Source: Candidatus Zipacnadia bacterium (GTDB lineage Bacteria > Armatimonadota > Zipacnadia > Zipacnadales > UBA5352). Taken from it: 42,012 bases of DNA. Positions 1 through 42,012 of this stretch are shown here, piece by piece; positions within the stretch are counted from its first letter, which is position 1; every line of letters begins with the position of its first letter. Below the pieces are notes generated by a model. The model was not told the DNA's origin, ran no database searches, and was given only the letters and a program-made list of their open reading frames with translations. The stretch spans positions 1 through 42,012 of the forward strand of contig JALGTR010000003.1 in assembly GCA_029821265.1 (NCBI GenBank), given 5' to 3'. Position numbers and translations under genes: made by a program.

Positions 1-8
1 CAAGCCAC

Positions 9-22
9 CACCTGCGGAGGTG
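9..22 (+). promoter_or_regulatory. small hairpin covering the rpsD Shine-Dalgarno
   Basis: CACCT (9-13) can pair with AGGTG (18-22) around a GCGG loop. The 3' arm and loop contain the GGAGG ribosome binding site of rpsD. The stem is only 5 bp, so it may be chance. If real, it could tune S4 translation. Confidence 0.25.
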
Positions 23-31
23 AGAAGATTC

Positions 32-661
32 ATGGCGCGTTATACCGGACCAGTCTGTCGGCTCTGTCGGCGCGAGGGCCAGAAGCTGTTCCTCAAAGGG
101 GAACGCTGTCACGGGCCCAAGTGCGCTATTGATCGCAAGTCATACCCCCCGGGGACCCACGGCGGCCAGCGACGAGGACGCCGGCGGCCCTCGGACTATG
201 CAATGCAGCTTCGTGAGAAGCAGAAGCTGCGCGCGATCTACGGGCTGATGGAGAAGCAGTTCCGCAACTACGTCGAGCGGGCGACCGCCGCCAAGGGCGT
301 CACGGGCTTCGTGCTGCTGTCGCTGCTCGAGCGGCGTCTCGACAGCGTCGTGCGACGCGCGGGCCTGGCCGTCAGCCAGGCGCAGGCGCGGCAGCTCGTG
401 CGGCACCGCCACATCGCCGTCAACGGCCGCGTGTGCGACATCCCGTCGCGTCTCCTCAAAGAGGGTGACGTGGTCGAGGTGCGCGAGGGCAGCCGCAACC
501 TGCAGTCGATCGCCGAGGCCATTGGTCGGGGCTACGAGGCTCCCGACTGGCTGGCCGTGGACACTAACAACCTCACCGTTGAGGTCGTGCGCATGCCCGA
601 GCCCGAAGACATCCAGATCGATGTCGACGAGCAGCAGGTTGTCGAGTTCTACGCGCGATAA
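32..661 (+). CDS. rpsD: 30S ribosomal protein S4
   Basis: This is primary 16S rRNA-binding protein S4, 209 aa, which nucleates assembly of the small-subunit body. The ORF track begins at a GTG at base 20. The ATG at 32 is preferred because it gives the canonical MARYTGP start and sits 11 bases after a GGAGG (16-20). The N-terminus carries a zinc-ribbon 'C+' form with Cys9, Cys12, Cys26 and Cys31. The S4 RNA-binding domain follows at about residues 98-160 (LERRLDSVVRRAGLA, QLVRHRHIAVNG). It is followed by rpoA and rplQ, the usual end of the alpha operon, so rpsM and rpsK probably lie just upstream of the window. In E. coli S4 represses its own operon; nothing visible here tests that. The identification is very secure. 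Confidence 0.97.
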   Translation: MARYTGPVCRLCRREGQKLFLKGERCHGPKCAIDRKSYPPGTHGGQRRGRRRPSDYAMQLREKQKLRAIYGLMEKQFRNYVERATAAKGVTGFVLLSLLERRLDSVVRRAGLAVSQAQARQLVRHRHIAVNGRVCDIPSRLLKEGDVVEVREGSRNLQSIAEAIGRGYEAPDWLAVDTNNLTVEVVRMPEPEDIQIDVDEQQVVEFYAR

Positions 662-715
662 GCAGGATCCCGACCGTTCCGTCAGCAGGAACAGACGGTG
701 GAGGGAGACGATCAG

Positions 716-1702
716 ATGATAGAGGAGCTCGCCCCGAAGATGGTGGCCGTCGAGCTTTCCGAGAAGTACGGAAAGTTCGCCATCGAGCCGCTCGAGAGGG
801 GCTTTGGACATACGCTTGGGAATGCGTTCCGCCGCGTGCTGCTCGCTCATATACCCGGCGCCGCAGTGACGGACGTGCGGATCGAGAACGTCCCGCACGC
901 TTTCACGACGATCGAGGGCGTCTACGAGGACGCAACTGAGATCTGCCTGAACATCAAGGAGCTTGCCATCAAGTTCCACGAAGAGGCCGCGGACGAGGGC
1001 GAGAAGATCGCCCGCATTGAGGCCGAGGGGAAGGGCGAGATTCTGGGCGCCGATATCAAGTGCCCGCCCGGGGTCGAGATCATCAACCCCGAGATCCATA
1101 TCGCCACGATCACCTCGGACGATGCCAGTCTCTACATCGACATGTGGATCGAGCGCGACACGGGCTACCACCCGGTCGAGGAGCCGGGCCGCGAGAAGCG
1201 CCCGGGCGATGTCATCGCCCTCGATGCGCTCTTCTCGCCGATCGCCCGCTGCACCTACCGCGTCGAGCCCACCCGACTGGGGCACCGCACGGACCTGGAC
1301 CGACTGATGCTCGAGGTGTGGGGCGACGGCACGATCATGCCCGACGACGCGGTGCGCAAGGCCGCGGAGATCCTCGTGCGCTACATCACGGTCTTCTCCG
1401 AGATCGAGATGCCCGAGGAAGAGGAAGAGGAAGAGGTGCCCGAGGAGGAAGAGGTCCGCAATAAGGTCCTCGGATGGCCCATCGAGGAGATGGAGTTCTC
1501 GGTGCGCACCTTCAACTGCCTCAAGAAAGAGAACATTGACACCGTCGGCGAGCTTGTCGAGCGGACCGAGGACGATCTTCTCAACATCCGGAACTTCGGC
1601 AAGCGTTCGCTGGAAGAAGTCATCGAGAAGCTCGCAGCCGTTGACCTGTCCCTTCGCGAGCCCGCATCCGCTGAGGAACTGGTCGAAGAGGAAGACGGAT
1701 AA
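716..1702 (+). CDS. rpoA: DNA-directed RNA polymerase subunit alpha
   Basis: This is the RNA polymerase alpha subunit, 328 aa. The dimerising N-terminal domain (about residues 1-225, with FAIEPLERGFGHTLGNAFRR) scaffolds beta and beta'. The C-terminal domain (about 258-320, two helix-hairpin-helix-like elements, FGKRSLEEVIEKL) contacts UP-element DNA and activators. The ATG at 716 is preferred over the upstream GTG at 698 because GGAGGG (700-705) lies 10 bases before it and the GTG overlaps that site. The linker is strikingly acidic, with a run of seven glutamates and a second run of four near residues 229-245. It sits between rpsD and rplQ as in most bacteria. Confidence 0.97.
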   Translation: MIEELAPKMVAVELSEKYGKFAIEPLERGFGHTLGNAFRRVLLAHIPGAAVTDVRIENVPHAFTTIEGVYEDATEICLNIKELAIKFHEEAADEGEKIARIEAEGKGEILGADIKCPPGVEIINPEIHIATITSDDASLYIDMWIERDTGYHPVEEPGREKRPGDVIALDALFSPIARCTYRVEPTRLGHRTDLDRLMLEVWGDGTIMPDDAVRKAAEILVRYITVFSEIEMPEEEEEEEVPEEEEVRNKVLGWPIEEMEFSVRTFNCLKKENIDTVGELVERTEDDLLNIRNFGKRSLEEVIEKLAAVDLSLREPASAEELVEEEDG

Positions 1703-1711
1703 GAGAGATCC

Positions 1712-1728
1712 GGCGGCGACCGGCCGCC
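1712..1728 (+). other. short rpoA-rplQ intergenic hairpin
   Basis: GGCGGC (1712-1717) and GCCGCC (1723-1728) form a perfect 6-bp stem with a 5-base loop. It lies between the rpoA stop and the rplQ ribosome binding site. No T-tract follows, so full termination is unlikely. RNA processing or attenuation is possible. Confidence 0.3.
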
Positions 1729-1742
1729 TGTGAGGGACAACA

Positions 1743-2096
1743 ATGCGACACCGACACGACCACCGAAAACTCGGGCGCCCCACCGACCAGCGGCTTGCGC
1801 TGCTGCGCAGCCAGGTGGATGCCCTCTTCCGGCACAGCCGCGTGAAGACGACTGTGCAGAAGGCCAAAGAGACCCAGCGCATGGCTGAGAAGCTCATCAC
1901 CAAGGCCAAGCGCGGTGACATGCACGCCCGGCGCCAGGTGCTCAAGAAGATCGGCGACAAGGACCTTGTCGCGTACATCTTCGACGAACTTGCGCCGCGG
2001 TTTGCCGACCGCGATGGCGGATACACTCGCGTCATCCGCGCCGGCCGTCGCAACGGGGATAGCGCTGAGATGGCCATCCTGGAGCTGACCGAGTAG
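1743..2096 (+). CDS. rplQ: 50S ribosomal protein L17
   Basis: Ribosomal protein L17, 117 aa, a large-subunit protein near the exit tunnel. The N-terminus (MRHRHDHRKLGRPTDQRLALL) is the family signature RH...KLGR...RxALLR. The C-terminus keeps the GGYTR(V/I) segment followed by RRNGDSAEMAILEL. Length and order after rpoA are standard. A GAGGG ribosome binding site lies about 8 bases before the ATG. The gene is 40 bases after rpoA and 17 bases before truA, in the same direction, so cotranscription is likely. Confidence 0.96.
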   Translation: MRHRHDHRKLGRPTDQRLALLRSQVDALFRHSRVKTTVQKAKETQRMAEKLITKAKRGDMHARRQVLKKIGDKDLVAYIFDELAPRFADRDGGYTRVIRAGRRNGDSAEMAILELTE

Positions 2097-2113
2097 TTCG
2101 GGCGCGATGCACA

Positions 2114-2848
2114 ATGCGCAGGCTGCTGCTCACGGTGCAGTACGATGGGACCGATTACCACGGTTTCCAGCGGCAGCCTGATGTGCCCACCATTCAGTCC
2201 GAGATCGAACGGGCGCTGAGCCGGCTGCTTGACGAGCACGTTACCATCGTCGGCGCCGGTCGAACCGACGCAGGGGTCCACGCCCTGGGACAGACCGTGA
2301 CCTTTGACACCGACAGGCCCATACCGACAGAGCGAGTCCCGCAAGCGCTCAACCTGATCCTGCCCAACGCGATCAGCTGCGTGGGCGCGACAGAGGTGGG
2401 CGCTGATTTCCACCCGCGCTACGATGCGGTCGGGAAGCTCTACGGCTATCGGATCCTGAACCGGGAGTTGCCATCGCCGTTCATCGGTCGCTACGCCTGG
2501 CACATCAGGGAGCCGCTCGATGCTCCGAGGATGGCCGCCGCCGCCGCAACGCTCCTCGGGCGCCATGACTTCGCGGCGTTCTCGAGCGCGGGCGGATCGG
2601 CCAGCACGAGCGTCCGCACGCTCACGCGCCTGGACGTTGAGCGGCACGGAGACCTCGTCGAACTGCGCGCGGAGGCCGATGGCTTTCTTTACATGATGGT
2701 GCGAAGGCTCGTCGGAGCGCTCGTGGAGATCGGTCTGGGCAACCTGTCGGCGGAGGAGCTCGGGCGGATACTGCGGGGCAGGGACCGCACAAAGGCGGTC
2801 TGGATCGCGCCCCCGCAGGGCCTGTCTCTGATCAAGGTGATCTATTGA
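2114..2848 (+). CDS. truA: tRNA pseudouridine(38-40) synthase TruA
   Basis: TruA converts uridines 38-40 of the tRNA anticodon arm to pseudouridine. At 244 aa it has the usual length. It opens with the strand LLTVQYDGTDYHGFQ, and the catalytic aspartate is in GRTDAGVHA near residue 50. RYDAVGKLYGYRI and the C-terminal FLYMMVRRLVGALVEIG block are also family-typical. It follows rplQ by 17 bases and precedes rplM and rpsI, an arrangement seen in many bacteria. The ribosome binding site is weak, which suggests translational coupling to rplQ. Confidence 0.96.
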   Translation: MRRLLLTVQYDGTDYHGFQRQPDVPTIQSEIERALSRLLDEHVTIVGAGRTDAGVHALGQTVTFDTDRPIPTERVPQALNLILPNAISCVGATEVGADFHPRYDAVGKLYGYRILNRELPSPFIGRYAWHIREPLDAPRMAAAAATLLGRHDFAAFSSAGGSASTSVRTLTRLDVERHGDLVELRAEADGFLYMMVRRLVGALVEIGLGNLSAEELGRILRGRDRTKAVWIAPPQGLSLIKVIY

Positions 2849-2884
2849 GGCGGGCAGTGCCCTGCCTTTGAGGAGGAAGTTTCG

Positions 2885-3322
2885 ATGCAGAATAAGACAC
2901 TGTCGGCCAATCCGGCCGACGTTGAGCGCAACTGGTTCATCGTAAGCGCGCGAGGCAAGGTGCTGGGCCGTCTGGCCACACAGATCGCGGCCGTTCTGCG
3001 GGGCAAGCACAAGCCCAGCTATACTCCGCACGTCGATTGCGGCGATTTCGTCGTGGTCACGGACGCGGCGAGCGTGCGGCTCACCGGCTCCAAGCGCGAT
3101 ACCAAGATGCACTACTGGCACACCGGCTATCCGGGGCATCTGCGCTCCAGGAGCTACGGAGAGCTGCTCGAGACCGAGCCCGAGGAGGTCATCCGGCGCG
3201 CGGTCTGGGGCATGCTTCCGAAGAACCCGCTGGGCCGGAAGATGCTCAAGAAGCTGAAGGTCTACGCCGGCTCGGAGCACCCGCATGCGGCGCAGCAGCC
3301 CGAGCCGCTTCCCGAGAACTGA
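2885..3322 (+). CDS. rplM: 50S ribosomal protein L13
   Basis: Ribosomal protein L13, 145 aa, an early-assembling large-subunit protein. Visible signatures are [21 protein letters not shown], the [11 protein letters not shown] strand, and the conserved [21 protein letters not shown] near the C-terminus. A strong AGGAGGAAG ribosome binding site precedes the ATG. rpsI follows 38 bases later; L13-S9 pairing is nearly universal. The extra C-terminal tail ([11 protein letters not shown]) is slightly long but unremarkable. Confidence 0.97.
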
Positions 3323-3360
3323 GGACGACACACGACGACCTGTCGCAGGAGGCGAATTTC

Positions 3361-3756
3361 TTGGCGAACTACGTAGGATACGGAACCGGACGGCGGAAGT
3401 CTGCCGTTGCGAAGGTCTGGCTGATTCCGGGCGGATCCGGCCAGATCACCATCAACGAAGAGACCCCGCGCTCGTACCTCAAGCGCGATAGCCTGGCTGC
3501 GGTTGTCACCGAACCCTTCGAGGCGACTGGCACCGCGGACGAGTTCGACGCGAAGGTGATCGTTCGCGGTGGCGGCCTCTCAGGCCAGGCCGGCGCGGTT
3601 CGACACGGAATCGCCAACGCGCTTGTGGCTGCGGATCCTCACTACCGGACGGTCCTGGGACCGGCCGGGCTTCTGACCCGCGATCCGCGCGTCAAGGAGC
3701 GCAAGCACGCTGGCTTCCGCAAGGCGCGTCGGGGCAAGCAGTTCTCGAAGCGCTGA
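3361..3756 (+). CDS. rpsI: 30S ribosomal protein S9 (TTG start)
   Basis: Ribosomal protein S9, 131 aa; its C-terminal tail reaches the P-site tRNA. The ORF track lists a 239-aa frame from 3037, but its N-terminal part is a shadow of rplM. The true start is the TTG at 3361, placed 8 bases after AGGAGG (3347-3352), which gives (M)ANYVGYGTGRRKSAVAKV. The core GGGLSGQAGAVRHGIANAL and the terminus KARRGKQFSKR are canonical. It is the last gene of the ribosomal run and is followed by a strong hairpin. Confidence 0.95.
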   Translation: MANYVGYGTGRRKSAVAKVWLIPGGSGQITINEETPRSYLKRDSLAAVVTEPFEATGTADEFDAKVIVRGGGLSGQAGAVRHGIANALVAADPHYRTVLGPAGLLTRDPRVKERKHAGFRKARRGKQFSKR

Positions 3757-3820
3757 GAGCGGCGGCCGGATCGAAGCTCGGGCCGTCAACGCCCCGGCTG
3801 TGTGCTCGACCTGTCTGTGC

Positions 3821-3853
3821 ACGGGCCGCCGCGGTATCACCGTGGCGGCCCGT
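3821..3853 (+). terminator. terminator-like hairpin after rpsI
   Basis: ACGGGCCGCCGCGG (3821-3834) pairs with CCGTGGCGGCCCGT (3840-3853), giving a 14-bp stem with one G-U pair and a 5-base loop. No T-run follows. It is the first strong hairpin after the ribosomal genes and lies before an unrelated exported gene, so it probably ends the ribosomal transcript. Confidence 0.6.
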
Positions 3854-3926
3854 TCCGTGTCAGAGGGCGAAACATCTCGCCGGCGTCGCCGGTCCAACGA
3901 TGCAGGACGCTCGGAGGAGGGACGCC

Positions 3927-5864
3927 ATGACACTCGGTCGCACGCGAAAACTTGCCCCGTTGCTTCTGCTCGTCGCCTGTGTTCCCATCGCCTCTGCAGC
4001 GCAGCATGGCGCTCAGCTGGCCGAACTCGTCGCCGACTGGGGCGATGAGATCTACGATCGACGCGAGCAGATACCCCACTACGACGCGGACACAGATCTG
4101 GTGCGCGACGGGGCCGGGCGGCTGAATATCGCCGAGACGAGCCTCAACTACGCCGCCGCGCTCGTCGCCGCGGATGAGAAGCCCGAGCGGGCGTATGCGG
4201 TGATAGAGGCCGTGCTGGCCACCCAGGCAACAGGCGACGATGCCGCGCGCGGTCTCTTCCCGTGGTATCTCGGCGGCACGCCGACGTCGGACGCAACGCT
4301 CTACCTCGGCCCAACGCTCGCGTGGCTTGCGCAGGCTCGCGGGCTTCCCGCGGATCTGCATGCCCGACTGCAGCAGTCGGCGAAGCTCGCGCTCGAGGGA
4401 CTGCTCGCGGAGGGCGTCCGACCGCGTGAGGGATTCGGGCTGGCCATGTGGGCGGGCTCGGTGGCCAGTCTGGGCGCTGCGACAGGCGATAGCGAGGCGC
4501 AACGTGCCGCCGCGGACGGCGTCCGACGCGAGCTGGCTGTCGTCAAGACGCGCGGCCCGAACGGCGTGCACAGCCCGACCTACGACGCTCTGCGCATCGG
4601 CGGGCTTCGCTGGGCATGGCAGCACGCCGCCGACGATGCGGCCCGTGCCGAGGCCGGAATGGCCCTGAGGCTGCGGTATCTGGACATGCTTCAGCGCTAC
4701 GAGCCGACATCCGCGATCGTAGCGGGTGCAATCGGCTCAGCCTACGAGGCAGATTACCTCGGTAGCACCGGTGTCGCGCGGTACCTGCTGGCTTGCGATC
4801 TCCCGTCAGCGCTCGCCGCCACCGAGATGGCGACGCCCCTCGCGATGTACTTCGCGCTGTCCGAGTATACGCTGCCTGACGACCTCGTCGCCGTCGCCGA
4901 AGGTCTGCAACAGCCGAGGGAGGTCCGCACGCGTACGCCTTCGCCCGAGGAGGAGGTTGCCGAGGAGGCCGGGACCTGCACGTGGCTGGCTCCCGGCATC
5001 AGTCTCGGCACGATGAGCGGGCAGGTGGACCACACGTCGATCCCGATCCTCGCCACGTCCGACGCCCCTGAGCGGCCGACCAGCTACTTCTACATCTTCG
5101 GCGGCCCCGCGACGGTGCACAGCGCACAGGCCGGCCCCCTCGCCATCTGCAGCTTCAACTTCGATGCCGTGGGCACCCCGAAGCGGCTGCAGGCCGGTGT
5201 GCAGGGCATTCTCGGTCCGCGCGATCAGATCGACCGCGTGATCATCGGGCGTCATGAGTGGATCGGCGAGCCGGAGGCGGTCGGTGGCAATCTGCCCGTG
5301 GTCGTCCAGCGCGGCTCAACATACGTGGGAGTGAAGATCCTCGAAGTCGCGGTCGGGGCGCAGATGCGCTCTCCCGTCAAACCCGGGAGGCTGTCGTGGC
5401 TGCGCGAGGGCAACATGGATTCGCTTAGCCTCGTCGTCTTCGGGCGTCACGCCGACTACCCGCTGCAGAATCCACTCTACGATGTGCGCGTGGGGCTGCT
5501 GGTTGAGGTCGCTCCAATCGACCAGTTCGAATCGCTCGACGCTTTCGCTGAGCACGTGAGCTCGCGGCGTGTCACCCAGCGCATCGCCCAGAGCCGCGTG
5601 CGCGTTGATGAGCAGAGACAGCGGCAGATCCCCGGGCGCCACGAGCTGACGCCGCTTGCAGAGATGCGCTTCCTCGACCTCTTGGAGCATACGATGATGC
5701 TTGAGGACGACGAGGGCCTGTCATTGGGGCTGGTCGAGGAGCTGGCGCAAAACCGGCTGCTGTCGCGGACGGTCCCCGCGGAGCTGCCGAATGGCTACCT
5801 CTGGTACTCGCCGGAGCTGACGCTCACGACGGGCGCGGACATCGCTCCCACGCCCGGGCAGTAA
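3927..5864 (+). CDS. exported protein of unknown function, 645 aa
   Basis: I do not recognise the family. The ORF track starts at 3900, but the ATG at 3927 follows GGAGGAGGG directly and begins a clear signal peptide (MTLGRTRK then a hydrophobic LAPLLLLVAC... core). The signal can be read as signal peptidase I cleavage after ASA, or as a lipobox (LVAC), so a lipoprotein is possible. The first half (about residues 30-330) is alanine-rich and looks helical. The second half (about 360-640) looks beta-rich, with many aromatic and glycine-rich strands. An all-helical toroid followed by a beta-sandwich is the plan of several polysaccharide lyases, so a glycan-active role is a guess only. It has hairpins on both sides and appears monocistronic. 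Confidence 0.8.
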   Translation: MTLGRTRKLAPLLLLVACVPIASAAQHGAQLAELVADWGDEIYDRREQIPHYDADTDLVRDGAGRLNIAETSLNYAAALVAADEKPERAYAVIEAVLATQATGDDAARGLFPWYLGGTPTSDATLYLGPTLAWLAQARGLPADLHARLQQSAKLALEGLLAEGVRPREGFGLAMWAGSVASLGAATGDSEAQRAAADGVRRELAVVKTRGPNGVHSPTYDALRIGGLRWAWQHAADDAARAEAGMALRLRYLDMLQRYEPTSAIVAGAIGSAYEADYLGSTGVARYLLACDLPSALAATEMATPLAMYFALSEYTLPDDLVAVAEGLQQPREVRTRTPSPEEEVAEEAGTCTWLAPGISLGTMSGQVDHTSIPILATSDAPERPTSYFYIFGGPATVHSAQAGPLAICSFNFDAVGTPKRLQAGVQGILGPRDQIDRVIIGRHEWIGEPEAVGGNLPVVVQRGSTYVGVKILEVAVGAQMRSPVKPGRLSWLREGNMDSLSLVVFGRHADYPLQNPLYDVRVGLLVEVAPIDQFESLDAFAEHVSSRRVTQRIAQSRVRVDEQRQRQIPGRHELTPLAEMRFLDLLEHTMMLEDDEGLSLGLVEELAQNRLLSRTVPAELPNGYLWYSPELTLTTGADIAPTPGQ

Positions 5865-5891
5865 CCAGGAGCCGGCCGCACAGAACGCACA

Positions 5892-5921
5892 GGAGCACGC
5901 CCCGCACCCGGGGCGTGCTCC
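5892..5921. terminator. bidirectional terminator between convergent genes
   Basis: GGAGCACGCCCCG (5892-5904) and CGGGGCGTGCTCC (5909-5921) form a perfect 13-bp stem with a 4-base loop. It lies between the stop of the plus-strand exported gene at 5864 and the stop of the minus-strand lipoprotein gene at 5954, and could serve both. Confidence 0.7.
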
Positions 5922-5953
5922 ATGCATTGCGCCGGTCGTCTCGGGCCGACGGA

Positions 5954-6199
5954 CTACAGAACAGGCGGTTCGGGCGGCTGCAGGCCGCCCCCATCGTCCG
6001 GCGGCTCCGGCGGAGGCGGGGGCTGTATGCCGCCATTGTCGTCATTCGGTTCGCCTCCGGGGGGCACTGGCGCTGGCTCAACCGTAGGGCCGCCTGTGTC
6101 GTCGCCGATGAACGGAGGGTTTCCCCCGGTGCCGTCGCACGCGGCGAACACGATGACCGTCAGCAGGATCGAAATGAGCAAGAGGCATTTAACCTTCAC
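5954..6199 (-). CDS. small proline/glycine-rich lipoprotein, 81 aa
   Basis: Small predicted lipoprotein with no recognised family. It starts at GTG (6199) behind a GGGGAGA ribosome binding site. The N-terminus is a lipoprotein signal: KVK, a hydrophobic stretch, then FAAC as lipobox with Cys near residue 21. The mature part is about 60 residues, low-complexity and rich in Pro, Gly, Asp and Glu (runs such as PPPPPEPP), with no evident fold. It likely acts as an acidic spacer or tether at the membrane. The 51-aa membrane-protein gene lies upstream in the same direction, and both could share its promoter. The opposite-strand ORF 5922-6227 is rejected. Confidence 0.7.
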   Translation of the reverse strand: MKVKCLLLISILLTVIVFAACDGTGGNPPFIGDDTGGPTVEPAPVPPGGEPNDDNGGIQPPPPPEPPDDGGGLQPPEPPVL

Positions 6200-6268
6200 G
6201 GCGTCTCTCCCCTCGGATCGGCAGTGACCGCGATCAAACAGTTCACCATCGGGGCGAAAACCCCTTCG

Positions 6269-6424
6269 TCACCCTATCGTATCAGTCGGTGGCCTCTCTG
6301 TCCAGCCCATATCGCATCCGTCGCCCCGGGACGAGGCATCGCGCGAGAGGTAGACGACGAGTATAAAGAGAGCCAGCGCCAGGTCCAGCCCTGTTACATG
6401 CGCCACATCAGCCAGCGGGTTCAT
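6269..6424 (-). CDS. 51-aa single-pass membrane protein
   Basis: This short gene is hidden inside the longer track ORF 6269-6871. The supported start is the ATG at 6424, six bases after a GGGAGGA ribosome binding site and 35 bases downstream of a near-consensus promoter. The product begins MNPLADVAHVTG and then has one hydrophobic helix (about residues 12-26, LDLALALFILVVYL). It ends in a polar tail with Ser, Arg, Asp and Trp. No family is recognised. The lipoprotein gene lies 69 bases downstream, so the two may form a small envelope operon. It could be a spurious ORF, but promoter, ribosome binding site and membrane helix all agree. Confidence 0.55.
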   Translation of the reverse strand: MNPLADVAHVTGLDLALALFILVVYLSRDASSRGDGCDMGWTERPPTDTIG

Positions 6425-6458
6425 TATTGCTCCTCCCATCAATCGAACGTCAGTTCGT

Positions 6459-6487
6459 ATTCTACTCGCCCCGGAGCGGTGCGTCAA
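6459..6487 (-). promoter_or_regulatory. sigma70-type promoter for the small envelope genes
   Basis: Reading the minus strand: TTGACG (6487-6482), a 17-base spacer, then TAGAAT (6464-6459). Each hexamer matches consensus at five of six positions. The expected start is near 6452, about 28 bases before the ATG at 6424. Confidence 0.6.
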
Positions 6488-6557
6488 CCCAAATATCGAA
6501 TTAACGTTCGACGTGTCGCCATCCGACCGGATGATGATGTCGCATTCCGCGAGGGCC

Positions 6558-6586
6558 TTGACTGCACTCCTATAATAGTGTAACGT
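6558..6586 (+). promoter_or_regulatory. possible promoter of the sat-cysC operon
   Basis: TTGACT (6558-6563) with a 17-base spacer leads to TAACGT (6581-6586), a poor -10. A perfect TATAAT lies at 6571-6576, but only 7 bases after TTGACT, so the two cannot form one standard promoter. Which element is used cannot be settled from sequence. The rest of 6425-6635 holds the divergent promoter and nothing else recognisable; I see no riboswitch. Confidence 0.4.
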
Positions 6587-6635
6587 GGGGACACTCTTAT
6601 AGAATTGTCGATCGTGCAGGAGGGACGCGGGTTCC

Positions 6636-7790
6636 ATGATTGCCCCACATGGCGGGAAGCTCGTCAATCGCGTGCTTGAGGGTGACGCGCTCGAGGAGGC
6701 CAGGTCGAGGGCTGCGGATCTGCCCAGGCTGGCGGTGACCGAGGAGATCCTCAGCGACGCCCGCAACCTCGCCCGCGGCGTCTTCAGCCCGCTCGAAGGC
6801 TTCGTCACGGAGCAGCAGTTCAATAGCATCGTGAACGACGAGCGCCTGCCGGATGGCACGATCTTCCCCATCCCGATCTTCCTGACCGTCGATGAGCCTG
6901 ACGCTGTTGCGGCGGGCTCACAGGTTGCGCTGGTGAGTGAGAGCGATCCCGAGAGTCCCGTCGCGATTCTGAACGTCGAGGAGATCTACCAGTGGGATAA
7001 GGAGAAGGCTGCGGCATCGGTTTTCGGGACGGCTGACACCGATCATCCCGGCGTCACCGGCTACCATGCGCGCGGCGACCACGCAGTCGGCGGGACGGTT
7101 GACCTGATCGACAACGATCGCGGGCCGTTCGCCGAGGTGAACCTGTTTCCGGCCGAGACCCGGGCGCTCTTCGAGGAGCGCGGCTGGCGCACCGTCTGCG
7201 CCTTCCAGACGCGCAATGTGCCGCATGCGGGACACGAGGACCTGCAGAAGACCGTGCTGGGGCTTGTTGACGCACTGATGATCCAGCCGGTCATCGGCAA
7301 GAAGAAGTCCGGTGACTACCAGGATGCGGTGATCATCGCGGCGTACGAGGCGCTGATCGCGAATTACTTCCACCCTGACCGCGTCCTGCTGAACATCCTC
7401 CCGACGGAGATGCGCTACGCCGGGCCGAAAGAGGCCATCCTCCACGGCATCATGCGCAAGAACTACGGGTGCACGCACATCATCATTGGTCGCGACCATG
7501 CGGGTGTCGGCAACTACTACGGTGAGGAAGAGGCCATCGAGAAGTTCGAGGCGATGGCGGATGAGCTGGAGATCATGCCGATCACTATCCGGGGCGACTT
7601 CTGGTACTGCTGTGAGTGCGGCCGTGTCGCCTCGAATCGCACCTGCCCCCACGATGGCGATGCCTGCCTGTCGTTCAGCTGCACCGAGATTCGCGCCATG
7701 ATCCGGGAGGGCACGCCGCCCCGGTCCGAGATCATGCGCAAAGAGGTCTTCGAGGTCATCCAGCAGTTCGATCAGCCGTTCTGCGAGTAG
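6636..7790 (+). CDS. sat: sulfate adenylyltransferase (ATP sulfurylase)
   Basis: Converts sulfate and ATP to adenosine 5'-phosphosulfate (APS) and pyrophosphate in the cytoplasm. The 384-aa length fits the single-chain Sat family rather than CysDN. The nucleotide-binding motif is QTRNVPHAGHE (near residue 193), with the HxGH pair intact, followed by the GRDHAGVG motif (near residue 287). A cysteine cluster at about residues 325-345 (CCECG...CPHDGDAC) looks like the zinc site found in Thermus-type enzymes. An AGGAGGG ribosome binding site precedes the ATG. cysC follows 32 bases later, so the pair makes PAPS. The absence of aprAB or dsr genes nearby favours assimilation or sulfation over respiration, but the window is limited. 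Confidence 0.95.
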   Translation: MIAPHGGKLVNRVLEGDALEEARSRAADLPRLAVTEEILSDARNLARGVFSPLEGFVTEQQFNSIVNDERLPDGTIFPIPIFLTVDEPDAVAAGSQVALVSESDPESPVAILNVEEIYQWDKEKAAASVFGTADTDHPGVTGYHARGDHAVGGTVDLIDNDRGPFAEVNLFPAETRALFEERGWRTVCAFQTRNVPHAGHEDLQKTVLGLVDALMIQPVIGKKKSGDYQDAVIIAAYEALIANYFHPDRVLLNILPTEMRYAGPKEAILHGIMRKNYGCTHIIIGRDHAGVGNYYGEEEAIEKFEAMADELEIMPITIRGDFWYCCECGRVASNRTCPHDGDACLSFSCTEIRAMIREGTPPRSEIMRKEVFEVIQQFDQPFCE

Positions 7791-7822
7791 TCCGCCCAAA
7801 GGCGATCACAGGGAGAGTTACC

Positions 7823-8377
7823 ATGGAGAGCGGATTCGTCATCTGGTTCACCGGTATACCGGCTTCCGGGAAATCCACCATAGCGACCGAGGTCCAGCAG
7901 CGGGTTGAGGCGATGGGTCTTCCGGTCGAGAACCTCGACGCGGATGAGGTGCGCGCTAATCTCAGCCCGAATCTCGGCTACACCGAGGAGGCGCGCGACG
8001 AGAACACCAAACGTCTGGCCTGGTTTGCGCAGAAGCTGTCCGGCTACGGTGCGAACGTCGTCATCGCGGCCGTTGCCCCGCTCCAGAAGTACCGCGACCG
8101 CGCGCGTGCCTGGTGCGAGAAGTTCGTCGAGGTTCACGTGGACACGCCGCTTGAGGTGTGTCAGGAGCGAGACCCCAAGGGCCTCTACGCACGAGCCGCT
8201 CGCGGCGAGGTGAACGACATCGCCGGGATGCACCAGCCCTACGAGGCGCCGGAGAATCCCGAGGTCCATGTCAGGACCACCGAGGCCACCGTCGAGGAAT
8301 GCGCCGACGCGGTCATCGCGAAGCTGCGTGAGCTGGGCTACCTTCCGGCCGCAGCCGCCCAGCAGGCGGGCGAGTAG
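7823..8377 (+). CDS. cysC: adenylyl-sulfate (APS) kinase
   Basis: Phosphorylates APS to PAPS, the sulfuryl donor for sulfate reduction and sulfotransferases. The track frame starts at 7616 inside sat. The true start is the ATG at 7823, after GGGAGAG, giving 184 aa. The P-loop GIPASGKST is at residues 11-19, LDADEVRANL matches the family's LDGDxxR segment, and FVEVHVDTPLEVC followed by DPKGLYARA is typical of CysC. It is 32 bases after sat and 2 bases before the next gene, so an operon is likely. Confidence 0.94.
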   Translation: MESGFVIWFTGIPASGKSTIATEVQQRVEAMGLPVENLDADEVRANLSPNLGYTEEARDENTKRLAWFAQKLSGYGANVVIAAVAPLQKYRDRARAWCEKFVEVHVDTPLEVCQERDPKGLYARAARGEVNDIAGMHQPYEAPENPEVHVRTTEATVEECADAVIAKLRELGYLPAAAAQQAGE

Positions 8378-8379
8378 CC

Positions 8380-9723
8380 GTGTTCAGCTTCTTCCGCCGC
8401 ACGCCGCAGCGCAGGCTCCTCGTGATCGGTCTCGATGGCGTTCCGCACTCGCTGCTGACGAGGCTCATCGAGGACGGGGAGATGCCGACACTGGCGGAGA
8501 TCGCCCAAACAGGCGACCTCCGCCGCGCCATCTCCACCCAGCCGACCGTCTCCTGCGCCGCCTGGACATCGTTCGTGACCGGGGTCAACCCCGGGGCGCA
8601 TGGCGTCTTCGGCTTCGTGGACCGCAAGCAGGGCTCTTACGATCAGTACATCACCGGCTCGCGCTACGTCATCGCGCCACAGATCTGGCGCGTGCTGAGC
8701 GAGCGCAACCTGCGCAGCATCATCATGAACGTGCCGGTGACCGCGCCGCCGCCCGAGATCAACGGGATGGTCGTCAGCGGCTTTCTCGCGCCGAAACTTC
8801 AGGGGGCGACGTACCCTGAGAGCCTTGCCCAGCGCCTCGATCGTCTCGGTTACCGCATCGACATCGACCCATGGAAGGCGCGCGAATCGCTCGACTTTCT
8901 GCTCGAAGACCTCGACGCGACCCTGAAGGGTCGGGTGGCGGGCGCAACCGACCTGCTCTCCCGCGAGAAATGGTCATATGCGATGGTGCACATCATGGGC
9001 ACTGACCGCATCAACCACTTCATGTGGGGCAAGTGGGCCGAGGATGACCCTGTCTACGCCCCGCAGTTCGTCGACTACTATCGGAAGGTCGATGCCGCCG
9101 TGGGGGAGATCGCGCGAGCCGCCGGCGATGACACCGAGCTGCTTCTGCTGAGTGACCACGGCTTCACGAAGACCATCCGTGAGGTGAACATCGACGCGTG
9201 GCTGCGCGAGCGCGGCTACCTCAACCTGCCGGTCTCCGAGGAGGCCCGCATCTCGGACGTCGATGAGCGAAGCCGCGTCTTCTCGATGACACCCGGGCGC
9301 ATCTACCTCAACGTGAGCGAACGTGAGCCGAAGGGCTGCGTCGAGGCGGGGGAGGAGTACGAGACGCTTCGCGATGAGCTGATCGAGGGTCTCATGCAGC
9401 TGAGGGACCCTGAGACCGGCGAGCAGGTGCTCGAGAGCGTCCAGCGCCGGGAGGACCTCTGGCAGGGGGAGGCGCTTGACCGCGCACCCGACCTGCTGGC
9501 CATCCCGCGCGATGGATATGACCTTAAGAGCACGCCCGGCAGCAATGATCTCTTCACCACCAGCCCGATCACCGGCATGCACACCTTCGACGATGCCTTC
9601 TGGCTGATCCGCGGGCGGCAGTTCCACGATGGGACGCCCTCGGTCCACGACGGCGCCGCCACGGCACTTTCGCTGCTTGGCCAGGAGATACCGGCGTCGA
9701 TTGAGGGGCGGCCGATGGCGTAA
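8380..9723 (+). CDS. alkaline phosphatase superfamily phosphodiesterase
   Basis: Member of the type I phosphodiesterase/nucleotide pyrophosphatase branch, 447 aa, predicted cytoplasmic as no signal peptide is seen. The N-terminal strand LLVIGLDGVP supplies a metal-binding Asp. PTVSCAAWTSFVTGVNPGAHG (near residues 51-71) matches the family's nucleophile segment, with Ser or Thr as nucleophile. Further metal ligands fall in MGTDRINH, LLSDHGF and the late GMHTFDD. GTG start, only 2 bases after the cysC stop, implying coupled translation. The position suggests it acts on a product of PAPS chemistry, such as PAP, or on a glycan intermediate; that is inference. Proteins of this type are often simply annotated as 'alkaline phosphatase family'. 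Confidence 0.87.
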   Translation: MFSFFRRTPQRRLLVIGLDGVPHSLLTRLIEDGEMPTLAEIAQTGDLRRAISTQPTVSCAAWTSFVTGVNPGAHGVFGFVDRKQGSYDQYITGSRYVIAPQIWRVLSERNLRSIIMNVPVTAPPPEINGMVVSGFLAPKLQGATYPESLAQRLDRLGYRIDIDPWKARESLDFLLEDLDATLKGRVAGATDLLSREKWSYAMVHIMGTDRINHFMWGKWAEDDPVYAPQFVDYYRKVDAAVGEIARAAGDDTELLLLSDHGFTKTIREVNIDAWLRERGYLNLPVSEEARISDVDERSRVFSMTPGRIYLNVSEREPKGCVEAGEEYETLRDELIEGLMQLRDPETGEQVLESVQRREDLWQGEALDRAPDLLAIPRDGYDLKSTPGSNDLFTTSPITGMHTFDDAFWLIRGRQFHDGTPSVHDGAATALSLLGQEIPASIEGRPMA

Positions 9724-9787
9724 GCGGGCACGGGCACTGCGGGAAGACCGTCGGTGCGGGACGCAGGATGCGGGGCGGCCGATGGCG
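9705..9787 (+). repeat. 16-bp direct repeat pair around the phosphodiesterase stop
   Basis: GGGGCGGCCGATGGCG occurs at 9705-9720 (last codons of the phosphodiesterase gene) and again at 9772-9787 in the spacer before the sugar transferase. The copies are identical and 67 bases apart. Confidence 0.6.
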
Positions 9788-9827
9788 AAGTTGATGGGCG
9801 AACCGCCGGCAAAGCACAGGGGGGAAG

Positions 9828-10508
9828 GTGGCCCTCATCTCCGACACCGCACTCGTCTCAAGGCCCGAAGATCGCGCCGACCGACGCTCCGTCGTCTGCG
9901 CTCCCGGCGTGCGTCACCCCGGCGGCGGCTATCTGGCGCTGCCCAAGCGCGTCCTCGATATCGCCGGCGCGATCGCGCTTCTTCCCGCCGCGGCAGTGAT
10001 CGTGGCTGCCGCTGCTGTGGCCATCAGGCTCACTTCTCCCGGCCCGGCGCTATACCGCCAGCTTCGCGTCGGCCGTGGCGGCCGCGTCTTCACGCTGCTC
10101 AAGCTACGGACGATGGTTGACGGGGCCGAGGCCGAGACAGGGCCAGTCTGGGCCGCGCCGGATGACCCGCGCCTGACGCCCGCGGGAGGAGTCCTCCGAC
10201 GATTTCACATCGACGAACTGCCCCAGCTGTGGAACGTTCTGCGCGGTGAGATGAGCCTCATCGGCCCCCGCCCCGAGCGTCCCCATTTCGTGCGCAGACT
10301 GCGCGGCGTGCTTCGAGACTACGACGACCGCCTCTCTGTCCGGCCCGGGATCACAGGATGGGCTCAGATCCACCGCGGTCCGGACACCTGCATCGCCGAT
10401 GCAGCGGAGAAGCTGCGCTACGACCTGGAGTATGTCCGCCGGGCATCACCCGGCCTCGACGCCCGGATCGCGCTGGAAACTCTTCGCACTGTGCTGATCG
10501 GTCACTGA
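9828..10508 (+). CDS. polyprenyl-phosphate sugar-1-phosphate transferase
   Basis: Small phosphoglycosyl transferase (bacterial sugar transferase family, PglC/WcaJ-like catalytic domain), 226 aa. It moves a sugar-1-phosphate from a UDP-sugar to a polyprenyl phosphate, the first membrane step of glycan assembly. One hydrophobic segment (about residues 43-66) precedes LTSPGPALYRQLRVG and LLKLRTM. The catalytic Asp-Glu pair is in FHIDELPQLWNVLRGEMSLIGPRPE, followed by RPGITGWAQI. The GTG start at 9828 follows AGGGGGGAAG closely. It lies 104 bases after the phosphodiesterase, in the same direction as sat and cysC, which links PAPS production to surface-glycan synthesis. The sugar specificity is unknown. 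Confidence 0.92.
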   Translation: MALISDTALVSRPEDRADRRSVVCAPGVRHPGGGYLALPKRVLDIAGAIALLPAAAVIVAAAAVAIRLTSPGPALYRQLRVGRGGRVFTLLKLRTMVDGAEAETGPVWAAPDDPRLTPAGGVLRRFHIDELPQLWNVLRGEMSLIGPRPERPHFVRRLRGVLRDYDDRLSVRPGITGWAQIHRGPDTCIADAAEKLRYDLEYVRRASPGLDARIALETLRTVLIGH

Positions 10509-10514
10509 CGTGAT

Positions 10515-10560
10515 TTGACAGCCGAGGCACATTGTGTTACGTTCTCCCAAAGTGTGTCAC
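10515..10560 (+). promoter_or_regulatory. nikR promoter with candidate NikR operator
   Basis: TTGACA (10515-10520) and TACGTT (10538-10543) are 17 bases apart. GTGTTAC (10534-10540) overlaps the -10, and GTGTCAC (10554-10560) follows after 13 bases. The right half matches the ideal partner GTAACAC at five of seven positions. The layout fits autorepression by NikR. It is inferred from symmetry and position, not from a tested site. Confidence 0.5.
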
Positions 10561-10571
10561 CGGAGGCGACG

Positions 10572-10982
10572 ATGAGTGCCCTGGAACGTTTCGGCGTCTC
10601 GATGTCCCGGGATCTGCTTCGGCAGTTCGATCAGGCGATCAGGGACGCCGGGTACGCCAATCGGTCGGAGGCGCTGCGCGACATCGTGCGGGACTTCCTC
10701 ACGCGCCGGCGCTGGGAGGAGCCCGGTGAGGAGGTCGTGGGCACGATCTCCATCGTCTACGATCACCACGTGCACGACGTCAACGCCACGCTGACAGCAC
10801 TGCAGCATGACGCCGAGGCGAGGGTCATCTGTGCGACCCACGTACACCTCGACCATCACAACTGCATCGAGGTCATCGTGGTGCGTGGCCAGGCGGACGA
10901 GGTGCGACGCCTCGCGGACCACATGATCAGCATTCGGGGCGTCAAGCACGGCGCTCTGAGCTGCACATCCGACCAACCATGA
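10572..10982 (+). CDS. nikR: nickel-responsive transcriptional regulator NikR
   Basis: Nickel-sensing repressor, 136 aa. Residues 1-47 form the ribbon-helix-helix DNA-binding domain (RFGVSMSRDLLRQFDQAI, then NRSEALRDIVRDF). Residues 55-136 form the ACT-like metal-binding domain. The four high-affinity nickel ligands are all present with E. coli spacing: His79, His90, His92 and Cys98 (in HVHLDHHNC). The track begins at 10515, but the ATG at 10572 follows GGAGG (10562-10566) and gives the normal N-terminus. Bound nickel normally makes NikR repress nickel uptake genes. The ECF transporter genes begin downstream in the same direction, so they are the obvious targets. Confidence 0.95.
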   Translation: MSALERFGVSMSRDLLRQFDQAIRDAGYANRSEALRDIVRDFLTRRRWEEPGEEVVGTISIVYDHHVHDVNATLTALQHDAEARVICATHVHLDHHNCIEVIVVRGQADEVRRLADHMISIRGVKHGALSCTSDQP

Positions 10983-11011
10983 GACAGGAACCCGCAGCGC
11001 TCGTTTTTTTT
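10958..11011 (+). terminator. possible terminator after nikR
   Basis: GAGCTGC (10958-10964) can pair imperfectly with GCAGCGCTC (10994-11002), which has a 2-base bulge, and a run of eight T (11004-11011) follows. The loop is long and the stem is partly inside nikR, so efficiency is doubtful. It is the only clear T-tract of this kind I noted in the window. Confidence 0.35.
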
Positions 11012-11012
11012 G

Positions 11013-11048
11013 TGGACAGCGGTAACACGATTTCTTGAATAGTAACAC
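11013..11048 (+). promoter_or_regulatory. prepilin-ECF operon promoter with two GTAACAC boxes
   Basis: TGGACA (11013-11018), a 16-base spacer and TTGAAT (11035-11040) make a plausible promoter. GTAACAC occurs at 11022-11028 and 11042-11048 with a 13-base gap, bracketing the -10. GTAACAC is the reverse complement of the GTGTTAC box at the nikR promoter, and the gap is the same. This suggests a shared NikR operator. Confidence 0.5.
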
Positions 11049-11063
11049 GCTTGGAGTGTCCTG

Positions 11064-11735
11064 ATGCCACGCCGTGGTTTCACGCTCATTGAGCTGCTTG
11101 TGGTCATCGCCATCATCGCGATTCTGGCGGCAATCCTCTTTCCCGTGTTCTCTCGCGCGCGTGAGAGGGCGCGCGCGATCACCTGTGCCAGCAACATGAA
11201 GCAGATGGGCCTGGCCTTCGCGATGTACACCACCGACTATGATGAGACCTACCCGCCGACCTATCAGTGGAAGACGAACCTGCAGCCGTACATGCGCAAC
11301 ACGCAGATGTTCAAGTGCCCCAGCCGGCCGCAGCTTCCCTGGTACTACGGCCACGGCTACAACTGCGGGCTCTTCGGATGGGAGACCGTTGACGGGAATC
11401 CGGCCGCAGGTTTCGCGGAGCGTTCGCTGGCAGCGATCGTCAGCCCCAGCCACAAGATCCTGCTCGCCGAGTGGGACCGATGCAACTCAGGTCCCCCAAA
11501 CGGCATTAGGGCGGTGACCAGGGGCGGCTCCACCTGTGCGTGGTCGGTCAGCAGGGTCCACAACGACGGCTCGAATGTGCTCTTCGGCGACGGTCATGTG
11601 AAGTGGCTCAAGCCCGACGTCTACCACTCGAACACCGAACGCGAGGAGAACGGGACGATCATCCCCGCCGATGCTCGTCCAGTTCCAGAGGAGATCTGGC
11701 GCGAATACTGGGACACGAGGTACGAGGTCAATTGA
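11064..11735 (+). CDS. type II secretion-like prepilin with H-X9-DG motif
   Basis: Prepilin-like protein, 223 aa, of the DUF1559/H-X9-DG group. The N-terminus is a class III signal: MPRRG then [24 protein letters not shown], to be cleaved after Gly5 by a prepilin peptidase, leaving a methylated Phe and a hydrophobic helix. The C-terminal motif is [16 protein letters not shown]. Five cysteines and several histidines lie in the globular part. Such proteins are abundant in Planctomycetes, Armatimonadota and relatives and usually have unknown roles. Unusually, its TGA overlaps the TTG start of the ECF S component, and two candidate NikR boxes lie just upstream, so it seems to belong to the transporter operon. 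An extracellular metal-capture role is speculation. Confidence 0.88.
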
Positions 11736-12337
11736 GTACGCGGAACCCGGAGGGCTCTCAGACCACCGTTGCTGAGCAGTTCGAACGCGCGCGGGAGCTG
11801 ACCGTCGGCGGCCTGGCGATCGCGCTCGGAGTGCTTGTGCCGATAGTGTTCCACGCGATCGGAGGCGGTCGGGCGGGCAGCACATTCCTCCCGATGTACC
11901 TCCCGGTTCTCGCGTGCGGTATGCTGGTCTCGCCGGGTATCGCGGCCGCGGTGGGGCTGATCACACCCGCGCTGTCGTCGGCGCTCACCGGGATGCCGCC
12001 GGTGTTGCCGGTGCTGCCGCTGATGGTTGTGGAGCTGGCCGCGCTGGGGGCGCTCGCATCACTTCTGCACCGGCGTCTGAAGCTGCACGTCATCCCTGCC
12101 ACGGCTGTTGCGCTGCTTGGCGAGCGAGTCGTCATGGGTATTGCGGTGGCGCTCGCGGTCGGCCTGCTTCCGGCCGATCTGCTGGAGGCGCTCCCTCCGC
12201 CGATGCGTCAGCCACTTCCGTATGTGATCGGAGCCACGGTGACAGCTCTGCCCGGTCTGGCGCTGCAGCTTGTCGTGGTGCCCGTCATCGTTGCGGCGGT
12301 TGAGCGCACATCGCTGCTGCAGGGGCGAGGGAGTTAG
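11732..12337 (+). CDS. ECF transporter substrate-binding (S) component
   Basis: Integral membrane protein of 201 aa with about six hydrophobic helices, read as an ECF-type S component. The track frame begins at 11540 inside the prepilin gene. A TTG at 11732 overlaps the prepilin TGA (TTGA) and follows ACGAGGT, giving (M)STRNPEGSQ. The block [14 protein letters not shown]...[12 protein letters not shown] followed by [13 protein letters not shown] resembles uncharacterised S components with a FLPMHIP-type motif; here the histidine is Tyr. It lacks the MHIP(D/E)G start of CbiM/NikM nickel and cobalt proteins. T and A components follow directly. Substrate is unknown; NikR adjacency suggests nickel or a nickel chelate. 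The exact start is less certain than the identity. Confidence 0.78.
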
Positions 12338-12341
12338 GGTG

Positions 12342-13124
12342 ATGCTTGGGCACGAACTCCTCGACGAGTGGTCGCACCTGCGATCACCCCTGCATCGAAC
12401 CGACGCGCGCGTGAAGCTGCCCTGCGCGCTCGTCCTTGTGGTCGCGATCGTGATGGTTCCGGTCTCCAGCAACTGGCTGCTGATGCCCTTTGCGGCGCTC
12501 ATCTTCGCGCTTGCGGTTGCGTCTGGCCTGCCCGGGCGCTGGATCCTCAAGCGTCTGCTGGTCATCGTCCCGTTCCTTGCCATCAGCGGGCTTCTGGTTG
12601 CGCTGTTGCCACAGGCGGAGGCGTCCGCCGTGCACCATGCGGGGGGAGTCGGGGGGAGGCAACTGGTGCGCCACGCTCTTGCGGTCTGGCTCTCCGTCGG
12701 GGGCAAGTGTGTGCTGACGCTGGTGGCCGCGACGCTTCTGACTGGTACGAGCTCGTCGGCGGATCTCGTTCGCGCGGCGCAGGCTCTTCGGATGCCTCAC
12801 ACGCTCACGGCCCTGACGGGCCTGGCGATGACCTACCTCGGGGTGCTCTCCGATGAGGTGGCGCGCATGATCACTGCCAGCCGCAGCCGCGGACGCGTCA
12901 GCGGCCTGAGACGCAGGGCAGGCGTTTTGTGCAGCGTGGTTGTCACCGCCATCGTGCGCGGCTTCGAGCGCGCGGAGCGGGTCGCTCTTGCCATGGTCTC
13001 GCGCGGTTACGACGGACGCATTCCCGATCTCACCCGCGAGCCGGTCCCCCACGCGCAGATCGCCGGTGGAGTCTGCTTTGTGATATGCACCTGCGCGCTC
13101 TACTGGGCGGGGGTGGGGCTGTGA
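12342..13124 (+). CDS. ecfT: ECF transporter transmembrane (T) component, CbiQ-like
   Basis: EcfT/CbiQ family coupling protein, 260 aa, which links the S component to the ATPase. Several hydrophobic segments are present (for example near residues 24-60, 67-85 and 114-136). The two cytoplasmic coupling-helix signatures are visible as SRSRGRVSG and RVALAMVSRGYDGR, corresponding to the Arg-containing ARS/ARG motifs. The ATG at 12342 follows GAGGGAG; a GTG immediately upstream is an alternative. It starts 4 bases after the S-component stop, and its TGA overlaps the GTG of the ATPase gene. A short His/Gly-rich stretch (HHAGGVGG) sits in a loop. Confidence 0.9.
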   Translation: MLGHELLDEWSHLRSPLHRTDARVKLPCALVLVVAIVMVPVSSNWLLMPFAALIFALAVASGLPGRWILKRLLVIVPFLAISGLLVALLPQAEASAVHHAGGVGGRQLVRHALAVWLSVGGKCVLTLVAATLLTGTSSSADLVRAAQALRMPHTLTALTGLAMTYLGVLSDEVARMITASRSRGRVSGLRRRAGVLCSVVVTAIVRGFERAERVALAMVSRGYDGRIPDLTREPVPHAQIAGGVCFVICTCALYWAGVGL

Positions 13125-13846
13125 GCCTTCTTCGCGTCGATGATCTGCATTTTCGCTATCCTGACGGCACCGCGGCGCTCACCGGGGTGACGTTCTCCCT
13201 CGACCACGGCGATTCGCTGGGCCTCGTCGGCCGCAACGGTGCGGGGAAATCCACCCTCCTGCTGCACCTCAACGGGATCCTGCACGGCACGGGCGCAGTG
13301 CGTGTGCACGACCAGCCCGTCGAGCAGTGGCCGGCCGGAGAGTTGCGCGCGACGGTCGGGCTCGTGTTCGAGGATCCGGCCGATCAGCTCTTCATGCCAA
13401 CAGTGCTCGACGACGTCTGCTTCGGCCCCCTGAATGCCGGTCTGTCGGCCGATGAGGCCCGGCGGCGAGCCCTTGAGGTCCTGCACTCCGTTGGTGCGGC
13501 CGACCTCGCGGATCGCGCTCCACACCACCTCTCGGCCGGCCAGATGCGCCGCGTCGCGCTGGCGGGAGTGCTCGCGATGGAGCCGGAGCTGCTTGTGATC
13601 GATGAGCCGGTCATGGCGCTCGATCCGGAGGGCCGAGAGTCGGTCATCGAGCTCCTGCGGGACCTTCCGCAGGCGAAGATCATCGCCACGCACGACCTCG
13701 AGCTCGTGCTGGAGGTCTGCAATAGGGTCGCGATACTCGATGGCGGGCGTATACAGGCCCAGGGGCCGGCCCGCGACCTGCTCGCCGATGACACCCTCCT
13801 GCGCAACCACGGACTGCGTGTGCCGGCAAGTCTCCGCTTCGTCTGA
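13121..13846 (+). CDS. ecfA: ECF transporter ATP-binding (A) component, CbiO-like
   Basis: ABC ATPase of 241 aa that powers ECF uptake. Start is the GTG at 13121, overlapping the T-component stop (GTGA); the longer track frame from 12929 is a shadow. Walker A is GRNGAGKST (near residue 38), the Q-loop region VFEDPADQLF is typical of EcfA/CbiO, the signature is LSAGQ rather than LSGGQ, Walker B is LLVIDEP, and the H-loop is IIATHD. Only one ATPase gene is present, so a homodimer is expected, as in dedicated group I ECF systems. It closes the nikR-linked operon. Confidence 0.93.
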   Translation: MSLLRVDDLHFRYPDGTAALTGVTFSLDHGDSLGLVGRNGAGKSTLLLHLNGILHGTGAVRVHDQPVEQWPAGELRATVGLVFEDPADQLFMPTVLDDVCFGPLNAGLSADEARRRALEVLHSVGAADLADRAPHHLSAGQMRRVALAGVLAMEPELLVIDEPVMALDPEGRESVIELLRDLPQAKIIATHDLELVLEVCNRVAILDGGRIQAQGPARDLLADDTLLRNHGLRVPASLRFV

Positions 13847-13989
13847 GGCCGGCCACCCCCGCGAACCTCAGCATCGCCTCGATCGTCAGACAGATGATTC
13901 GCTGTTGTGCTGCCTCTCGCAGGGAAATCACGCCGCAGTGCGGAAATACCCTCCGATCTCTGGCCGACGAGCCGTGAAAGGAGCACTTC

Positions 13990-14958
13990 ATGGATATCGA
14001 TCGTGACGAGGCGCGTGCGATGCTGCGCACCATGCACACGATTCGCCGCTTCGAGCTCAAGGCCCAGCACCTGTTCGAGGAGGGCCTGGCACGCGGGGAG
14101 TTCCTCGGCGCGCTGCACTCGTATGAGGGCCAGGAGGCCGTTGCCGTGGGGGTCTGCGCGCATCTGCGTCCGGAGGATGCGGTGCTCAGCAGCCACCGCG
14201 GGCATGGCCACGCCATCGCCAAGGGCGCCGATATTCGGGCGATGATGGCCGAGCTGCTGGGGAAGGTCACCGGTATCAGCGGCGGCCACGGGGGCTCGAT
14301 GCACATGTTCGACCCCGCCGTCGGCCTGCTCGGCGGCAACGGCATCGTGGGGGGTGGCACACCTCTGGCCCTCGGACCGGCCTTTGCAGCGCAGTATCGC
14401 GGTAACGACCGGGTGACTGCATGTTTCTTCGGCGAGGGCGCCGCGGCACAGGGCGTGTTCCACGAGTCGATGAACCTCGCCTCGCTCTGGCAGCTTCCCG
14501 TGATATACGTGTGTGAGAATAACCTCTGGGCCGCGACCACGCCGGTCAATGACGCCTGGCCGGTCGAGGACCTTGCGCCGCGCGCCGAGAGCTTCGGCAT
14601 GCCCGGGATGACCGTGGACGGCAACGACGTGCTGGCCGTCTACGCGACCGCCGCAGAGGCCGTGGATCGCGCCCGAAGCGGCGGGGGTCCCACGCTCATC
14701 GAGGCCAAGACCTACCGCCATCGCCCCCACTGTATGGTGATCCCCGAGCATCGAGACGAGAGCGAGCTTGAGGAATGGCAGGGCCGCGACCCAATCCCGC
14801 GCTTCGAGAGCTATCTCGTCCGCGAGGGTCTGATGACCGACGTTGAGATTGCCGATCTGCTCACTGAGGTCGAGGCAGAACTCGAGGAAGCAGCGCAGTT
14901 CGCCCGGCAGAGCGAGCTGCCCGCGCCGGATACGTTTGCAGATCACCTCTGGGCATAA
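13990..14958 (+). CDS. 2-oxoacid dehydrogenase E1 alpha (PdhA/AcoA-like)
   Basis: Alpha subunit of a thiamine-diphosphate-dependent E1 (pyruvate, acetoin or branched-chain type), 322 aa. It decarboxylates a 2-oxoacid and passes the acyl group to lipoyl-E2. The core SSHRGHGHAIAKG and GGHGGSMHMFD are typical of the pyruvate/acetoin group. The ThDP motif reads GEG-X26-NN rather than the usual GDG. The C-terminal third includes the ThDP-proximal loop TYRHRPHCM and the acidic helices ending near the stop. GGAG lies just before the ATG. E1 beta follows 38 bases later. No E2 or E3 gene is in the window, so the substrate cannot be assigned. Confidence 0.9.
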   Translation: MDIDRDEARAMLRTMHTIRRFELKAQHLFEEGLARGEFLGALHSYEGQEAVAVGVCAHLRPEDAVLSSHRGHGHAIAKGADIRAMMAELLGKVTGISGGHGGSMHMFDPAVGLLGGNGIVGGGTPLALGPAFAAQYRGNDRVTACFFGEGAAAQGVFHESMNLASLWQLPVIYVCENNLWAATTPVNDAWPVEDLAPRAESFGMPGMTVDGNDVLAVYATAAEAVDRARSGGGPTLIEAKTYRHRPHCMVIPEHRDESELEEWQGRDPIPRFESYLVREGLMTDVEIADLLTEVEAELEEAAQFARQSELPAPDTFADHLWA

Positions 14959-14996
14959 GCGCGGATATCCCGTGAAAAGCAGCGAGGAGCGCGACC

Positions 14997-15968
14997 ATGA
15001 GAAACGTCACCTACGTGCGGGCGCTCAACGAGGCAATTGCCGAGGAGATGGAGCGCGACGATGACGTCTTTCTCATCGGCGAGGACATCGCCGACTGCGG
15101 TGGCGTCTTCGGCGTCACGGCCGGGATGCTCAGGCGCTTCGGCCGCCGCCGGGTCTGGCAGACGCCGATCTCGGAGGCGGCATTCACGGGCCTTGCAGTC
15201 GGCGCGGCCATGGCCGGTCTGCGGCCCGTCTGCGAGATCATGTATGTGGACTTCGCGACCACCTGCATGGATCAGATCCTGAACCAGGCCGCGAAACTGC
15301 GTTACATGTCCGGCGGGCAGCTCACCGTTCCCCTCGTGATCCGCACGCAGCAGGGCGGCGGCACCTGCGAGGCGGCGCAGCATTCCCAGAACTTCGAGGC
15401 GATCTTCGCGCACGTGCCCGGTCTGAAGGTCGCGATGCCCGCGACCCCGCACGACGCGAAGGGACTGCTCAAAGCCGCGATCCGGGACGATAATCCGGTC
15501 ATCTTCCTCGAGCACAAGCTGCTCTACGAGACGAAGGGCGAGATACCGCGCGAGGAGTATGTCATTCCGCTCGGTGAGGCCGACATCAAGCGCGAGGGCG
15601 ATCAGCTGACGCTCGTTGCTACCTCGAGGATGGTCCTCCACGCGCTCGAGGCGGCCGATCGGGTGGCTGGCGAGGTCAGTGTGGAGGTTATCGATCCCCG
15701 CACGATCGTGCCGTTTGACCTTGACACTGTCGCGGCCTCCGTCGAGAAGACCGGTCGTCTGCTGATCGTCCAGGAGGCGTGGCAGAGTGGGGGCTTCGGC
15801 AGCGAGATCATCAGGCGCATCGTCGATCGTTGCTTCGACAGCCTGAAGGCTCCCCCGCGTGTGCACGGCTCCGAGGACGTGCCGATGCCTTTCAGCCCGT
15901 CACTCGAGGCGCGTGTGCTCCCCAATCCCGACAGCATCGCGTCGGCGATCCGGGAGATCGTCGCGTAA
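14997..15968 (+). CDS. 2-oxoacid dehydrogenase E1 beta (PdhB/AcoB-like)
   Basis: Beta subunit of the E1 heterotetramer, 323 aa. Expected motifs are present: the start NVTYVRALNEAIAEEM, GEDIADCGGVFGVTAG, the ThDP-activating Glu within TPISEAAFTGLAVGAA, and the KLRYMSGGQLTVPLVIR block. The C-terminal transketolase-like domain (about residues 190-320) contains VEVIDPRTIVPFD and LLIVQEAWQSGGFG. A plausible ribosome binding site (GCGAGGAGCG) precedes the ATG. The URO-D-like gene starts 12 bases after its stop, so the three genes are probably cotranscribed. Confidence 0.93.
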   Translation: MRNVTYVRALNEAIAEEMERDDDVFLIGEDIADCGGVFGVTAGMLRRFGRRRVWQTPISEAAFTGLAVGAAMAGLRPVCEIMYVDFATTCMDQILNQAAKLRYMSGGQLTVPLVIRTQQGGGTCEAAQHSQNFEAIFAHVPGLKVAMPATPHDAKGLLKAAIRDDNPVIFLEHKLLYETKGEIPREEYVIPLGEADIKREGDQLTLVATSRMVLHALEAADRVAGEVSVEVIDPRTIVPFDLDTVAASVEKTGRLLIVQEAWQSGGFGSEIIRRIVDRCFDSLKAPPRVHGSEDVPMPFSPSLEARVLPNPDSIASAIREIVA

Positions 15969-15980
15969 CGGAGGCAAGCA

Positions 15981-17009
15981 ATGGCCTACCGCGGCGTCAT
16001 CGAGGACCTGCGTGCGTGCGCGCGGGGCGATACACCTTCGCGTGTCCCGGCCTTCGCTCTCGGCGAGGAGTTCGACGTTGAGATGCACGGGGCGGATTAC
16101 CGGGAGTACGTCCGGTCGCCGGACCTGATGGTGCAGGTCCAGCTCGAAGCGGTGGAGCGGTTCGACTACGACTGGATTCTGCTCCATCCTGACGATTACA
16201 TTGAGCTGGAGCCGCTCGGCGTAAGGACCACAGTGGGCCAGAGGATGCCGCCCGCGGCCATTCGCACGTTGCCCGCCTCACGGGATACCCTCGGCTCACT
16301 CAAGCTCCCCGATCCATCCACAGATGGCAGGATGCCCCTGCACCTCGAGGCACTGAGCAACATCAAGGCTGCGTTCGGCGATGATCTGGTGGTCGCCGGC
16401 CGGGTCGCCGCGCCCTTCAGCACCGTCGCCCTGCTCTTCGGCATCAGCGACGGCCTCATCCTTGTGCTCGATGATCCGGACCTGTTCCGCGCTGCAGCCG
16501 ACTGGTGCGTTGAGCTGATGGTCATGTGGGGCAGGGCGCAGCTTGACGCTGGTGCGGACGCCATCTGGCTTGGTGACTGCGTTGCGGCGTCGGGCTTCCT
16601 GTCACCGCAGCAGCATGCCCGGTTCGCGCTCGAACCGGCGAGCCGCGTCAGCGACGCGCTTCGCGAGTACGGGGGCGTTGTCATCTATCATGGCGGTGAC
16701 AGCTCGCTGCCCCATCTGGAGCTTCAGGCGCCACACTACGAGATCATCAACATCGGCGAGGACTGCGCGATCAGCGAGATCAAGGCCGCGATCGGCGACA
16801 GCGTCTGCCTCTCGGGGAACGCCGATCCGATCGACTTGATGAACTGTGACGACCTCGCGGAGGTCGAGACGCGCATCCGGGAGATCGTCGAGGCCGGAAA
16901 GCCCGGGGGTGGGTATATCTTCAACACCGGCGAGGGCGTGCCCCGGCAGACCCGCCCGGAGGTCGTGGAGACGATGATACAGACCGTCAAACGGTACGGG
17001 GGCTACTGA
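15981..17009 (+). CDS. URO-D/MtaA-like protein lacking zinc cysteines
   Basis: Uroporphyrinogen decarboxylase superfamily protein, 342 aa, closer to the corrinoid methyltransferases (MtaA/CmuA side) than to HemE, judged from SGNADPIDLM and GGGYIFNTGEGVPRQT. In MtaA-type enzymes zinc is held by H-x-C and a later Cys in a GCG-like loop. Here these read HGGD (His237, Gly239) and GEG (Glu318), so both cysteines are gone. Either the metal site is rebuilt (His/Glu) or the protein does not activate thiols. GGAGG precedes the ATG, and the gene is 12 bases after E1 beta. Many such URO-D proteins in uncultured phyla have no known function. A HemE role is unlikely. Confidence 0.85.
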   Translation: MAYRGVIEDLRACARGDTPSRVPAFALGEEFDVEMHGADYREYVRSPDLMVQVQLEAVERFDYDWILLHPDDYIELEPLGVRTTVGQRMPPAAIRTLPASRDTLGSLKLPDPSTDGRMPLHLEALSNIKAAFGDDLVVAGRVAAPFSTVALLFGISDGLILVLDDPDLFRAAADWCVELMVMWGRAQLDAGADAIWLGDCVAASGFLSPQQHARFALEPASRVSDALREYGGVVIYHGGDSSLPHLELQAPHYEIINIGEDCAISEIKAAIGDSVCLSGNADPIDLMNCDDLAEVETRIREIVEAGKPGGGYIFNTGEGVPRQTRPEVVETMIQTVKRYGGY

Positions 17010-17029
17010 GAGCGGGCGGTGGCCCGCTC
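17010..17029. terminator. bidirectional terminator overlapping a stop codon
   Basis: GAGCGGGC (17010-17017) and GCCCGCTC (17022-17029) form an 8-bp stem with a 4-base loop directly after the URO-D-like stop. The minus-strand DUF3604 gene ends inside it, its stop being 17030-17028. Confidence 0.6.
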
Positions 17030-18953
17030 AGAGCAGGATCCACACGGGGCTGGCCCAGGCCATCTGGCCGTCGGACTGCAGGACGCGCAGGTAGTAGAAC
17101 ACGAACTTCGGCTCGCGCTCATCGCACGGCGTCAACGCCAGAGACTCAAGCGGCTCACTGTCGACCCACTCAAGCTGCAGGTCAACGTCATCGACTCGCA
17201 CGCTGTGAACCACCTCGTTGTTGCGCACGACCTCGACCTGCGAGAGTTTCGTCTCACCGATGACCGTCGCCTCGATCGTCCGAGCATCGGACAGCTGCGG
17301 TCGCGTCTCGAGCTCGATCTCCTCACCCATGAATACGCCCCCCACGCGGAAGACCACGATCATGCGCGCTCCGGTCGTGGCGTAGGTGTGGCGATCGTAC
17401 ATCGCCTGGAAGATCGCCTCACGTGACAGCTCGGGGGCCCAGACGGCCATTAGCCCGTCGCGGTAGCGGAACGGCTCAGCCCCGGTCATCACCGGATCTC
17501 CGGGATGGCCGAGGTGGTCGTCACCGCCGCCCACGAAGCCCAGACGCCGCCCCATCGCCAGCGCGCGCTGCACGAAGCCCTCGGGCCTCTCGCCGCTGTC
17601 AATCGGCATGTCGGTCACGCCGATCGGCGGCGTCCCGGTCGGGCGCATCGGGAACGGATTGCCATCGTGCACCGAGCACTCAGAGCTGCCCCAGACGGAG
17701 TATATCTCGACGAGCCGCTCCTTCTCGGGATCGTGATCCGACCAGTCACAGAAGTTGCCGACACTCGCGGGATGGTGCGGGATGACGATTGCCCGCTGGT
17801 CGCGCAGCGCCTCGAAGAGCTCCGGTGCGGTGGGATAGTGCTCGTCGCCGGAGCGGTACATCGGCTGGTAATCATCCGCGTAGTACACGTTCCGATCTCC
17901 AGCGCCGTTCCTGCGCCACTTCGCCCACTCGTACCCGAGCAGTGTCACGAACCTCCCGGGGTCGTTGCACTCTGCCGTGACACGCTGGATCTCCCGCCAC
18001 TCGTCCTCTCCCGTCTCGTAATCGTGGTCGTGGTCGCCCACGGCTCCGAAGTCCAGCCGGTTGTCATCACGCATGCAGGAGTAGTAGCTTTCGACTGTCC
18101 CGGTGCCGTCAGAGCAGTGCGTGTGTCCGTGAATCACGCCGAAGTAAAGCTGCGCCTGATCGTGCCGCGTCACGAGGATCGGGTTGGACACGTAGCGGAT
18201 ATCGCTGATCGTGTCGGTGGCGATGACACGTAGCAGCCCGCGGCTGAAGGCCTTGAAGCCCTCGACCACGATGACGCCGCCTTCGGTGAACTTCGCCCTC
18301 TCCGGACCGGTCACGTTCTCTTCGGTGATCTCGAGCTCCAGCTCGCCCTGGTACAGCGACGCGACGTTGCCGAACCTGTCCTCGGCCTTGATGTGCACAG
18401 CGAACTCGTCGCCCGCCGGCACCGTCGCCGGCGCCAGCACGCGCAGGTGATCCATGGGGCCGCCGACAACGTTGATTGTTGGTGCGCCCTTCACGCGCTG
18501 AAACTCGGGATCCTGCCCCTCCGCCGGCGGCCGCGCCACGAACAGATCGAAGCGCTTGCCCGGCTCCGAGAACGTCTGGGGTGTGGAGCCTTCGCCTCCG
18601 CCGGATGTGTCGCCGAGCACCACCGTGATCGCGTCCTCGGCGCGAAGTGGCGCTCCGGTGATCGTCATGTCCACGACGTTGCTCGGCACCTCGGAGAAGC
18701 GCGGTACATGCACCAGCAAATCGGCCTCTCCGCTGCATTCTGCCGTGACATACTCGCGGGCGGTCGGATCGTCGGTCTGCGGCCGGATCCAGTCGCTCTT
18801 GTTATCGCGCCCGCCGCCGATGCGCAGCCGGACTATGCCGCCCTCGGGAAGCTCCAGTCCCGCGAAGGTGATCCGCAGCGTATCGGGCACGCCTGCCATC
18901 ACCGTCGGCGGTTCGACTTCGGCTCGGGTCAGTTTCGGCACATCATCGGTCAT
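17028..18953 (-). CDS. DUF3604-family PHP-like metallohydrolase
   Basis: 641-aa protein with a DUF3604/PHP-like catalytic half. Residues about 1-265 form beta-rich modules. From about 270 come the metal ligands: FGVIHGHTHCSDGTG, LDFGAVGDHDHD, then IVIPHHP and the late GGDDHLGHPGD. The C-terminal ~110 residues return to beta-sandwich character. No signal peptide is evident, so it looks cytoplasmic. The PHP superfamily hydrolyses phosphoesters, but the substrate of DUF3604 members is not settled to my knowledge. It starts 6 bases after recD2 ends and is probably expressed with it, though a functional link is unclear. Its ribosome binding site (GAGAAGG) is modest. Confidence 0.85.
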   Translation of the reverse strand: MTDDVPKLTRAEVEPPTVMAGVPDTLRITFAGLELPEGGIVRLRIGGGRDNKSDWIRPQTDDPTAREYVTAECSGEADLLVHVPRFSEVPSNVVDMTITGAPLRAEDAITVVLGDTSGGGEGSTPQTFSEPGKRFDLFVARPPAEGQDPEFQRVKGAPTINVVGGPMDHLRVLAPATVPAGDEFAVHIKAEDRFGNVASLYQGELELEITEENVTGPERAKFTEGGVIVVEGFKAFSRGLLRVIATDTISDIRYVSNPILVTRHDQAQLYFGVIHGHTHCSDGTGTVESYYSCMRDDNRLDFGAVGDHDHDYETGEDEWREIQRVTAECNDPGRFVTLLGYEWAKWRRNGAGDRNVYYADDYQPMYRSGDEHYPTAPELFEALRDQRAIVIPHHPASVGNFCDWSDHDPEKERLVEIYSVWGSSECSVHDGNPFPMRPTGTPPIGVTDMPIDSGERPEGFVQRALAMGRRLGFVGGGDDHLGHPGDPVMTGAEPFRYRDGLMAVWAPELSREAIFQAMYDRHTYATTGARMIVVFRVGGVFMGEEIELETRPQLSDARTIEATVIGETKLSQVEVVRNNEVVHSVRVDDVDLQLEWVDSEPLESLALTPCDEREPKFVFYYLRVLQSDGQMAWASPVWILL

Positions 18954-18959
18954 GAGATC

Positions 18960-21260
18960 TCATCCGCCTTCTCTCGGCGTATCGGCTCTTGAGGGATGCT
19001 TCGTGAACGCGCGGCACCGTCCCTCTGGCGTGCCCTGTCGCAGCTCCAGCGAGCCCTGCGCGCCCATCACTTCGGCCTCGCCATGCAGGCGCTCGGCCAG
19101 TCGTGTGTATCGTCGCTGCTCCTCAGTGTTTGTGGCCGCGCGGTAGATGCCCGCGGAGTTGCCGATCAGCAGTGCAAGGTCCTCCGCTCGCGTGAGGGCG
19201 GTGTACAGCAGATTGCGGCGCAACATGATGTAGTGCGTCGAGTGCATCACGATGACGGCCGCCGGGTACTCGCTCCCCTGTGACTTGTGGATCGTCATCG
19301 CGTAGGCGAGCTGGAGCTGGTCGATCTCCGATTGGTCGTAGGTGACCTCTTCGTCCTCGAATGCCACCGTGATCGACTTGTCGCGCGTGCTGATGCGCAT
19401 CACTTTGCCGATCTCGCCGTTATAGACCAGCTTATCGTAGTTGTTGACGACTTGCAGCACCCGATCTCCCTCGCGCAGTACCTGGTCGCCGTAGCGCACC
19501 TCGGCCGTGTGCGGCGTCTTCGGGTTGAGCGCCTCCTGCAGGCGCCGGTTTAGCTCAGAGACGCCCAACGGCCCGCGGTGCATCGGTGTGATGACCTGGA
19601 CGTCCTCCGGATCGAAGCCCAGCGACGGCAATCCGCGCGTGACCGCGCCGATGACGTAGTCCGCCCCCGTCTCCGGCTCGCGCGCGTGCAGGAACAGGCA
19701 GTCCTCGCCGTCGCGTTTGCGCCACGGCACGAGTATCGGCTCCTGATCGTTGATGAGCCTATGCGCGTTCTCGACGATCAATGAGCGCCGGGCCTGGCGG
19801 AAGATCTCCGTGAGCCGATAGACAGGCACAACACCGGCCTCCACGAGATCGCGGAAGAAGCTGCCCGGACCGACGCTGGGAAGCTGATTGGCGTCACCGA
19901 TGAAGATGATCTGCGCCTCCGGGGGCAGCGCCCGGAGCAGATCGCGGGCCAGCGGCAGATCGATCATCGACGATTCGTCGATGACCAGGGTGTCGACCTC
20001 CAGCGGCTCGCTTTCATTGCGGGTGAAGCGGCCCTTGAAGGGATCGTAGGCCAGCAGACGGTGGATCGTCGAGGCATCCGCACCGGCGAGCTCCGCCATG
20101 CGCTTCGCCGCCCGCCCGGTCGGCGCCGCCAGGGCCACATTGCGGCCGAGGGCCCTGCAGGCGCTGACGATGACGCGGACGATCGTCGTCTTTCCGGTTC
20201 CCGGGCCTCCAGTGATCACCGTGATTCGGTCCGCCAGCGCCCCCGCCACGGCCGTCTGCTGCTGGCCCGACAGGATCACTCCCGCCAGCTCTCCCTGCCT
20301 GCCCAGCCAGGCCCGGGTTTGCTCGGGCGTCGGCGCGCCCGGGACCGTCTCCGCGGCGAGCTTCAGGACGCGCAGCGCGACCTCCTGTTCAGCCGCGAGC
20401 AGGTGCGGGAGATAAACCGCGCGGCCCCAGGGCGTCTGCTCGATCTCGACCTCGTCGGCCTCTTCAAGCTGCGTCAGGGCCTGCTCGAGCAGTTCGCGCT
20501 CCACGTCCATCAGCCGCTCTCCCTGGTCGAGCAGCACCCGGGCGGGCAGGAAGAGATGCCCCTCGCCGGTGGCCTGGTCGAGGGTGTAGATGAGCCCCGC
20601 CTGCAGCCTCGATGGATCGCGCTCGTCGACGCCCACAGAGCGCGCGATACGGTCGGCAGTCAGGAAGCCGATGCCACGAATGCGCCGGGCGAGCACATAT
20701 GGCTCGCTCTCGATCACCTCGATGGTCCGATCGCCGTAGGTCTGCGCGATCTTCGCGCCCAGCGCCCCGCCCATGCCGTGCTTGTGCAGAAAGAGCATGA
20801 CCTCGCGCATGCGCTCGTGTCGTCGCCACGCCTTCACCAGCGCCTCGGCGCGCTTCTCGCCGATGCCCTCGACCTCGCGCACGCGCTCCGGTCGCTTGTC
20901 GAGGATCTCGAGCGTGTCCTCGCCGAAGCGCTCCACGAGCCGTTTGGCGAGGGCCTTCCCGATGCCCTCGACCTGTCCCGATGCGAGGTAGCTCACGATC
21001 GCCTCGGTGGAGGATGGCCGTACGAGCTGGTAGCTGTCGAACTGAAACTGGCGCCCGTACTTCGCGTCAACCACCCAGCGGCCGTACACGCGCATGTTCT
21101 CGCCTGTGGTCGGCTCGGTAATGTTCCCGACGCAGGTCACTTTCCGCGTGTCACAGCGCAGGTGCAGCACCGCCCAGCCATCATCGGGCGCATGGTACAC
21201 CACGCGCTCGACGCAGCCTTCGAGGTATTCGAGATCTTCGGGTGGCGACTGCTTGCCCAT
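18960..21260 (-). CDS. recD2: RecD2-type SF1B DNA helicase
   Basis: 5'-3' SF1B helicase acting without RecBC, 766 aa when started at the ATG at 21260 (MGKQSPPED...). The track extension to 21518 runs into the divergent promoter region and is not supported. The N-terminal part (about residues 1-330) has the RecD2 OB-like domain and tandem helix-hairpin-helix segments (GQVEGIGKALAKRL, VEGIGEKRAEAL). Helicase motifs follow: Walker A GGPGTGKTT (~352), Walker B VIDESSMID (~428), motif III GDANQLPSVGPG, and the C-terminal AYAMTIHKSQGSEYP. The ribosome binding site is weak (GGGGAA), so the start could be slightly different. The DUF3604 gene follows 6 bases later. Confidence 0.94.
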   Translation of the reverse strand: MGKQSPPEDLEYLEGCVERVVYHAPDDGWAVLHLRCDTRKVTCVGNITEPTTGENMRVYGRWVVDAKYGRQFQFDSYQLVRPSSTEAIVSYLASGQVEGIGKALAKRLVERFGEDTLEILDKRPERVREVEGIGEKRAEALVKAWRRHERMREVMLFLHKHGMGGALGAKIAQTYGDRTIEVIESEPYVLARRIRGIGFLTADRIARSVGVDERDPSRLQAGLIYTLDQATGEGHLFLPARVLLDQGERLMDVERELLEQALTQLEEADEVEIEQTPWGRAVYLPHLLAAEQEVALRVLKLAAETVPGAPTPEQTRAWLGRQGELAGVILSGQQQTAVAGALADRITVITGGPGTGKTTIVRVIVSACRALGRNVALAAPTGRAAKRMAELAGADASTIHRLLAYDPFKGRFTRNESEPLEVDTLVIDESSMIDLPLARDLLRALPPEAQIIFIGDANQLPSVGPGSFFRDLVEAGVVPVYRLTEIFRQARRSLIVENAHRLINDQEPILVPWRKRDGEDCLFLHAREPETGADYVIGAVTRGLPSLGFDPEDVQVITPMHRGPLGVSELNRRLQEALNPKTPHTAEVRYGDQVLREGDRVLQVVNNYDKLVYNGEIGKVMRISTRDKSITVAFEDEEVTYDQSEIDQLQLAYAMTIHKSQGSEYPAAVIVMHSTHYIMLRRNLLYTALTRAEDLALLIGNSAGIYRAATNTEEQRRYTRLAERLHGEAEVMGAQGSLELRQGTPEGRCRAFTKHPSRADTPREGG

Positions 21261-21349
21261 GGGATGGAGGATTTCCCCGGCTGCGGCACGCGTTCCTTCC
21301 GGCCGCTCCCGGCTTAAGACGTCCACCACAGCTGCCCTGTTCGCGTGGC

Positions 21350-21378
21350 TTGACAGCCCATGGGAGCGCACGTAAACT
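21350..21378 (+). promoter_or_regulatory. sigma70-type promoter for the GHMP kinase operon
   Basis: A perfect TTGACA (21350-21355), a 17-base spacer and TAAACT (21373-21378) lie in the divergent recD2-kinase spacer (21261-21490). The start would be near 21385, leaving a leader of about 105 bases before the ATG at 21491. No structured element is obvious in the leader. Confidence 0.6.
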
Positions 21379-21490
21379 GCAAACCGATCGTGCACCGCAA
21401 GCGCCAACGGTCCAGGGGCGCAGCGCCTCGCCGGGCGACGCGTACAAAGACAGCAGCGAACGCAGCACGAGGCAGCCGCCGGAGGAAAGA

Positions 21491-22588
21491 ATGCCGCGAC
21501 GCGTGACCGTGTCAGCACCCGGGAGAATCTGCTTGTTCGGCGAGCACCAGGACTTCCTGGGGCTGTCGGTGATAGCCTGCGCGATCAATCTCGACATCCG
21601 CATCACCGGGACATCGCGCGAGGACACGCGCTTCGCCATCGATATGCCCGATCTCGACCGCAGCGATGAGTTCGATGCCGCCCGCACCGTGCCCTATCAC
21701 GGCCGGCGCGACTATATCCGCTCGGCGACCAATGTCTGCAGCCGCAACGGCCTGCAGTTCACGCGCGGCTTCGACTGCACGATTCGCGGCACGATTCCGA
21801 TCAACGCCGGTGCCTCCAGCTCCTCGGCCCTGACCGTGGCCTGGGTCAGCTTCGCATGGGCCACACAAACGGGCGCGCTTCCTGAGAGCCACGAGATGAT
21901 CGCGCGGCTCGCGCACCTGGCCGAGGTCGTGGAGTTCGGCGAACCCGGTGGGATGATGGATCACTACACTTCGGCGATCGGTGGGCTGCTCTACATCGAT
22001 TGCCGCGAGCCGATTACGGTCGAGCGACTACCGGCGAAGCTTGACGGCTTCGTGCTCGGCGATTCGCTGGAGCCGAAGGACACCACCGGGGTGCTCGGGA
22101 AGAGCCGCAGCGCCGTGGAGACCGGGCTTGCCGTTCTGCGGGATCGCGTGGCCGACTTTGACTTTCGGACCACGACGCTTGCCGAGGTCGAGCCATTCCT
22201 GGGGGAGATGCCCGAGGAGAGCCGGCGCAGGATCGTCGCGAACTTCCACAACCGCGAGATCTGCCGCGACGCCCGGAAGCTTCTGTCCCGACCGGCCCCG
22301 GATTCCGAGACCCTTGGGCGGCTGCTCTACGCCCACCACGAGCATCTGCGCGACGGAATCGGCGTCTCGACGCCCAAGATCGATCGCATGCTCGACGCGG
22401 CGATGGAGGCCGGGGCGCTGGGCGGCAAGGTCAACGGCTCGGGCGGTGGTGGCACGATGTTCGCGTACGCTCCCGGGCGGCAGGAAGAGGTCAAGGAGGC
22501 GCTGGACGCCGCGGGTGGTCGCGGGATTATCGTCAGCCCGCGCGAGGGCGCCACGCTGCTCGAGTGTGTCGAAGAGGAGGGGACGTAG
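21491..22588 (+). CDS. galactokinase-like GHMP sugar kinase
   Basis: GHMP-family kinase, 365 aa, that should phosphorylate the anomeric hydroxyl of a sugar. Start is the ATG at 21491 behind GGAGGAAAGA; the track extension to 21242 overlaps the recD2 start. Motif 1, GRICLFGEHQDFLG, matches galactokinase GRxNLIGEHTDY with the Glu-His-x-Asp sugar contacts kept. Motif 2, PINAGASSSSAL, binds ATP phosphates. GMMDHYTS carries the catalytic-base Asp. Motif 3 is GKVNGSGGGGTMFA. Galactokinase, galacturonokinase or arabinokinase activities are all possible. Two phosphohexomutase genes follow (GTG 2 bases after its stop), so the operon probably supplies activated sugars. Confidence 0.88.
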   Translation: MPRRVTVSAPGRICLFGEHQDFLGLSVIACAINLDIRITGTSREDTRFAIDMPDLDRSDEFDAARTVPYHGRRDYIRSATNVCSRNGLQFTRGFDCTIRGTIPINAGASSSSALTVAWVSFAWATQTGALPESHEMIARLAHLAEVVEFGEPGGMMDHYTSAIGGLLYIDCREPITVERLPAKLDGFVLGDSLEPKDTTGVLGKSRSAVETGLAVLRDRVADFDFRTTTLAEVEPFLGEMPEESRRRIVANFHNREICRDARKLLSRPAPDSETLGRLLYAHHEHLRDGIGVSTPKIDRMLDAAMEAGALGGKVNGSGGGGTMFAYAPGRQEEVKEALDAAGGRGIIVSPREGATLLECVEEEGT

Positions 22589-22590
22589 CG

Positions 22591-23973
22591 GTGAGTTCGC
22601 TCAGCGCCGAGGCCAGCAGACCGCTGAAGATCACCATCGGCGGAGTGCGCGGGGTGGTCGGTGAGACGCTCACGCCCGACCTGCTCGTGAACTTCAGCCA
22701 GGCTTTCGGAACGTGGGTCGGTGGCGGGCGCGTGCTGATCTCACGCGACACGCGACCGTCCGGGCGCATGGTCGCCCACTGCGTTACCTCCGGGCTCATA
22801 GCCACCGGCTGCGAGGTCGTCGATCTCGGCATCTGCCCGACCGCGGCCCTCCAGCTCGCCGTCCGGCAATCCGAGGCCGTCGGTGGCATCGCCATAACCG
22901 CCGGGCACAACAACGCCCGCTGGAACGCGCTCAAGTTCTGCCGCGATGACGGAATCTACCTCAACCCGCGTCAGGCCCAGGAGCTGCTTAACGTCTACCA
23001 CCAGCGCGAGTTCGCCAAAGCTCCGTGGAATAAACTCGCGCCGGTCGGGCGCGATGACGCGGCGGGCGAGCGTCACCTCGAGGCCGTGCGCGAGCAGCTC
23101 GACGTCGATGCCATCCGGGCCGCGGGCTTGAAGATCGCCGTTGATTGCACCAACGGGGCCTGCTCGCGCTTCACGCCGCGTTTCCTCGCGGACCTCGGCT
23201 GCGAGGTCGTCGCGATCAACGATGATCCCGAGCTTCCATTCCCGCACGAGCCGCGTCCGACGCCCCCCAATCTTAGCCAGCTTCGCGCACTCGTCTCGGC
23301 CGCTGAGGCGGACGCGGGCTTCGCGCATGATGCCGACGGCGACAGGCTCGGCATCGTCACGGAGGCCGGCGAGGCGCCCGGCGAGGAGTACACGCTCTGC
23401 CTTGCCGCCGAGATGGTTCTCGGCCGCGGCGATCCGGGTCCGGTCGTGACGAACCTGTCCACGTCCATGGCCGTGGAGGATGTCGCGTCGAAGTACGGGC
23501 GCGAGGTGATCCGCACCGGCGTCGGGCAGGTCTTCATCTCCGAGGCGGCGGTCGATCATGGCGCGGCGATCGCCGGCGAGGGCTCAGGCGGCATAGTCTT
23601 CCCGCGCATCAACTACGCGCACGACAGCATCGCGGCGCTCGGCCACATCGTGAACCTCATGGCCGAGCGCGATCGCCCGATCTCCGAGCTGATCGCGGAG
23701 ATACCGCGCTACACGATCGTCAAGCGCGAGGTTGTCTGTCCGCCACAACGCGCCTACAGCGCCCTCGAGGAGCTGCGGCGCGGAATCGACGCCCCCTGGG
23801 TCACCGAGACCAACCTCGATGACGGCGTGAAGCTGATAGGCGAGGATCGCTGGGTCCACATCCGCGTATCGATGACCGAGCCGCGCATCCGCGTGATCGC
23901 AGAGGCCGCCGCGGAGGGCCTTGCGATCGATCTCGCCGAGGAGTATGTCCGCAGGGCCAACCGCCTGCTGTAA
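22591..23973 (+). CDS. phosphohexomutase paralog lacking the active-site serine
   Basis: Alpha-D-phosphohexomutase family (PGM/PMM/GlmM) protein, 460 aa, starting at GTG 22591 with GAGGAGGGG upstream. It has the four-domain layout: N-terminal ITIGGVRGVVGETLTP, metal loop HDADGDRLG (~245), sugar-binding loop GEGSGG (~330) and a C-terminal phosphate site (SMTEPRIRV). The near-universal phosphoserine loop TASHNP is here TAGHNN, with Gly105 replacing the serine that carries the phosphate. The next gene, a close paralog, keeps the serine. Ordinary mutase chemistry is therefore doubtful. It may be a regulatory or heteromeric partner, or act on another phospho-sugar reaction. The reading frame is intact, so it does not look like a decayed copy. 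Confidence 0.87.
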   Translation: MSSLSAEASRPLKITIGGVRGVVGETLTPDLLVNFSQAFGTWVGGGRVLISRDTRPSGRMVAHCVTSGLIATGCEVVDLGICPTAALQLAVRQSEAVGGIAITAGHNNARWNALKFCRDDGIYLNPRQAQELLNVYHQREFAKAPWNKLAPVGRDDAAGERHLEAVREQLDVDAIRAAGLKIAVDCTNGACSRFTPRFLADLGCEVVAINDDPELPFPHEPRPTPPNLSQLRALVSAAEADAGFAHDADGDRLGIVTEAGEAPGEEYTLCLAAEMVLGRGDPGPVVTNLSTSMAVEDVASKYGREVIRTGVGQVFISEAAVDHGAAIAGEGSGGIVFPRINYAHDSIAALGHIVNLMAERDRPISELIAEIPRYTIVKREVVCPPQRAYSALEELRRGIDAPWVTETNLDDGVKLIGEDRWVHIRVSMTEPRIRVIAEAAAEGLAIDLAEEYVRRANRLL

Positions 23974-24005
23974 CGTTGCATCGCCGCTGTGCGAGAGGGT
24001 CTGAG

Positions 24006-25370
24006 ATGGCTGGCATCCAGAGCTTGAAGATCGGAGTCTCCGGCGTTCGTGGGGTCGTCGGCCAGTCGCTTACGCCGCAACTCGTCGTGGGATTTGCCGA
24101 GGCCTTCGGCACCTACCTCGACGGCGGCGTGGTCGTGATCGGTCGGGATCCCAGACCGTCGGGCGAGATGATTCTGAACGCGCTGGTCGGAGGGCTGCTC
24201 TCGACCGGCTGCTCGGTGATCGACATCGGGGTCTGCCCGACGCCCACGATGCAGCACGCCGTGGTGGATCTCGGCGCGGACGGTGGGATCGCTGTGACCG
24301 CCAGCCATCATCCGGCGGCCTGGAATGCGCTCAAGTTCTGCCGCGAGGACGGCATCTTTCTCAACCAGCACCAGGCTGAGGAGTTGCTCAACGTCTACCA
24401 TCAGGGCGCCTTCGTGCAGCGCCCACACGACGCGCTGGGGCGGATGGGGCACGACGAGGGCGCGATCAACCGCCACCTGACCAAGGTCCTGTACTCGGCC
24501 GATCTCGACGCCATCTCCAGCCTCGCCCCGAAGGTCGTCATCGACAGCGTCAACGGCGCCGGCGCCGACTGCGCCGAGGGGCTGCTGCAGAAGATGGGTT
24601 GCGAGGTCATCGCCATCAACGATGTGCCCAATGGGCGCTTCCCGCGCGAGCCCGAGCCGATCGCAGAGAACCTCGGACAGCTCTGCGAGGCCGTGCGCGA
24701 GCATGGCGCGGACCTTGGCCTGGCGCAGGACGCCGACGGCGATCGCCTCGCCATCGTCTCCGAGGAGGGCGAGGCCATCGGCGAGGAATACACGCTCGCC
24801 TTCGCCTGCGACGTCATGGCCGAGACCCGCAAGGGGCCGCTGGTTACGAACCTCTCGACCAGCCGCATGATCGACGAGGTCGGCGAACGCCACGGCTGCG
24901 AGGTCGTGCGCTCGAAGGTCGGCGAGGTGAACGTGGTCGAGACGATGCTCGCCGTCGATGCGATTGGCGGCGGCGAGGGCAACGGCGGCGTAATCGACCC
25001 GAATCTGCACTACTGCCGCGACAACCTCGCCGCCATGGCACTGATCCTCGGTGGCATGGCCAGACGCGGGATCACGATCACGGAGTGGAAGCGCACATTC
25101 CGCCCCTCGGCGATCGTCAAGGAGAAGCTCCCCTGCTCCGCAGGCATGATCGGCCGCGCGATTCTCGCGCTGCAGCGCCACTACGAGGGCCAGACTCTCG
25201 ACCTCACTGAGGGCGTGAAAGCGTTCTTCGACGGCGACGCATGGGTGCACGCCCGGCCCAGCAACACCGAGCCGATCATCCGCGTTGTGGCCGAGGCTGA
25301 TGACCACGCCACCGCGCGCTGGCTGGCGGATGAGGCCGTCCAGGTCGCGGCACAGGCCATCGAGGGGTAG
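24006..25370 (+). CDS. phosphoglucomutase/phosphomannomutase family protein
   Basis: Phosphohexomutase of 454 aa that should interconvert hexose 1- and 6-phosphates (glucose, mannose or glucosamine not resolved). The track's TTG at 23976 is replaced by the ATG at 24006 (MAGIQSLKIGVSGVRGVVG). The phosphoserine loop is TASHHP with Ser100, the metal loop QDADGDRLA near 240, the sugar loop GGEGNGG near 325, and the phosphate-binding RPSNTEPIIRV near the C-terminus. It shares long near-identical segments with the preceding gene, such as WNALKFCR(D/E)DGI and ELLNVYHQ, so the pair came from tandem duplication. The end of the operon is marked by a strong hairpin. Confidence 0.92.
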   Translation: MAGIQSLKIGVSGVRGVVGQSLTPQLVVGFAEAFGTYLDGGVVVIGRDPRPSGEMILNALVGGLLSTGCSVIDIGVCPTPTMQHAVVDLGADGGIAVTASHHPAAWNALKFCREDGIFLNQHQAEELLNVYHQGAFVQRPHDALGRMGHDEGAINRHLTKVLYSADLDAISSLAPKVVIDSVNGAGADCAEGLLQKMGCEVIAINDVPNGRFPREPEPIAENLGQLCEAVREHGADLGLAQDADGDRLAIVSEEGEAIGEEYTLAFACDVMAETRKGPLVTNLSTSRMIDEVGERHGCEVVRSKVGEVNVVETMLAVDAIGGGEGNGGVIDPNLHYCRDNLAAMALILGGMARRGITITEWKRTFRPSAIVKEKLPCSAGMIGRAILALQRHYEGQTLDLTEGVKAFFDGDAWVHARPSNTEPIIRVVAEADDHATARWLADEAVQVAAQAIEG

Positions 25371-25400
25371 GCTCCACCAGGGACGCGCGTCACGAATCGC

Positions 25401-25427
25401 GAGGGGCCGGGTGATGCCCGGCCCCTC
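25401..25427. terminator. bidirectional terminator after the mutase operon
   Basis: GAGGGGCCGGG (25401-25411) and CCCGGCCCCTC (25417-25427) form a perfect 11-bp stem with a 5-base loop. It lies between convergent genes ending at 25370 (plus) and 25455 (minus). Confidence 0.7.
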
Positions 25428-25454
25428 TTCGCATGCCGATGCCGCGTGCGGACG

Positions 25455-28400
25455 CTACGGTAGCCGCAGGGCCCGGGCGCGGCCGCCAGCGCCCGCGACG
25501 ATGACGTCCTGGCCGCCGGCGGCCCCGAGCTTCGCGGCCGCAAGGTCGAGGATCGCCCGGCCTATCTCCTGGCGCGCAACCACCGTGCCGTCGTCAGCTC
25601 GAAGCGCGTAGACGGCGCCGTCGTCGCATCCCGCCGCGACCAGCCGACCGTCCGGGCGGTCCAGCAGCGCCAGCGTGCCCACCTGATTGGGCAGGCCGGT
25701 GCGCCAGATCATGGTCCCATCCCCGTCGAGGCAGTAGACGTTGAACGACATCGATGAGGCCAGCACCTCGTGCGCGCCGTCACCGTCAACGTCCGCACAG
25801 ATCACGTCCGTGACCTCATCGCCGGTGTTGACCACCCACAGGCGGTCGCCGTCGGAGCTGTACGCCTGCACCGTCGTGTCCGCACCGCCGAAGATGACCT
25901 CCAGCCGGCCGTCGCCGTCGAGGTCGCCGGTCGTCACGGCGTTCGCGTCCGGTCCGCCTGCCGTGCGCACCTGCCATTTCCGGGTGCCGTCCGGGTTGAC
26001 GCAGTGCCACCAGTAGTACTCCGTGCCGCAGATCACCTCGTCGCGGCCATCGGCGTCGAGGTCGGCGGCGGCGCCGGCGGTGGAGCCGTGGACGCTCTCG
26101 TAGTGCCAGATCTCCTCGCCGGACGCGTCGATCGCGTAGTAGCGCCAGCTGTCGGCGCCGGCGACCACGACCTCGCTGCCATCGCCCGTCAGGTCGGCGG
26201 GGAAGACCACCCGCACGTGCGGCGTCCGCTTGTAGTATGGCACCTCGAACCGCCACATCCGTTCGCCCGCGGAGTCGATCGCGATCACCTGCGAGTTCAT
26301 CGTGCCTGCGACGATCGAGGGGGTGCCATCTCCGTCGAAGTCCACGGCGGCCACGGAGTTGACCTCGTGGTCGCAGTCGTGCGTCCAGCGCAGCGAGCCG
26401 TCGGCGTCGAGGCAGTAGACCTTCCCGTTCGAGTTACCGCCGATCGTCTCGTCGATTCCGTCGCCGTCAAGGTCCGCGGCGATCACTGAGTTGAAGACGT
26501 AGCCGACCTCGCCCTCCGACTGCGCGGCCAGCTCCGCCAGACCCTCGCCTGAGCCCCAGAGCATCAGTTCGGCCATGTAGACGGCCGTGCCCGGCCGTGG
26601 CGTGAGCACCAGGCGCAGCTCGTCGGCCTCAGCGTCGAGGCCGTCGAACTCGTACTCCTCCGGAGCGTGGCCGGGATCGCCCCAATTACCGTGCATCTCG
26701 TCGTCGGTGAAGTCAACGACCGTCCGGCTGTCCTGCTCGAATCCATCGGTGGACGCCAGCAGCCGAATGCGCCCGAGCTGGAAGAGCCTGTCCTTGCTCG
26801 AGGAGGTCGCGAACCAGGCCCGCAGGTTCATCCGCTCGATCGTGTAGCTGTCGCGCAGTTTCAGCGTGAGCGTGACCTCCTGGTCGTCGTCCCACATGAC
26901 CGCGCTCTCGGTGCCCTCGACCGAGCCGTCGAATGCGTTAGCGAGCTGATTGCCGCCCGCCCGCTGCGAGAAGACATTGACCGGTAGCGGTGCAGGATCC
27001 GCCGACATCTCCACGACGGCCTCGACCGACTCCGGCCGCCCGGGGTTGCCTGTCAGCAGGAAACTGTCCGGGCGCTCGAGGTAGCTCCATAGCTCGGCCA
27101 TGGGCTCGGCCTCGGCCCCTGCAGCGGCGGGAGGCGTGACCGGTGGAGCGGCCGCGATGACGCTGCGCATCATCTCGGCGATCTCCTCGCGACCAGCGGT
27201 GTTGCCAAGCTCCACGGTCTCCGTCTGCTGCTCGGTTCCGATGGAGGAGACCACCGGCGTGTGCACGAGGACCGTGCCCATCCCCAGGTCGGCCTCCACG
27301 TCCGCGCCCTGCTCAATGGTCCTCGTCTCTCCGAGGGCAGTGACCTCTGTCACGCCCACGCCCCACATCCGTTCGGGCGTCATGACCGCCATCTCCCCGA
27401 GCGCCGAGGCCGCGCCGGGCAGCGTCAGCCGGCCGTCTGCATCTCTGACCGACACGATCACCGGATCGCCCTCGCCGGTGATCGCAATGGAGCTGTCGTT
27501 CAGGCGTGTAACCTCAAGCGCCGACGGCTCCTCGCCTGACGCGTGCAGCACCGTGAAGAGCACCACCTGCTCGCCGGGCTGCAGCGTCGCATTGACGATG
27601 CCCTGCATCGACTTCACCACCGGCTCATCGGCCCACGGATAGCTGCTCCAGTTCTTGCCGGTGTACTCGTCCTCATTCACGATGCAGTGGGTGTCGGGGG
27701 TCATGACGAAGGCCGCGTGCTGACCGTCCTGCTCGACACGCAGCGTCGAGCCCACAAGCTCGGTGTCACCGATGGTCTGCCAGACTGCGCGGAAGCTGTA
27801 ATCGCCCGGCTCTGTCGCGACCATGCGGTCCGCCACGACGAACATGCGGTCCTTCAGCCACATCACGTTGCGGTGCCAGTCCACCCCCGCATAGGCCCGC
27901 ATGACCGTCTGCGACGCCCCCATGCCCTGCATATCCGCAAGGTTCTCCAGTTCGGCGTAGGCCGGAACACTTTCCGACTGGCCATCGCGCAACACGAGCA
28001 TACCGTTGTGGTACTTGGGCAGCGACTTGATGTAATCGGTGTCGGCCAGCCAGATACGCCCATTCTCGGTCCACTGCAGCAGGCAGTTGCCGTCCATGTG
28101 CCCGTGGCCGCCCAGCGTCAGCCCGTCGAGCAGCAGGTACGCCGCATCCTCGTCGAAGCTGTTGCGCCAGGTGATCTTGTCGAACGCGTGCGACTGCTCC
28201 ACGTGCTCGCTGCCACTGAAGCTCTCATACCACATCTCATCGAGCCCATAGCCCACCGTTTCGAGCAGATCGCTCGGCAGCGTTGTTTTCGCGTTCGACC
28301 CCAACGAGTACTGCGACAGTGCAAGCTGTGGTCGAGTCTGCATCTTCTTCTCAATCGCCCACTGGTAACGCCCGTCGCGATACCACCACTCGGCCATGCG

Positions 28401-30773
28401 CAGAATGCTCAGCTCGCGGCCGATGTAGCCCCAGCCGCCAACGTCACCGTAGGGCACCTGGTAGCCGAGGTTGTTCATCGTCAGGATCGCATACTCGGCG
28501 TTCTTGCGCGCGTTCCCATTCTCGAAGTAGCGCAGGTCCGGGCGTGCCAGCGAGTACATCATCGTGTGCCCCAGCGTCAACCACTGGTAGGTGTTGCAGT
28601 CGCAGTGCGGCTTCGAGGCGTCGAGCTGAAACTGGAAGGTCCCATCCGCCACGCGGATCCACTCTTCGCCCTCGACCGCGTCGTAGTAGCGGCTGAAGTA
28701 CTGACCTGCATACAGGCAGCCCAGCGCAGGGAAGGTCTGGTGATTGAACCGCACGTGTGTGCTCGAGGCCGAGGCCGACTTCTGCGGCCCAAGCTCGCTG
28801 ACCCACCGGAACAGGATCTTCGTGACCTCCAGCCGCTCCTCGTCGCTGATCGCCGGGCTCTCCTCGACGGCGTCCCATGCCATGAAGTTCGGGGCGATGT
28901 GAAAGTCCGAGTCCATACCCCACGGCCCGCCGTAGGTGTCCGGATCGGACAGATACCACTCGTACGTGCGCTTGATCATCCACACGTACATCTGCGCGTA
29001 CTCGTCCCTGCCGGTCAGCGCGTAGTTCAGGCCCTGGTTCTGCGCCATCGCGAACAGCCCGCGTGTCCCTGCCCGCTCCAGGTGGCTCTCGCAATCGGCC
29101 CTGGTGCTCTCGAACCACTCCTCGTCGAGGTCCATCGTGAACCTATTGCCCCAGGCCTTCTCCGCTTCGCCCGTCAGCTCAACCTCCAGCAGCGACGGCA
29201 GCGTCAGCGTCTCGCCCGGCTGGATGTGCGCCCGCAGCGCGCGAAGACCTGCCCTCGCGCCCTCGATGTCAGATGCGCCGATGCAGATCAGATTTCGCCC
29301 TGTACCCCACGGATCAGAGACTGTGCGTAGTTCGTAGCCGCCATCACCGGGGTAGACGCCATCGGCGAAGCACTGCTGGTGGGAGTAGGGATACAGCAAC
29401 GCGCGGTTGTTGACGATGCTTCCGAGCATGATCGCGTTGGTCTCCGCCAGGTCCTCGTCGCCCACCTCGTCGGCATCGACGATCTGCAGTGTCGCCCCGG
29501 TCGCCTCCTCGATCGCGGAGGCCACCTCCGCGGCCACTTCACGCCACGCATCATCCGCCGGCGTGACGATGATCGCCGCAGCCTCGCCGTCGTCCACGAG
29601 CGTGGTCTCGGGATACAGCCTCTTCGGCTCGGTCACCTCGCTGAAGCTCTTCAGTGTGGACTGCCCGGTCCTCACGTTGTCGATGTACATGTCGATTGGC
29701 GTCGCCGGGTCGTGCGCGCCGACGTAGAAGCGCAGGTAGGTCACGCCGACCGGCTCGTCACCCTCCAGTCGCGACGTCTCCCACGAGATCCCGCGGTATG
29801 ACATCCCCGGGTACAGCTCGAATGTCGTCATCTCCGGCCCGAGTTGCCCGCTCCACGACGTCCAGCTGAGCACGCACTCATCCTCGGCATTGTAGCCCCG
29901 CACGTACAGCGCTTCGGATACATCCGGCGTGGAGGTAGCGGCATCGAACTTGAGTGTGGTGTTGTCCGTGAAGTCCGTGGCGGGGATCTGCATCCCCACG
30001 CACAGGTAGGAGTTGCCCTCGGCGTCCTCCGGCGTCGTCCCCGAGAGGTGAATCGCCGCTGCGCCCTCAGTCACGTGGTCGGGATCGTCGACGGCCTCAA
30101 GTGAGGCGTCCGCCCAGTCCTCGCCGAGGTCGATCGACATGCCCTGGGTGCTCTCACATGAGTTCAGCAGCACCTCATCGCCCACATTCCCGCTGCCCGA
30201 GATGCGGATATTGTCCACGTACATCGCGAACTCCGTCCCCGCCTCATGGGTACCGGTGTAGAAGCGAAGCCGGACAACCGCGCTGTGGTCATCGTTTTCG
30301 ATCTCCTGCGGCTCCCACTTGAGCTGCCCGGACTGCTCCGGAACTGCTTCGAAGCGCTTCATGCCCTCCTCGAGCGGGTGCGCCCAGTTCTGCCAGCTCA
30401 GCACGCAGCTTCCGTACTCGTCGTAGCCCCGCACGTACAGCGCGCCCGACGTCTCGGGCATGGTCGTCCCGGCATCGAAGATCAGCGTCCGGTTGGTGAA
30501 GTCCGTCGGCTCGATCTGCAGGTCAAATGAGACGTATGAGTTCCCCGTCGCGTCCTCCGGAGACCTGCTGGAGATTCGGATGCTTCCGGCGCCCTCTGTC
30601 ACGTATTCGGCGGCACGCGCGATCACCAGCAGTGTCTCGGGGTTGTCCGCGGCAGTGGTGACCTTGACGCCGTCCAGCGTTTCACAGCCATGCAGCAGCG
30701 TGGTGTTCTCCTGCGCAGAAGATGCAGCGGCAAACGCAGTGAGCAACGCAACGATCGCGATAAGGGACCTCAC
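25455..30773 (-). CDS. giant exported heparinase II/III-like protein with beta-propeller
   Basis: Exported multidomain protein, 1772 aa. The track ORF begins at 30824, but the GTG at 30773 lies six bases after GGAGGGG and opens a clean signal peptide (RSLIAIVALLTAFAAASSA|QE). In order: two homologous beta-sandwich repeats (about 25-200 and 200-385, each ending MY(V/I)DN(V/I)R); an alpha/beta domain like those preceding some glycosidases (~385-530); an alpha-helical toroid (~545-870); a heparinase II/III-type beta-sandwich with GGHGHMDGN near 890; an F5/8-type (discoidin) domain (~1265-1420); and an FG-GAP-like propeller of about seven blades with DxDGDG calcium loops (~1430-1772). Together these point to a secreted lyase binding and cutting an acidic polysaccharide. 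Substrate is unknown, and catalytic residues were not verified. Confidence 0.87.
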   Translation of the reverse strand: MRSLIAIVALLTAFAAASSAQENTTLLHGCETLDGVKVTTAADNPETLLVIARAAEYVTEGAGSIRISSRSPEDATGNSYVSFDLQIEPTDFTNRTLIFDAGTTMPETSGALYVRGYDEYGSCVLSWQNWAHPLEEGMKRFEAVPEQSGQLKWEPQEIENDDHSAVVRLRFYTGTHEAGTEFAMYVDNIRISGSGNVGDEVLLNSCESTQGMSIDLGEDWADASLEAVDDPDHVTEGAAAIHLSGTTPEDAEGNSYLCVGMQIPATDFTDNTTLKFDAATSTPDVSEALYVRGYNAEDECVLSWTSWSGQLGPEMTTFELYPGMSYRGISWETSRLEGDEPVGVTYLRFYVGAHDPATPIDMYIDNVRTGQSTLKSFSEVTEPKRLYPETTLVDDGEAAAIIVTPADDAWREVAAEVASAIEEATGATLQIVDADEVGDEDLAETNAIMLGSIVNNRALLYPYSHQQCFADGVYPGDGGYELRTVSDPWGTGRNLICIGASDIEGARAGLRALRAHIQPGETLTLPSLLEVELTGEAEKAWGNRFTMDLDEEWFESTRADCESHLERAGTRGLFAMAQNQGLNYALTGRDEYAQMYVWMIKRTYEWYLSDPDTYGGPWGMDSDFHIAPNFMAWDAVEESPAISDEERLEVTKILFRWVSELGPQKSASASSTHVRFNHQTFPALGCLYAGQYFSRYYDAVEGEEWIRVADGTFQFQLDASKPHCDCNTYQWLTLGHTMMYSLARPDLRYFENGNARKNAEYAILTMNNLGYQVPYGDVGGWGYIGRELSILRMAEWWYRDGRYQWAIEKKMQTRPQLALSQYSLGSNAKTTLPSDLLETVGYGLDEMWYESFSGSEHVEQSHAFDKITWRNSFDEDAAYLLLDGLTLGGHGHMDGNCLLQWTENGRIWLADTDYIKSLPKYHNGMLVLRDGQSESVPAYAELENLADMQGMGASQTVMRAYAGVDWHRNVMWLKDRMFVVADRMVATEPGDYSFRAVWQTIGDTELVGSTLRVEQDGQHAAFVMTPDTHCIVNEDEYTGKNWSSYPWADEPVVKSMQGIVNATLQPGEQVVLFTVLHASGEEPSALEVTRLNDSSIAITGEGDPVIVSVRDADGRLTLPGAASALGEMAVMTPERMWGVGVTEVTALGETRTIEQGADVEADLGMGTVLVHTPVVSSIGTEQQTETVELGNTAGREEIAEMMRSVIAAAPPVTPPAAAGAEAEPMAELWSYLERPDSFLLTGNPGRPESVEAVVEMSADPAPLPVNVFSQRAGGNQLANAFDGSVEGTESAVMWDDDQEVTLTLKLRDSYTIERMNLRAWFATSSSKDRLFQLGRIRLLASTDGFEQDSRTVVDFTDDEMHGNWGDPGHAPEEYEFDGLDAEADELRLVLTPRPGTAVYMAELMLWGSGEGLAELAAQSEGEVGYVFNSVIAADLDGDGIDETIGGNSNGKVYCLDADGSLRWTHDCDHEVNSVAAVDFDGDGTPSIVAGTMNSQVIAIDSAGERMWRFEVPYYKRTPHVRVVFPADLTGDGSEVVVAGADSWRYYAIDASGEEIWHYESVHGSTAGAAADLDADGRDEVICGTEYYWWHCVNPDGTRKWQVRTAGGPDANAVTTGDLDGDGRLEVIFGGADTTVQAYSSDGDRLWVVNTGDEVTDVICADVDGDGAHEVLASSMSFNVYCLDGDGTMIWRTGLPNQVGTLALLDRPDGRLVAAGCDDGAVYALRADDGTVVARQEIGRAILDLAAAKLGAAGGQDVIVAGAGGRARALRLP

Positions 30774-30862
30774 GGGGCACCCCTCCAGGTGGTCTTGAGC
30801 GTCGTTCTTTCGTGTGGCGTGCATCCTCGTTCCGAGACGCGAGAGCGCTCGTCGAAGTTTCG

Positions 30863-31708
30863 TTACAGCTCAACCTGCATTCCGTCGAAGGCCGGCTCGA
30901 TGCCGTGGGGGCGGAAGAACTCCTCCAGCCGCTCGTGCAGCCAGCCGCCGTTGTGCGAGAAGTGCGTGGCGATCACCCGGGTGCTTTCACTGAGTGTCCC
31001 GAGCTTCAGAAGCCGCGCGCGAACGGCGAGCACGTCCTCGGCTCCAAGATGGTGGTGTCCGCCCTTACGCGAGCCGTAGGTGCACTCGATGATCAGCGTG
31101 TCCAGGCGCTTGCCGGCGAGGAACTCCCACGTCTGTTCCGGCCACCAGCCCGTATCATTGCCCTGCAGCACCGCCCGCTCCCCGCGCTCGAACAGATAGT
31201 TCAGCGCCATCTCGTCATCGGCGTGGTCTGCCAGCAGAGGCGTCGCGGTAACTCCCTCGCCGAGGTCGATCGGCTCGAATGGCTTCACGGTGATGAACCT
31301 CGCCCGCGCCTCCTCGAGGCTGTGCCTGCCGCCCTCGAGGTACTCGCGCACGCTCTCATTGCCGTAGATCGACAGCACATTATCGTCCGGCAGATCGGCG
31401 AAACCGGGGCGCCGGTACATGATCTCGCGCCGGTCGATGTGATCGCCGTGCGAGTGCGTGATCAGCAGGTGCTCCAGCGCAGCGTAGTCGAGGCCGAACT
31501 CGTTCATCTGCCAGAGCGAGTCCGGGCCGAAGTCCACGCGGATCCGCTCTCCGAGCTGATACGCCGCCCGGCGGCGCAGGTTCCTACCGCCCAGCCTTCG
31601 CGCTTCGGCGCACGCCTCGCAGGTGCACCACAGCGCCGGCCAGCCCTCCGCGGCGGCAGTCCCGAGTATCGTCAGCAGCATCGGATCCGAGCTTTCCTGG
31701 CTCACCAT
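30863..31708 (-). CDS. MBL-fold metallohydrolase, PhnP-like
   Basis: Metallo-beta-lactamase-fold hydrolase, about 281 aa, resembling PhnP-type cyclic phosphodiesterases. Near the N-terminus ILGTAAAEGWP precedes a Cys cluster (CTCEAC) like PhnP's structural zinc site. The active-site motif is HSHGDHID, followed by DHADDEMA, a GNDTGWW loop, and IATHFSHNG. The track start at 31738 overlaps ruvB. GGAGG directly before ATG 31708 and GTG 31705 makes one of those more likely, and GTG has the better spacing. It is downstream of ruvB in the same direction and may be cotranscribed with ruvCAB. The substrate is unknown. Confidence 0.87.
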   Translation of the reverse strand: MVSQESSDPMLLTILGTAAAEGWPALWCTCEACAEARRLGGRNLRRRAAYQLGERIRVDFGPDSLWQMNEFGLDYAALEHLLITHSHGDHIDRREIMYRRPGFADLPDDNVLSIYGNESVREYLEGGRHSLEEARARFITVKPFEPIDLGEGVTATPLLADHADDEMALNYLFERGERAVLQGNDTGWWPEQTWEFLAGKRLDTLIIECTYGSRKGGHHHLGAEDVLAVRARLLKLGTLSESTRVIATHFSHNGGWLHERLEEFFRPHGIEPAFDGMQVEL

Positions 31709-31734
31709 GCTCCTCCGTCCCATGTGGTCGTCGC

Positions 31735-32796
31735 TCACTGCAGCGGCAGGTTACTCTGCGGCGACGGCGGCTCCGGCGGTCTGCCGTCGATGCCCAGGTG
31801 AGCGTACGCTCGCTTCGTAGCCATCCGGCCCCGCGGCGTCCGTATCACGAAGCCGATCTTCAGCAGATAGGGCTCCACGACGTCCTCGAGCGTGTCCGAG
31901 TCCTCGCCGAGCGTGGCCGCGAGGGCGTTGACGCCGGCCGGTCCGCCCTGGTAGTAGTCGATCAGCGCCCGCAGGTACTTCCGGTCGAGGTCGTCGAGTC
32001 CCTGCTCGTCGACGCCCAGCGCCTCCAGCGCCTCCTGCGCGATCTCGTCGGTGATCCGGCCGTCGCCCATGATCTGCGCGTAGTCGCGCACGCGGCGCAG
32101 CAGGCGGTTCACCACGCGCGCAGTGCCTCGCGCGCGGCGGGCGATCTGTTCGGCGCCACCATCTGTGAGGTCCACGTCGAGGATCAGCGCCGACCTCCGC
32201 ACGATCTTCTGCAGCTGCTCGGGCGTGTAGAAGTCCAGGTGGTGGAAGATTCCGAAGCGGTTGCGCAACGGCGGGGTTAGCAGCCCGGCGCGTGTCGTCG
32301 CGCCCACAAGCGTGAAGGGTTCGAGGTCCAGGGAGATGTTATTCGCGTAGGGGCCGCTGTCGACGACGAAATCTATGCGGAAGTCCTCCATCGCGGAGTA
32401 GAGGTACTCCTCGACCACGCGTGGGAGGCGGTGGATCTCGTCCACGAACATGATGTCACCGCGGTCGAGGTTGGTCAGGATCCCCACGAGGTCCGACGCC
32501 CGCTCAAGTGCCGGGCCGGAGTGCTGCTGGAAGTCGCCGCCCATCTCGTTCGCGATGATATGCGCGAGCGTGGTCTTTCCCAGGCCCGGCGGCCCATCAA
32601 GCAGCACATGATCGAGAACCTCACCGCGCTGGCGCGCTGCCCTGATCGCCACACGCAGACCCTCGATGATCCGTTCCTGGCCGACGTCATACTCATCGAG
32701 CGTCTGTGGTCGCAGAGCCACCATCGCGCTGCGCTCGTCATCCTCCGCCTGCGCGCTGACCAGGCGGCGTCGGCCCTCCATGCTCTCGTCTGCCAC
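31735..32796 (-). CDS. ruvB: Holliday junction branch migration ATPase RuvB
   Basis: Motor of the RuvAB branch-migration complex, about 353 aa. Walker A is GPPGLGKTT, Walker B FVDEIHRL, sensor 1 GATTRAG, the arginine-finger segment LRNRFG, and the C-terminal winged helix contains IGFVIRTPRGRMAT. The track start is a GTG at 32811 that overlaps the ruvA stop, but AGGAG lies seven bases before a second in-frame GTG at 32796, which I prefer. It is the third gene of a ruvC-ruvA-ruvB set. Confidence 0.96.
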   Translation of the reverse strand: MADESMEGRRRLVSAQAEDDERSAMVALRPQTLDEYDVGQERIIEGLRVAIRAARQRGEVLDHVLLDGPPGLGKTTLAHIIANEMGGDFQQHSGPALERASDLVGILTNLDRGDIMFVDEIHRLPRVVEEYLYSAMEDFRIDFVVDSGPYANNISLDLEPFTLVGATTRAGLLTPPLRNRFGIFHHLDFYTPEQLQKIVRRSALILDVDLTDGGAEQIARRARGTARVVNRLLRRVRDYAQIMGDGRITDEIAQEALEALGVDEQGLDDLDRKYLRALIDYYQGGPAGVNALAATLGEDSDTLEDVVEPYLLKIGFVIRTPRGRMATKRAYAHLGIDGRPPEPPSPQSNLPLQ

Positions 32797-32807
32797 GCGA
32801 TCGCTCC

Positions 32808-33425
32808 TCACTTGCGCCGGAAGACTGCGCGCACCAGCTCGTCGACCTCTTCGATCTCCGGCTGCGCCTCACGCACCGCCGAGACGCGCTCGATGGCCTC
32901 CCCCTGCGACATCCCCAGTTGGGTGAGAACGGCCATCGCCTCCGCGGTGAGATCGTCGGCGGCAGCGCGCTTACCAGCCATCGGCTCGCGCCCCATGTAC
33001 GGTCCCATTCGGTCCTGCAGCTTGCTGATCATGTCCCGGGCCCGCTGCTTCCCGACGCCCGGCAGGCGCTTGAGCGTCGTCTCGTCGCCAATGCTGATGG
33101 CCTTCGCGATCGTGGAGATCGGCAGCGCCATGGCCTTGCAGGCGCCGACCGGACCAAGCTGATGCACCGTGAGCAGCTCCTCGAAGAAGCTGCGCTCAAG
33201 CTCGCTGTCGAAGCCCACGAGCATCGGCGTGCCGCTTCCGGCCGCACCGCCGCGCTCGCAGTGATAGGTGTGGATCTTTACCTGTGTGCCCTGTCCGCGC
33301 TCGATCAGCTTCTGGGCGAAGGGTGGGGAGACGTTGATCTCGTATCCGACACCTGCGACGTCCACGATGGCGATATTCTCGTCGACGTCAACGCTGACGA
33401 GCTCGCCACGGACGAATCGAATCAC
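32808..33425 (-). CDS. ruvA: Holliday junction DNA helicase subunit RuvA
   Basis: Junction-binding partner of RuvB, 205 aa. It has the N-terminal OB domain (MIRFVRGELVSVD...VAGVGYEINV), the tandem helix-hairpin-helix domain (LPGVGKQRARDMI) and a small C-terminal RuvB-contacting domain (LTAEAMAVLTQLGMSQGEAI). An insertion of a few Gly/Ala residues (RGGAAGSG) lengthens the OB-domain loop. Its ATG overlaps the ruvC stop (ATGA), implying coupled translation. Confidence 0.96.
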   Translation of the reverse strand: MIRFVRGELVSVDVDENIAIVDVAGVGYEINVSPPFAQKLIERGQGTQVKIHTYHCERGGAAGSGTPMLVGFDSELERSFFEELLTVHQLGPVGACKAMALPISTIAKAISIGDETTLKRLPGVGKQRARDMISKLQDRMGPYMGREPMAGKRAAADDLTAEAMAVLTQLGMSQGEAIERVSAVREAQPEIEEVDELVRAVFRRK

Positions 33426-33988
33426 TCGCGCTCACCCCTGGCTTTCGCGATGGCTTCTGCGATGCGAGGCGGCAATCGGCGGCCGCAGCGACGCCCGCCC
33501 TGGCTCGTGAACGCCCGTCTGGCGGGGGTAGAGTGACAGATCGCAAGCGCCAGGGCGTCCGAGACGTGGTCGGGAGACGGGGCCTCCGAAAGCCGCAGCG
33601 TCTGGCAGACCATCTGCCGAACCTGCTCCTTCGTCGCCCGCCCGTTTCCCGTGATCGACTTTTTCACCAGCGACGCGGGGTAGCTCTCCACGGCAACCGC
33701 TCGCTGTGCGGCGGCGAGGATGATCACCCCACGGGCGTGACCCATCATGATTGCGGTGCGCGGGTGGGGGTACTCGGCGTAGAGGTCCTCGACGACCACG
33801 CGCTCAACCTCGAACTCGTCGATGATCGAGACCAGCGCCTCGTGGATACGATGCAGCCGCAGAGGCAGATCCTCGTCGGCATCGGTGCTGATGACACCGG
33901 CCTCCACGACGCGACATGCGCCGTTCTCGGCGTCAATAATCCCGTAGCCGGTATCGGCGAGTCCGGTGTCTATTCCGAGGATTCGCAT
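33422..33988 (-). CDS. ruvC: Crossover junction endodeoxyribonuclease RuvC
   Basis: Resolves Holliday junctions with RuvAB, 188 aa. The track ORF runs to 34588, but the ATG at 33988 follows GAGGAG and gives the canonical MRILGIDTGLADTGYG. Catalytic acidic residues are visible as Asp7, the Glu in VVVEDLY, and the Asp pair in SPDHVSDALA. The tail is unusually basic (about 30 residues with RRCGRRLPPR), perhaps for extra DNA contact. Its own promoter lies directly upstream, leaving a very short leader. Confidence 0.95.
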   Translation of the reverse strand: MRILGIDTGLADTGYGIIDAENGACRVVEAGVISTDADEDLPLRLHRIHEALVSIIDEFEVERVVVEDLYAEYPHPRTAIMMGHARGVIILAAAQRAVAVESYPASLVKKSITGNGRATKEQVRQMVCQTLRLSEAPSPDHVSDALALAICHSTPARRAFTSQGGRRCGRRLPPRIAEAIAKARGERE

Positions 33989-34007
33989 TTCTGTCGCTCC
34001 TCGGGCG

Positions 34008-34037
34008 ATTATATCACGCTCGCGAAGGGGGTGTAAA
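34008..34037 (-). promoter_or_regulatory. sigma70-type promoter of ruvCAB
   Basis: Minus strand: TTTACA (34037-34032), an 18-base spacer, and a perfect TATAAT (34013-34008). Transcription would start near 34001, about 13 bases before the ruvC ATG, just leaving room for the GAGGAG ribosome binding site. I see no clear LexA-type box. Confidence 0.65.
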
Positions 34038-34180
34038 GCGCGCCAGACCTCGCGCGCCCCGGCCTCACGCCCCTTCGTCCGGTCTTCCACTCCCGCGGGC
34101 AGGAACGGCCATCGCTGGCGGCGAATCTCCTCCAGAGAAGCCCGGATCGCCCCAGCAGGGCCTGAGGAGGAGACCAGCTC

Positions 34181-34570
34181 ATGGAAATCGTCGTTACGAA
34201 TGATGGCATGAACTATCACGCAGAGACGAGCGGTGGGACGGAACTCGATATCGTTTTCGGCCCCGGCAAGCCTGACGAGGACACAACGATGAACCCCGTT
34301 GAGCTTTTCGTCAGCAGCCTGGGCATGTGTATTGCCGCCATGCTGCGCAAGTACTGCACCGAGCACAACCTCGACTGCGGCGAGATTCGCGTGCGCGTGC
34401 AGGATGAGTGGGAGCCCGGCGATCCGATGTGCAAGGACATCCAGGTGGAGGTCGAGGTCGAGGGGGACTTCGATCAGCGTCGCAAGAACGCCTTCCTGAA
34501 GGTTGCAGAGACCTGTCCGGTTCACCAGACGATCTCCTCCTGCGATGGCGTCAATATCACGATTCTCTGA
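34181..34570 (+). CDS. OsmC/Ohr-family protein
   Basis: Small OsmC-superfamily protein, 129 aa. Members are usually thiol peroxidases that reduce organic hydroperoxides. The family pattern NPVELFVSSLGMCIAAML holds the peroxidatic Cys, and the second Cys sits in VAETCPVHQTI. The central strand-rich half (IRVRVQDEW...IQVEVEVEG) and length match short YhfA-like members better than Ohr. A strong GAGGAGGAG ribosome binding site precedes the ATG. It is transcribed divergently from ruvC and is followed by a hairpin, so it appears monocistronic. Confidence 0.88.
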   Translation: MEIVVTNDGMNYHAETSGGTELDIVFGPGKPDEDTTMNPVELFVSSLGMCIAAMLRKYCTEHNLDCGEIRVRVQDEWEPGDPMCKDIQVEVEVEGDFDQRRKNAFLKVAETCPVHQTISSCDGVNITIL

Positions 34571-34607
34571 CCCTCGCGCGATCAGCATCTGCCGTGCGGC
34601 AAGCGAT

Positions 34608-34633
34608 TGGCGGCGCCGCCCCTGGCGCCGCCA
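34608..34633 (+). terminator. terminator-like hairpin after the OsmC-like gene
   Basis: TGGCGGCGCC (34608-34617) and GGCGCCGCCA (34624-34633) form a perfect 10-bp stem with a 6-base loop, 38 bases after the stop. No T-tract follows. Confidence 0.55.
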
Positions 34634-34746
34634 TCAGTGATTCGGCTCCTCGCATCCGCGGTGGAGGCGAGGACGCCCTGACGGCGAATAGTGGTGCACC
34701 TGTTCGGGGCGCGCCCCTGCAATCTCCACGCGGGAGTGATCTGAAG

Positions 34747-37353
34747 ATGCGGCGCATCACCGCAGTCATTGTGCTTATGGTGGCCATCTCAGCAATGGCC
34801 AGCGCAGAGCAGGCGGAGATGGTGCTTCGCGACGGACAGATGGGGTATTTTGGCGTTGCCGATTTCATGATGTACGCCCCGCCGTCCGTGGCGAACGTCA
34901 ACTACGGCGATTTCGACCACATGAGCACCGGGATCAACCGCTGGAACGAGAGGTACGCGTGCGTCGTGCGCTTCGACCTCTCGCACATCCCGGCAGGCCT
35001 GCAGGTGACCTCCGCTCGACTTCTTCTGCACGCCCGCGACGGAGGCTACCCATACCGCGACCTCGTCGTCACCGCCCGCGCGCTCACCCCCGAGAACGCC
35101 GGCTGGGTCGAGGGCTCCGGCGATGGCACCCGAGTGCCAACCCCCGGCGCCCCCTGCTGGAACTGGCTGGCGTACGACAGCCGTCGTTGGGCCGGCGAGC
35201 CCGGCGCGGCGGCGGCGGGCGTCGATTACAGCACTGACTGGGGCGCCGAGGCGACGGTCCCGCAGGAGGGCGGTGTGGAGGTCGCTTTCGAGCTGCCTCC
35301 CGAGGTCGTTCAAGGCTGGATCGACCGTCCGGCAACGAACGCCGGCATCCGCCTCTACCCCGAGATGGCCCGGGAGCCGGGTGATATTGCGGCATTCGAC
35401 AGCTCGGAGGCCGAGGAGCCCGATCATCGCCCGGCGCTCGCCCTGACTGTCGAGGGAACCGGTGATGCCTTCGCCCGGCTGGAACGATCGCGCGCGACCA
35501 CGATCCTCAGCGAGGCCGAGACCCGGCTTGCGGCCGCCCGTGGCCGATTCGCGCAGTGGGGCCCTCCGGCCGGTATCGAGATGCGCCTCCATCGGCTTAC
35601 GCTGCAGCTGCGGAATGCACGCGCTCGCCTCAATGAGGTCGAAGATCCCGTGGCTCTCGCCCGCTCCGTACTTGAGGGCCAGATCAGAGCGATCGACGCA
35701 CTCAGCCGCCGACTTCCCATTGAGCGTGGCCGCGATTGGGTCGCCACCCAGGGTGGCACGCGCGATTTCGCGCTGGCCGTCGAGTGGCCGACGGTCAAGG
35801 TCTTCCCCGAGGGCGAGCTGTTCAGCGCCGAGTTCGCAACCAGCGCAACCGTGCGACTGGCCCGCAATGAGCACGAGGCGACTCAGATCGTCGTCGTGCC
35901 CCTGCGCGGCGACCTTGAGGGCGTATCCTGGGAGGTCCGCGGCTTCGATACCCCGGGCGTGAGCGTCTCTGTCGCGCCCGTGGGGTTCGTCGAGTCCCAT
36001 CGCCCACAGTTTGCCGATACCTCTCCGCGCACCGACTGGTGGCCCGACCCGATCCTGAGCTTCATGGACGAGGTCGACGTCCAGCGCGGCGATGTCCAGC
36101 CGCTCTGGGTCGATGTCCACGCATTGGAGGACGCTCGCCCGGGTCTTCACCAGGGCGAGGTCGTTGTCCGTCCGCGTGGCGGCGAGGCGCGCAGCGTGCG
36201 CCTGCGGGTCGAGGTCTTCGACTTCGCCCTGCCAACGGAGCAGCATCTGAAGACGATCTGGGGCATGAGCGAGGGCAATTTCGGCAAGTACTACGGTGAG
36301 CGCTATGATGAACGGTTCGCGTGGCGGTATGCCGATATGTTCCTCGACCATCGCATGGCGGTGGCCGATCTCTACCGCACCCAGCCGACCGGCGTCGAGG
36401 GCGAGGACAGCATCTACCACTTCGCCAGTGTCGAGGACCTTCAGCGCCTCAGGCAGCGTGGCTCAGGCTGGTGGAACATCGGCTACGTCCTCGCGCCCGA
36501 GCACGCCCTCAAGCGCGAGCCGTGGAGGGGCATGACCTACGAGGAGTACCTCCAGGACTACGTGCGCATCCTGCGCGGCGAGCTTGAGCGCGTCCGCGCA
36601 TCCGACTGGCCCGAAGACCGCCTCGGGCTGTACTTCCTCGACGAGACACGCAACTTCGAGGCCCTCGCTCGTGCGGCTCAGGTGATGAGCGAGAACTTCC
36701 CCGAGATCCCGCTGATGACCACCGGCTACGACCGCAGCTACGGCACCGAGGAGACCGAGGTCTCGAAGTACCTCGACATCTGGGTGCCGCTGACCCCGCG
36801 CTATCATGAGGATCGCGAGAAAATCGCGCAGGGGCGCAAGCTGGGCAAGCAGGCCTGGTGGTACATCTGCGTCGGCCCGCGCGACCCCGGTGCGCTGAAC
36901 TGGTTTGTGCAGTATCCGGCCATCCGCGCGCGTCTGCTGATGGGCGCGGCCGCCCGCAAGTATCGGACCGACGGCTTCCTGTACTACCGCGTGGCCGGCT
37001 GGTCCGAGAACGACAGGCCGATCACCGGAGGCCCCTACACTGACTGGATCCCGGCCTACCACGCGCAGAGTCTTCCTGATGGCGACGGGCAGATTATCTG
37101 CGCCGGGCCCGACGGCCCGCTGGCGACCGTGCGGCTCGAGAACATCCGCGACGGCCTCGAGGATTACGAATACTGGTGGCTGCTCGACGAGCTGATCGCT
37201 TCAGGCGAGGCGTCTGAGGAGGCGCTGGCCGCTGCCGAGGTGCCGGACACGCTGCTCACAAGCGTCCACGAATACTCCGAGGACCCCGAGCTGCTGGCCG
37301 AGGTCCGCCTGCGGGTGGCCCGAGCGATAGAGGCAATGATGCGGCGCAGGTGA
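34747..37353 (+). CDS. exported DUF4091/GH123-like glycoside hydrolase
   Basis: Exported 868-aa protein. The track frame begins in the OsmC-like gene; the ATG at 34747 follows GGGAG and opens a signal peptide (RRITAVIVLMVAISAMASA|EQ). Residues about 25-235 form a DNRLRE-like beta-sandwich (VVRFDLSHIPAGLQVTSARLLLHA). A helical linker (~240-325) with Arg/Ala-rich coiled-coil character follows, then a beta module (~340-500) and a TIM-barrel-like region (~505-860). The barrel holds YFLDET, placed like the Asp-Glu pair of GH123 N-acetylgalactosaminidases. The terminal LENIRDGLEDYEYWWLLDEL is the DUF4091 signature. It likely cleaves an external glycan; specificity is not predictable here. Downstream genes run the other way. 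Confidence 0.88.
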   Translation: MRRITAVIVLMVAISAMASAEQAEMVLRDGQMGYFGVADFMMYAPPSVANVNYGDFDHMSTGINRWNERYACVVRFDLSHIPAGLQVTSARLLLHARDGGYPYRDLVVTARALTPENAGWVEGSGDGTRVPTPGAPCWNWLAYDSRRWAGEPGAAAAGVDYSTDWGAEATVPQEGGVEVAFELPPEVVQGWIDRPATNAGIRLYPEMAREPGDIAAFDSSEAEEPDHRPALALTVEGTGDAFARLERSRATTILSEAETRLAAARGRFAQWGPPAGIEMRLHRLTLQLRNARARLNEVEDPVALARSVLEGQIRAIDALSRRLPIERGRDWVATQGGTRDFALAVEWPTVKVFPEGELFSAEFATSATVRLARNEHEATQIVVVPLRGDLEGVSWEVRGFDTPGVSVSVAPVGFVESHRPQFADTSPRTDWWPDPILSFMDEVDVQRGDVQPLWVDVHALEDARPGLHQGEVVVRPRGGEARSVRLRVEVFDFALPTEQHLKTIWGMSEGNFGKYYGERYDERFAWRYADMFLDHRMAVADLYRTQPTGVEGEDSIYHFASVEDLQRLRQRGSGWWNIGYVLAPEHALKREPWRGMTYEEYLQDYVRILRGELERVRASDWPEDRLGLYFLDETRNFEALARAAQVMSENFPEIPLMTTGYDRSYGTEETEVSKYLDIWVPLTPRYHEDREKIAQGRKLGKQAWWYICVGPRDPGALNWFVQYPAIRARLLMGAAARKYRTDGFLYYRVAGWSENDRPITGGPYTDWIPAYHAQSLPDGDGQIICAGPDGPLATVRLENIRDGLEDYEYWWLLDELIASGEASEEALAAAEVPDTLLTSVHEYSEDPELLAEVRLRVARAIEAMMRRR

Positions 37354-37375
37354 GGTGCGACGCGAGGCGGTCTGT

Positions 37376-37969
37376 TCAGCCCTGCCGGCGGCCCGCGGCG
37401 GGCCCGAACACGAGCTCCCCGCCCACCGCCAGCAGCTCATCAAGCGGTGGACCGGCCGTCTGCTCGATATCACAGTGTGACGCGAGGTCGCGGACCAGCG
37501 CCACCATGCTGTCATGTCTCCCGCGTCCGGCGTATTCCACGAGCAGATGCCGCGGGGCTCCGCCCTTTCGCGTGTAGTCGATCTCCATCCAGGCGCGTGA
37601 GATGGTGTCCTGCAGCAGTCCCGGACGGGCGTAGCGAAAGCTCCAGGTGAGCCCGCGAACGCTCGCCAGCGGCACCCACTGACGTCCGCCGAACCACTCG
37701 CGCAGACAGATCTGGGTGTCGCTGACGATCACCGCCGGCATGCTGGCGCTCAGCAACGCGTAGACCCCCATCGCCCCGAACGTCAGCGCCGCCAGTCCCG
37801 CCATGGCAAGGCGATTCTCGTCGCGGAGGTAGTCCACGCGCAGGTGCCCGAACGTCAGCGCTACAGCTAACACCAGCAGCAGGGCCCCGGCCAGATACCC
37901 CAGCGGCGAGCCGGTGCGGTACGCCCTCACCTCGCGCTCGTCGTCCCCTGCAGCGCTCCGTGGTCGCAC
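37376..37969 (-). CDS. small membrane protein with PH-like domain
   Basis: 197-aa protein of no firmly recognised family. Two hydrophobic helices (about residues 23-43 and 55-77) form a hairpin, followed by a cytoplasmic beta-rich part (VIVSDTQICLREWFGG, then PLASVRGLTW) that resembles bacterial PH-like domains. It starts at GTG 37969 with GGGGAG nine bases upstream. It lies downstream of the Gfo/Idh/MocA gene but is separated by a strong hairpin, so it is probably transcribed alone. The overlapping frame 37512-37979 is a shadow. Confidence 0.75.
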   Translation of the reverse strand: MRPRSAAGDDEREVRAYRTGSPLGYLAGALLLVLAVALTFGHLRVDYLRDENRLAMAGLAALTFGAMGVYALLSASMPAVIVSDTQICLREWFGGRQWVPLASVRGLTWSFRYARPGLLQDTISRAWMEIDYTRKGGAPRHLLVEYAGRGRHDSMVALVRDLASHCDIEQTAGPPLDELLAVGGELVFGPAAGRRQG

Positions 37970-38050
37970 TCGCAGGCACTCCCCGGACGCTCAGATGACC
38001 CTCGGATCAGATTACCCCCTCAGCTCCCGGGAGACCTCCCGTACATCACG

Positions 38051-38078
38051 GAGCCGCCGCATTGCGTCACGGCGGCTC
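38051..38078 (-). terminator. terminator-like hairpin after the oxidoreductase gene
   Basis: GAGCCGCCG (38051-38059) and CGGCGGCTC (38070-38078) form a 9-bp stem with a 10-base loop, 26 bases past the stop of the minus-strand oxidoreductase at 38105. It likely ends that operon. Confidence 0.5.
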
Positions 38079-38104
38079 TCACGGGGGTTACACCTGACGG
38101 GGCG

Positions 38105-39097
38105 TCACTCGAGGACGATCGTGCTTCCGACCGCGGCGCTCTCGGCCGCCGCGTTCATGACCCGCAGCACCGGCACCATGTCGTGAATCGTCGCGATCGG
38201 CTCGCGGCCGCTGCTGAAGGCGTCCAGTGTGTCCTCAACGTAGTAGTCGTAGACCTCCAGCCCGTTCATCCCGCCGACGTGCTCGTTCTCGCCGTCGCGG
38301 ATCAGCAGGTCCTCGTCGCCCACGTCGCCCCCAACGTGCAGCGCGTCCGTGGTCACCGAGAAGTATCGCTCGTAGCCCTCAGGGATCGTGTACGCAACCT
38401 CACCCACGCCGATCGCGCCGGTGTCCCTTCCCACCATCATGACCGTGGTGTGGTCCTCGATCTCGGCGTTGCGGAGGCCGTGGCTCCAGCGCGCCGTAAC
38501 CTCGCCGACGTCGTCGATGAGGTAGATGAACAGGTCGATCACGTGGGGCCCGAAGTTGAAGAGCGGACCTCCGCCCGCCTTCTCGGGATCGAGCATCCAC
38601 TCGCAGTGTGTCTCGCGGTACCGCTCTGGACTACCGGCCAGCAGGCGGTAGTAGTAGTGCACCGGCCCGCCCAGCTCTCCCGCCTCGCGCATCTCGCGTA
38701 ACCGCTGCACCACGCCATAGTAGCGGCTTACCAGTGCGACGGAGGTGAACAGATCCTTCTGCTTGGCGCGAGCCGCCACCGGCTGGAGCATCCTCCAGTC
38801 AAGGCCCATTGGCTTCTCCATGTGGAATGGCTGCTCCCGCTGCACGAGCTCAGCGGCGATCTCCGTCATCCGGTCGTGAGATGCCGATGACCACACGATA
38901 TCGCACTCGACCTCGTCAAGCAGCTTCCGGAAGTCCGTATACTGCGGGCAGCCGAGGTTGAACTCGGCCTCGATGCGATCGCAGGCATCCTGCTCAGGGT
39001 CTGAGATCGCGACGATCTCGACATCGCGCTTGAGCAGCGCTGGAAGGTAGAATTCGGCGGCGTGCCAGTGTCCGACTCCGATGAAAGCGACTCTCAT
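38105..39097 (-). CDS. Gfo/Idh/MocA family oxidoreductase
   Basis: NAD(P)-dependent sugar or cyclitol dehydrogenase family member, 330 aa. The Rossmann fold starts FIGVGHWHAAEFYLPAL (with GxGxxH rather than GxGxxG), and the conserved HMEKPMG supplies the catalytic-site Lys near residue 94. The C-terminal alpha/beta domain contains GGGPLFNFGPHVIDLFIYL with the conserved His. The protein has no signal peptide. Its ATG overlaps the stop of the upstream coiled-coil gene (ATGA), so translation is coupled despite no obvious functional link. Substrate is not predictable; this family is heavily expanded in carbohydrate-degrading bacteria. Confidence 0.92.
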   Translation of the reverse strand: MRVAFIGVGHWHAAEFYLPALLKRDVEIVAISDPEQDACDRIEAEFNLGCPQYTDFRKLLDEVECDIVWSSASHDRMTEIAAELVQREQPFHMEKPMGLDWRMLQPVAARAKQKDLFTSVALVSRYYGVVQRLREMREAGELGGPVHYYYRLLAGSPERYRETHCEWMLDPEKAGGGPLFNFGPHVIDLFIYLIDDVGEVTARWSHGLRNAEIEDHTTVMMVGRDTGAIGVGEVAYTIPEGYERYFSVTTDALHVGGDVGDEDLLIRDGENEHVGGMNGLEVYDYYVEDTLDAFSSGREPIATIHDMVPVLRVMNAAAESAAVGSTIVLE

Positions 39098-41049
39098 TGC
39101 TCTGTCTCCTCGGTCTGGTTGGCTGTATCCGGCGTGGTGTCCTCACTCGCGGCTGGAGGCGGTGCGATGATCGGCTCGTCGCCGCCCAGCCCGCGCAGAT
39201 CGATCTGTGGAGCGTCCTCTCGCGGCGGCGCCGGCAGTTCACGAGGCCTGTCGGACGACTCCGGCCCCGGCCGCTCGTCCAGCGCATCCTGCGCAACCAC
39301 ACGCATGCGCCCGACGCTGCGATCGACGACCTCCTCGGCCTGCTCGTACTCGTGCTTCACAATCAGCTCGCGGGCCTCTTCGAACATCTCCTCCAACTCC
39401 GCAGTGTCGACGTCCGTCTCGTCCCGCAGCCTCGCGTACATCTCCCCGGCAATGCGCATCTTCGTCCGCACGCGCTGCTCAGGCGTCATATCCTCCAGCG
39501 GCGGTCCGCCCCGCTCGCTTGGTTCAACCGGCGAGGTGATCGCTGCCAGCACCTGCCGTGCGATCTCCGCCTGGTTCGCCTGGAACTCATCCTCCGGCAT
39601 CTCCCGCACACGCTTCAGGATTCCGGTGACCCGTGCGGCGATCGCCTCCATCTGCTCCTCTCGCTGCTGCTGTAGGGGGCCCTCCGGGCGCTGGCGCCCC
39701 TGCTGGCCCGAGCGCACCTGCTCCTGGGCCTTCGAGATCGCCGTCGCCATCTGTCGCCGTCGTCCGAGGATCGCCTCCAGCGCGTCCTTCGCCTCAGAGA
39801 GGATGCTGCGGACCTGTTCGGCGTTCTTCTCGCGCACCGCCACCGCCGCGTTCGTCACCGACTCCTGGATCTGCGCCAGGTTGCGCATCTCCGTCTCCAT
39901 GACCTGGTTCATGAGGTTTGCGACGAAACGCAGGAAGCCGAGCTCCGGCGCAACCCGTGGGCCGCCCGGCCGCTGCGTCGGACGGGCCGCCCTCGCGCCG
40001 GCGCCCATCCTGGGCGCCCTCTGCAGCGCCCCAAGGGCCTGATCGATCAGCTGCTCCGCGCGCTCGTAGCGTCCGCGTCTTGCCGCCTGCTCCGACTGCT
40101 GCGCCAGCCTTACGGCCGCGCGCACGTCGCGCCGCTGCTGCTGCGCCCTCTTGAACGCCCCGCCGAAGGTTTCCAGCTTCTGCTTGAGCGTGTCAGGCAC
40201 GCGCTGCTGCCCGTTGTCGCCCATGCCCTGCGCCGCCTGCCTGAGCAGGCTCTCGACCTTCTCTGCGTCTCCGGCCTCTGCAGCCCCCACCATCTCATCC
40301 CGCAGCTTCTCGAGGTCCGCCACCTCCGCCCCCTGCTGCTCGGCCCGCCGGATCGCCACGCTGAAGCCGAAGAACCCCCGCCACAGCTCCTGATGTGCCT
40401 TGAAGAAGTCCTTTGCCGCGGCCGATAGGTCCTGCGCGCGATCGGGCGACGGCAGTTGCGGCTGCCCGCCACCCTCCGCGTCCTGCTCCCGGTCGCTCTC
40501 ACCCGGCATCGGCAGATCCTCGCCCGGGGGCGAGACGGTCTCGGGCGTCCCCAGCGCCTGCAGCGCCTTCTGCACCTCCGACCAGTCCCCCTCATCGACC
40601 GCCCGCTGCAGCCACGCCAGTCGCCGCTTTGACGTATCGCTCGCCTCCGGGCCGGCGTATGCCGCCTCCAGCCGATCGATCGACTGCATCAGCGCCTGGC
40701 CCATCCCCCTCTGCTCGCGGTAGAGCAGCACCGTCGTGATCGTCGTCACGATCCCGATGATCGCCATGACGACGACGAGGGACGCCACGTACGTCGCGGC
40801 TCGCGGCGGCCTCCGATCTCCCGGCGGCTCAGGCAGCTCGCCGTCAGGCGCCGGCAGTTCGTCGGGCAGCGCTGCAGCGTCGGGGCCGTCGTCTTCGGCG
40901 GCCTCCGCCATCCCCGGGGCCTCGCCCATCTCCTCGGAGTCGTGTTCGCCCCCCGGTTGCCACCGCTCCCCGCGCGGCTGCTCCGGCGACAGCCCGTCCT
41001 CGGGCTGCTCCCTCCGCCGGTCGTCGCGGTCATCGTCCAAGACGTTCAC
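39094..41049 (-). CDS. single-pass membrane protein with extracytoplasmic coiled coils
   Basis: 651-aa protein, not recognised as a known family. Residues 1-83 are acidic, proline-rich and disordered-looking (cytoplasmic). A single transmembrane helix spans about 85-110 (YVASLVVVMAIIGIVTTITT). The remaining ~540 residues are mostly helical, rich in Gln, Arg, Glu and Ala, with coiled-coil and TPR-like stretches (RRGRYERAEQLIDQAL, EEARELIVKHEYEQAEEVV) and a Pro/Thr-rich acidic tail. It starts at GTG 41049, overlapping the stop of the upstream nuclease gene (GTGA), and its own stop overlaps the next gene. A scaffold or envelope-anchoring role is possible but unproven. Confidence 0.78.
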   Translation of the reverse strand: MNVLDDDRDDRRREQPEDGLSPEQPRGERWQPGGEHDSEEMGEAPGMAEAAEDDGPDAAALPDELPAPDGELPEPPGDRRPPRAATYVASLVVVMAIIGIVTTITTVLLYREQRGMGQALMQSIDRLEAAYAGPEASDTSKRRLAWLQRAVDEGDWSEVQKALQALGTPETVSPPGEDLPMPGESDREQDAEGGGQPQLPSPDRAQDLSAAAKDFFKAHQELWRGFFGFSVAIRRAEQQGAEVADLEKLRDEMVGAAEAGDAEKVESLLRQAAQGMGDNGQQRVPDTLKQKLETFGGAFKRAQQQRRDVRAAVRLAQQSEQAARRGRYERAEQLIDQALGALQRAPRMGAGARAARPTQRPGGPRVAPELGFLRFVANLMNQVMETEMRNLAQIQESVTNAAVAVREKNAEQVRSILSEAKDALEAILGRRRQMATAISKAQEQVRSGQQGRQRPEGPLQQQREEQMEAIAARVTGILKRVREMPEDEFQANQAEIARQVLAAITSPVEPSERGGPPLEDMTPEQRVRTKMRIAGEMYARLRDETDVDTAELEEMFEEARELIVKHEYEQAEEVVDRSVGRMRVVAQDALDERPGPESSDRPRELPAPPREDAPQIDLRGLGGDEPIIAPPPAASEDTTPDTANQTEETEQ

Positions 41050-42012
41050 TTCCCTCTGTCCGTCACTGCTCGCGGCCGAAAGAAATGCGGCAGGACCTCG
41101 AGCATCGTGATCAGATCCAGTCGGTTATGTTCCAGCACCTGCGCTATCCGCCCGGCGTCGCCGGTGTGCACGAAATCATGCCACGCGTCCGGAATCTCAG
41201 CGCCGTCGATATCACCCAGCCGCGACCTGCCGCACAGCCGCCTCTCAAGCGTCTGCAGCCGGCAGTTCTCCAGCTCGTCACGGAAGCGTGCCCGGATCGC
41301 GTGCAGCAGATCAATGTGTGCAGGCGGCTCAGGGCAGTCGCCCAGGCCGTGGTAGATCATCCGCTCGCGGATCATCGGCATATCAAACGAGCGTCCATTG
41401 TACGTCATCAGGACCCGTCGATGGGCCAGCATCTGAGCTGTCGCGGCCAGCACCGCACGCTCCTCGGCATAGTCGCGCGCAAGCATCTGCACCGACAGCG
41501 CCTCAGTCGGCTCGTCGCACTCCCAGAGGATCAGCCCCACCAGGAAGACCGGAGCTGAAGACAGCCCCCCGGTCTCCGTATCGAGCAGGGCCAGCTCCCG
41601 CGGCCGTATCCCACGCAGGTCCGCCAGCGGGCAGTCCTCGCGCTCACCAGCGCAGCGAGCGATCGCCCCGAGCTCCGCCAGCACATCGGATCCGTGTGGC
41701 AGTATCTTCGCCGCCGCGCCCCGCACCAGCCAGTAGCTGCCCGCGTCACATTCGACCTGCTTGCCCGGTGCAAGCTCCTCGATCGGGCCGCTCGGGACCG
41801 CCAGCCGGGGGCCATCCGCAGCCTTAGACGATCGCGGTGCGTCCGCCGATTCCCGAGATCTGCGCGCCTGCTCCGCCAGCCGTCTGCGTGAGAGGCCGGG
41901 CAGCCCGGCGCGCACCGGCTCCGAACGCGCCGCGGCGTCCTGAGGCCGCCTGTTCGGCGTCTCGCCGGGCCCCTCGTCGATCTGTCTCAGGCGCCTGCGG
42001 AGGCGCTTCGAA
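41046..42012 (-). CDS. YprB-like RNase H-fold exonuclease (5' end beyond window)
   Basis: Predicted DnaQ/RNase H-like exonuclease of the YprB/RNase_H_2 group. Motifs: LALLDTETGGLSSAPVFLVGL, TYNGRSFDMPMI, HIDLLHAIR, CRLQTLERRL and the late HNRLDLITML, covering the acidic metal ligands. The ORF track starts at a GTG at 41915, but the frame stays open to the window edge and reads SKRLRRRLRQIDEG before it. That basic helix fits the start region of such proteins, so the gene is probably cut off at base 42012. About 320 residues are visible. It overlaps the coiled-coil gene by 4 bases (GTGA). Partners in DNA or RNA processing are not evident nearby. Confidence 0.82.
   Translation of the reverse strand, partial: SKRLRRRLRQIDEGPGETPNRRPQDAAARSEPVRAGLPGLSRRRLAEQARRSRESADAPRSSKAADGPRLAVPSGPIEELAPGKQVECDAGSYWLVRGAAAKILPHGSDVLAELGAIARCAGEREDCPLADLRGIRPRELALLDTETGGLSSAPVFLVGLILWECDEPTEALSVQMLARDYAEERAVLAATAQMLAHRRVLMTYNGRSFDMPMIRERMIYHGLGDCPEPPAHIDLLHAIRARFRDELENCRLQTLERRLCGRSRLGDIDGAEIPDAWHDFVHTGDAGRIAQVLEHNRLDLITMLEVLPHFFRPRAVTDRGK

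What the first reader, a model, noticed from the sequence alone, without database searches (positions are those of the whole stretch)
22591..25370. Tandem phosphohexomutases, one without the catalytic phosphoserine
The two genes are clear duplicates. The second has TASHHP (Ser100). The first has TAGHNN (Gly105), removing the residue that carries the phosphate in this superfamily, yet keeps the metal loop DADGDR and an intact frame. A pseudoenzyme subunit, allosteric partner or altered reaction is likely. The GHMP kinase in the same operon supplies a sugar 1-phosphate, which may be the ligand.
Basis: partly seen in the sequence, partly recalled or inferred. Interest (0 to 1): 0.66.

Follow-up and report, generated by a model that had tools for sequence, protein, structure and literature searches.

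The report
Dead sugar-phosphate mutase paired with live twin
Next to a normal sugar-phosphate-shuffling enzyme, these bacteria carry a second copy that has lost the chemistry but kept the sugar-binding pocket, and bacteria from several phyla keep the two together, which suggests that the dead copy is a working partner of the live one.

Summary
In detail: two adjacent phosphohexomutase genes, the first (A) with TAGHNN (Gly105), the second (B) with TASHHP (Ser100). It is not an error or a local oddity. A belongs to a conserved clade of paralogs, present in Armatimonadota (the window is close to Ca. Zipacnadia/WS1), Acidobacteriota (including Aminicenantes) and Verrucomicrobiota, with rare cases elsewhere. 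A almost always lies directly upstream of a B copy. In 140 typed A copies none has a complete catalytic set. Different lineages lost different parts: the serine, metal aspartates, the catalytic lysine, or the Thr before the serine. The residues that bind substrate and phosphate are largely kept (all six in 105 of 109). B is catalytically complete in 124 of 129. A is under purifying selection as strong as B (dN/dS 0.157 against 0.170), the two evolve in step (r=0.92), some junctions overlap by 4 nt, and in five Verrucomicrobiota genomes where the genes are unlinked both remain. Best reading: A is a phosphosugar-binding pseudo-mutase that partners and probably regulates B. A physical complex is inferred, not shown (fused AlphaFold2 model inconclusive, pTM 0.54). 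NCBIfam would name A phosphoglucosamine mutase, probably wrongly. The GHMP kinase is linked only within this order. I found no earlier description; the literature library is incomplete.

The parts
22591..23973 (+). gene A: pseudo-phosphohexomutase, 460 aa, GTG start (alternative in-frame GTG 22564)
   Evidence: ORF; Pfam PGM_PMM domains I-III; TIGR03990 above cutoff; AlphaFold2 pLDDT 92.6, TM 0.90 to 9du5
22903..22905 (+). Gly105 codon (GGG) in place of the phosphoserine codon (TAGHNN motif)
   Evidence: sequence; Gly in 26 of 26 orthologs of the order and 114 of 140 A-type copies, Ser in 25, Thr in 1
23329..23346 (+). metal loop DADGDR of A (kept in Zipacnadia, degenerate in most other A copies)
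23575..23592 (+). sugar-binding loop GEGSGG of A
   Evidence: invariant in the 26 A orthologs
23863..23892 (+). phosphate-binding loop RVSMTEPRIR of A
24006..25370 (+). gene B: catalytically complete phosphohexomutase partner (Arch_GlmM-type), 454 aa
   Evidence: ORF; Pfam domains I-IV; TIGR03990 479 bits; B copies catalytically canonical in 124 of 129
24303..24305 (+). Ser100 codon (AGC) of B, TASHHP motif
   Evidence: sequence
21491..22588 (+). GHMP kinase (galactokinase/mevalonate-kinase-like), stop codon 2 nt before the start of A
   Evidence: Pfam/NCBIfam; upstream of A in 23 of 25 loci of the order with room, absent from the pair in nearly all other lineages

Best explanation
[quoted passage not shown] B is a normal mutase: phosphoserine, metal, sugar-1-P/6-P interconversion through the 1,6-bisphosphate. 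A is a paralog that has lost the phosphoryl-transfer chemistry but keeps the phosphosugar-binding cleft. It most likely works as a non-catalytic partner of B, in a mixed oligomer of the kind its archaeal relatives form with themselves, and uses its cleft to sense or hold a phosphosugar, perhaps the 1,6-bisphosphate, and so to stabilise or control B. Shown by comparison: loss of the catalytic residues, retention of the binding residues, strong selection, near-obligate co-retention with B, co-evolution. Inferred: lack of activity, physical complex, regulation, identity of the ligand.
For: A clade: 0 of 109 copies keep the canonical catalytic set and 105 of 109 keep all six binding residues; partner B 96 of 100 canonical, single homologs 36 of 36. 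Inactivation by different routes: S to G with the metal loop intact (TGDDDKQ, 28), Ser kept but first metal Asp to Asn (TSNDDKE, 16), S to G with metal and Lys lost (TGNDSxQ), GASH with Arg at 312 (7); Verrucomicrobiota A copies depart at 4-7 of 10 sites. Only three positions differ fixedly between A and B: the serine, 312 (Q/E), 331 (S/N); positions fixed in B and free in A include K114, D246 and D250. Pairing: 78 of 89 Gly copies have a Ser copy just downstream, half of the rest lie at contig ends. Five genomes with unlinked genes keep both. Mirror-tree r=0.92, 4-nt overlaps in 12 of 73 junctions, dN/dS A 0.157 and B 0.170. A clade SH-aLRT 99. A folds as the full enzyme. Relative 9ix8 is a homotetramer (PMC11641776).
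Against: No direct evidence of contact: AlphaFold2 of an A-B read-through fusion gave pTM 0.54, no confident relative placement; 12 rows, single-chain model, no control. G038 (90% complete) has A but no B was found. In Fimbriimonadaceae-like genomes A is unlinked, and in L262 and L272 the downstream copy itself has lost Ser. The window's own A keeps the metal triad and Lys, so some chemistry cannot be excluded. Ser-bearing A copies (25 of 140) might retain activity.
Confidence: 0.66

Rival explanations
1. A is a phosphosugar sensor or binding protein that acts in the same pathway but does not form a complex with B (for example moonlighting regulation or protection of a bisphosphate pool); the pairing reflects shared pathway and operon only.
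For: Binding residues kept and catalytic ones lost; the fused model shows no confident interface; A and B are unlinked in five Verrucomicrobiota genomes.
Against: Strict order A then B in several phyla, 4-nt overlaps and oligomeric archaeal relatives fit a stoichiometric complex better.
Confidence: 0.18
2. A catalyses an altered reaction without a phosphoserine, for example phosphate release from, or isomerisation of, a sugar bisphosphate.
For: In Zipacnadia A keeps DADGDR, K114, H105 and the binding loops, and Gly is almost always the replacement (114 of 115 non-Ser A copies), which suggests constraint at that site.
Against: Most relatives also lost metal ligands (D246 N or S; D250 S, E or G) and many lost K114, different ones in different lineages; no alternative conserved nucleophile appeared in the A-specific positions.
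Confidence: 0.1
3. A is a purely structural subunit that no longer binds ligand.
For: Loss of catalytic residues.
Against: R19, E329, R424, S426, T428 and R433 are retained in 105 of 109 copies, and largely in Verrucomicrobiota copies that were not selected by motif.
Confidence: 0.05

Closest known systems
Archaeal-type phosphoglucosamine mutase / PGM-like 1 (NCBIfam TIGR03990; PDB 1wqa, 9du5, 2f7l, 9ix8)
   Same: Both A and B score above the TIGR03990 cutoff; A folds as these enzymes (TM 0.90 to 9du5); substrate loops conserved.
   Different: A lacks the phosphoserine, and most A-type relatives also lack metal ligands; A occurs next to an active paralog. The characterised relative 9ix8 is a homotetramer with TXSHNP (PMC11641776).
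PGM5 (aciculin) of vertebrates, an inactive phosphohexomutase with intact substrate binding (PMC7761743)
   Same: Mutase fold without measurable mutase activity in PGM5, substrate binding retained; the same pattern is inferred for A.
   Different: PGM5 keeps the phosphoserine, which can be phosphorylated, is eukaryotic and structural; A has lost the serine and is co-encoded with an active mutase in bacteria.
Trypanosomatid AdoMetDC-prozyme (PMC5201418) and deoxyhypusine synthase (PMC3663545)
   Same: A catalytically dead paralog co-retained with an active paralog; there, heteromer formation activates the enzyme.
   Different: Different enzyme families, eukaryotic, not operonic; complex and activation are proven there and only inferred here.
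Glc-1,6-bisphosphate synthase subfamily of phosphohexomutases, cd05800 (PMC9426568)
   Same: Phosphohexomutase superfamily; a second mutase-like protein that controls mutase activity through the bisphosphate.
   Different: An active phosphoryl-transfer enzyme of another subfamily; A has no phosphoserine.

Membership tests
Active alpha-D-phosphohexomutase / phosphoglucosamine mutase (TIGR03990) | profile score and four-domain fold | tested here: met
   TIGR03990 452 bits against cutoff 439; AF2 model TM 0.90 to 9du5 over full length. Pfam domain IV was not matched in A although the phosphate loop is present.
Active alpha-D-phosphohexomutase / phosphoglucosamine mutase (TIGR03990) | catalytic phosphoserine in (T/S)xSH | tested here: not met
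   Gly105 in the window; Gly in 114, Ser in 25, Thr in 1 of 140 A-type copies.
Active alpha-D-phosphohexomutase / phosphoglucosamine mutase (TIGR03990) | three metal-binding aspartates DxDxDR | tested here: met
   DADGDR in the window's A; but not met in many A-type relatives (D246 kept in 58 of 109, D250 in 52 of 109).
Active alpha-D-phosphohexomutase / phosphoglucosamine mutase (TIGR03990) | sugar-binding glutamate and phosphate-binding Arg/Ser/Thr/Arg | tested here: met
   GEGSGG and RVSMTEPRIR in A; all six binding residues in 105 of 109 A-type copies.
Active alpha-D-phosphohexomutase / phosphoglucosamine mutase (TIGR03990) | mutase activity | not testable with these tools
   needs purified protein
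Prozyme-like pseudoenzyme partner | catalytically dead paralog of an active enzyme | tested here: met
   by sequence only: 0 of 140 A copies with the canonical catalytic set, B 124 of 129
Prozyme-like pseudoenzyme partner | co-retained with the active paralog | tested here: met
   clear exception G038
Prozyme-like pseudoenzyme partner | forms a heteromer with it | tested here: inconclusive
   fused A-B AlphaFold2 pTM 0.54
Prozyme-like pseudoenzyme partner | changes the partner's activity | not testable with these tools
   needs assays
PGM5-like inactive mutase | inactive although the phosphoserine is retained | tested here: not met
   A has Gly at the serine position; PGM5 Ser121 is present and can be phosphorylated

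The most novel reading that the evidence does not exclude
A heteromeric phosphohexomutase: a serine-less subunit binds the sugar phosphate or the 1,6-bisphosphate non-covalently and gates the catalytic subunit, a regulatory architecture I know of nowhere else in this superfamily, in place across several bacterial phyla.
Probability: 0.4. Interest if true: 0.82.

Novelty: new variant of a known kind. Interest (0 to 1): 0.68.

Why it matters
The phosphoserine is treated as the defining residue of this ubiquitous superfamily, yet a clade present in several phyla lacks it and is kept under selection next to an active twin. It gives bacteria a tractable pseudoenzyme/enzyme pair with natural replicates of inactivation, makes the question of how mutase activity or its bisphosphate activator is controlled directly testable, and flags a systematic misannotation, because the NCBIfam equivalog model names these proteins phosphoglucosamine mutase.

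Tried and rejected
Sequencing error: rejected, 26 of 26 orthologs of the order have Gly. Pseudogene: rejected, intact frames and dN/dS 0.157. A or B as the cell's only GlmM: unlikely, because the genome encodes a bacterial-type GlmM-like protein on contig C135 (L004) and a further mutase next to a mannose-1-phosphate-guanylyltransferase-like gene on C176 (L005); judged from sequence by eye, the family scan failed on wrong coordinates. GHMP kinase as part of the core system: rejected outside the order. 'Non-Ser is always Gly' held until one Verrucomicrobiota copy with Thr (L317). A single origin of Gly: not supported, the A clade contains Ser copies and L260 (Gly) is nested among them; several Ser copies have long branches, so their place is unsure. 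Fused A-B AlphaFold2 to test contact: inconclusive. Literature searches for a serine-less or heteromeric phosphohexomutase found none.

Full report
Observation. The window (contig 85 of a 4.24 Mb, 92.6% complete genome) holds two adjacent phosphohexomutase genes on the + strand: A, 22591-23973, and B, 24006-25370. A reads TAGHNN with Gly105 (codon GGG, 22903-22905); B reads TASHHP with Ser100 (AGC, 24303-24305). They are 47% identical. Both match Pfam PGM_PMM I-III, B also IV, and both pass the NCBIfam cutoff of TIGR03990 Arch_GlmM (A 452, B 479, cutoff 439). A keeps the metal loop DADGDR, the sugar loop GEGSGG and the phosphate loop RVSMTEPRIR.

Orthologs. All 10 genomes of the family have both genes. 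Across the order 26 A orthologs were aligned: Gly104 is invariant, as are H105, K114, the metal Asps, E329, R424, S426 and TEP. Named hits place the window close to Candidatus Zipacnadia / candidate division WS1, Armatimonadota. So the glycine is neither an error nor recent.

Wider distribution. A scan of GTDB genomes and surveys of Armatimonadota (291 genomes), Acidobacteriota (396), Verrucomicrobiota (241) and Planctomycetota (246) show the arrangement in Armatimonadota, Acidobacteriota including Aminicenantes, and Verrucomicrobiota. Planctomycetota hits are nearly all one copy per genome (the three typed loci with single or paired copies fit this: L321 and L322 single canonical, L320 a pair); one Myxococcales pair was seen (L156). 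In one search, 89 distinct copies without Ser were typed, all Gly; 78 have a Ser copy immediately downstream on the same strand, one a partial copy, five end at a contig edge. The five others with room include A and B on different contigs (L237/G588), Fimbriimonadaceae-like genomes (L149, L262, L272) and one genome with no B found (L054/G038). Twenty-two further tandems have Ser in both copies; in the trees the upstream member falls in the A clade (SH-aLRT 99).

What A has lost and kept. Ten catalytic and six binding positions were scored. Upstream A-type copies: 0 of 109 have the canonical catalytic set, 105 of 109 have all six binding residues. Downstream B: 96 of 100 catalytic canonical. 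Single homologs: 36 of 36. The routes differ by lineage: Zipacnadia lost the serine and changed 312 to Gln but kept metal and Lys (TGDDDKQ); a second group kept Ser but has Asn for the first metal Asp (TSNDDKE); others lost Ser, metal ligands and Lys (TGNDSNQ and similar); Bryobacteraceae-type copies kept Ser and metal but have GASH and Arg at 312. In herring PGM5 work a search of 20,000 sequences found only Ser or Thr at that Thr position (PMC7761743). Verrucomicrobiota A copies depart at 4-7 of the 10 catalytic positions and largely keep the binding residues. With these, totals are 140 A copies, none canonical (114 Gly, 25 Ser, 1 Thr), and B canonical in 124 of 129; these sums are mine, from the tables. 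Fixed differences between A and B along the whole protein are only three: the serine, 312 and 331; positions fixed in B and free in A include K114, D246 and D250.

Selection and co-dependence. Within the family dN/dS is 0.157 for A and 0.170 for B. Pairwise identities of A and B over 73 pairs correlate at r=0.92, which includes shared organismal history. Twelve of 73 junctions have the 4-nt ATGA/GTGA overlap and three a 1-nt overlap, which suggests translational coupling. In five Verrucomicrobiota genomes (G694, G701, G703, G762, G839) the genes lie on different contigs and both are present; this is the best evidence here that they are needed together rather than merely co-transcribed.

Structure. 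AlphaFold2 gives A a confident, complete mutase fold (pLDDT 92.6, pTM 0.91), closest to 9du5, 1wqa and 2f7l. The relative 9ix8 is a homotetramer, a dimer of dimers (PMC11641776), so a mixed oligomer is plausible. A fusion obtained by reading through A's stop in loci where A and B are in one frame gave pTM 0.54: the relative placement is not confident, and the test is inconclusive.

Context. A GHMP kinase precedes A in 23 of 25 loci of the order with room, otherwise only in one distant case (L119), and it precedes a single canonical copy in G042. Elsewhere the neighbours include a glucosamine-6-phosphate-isomerase family protein and an amidohydrolase (L132, also by clustering L136), nucleotidyltransferases (L118, L121) or a GlmS-like protein (L066), which hints at amino-sugar or nucleotide-sugar metabolism without fixing the substrate. 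The genome has three other mutase-like genes.

Mechanism. Most likely A is a phosphosugar-binding pseudo-mutase that partners B and modulates or stabilises it. Catalytic loss and co-retention are shown by comparison; lack of activity, complex formation, regulation and ligand are inferred. An altered reaction is disfavoured by the unrelated losses of metal ligands and Lys but remains open for the window's own A.

Known or new. Inactive phosphohexomutases (PGM5) and dead-paralog activators (prozyme, deoxyhypusine synthase) are known. A serine-less bacterial phosphohexomutase clade co-retained with an active twin was not found in the searchable literature.

Limits. Most genomes are metagenome assemblies. 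The GTDB scan used motifs that include part of the phosphate loop, which biases retention counts for those loci; whole-genome surveys without such motifs agree but started from an A-type profile. A-type counts are of sequences, not independent events.

Noticed in passing
L262:1431-4251 and L272:2588-5267: A second tandem in Fimbriimonadaceae-like Armatimonadota in which both copies look impaired: upstream TSNDDKE, downstream a B-type copy that has itself lost Ser (TSGHQ, TGGSQ).
   Followed up: partly
L051:6584-7780; gaps in L045 and L046: In several Zipacnadia relatives A and B are separated by 1.2-1.5 kb; in L051 the space holds a gene with a right-handed beta-helix domain (PF13229) on the same strand.
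   Followed up: partly
L145:7446-10051: A and the start of B are read in one open frame followed by a frame break (contig name gives coverage about 3), either an assembly error or a near-fusion.
   Followed up: no
L003:1483-4231 (G000 contig 257): A further mutase-like gene (TASHNP) faces a second GHMP-kinase-like gene on the other strand in the same genome.
   Followed up: no
window 25455-30824 (-): 1789-aa protein with a C-terminal FG-GAP/PQQ-like beta-propeller that matches the lambda-carrageenase propeller family (PF25292), probably secreted.
   Followed up: no
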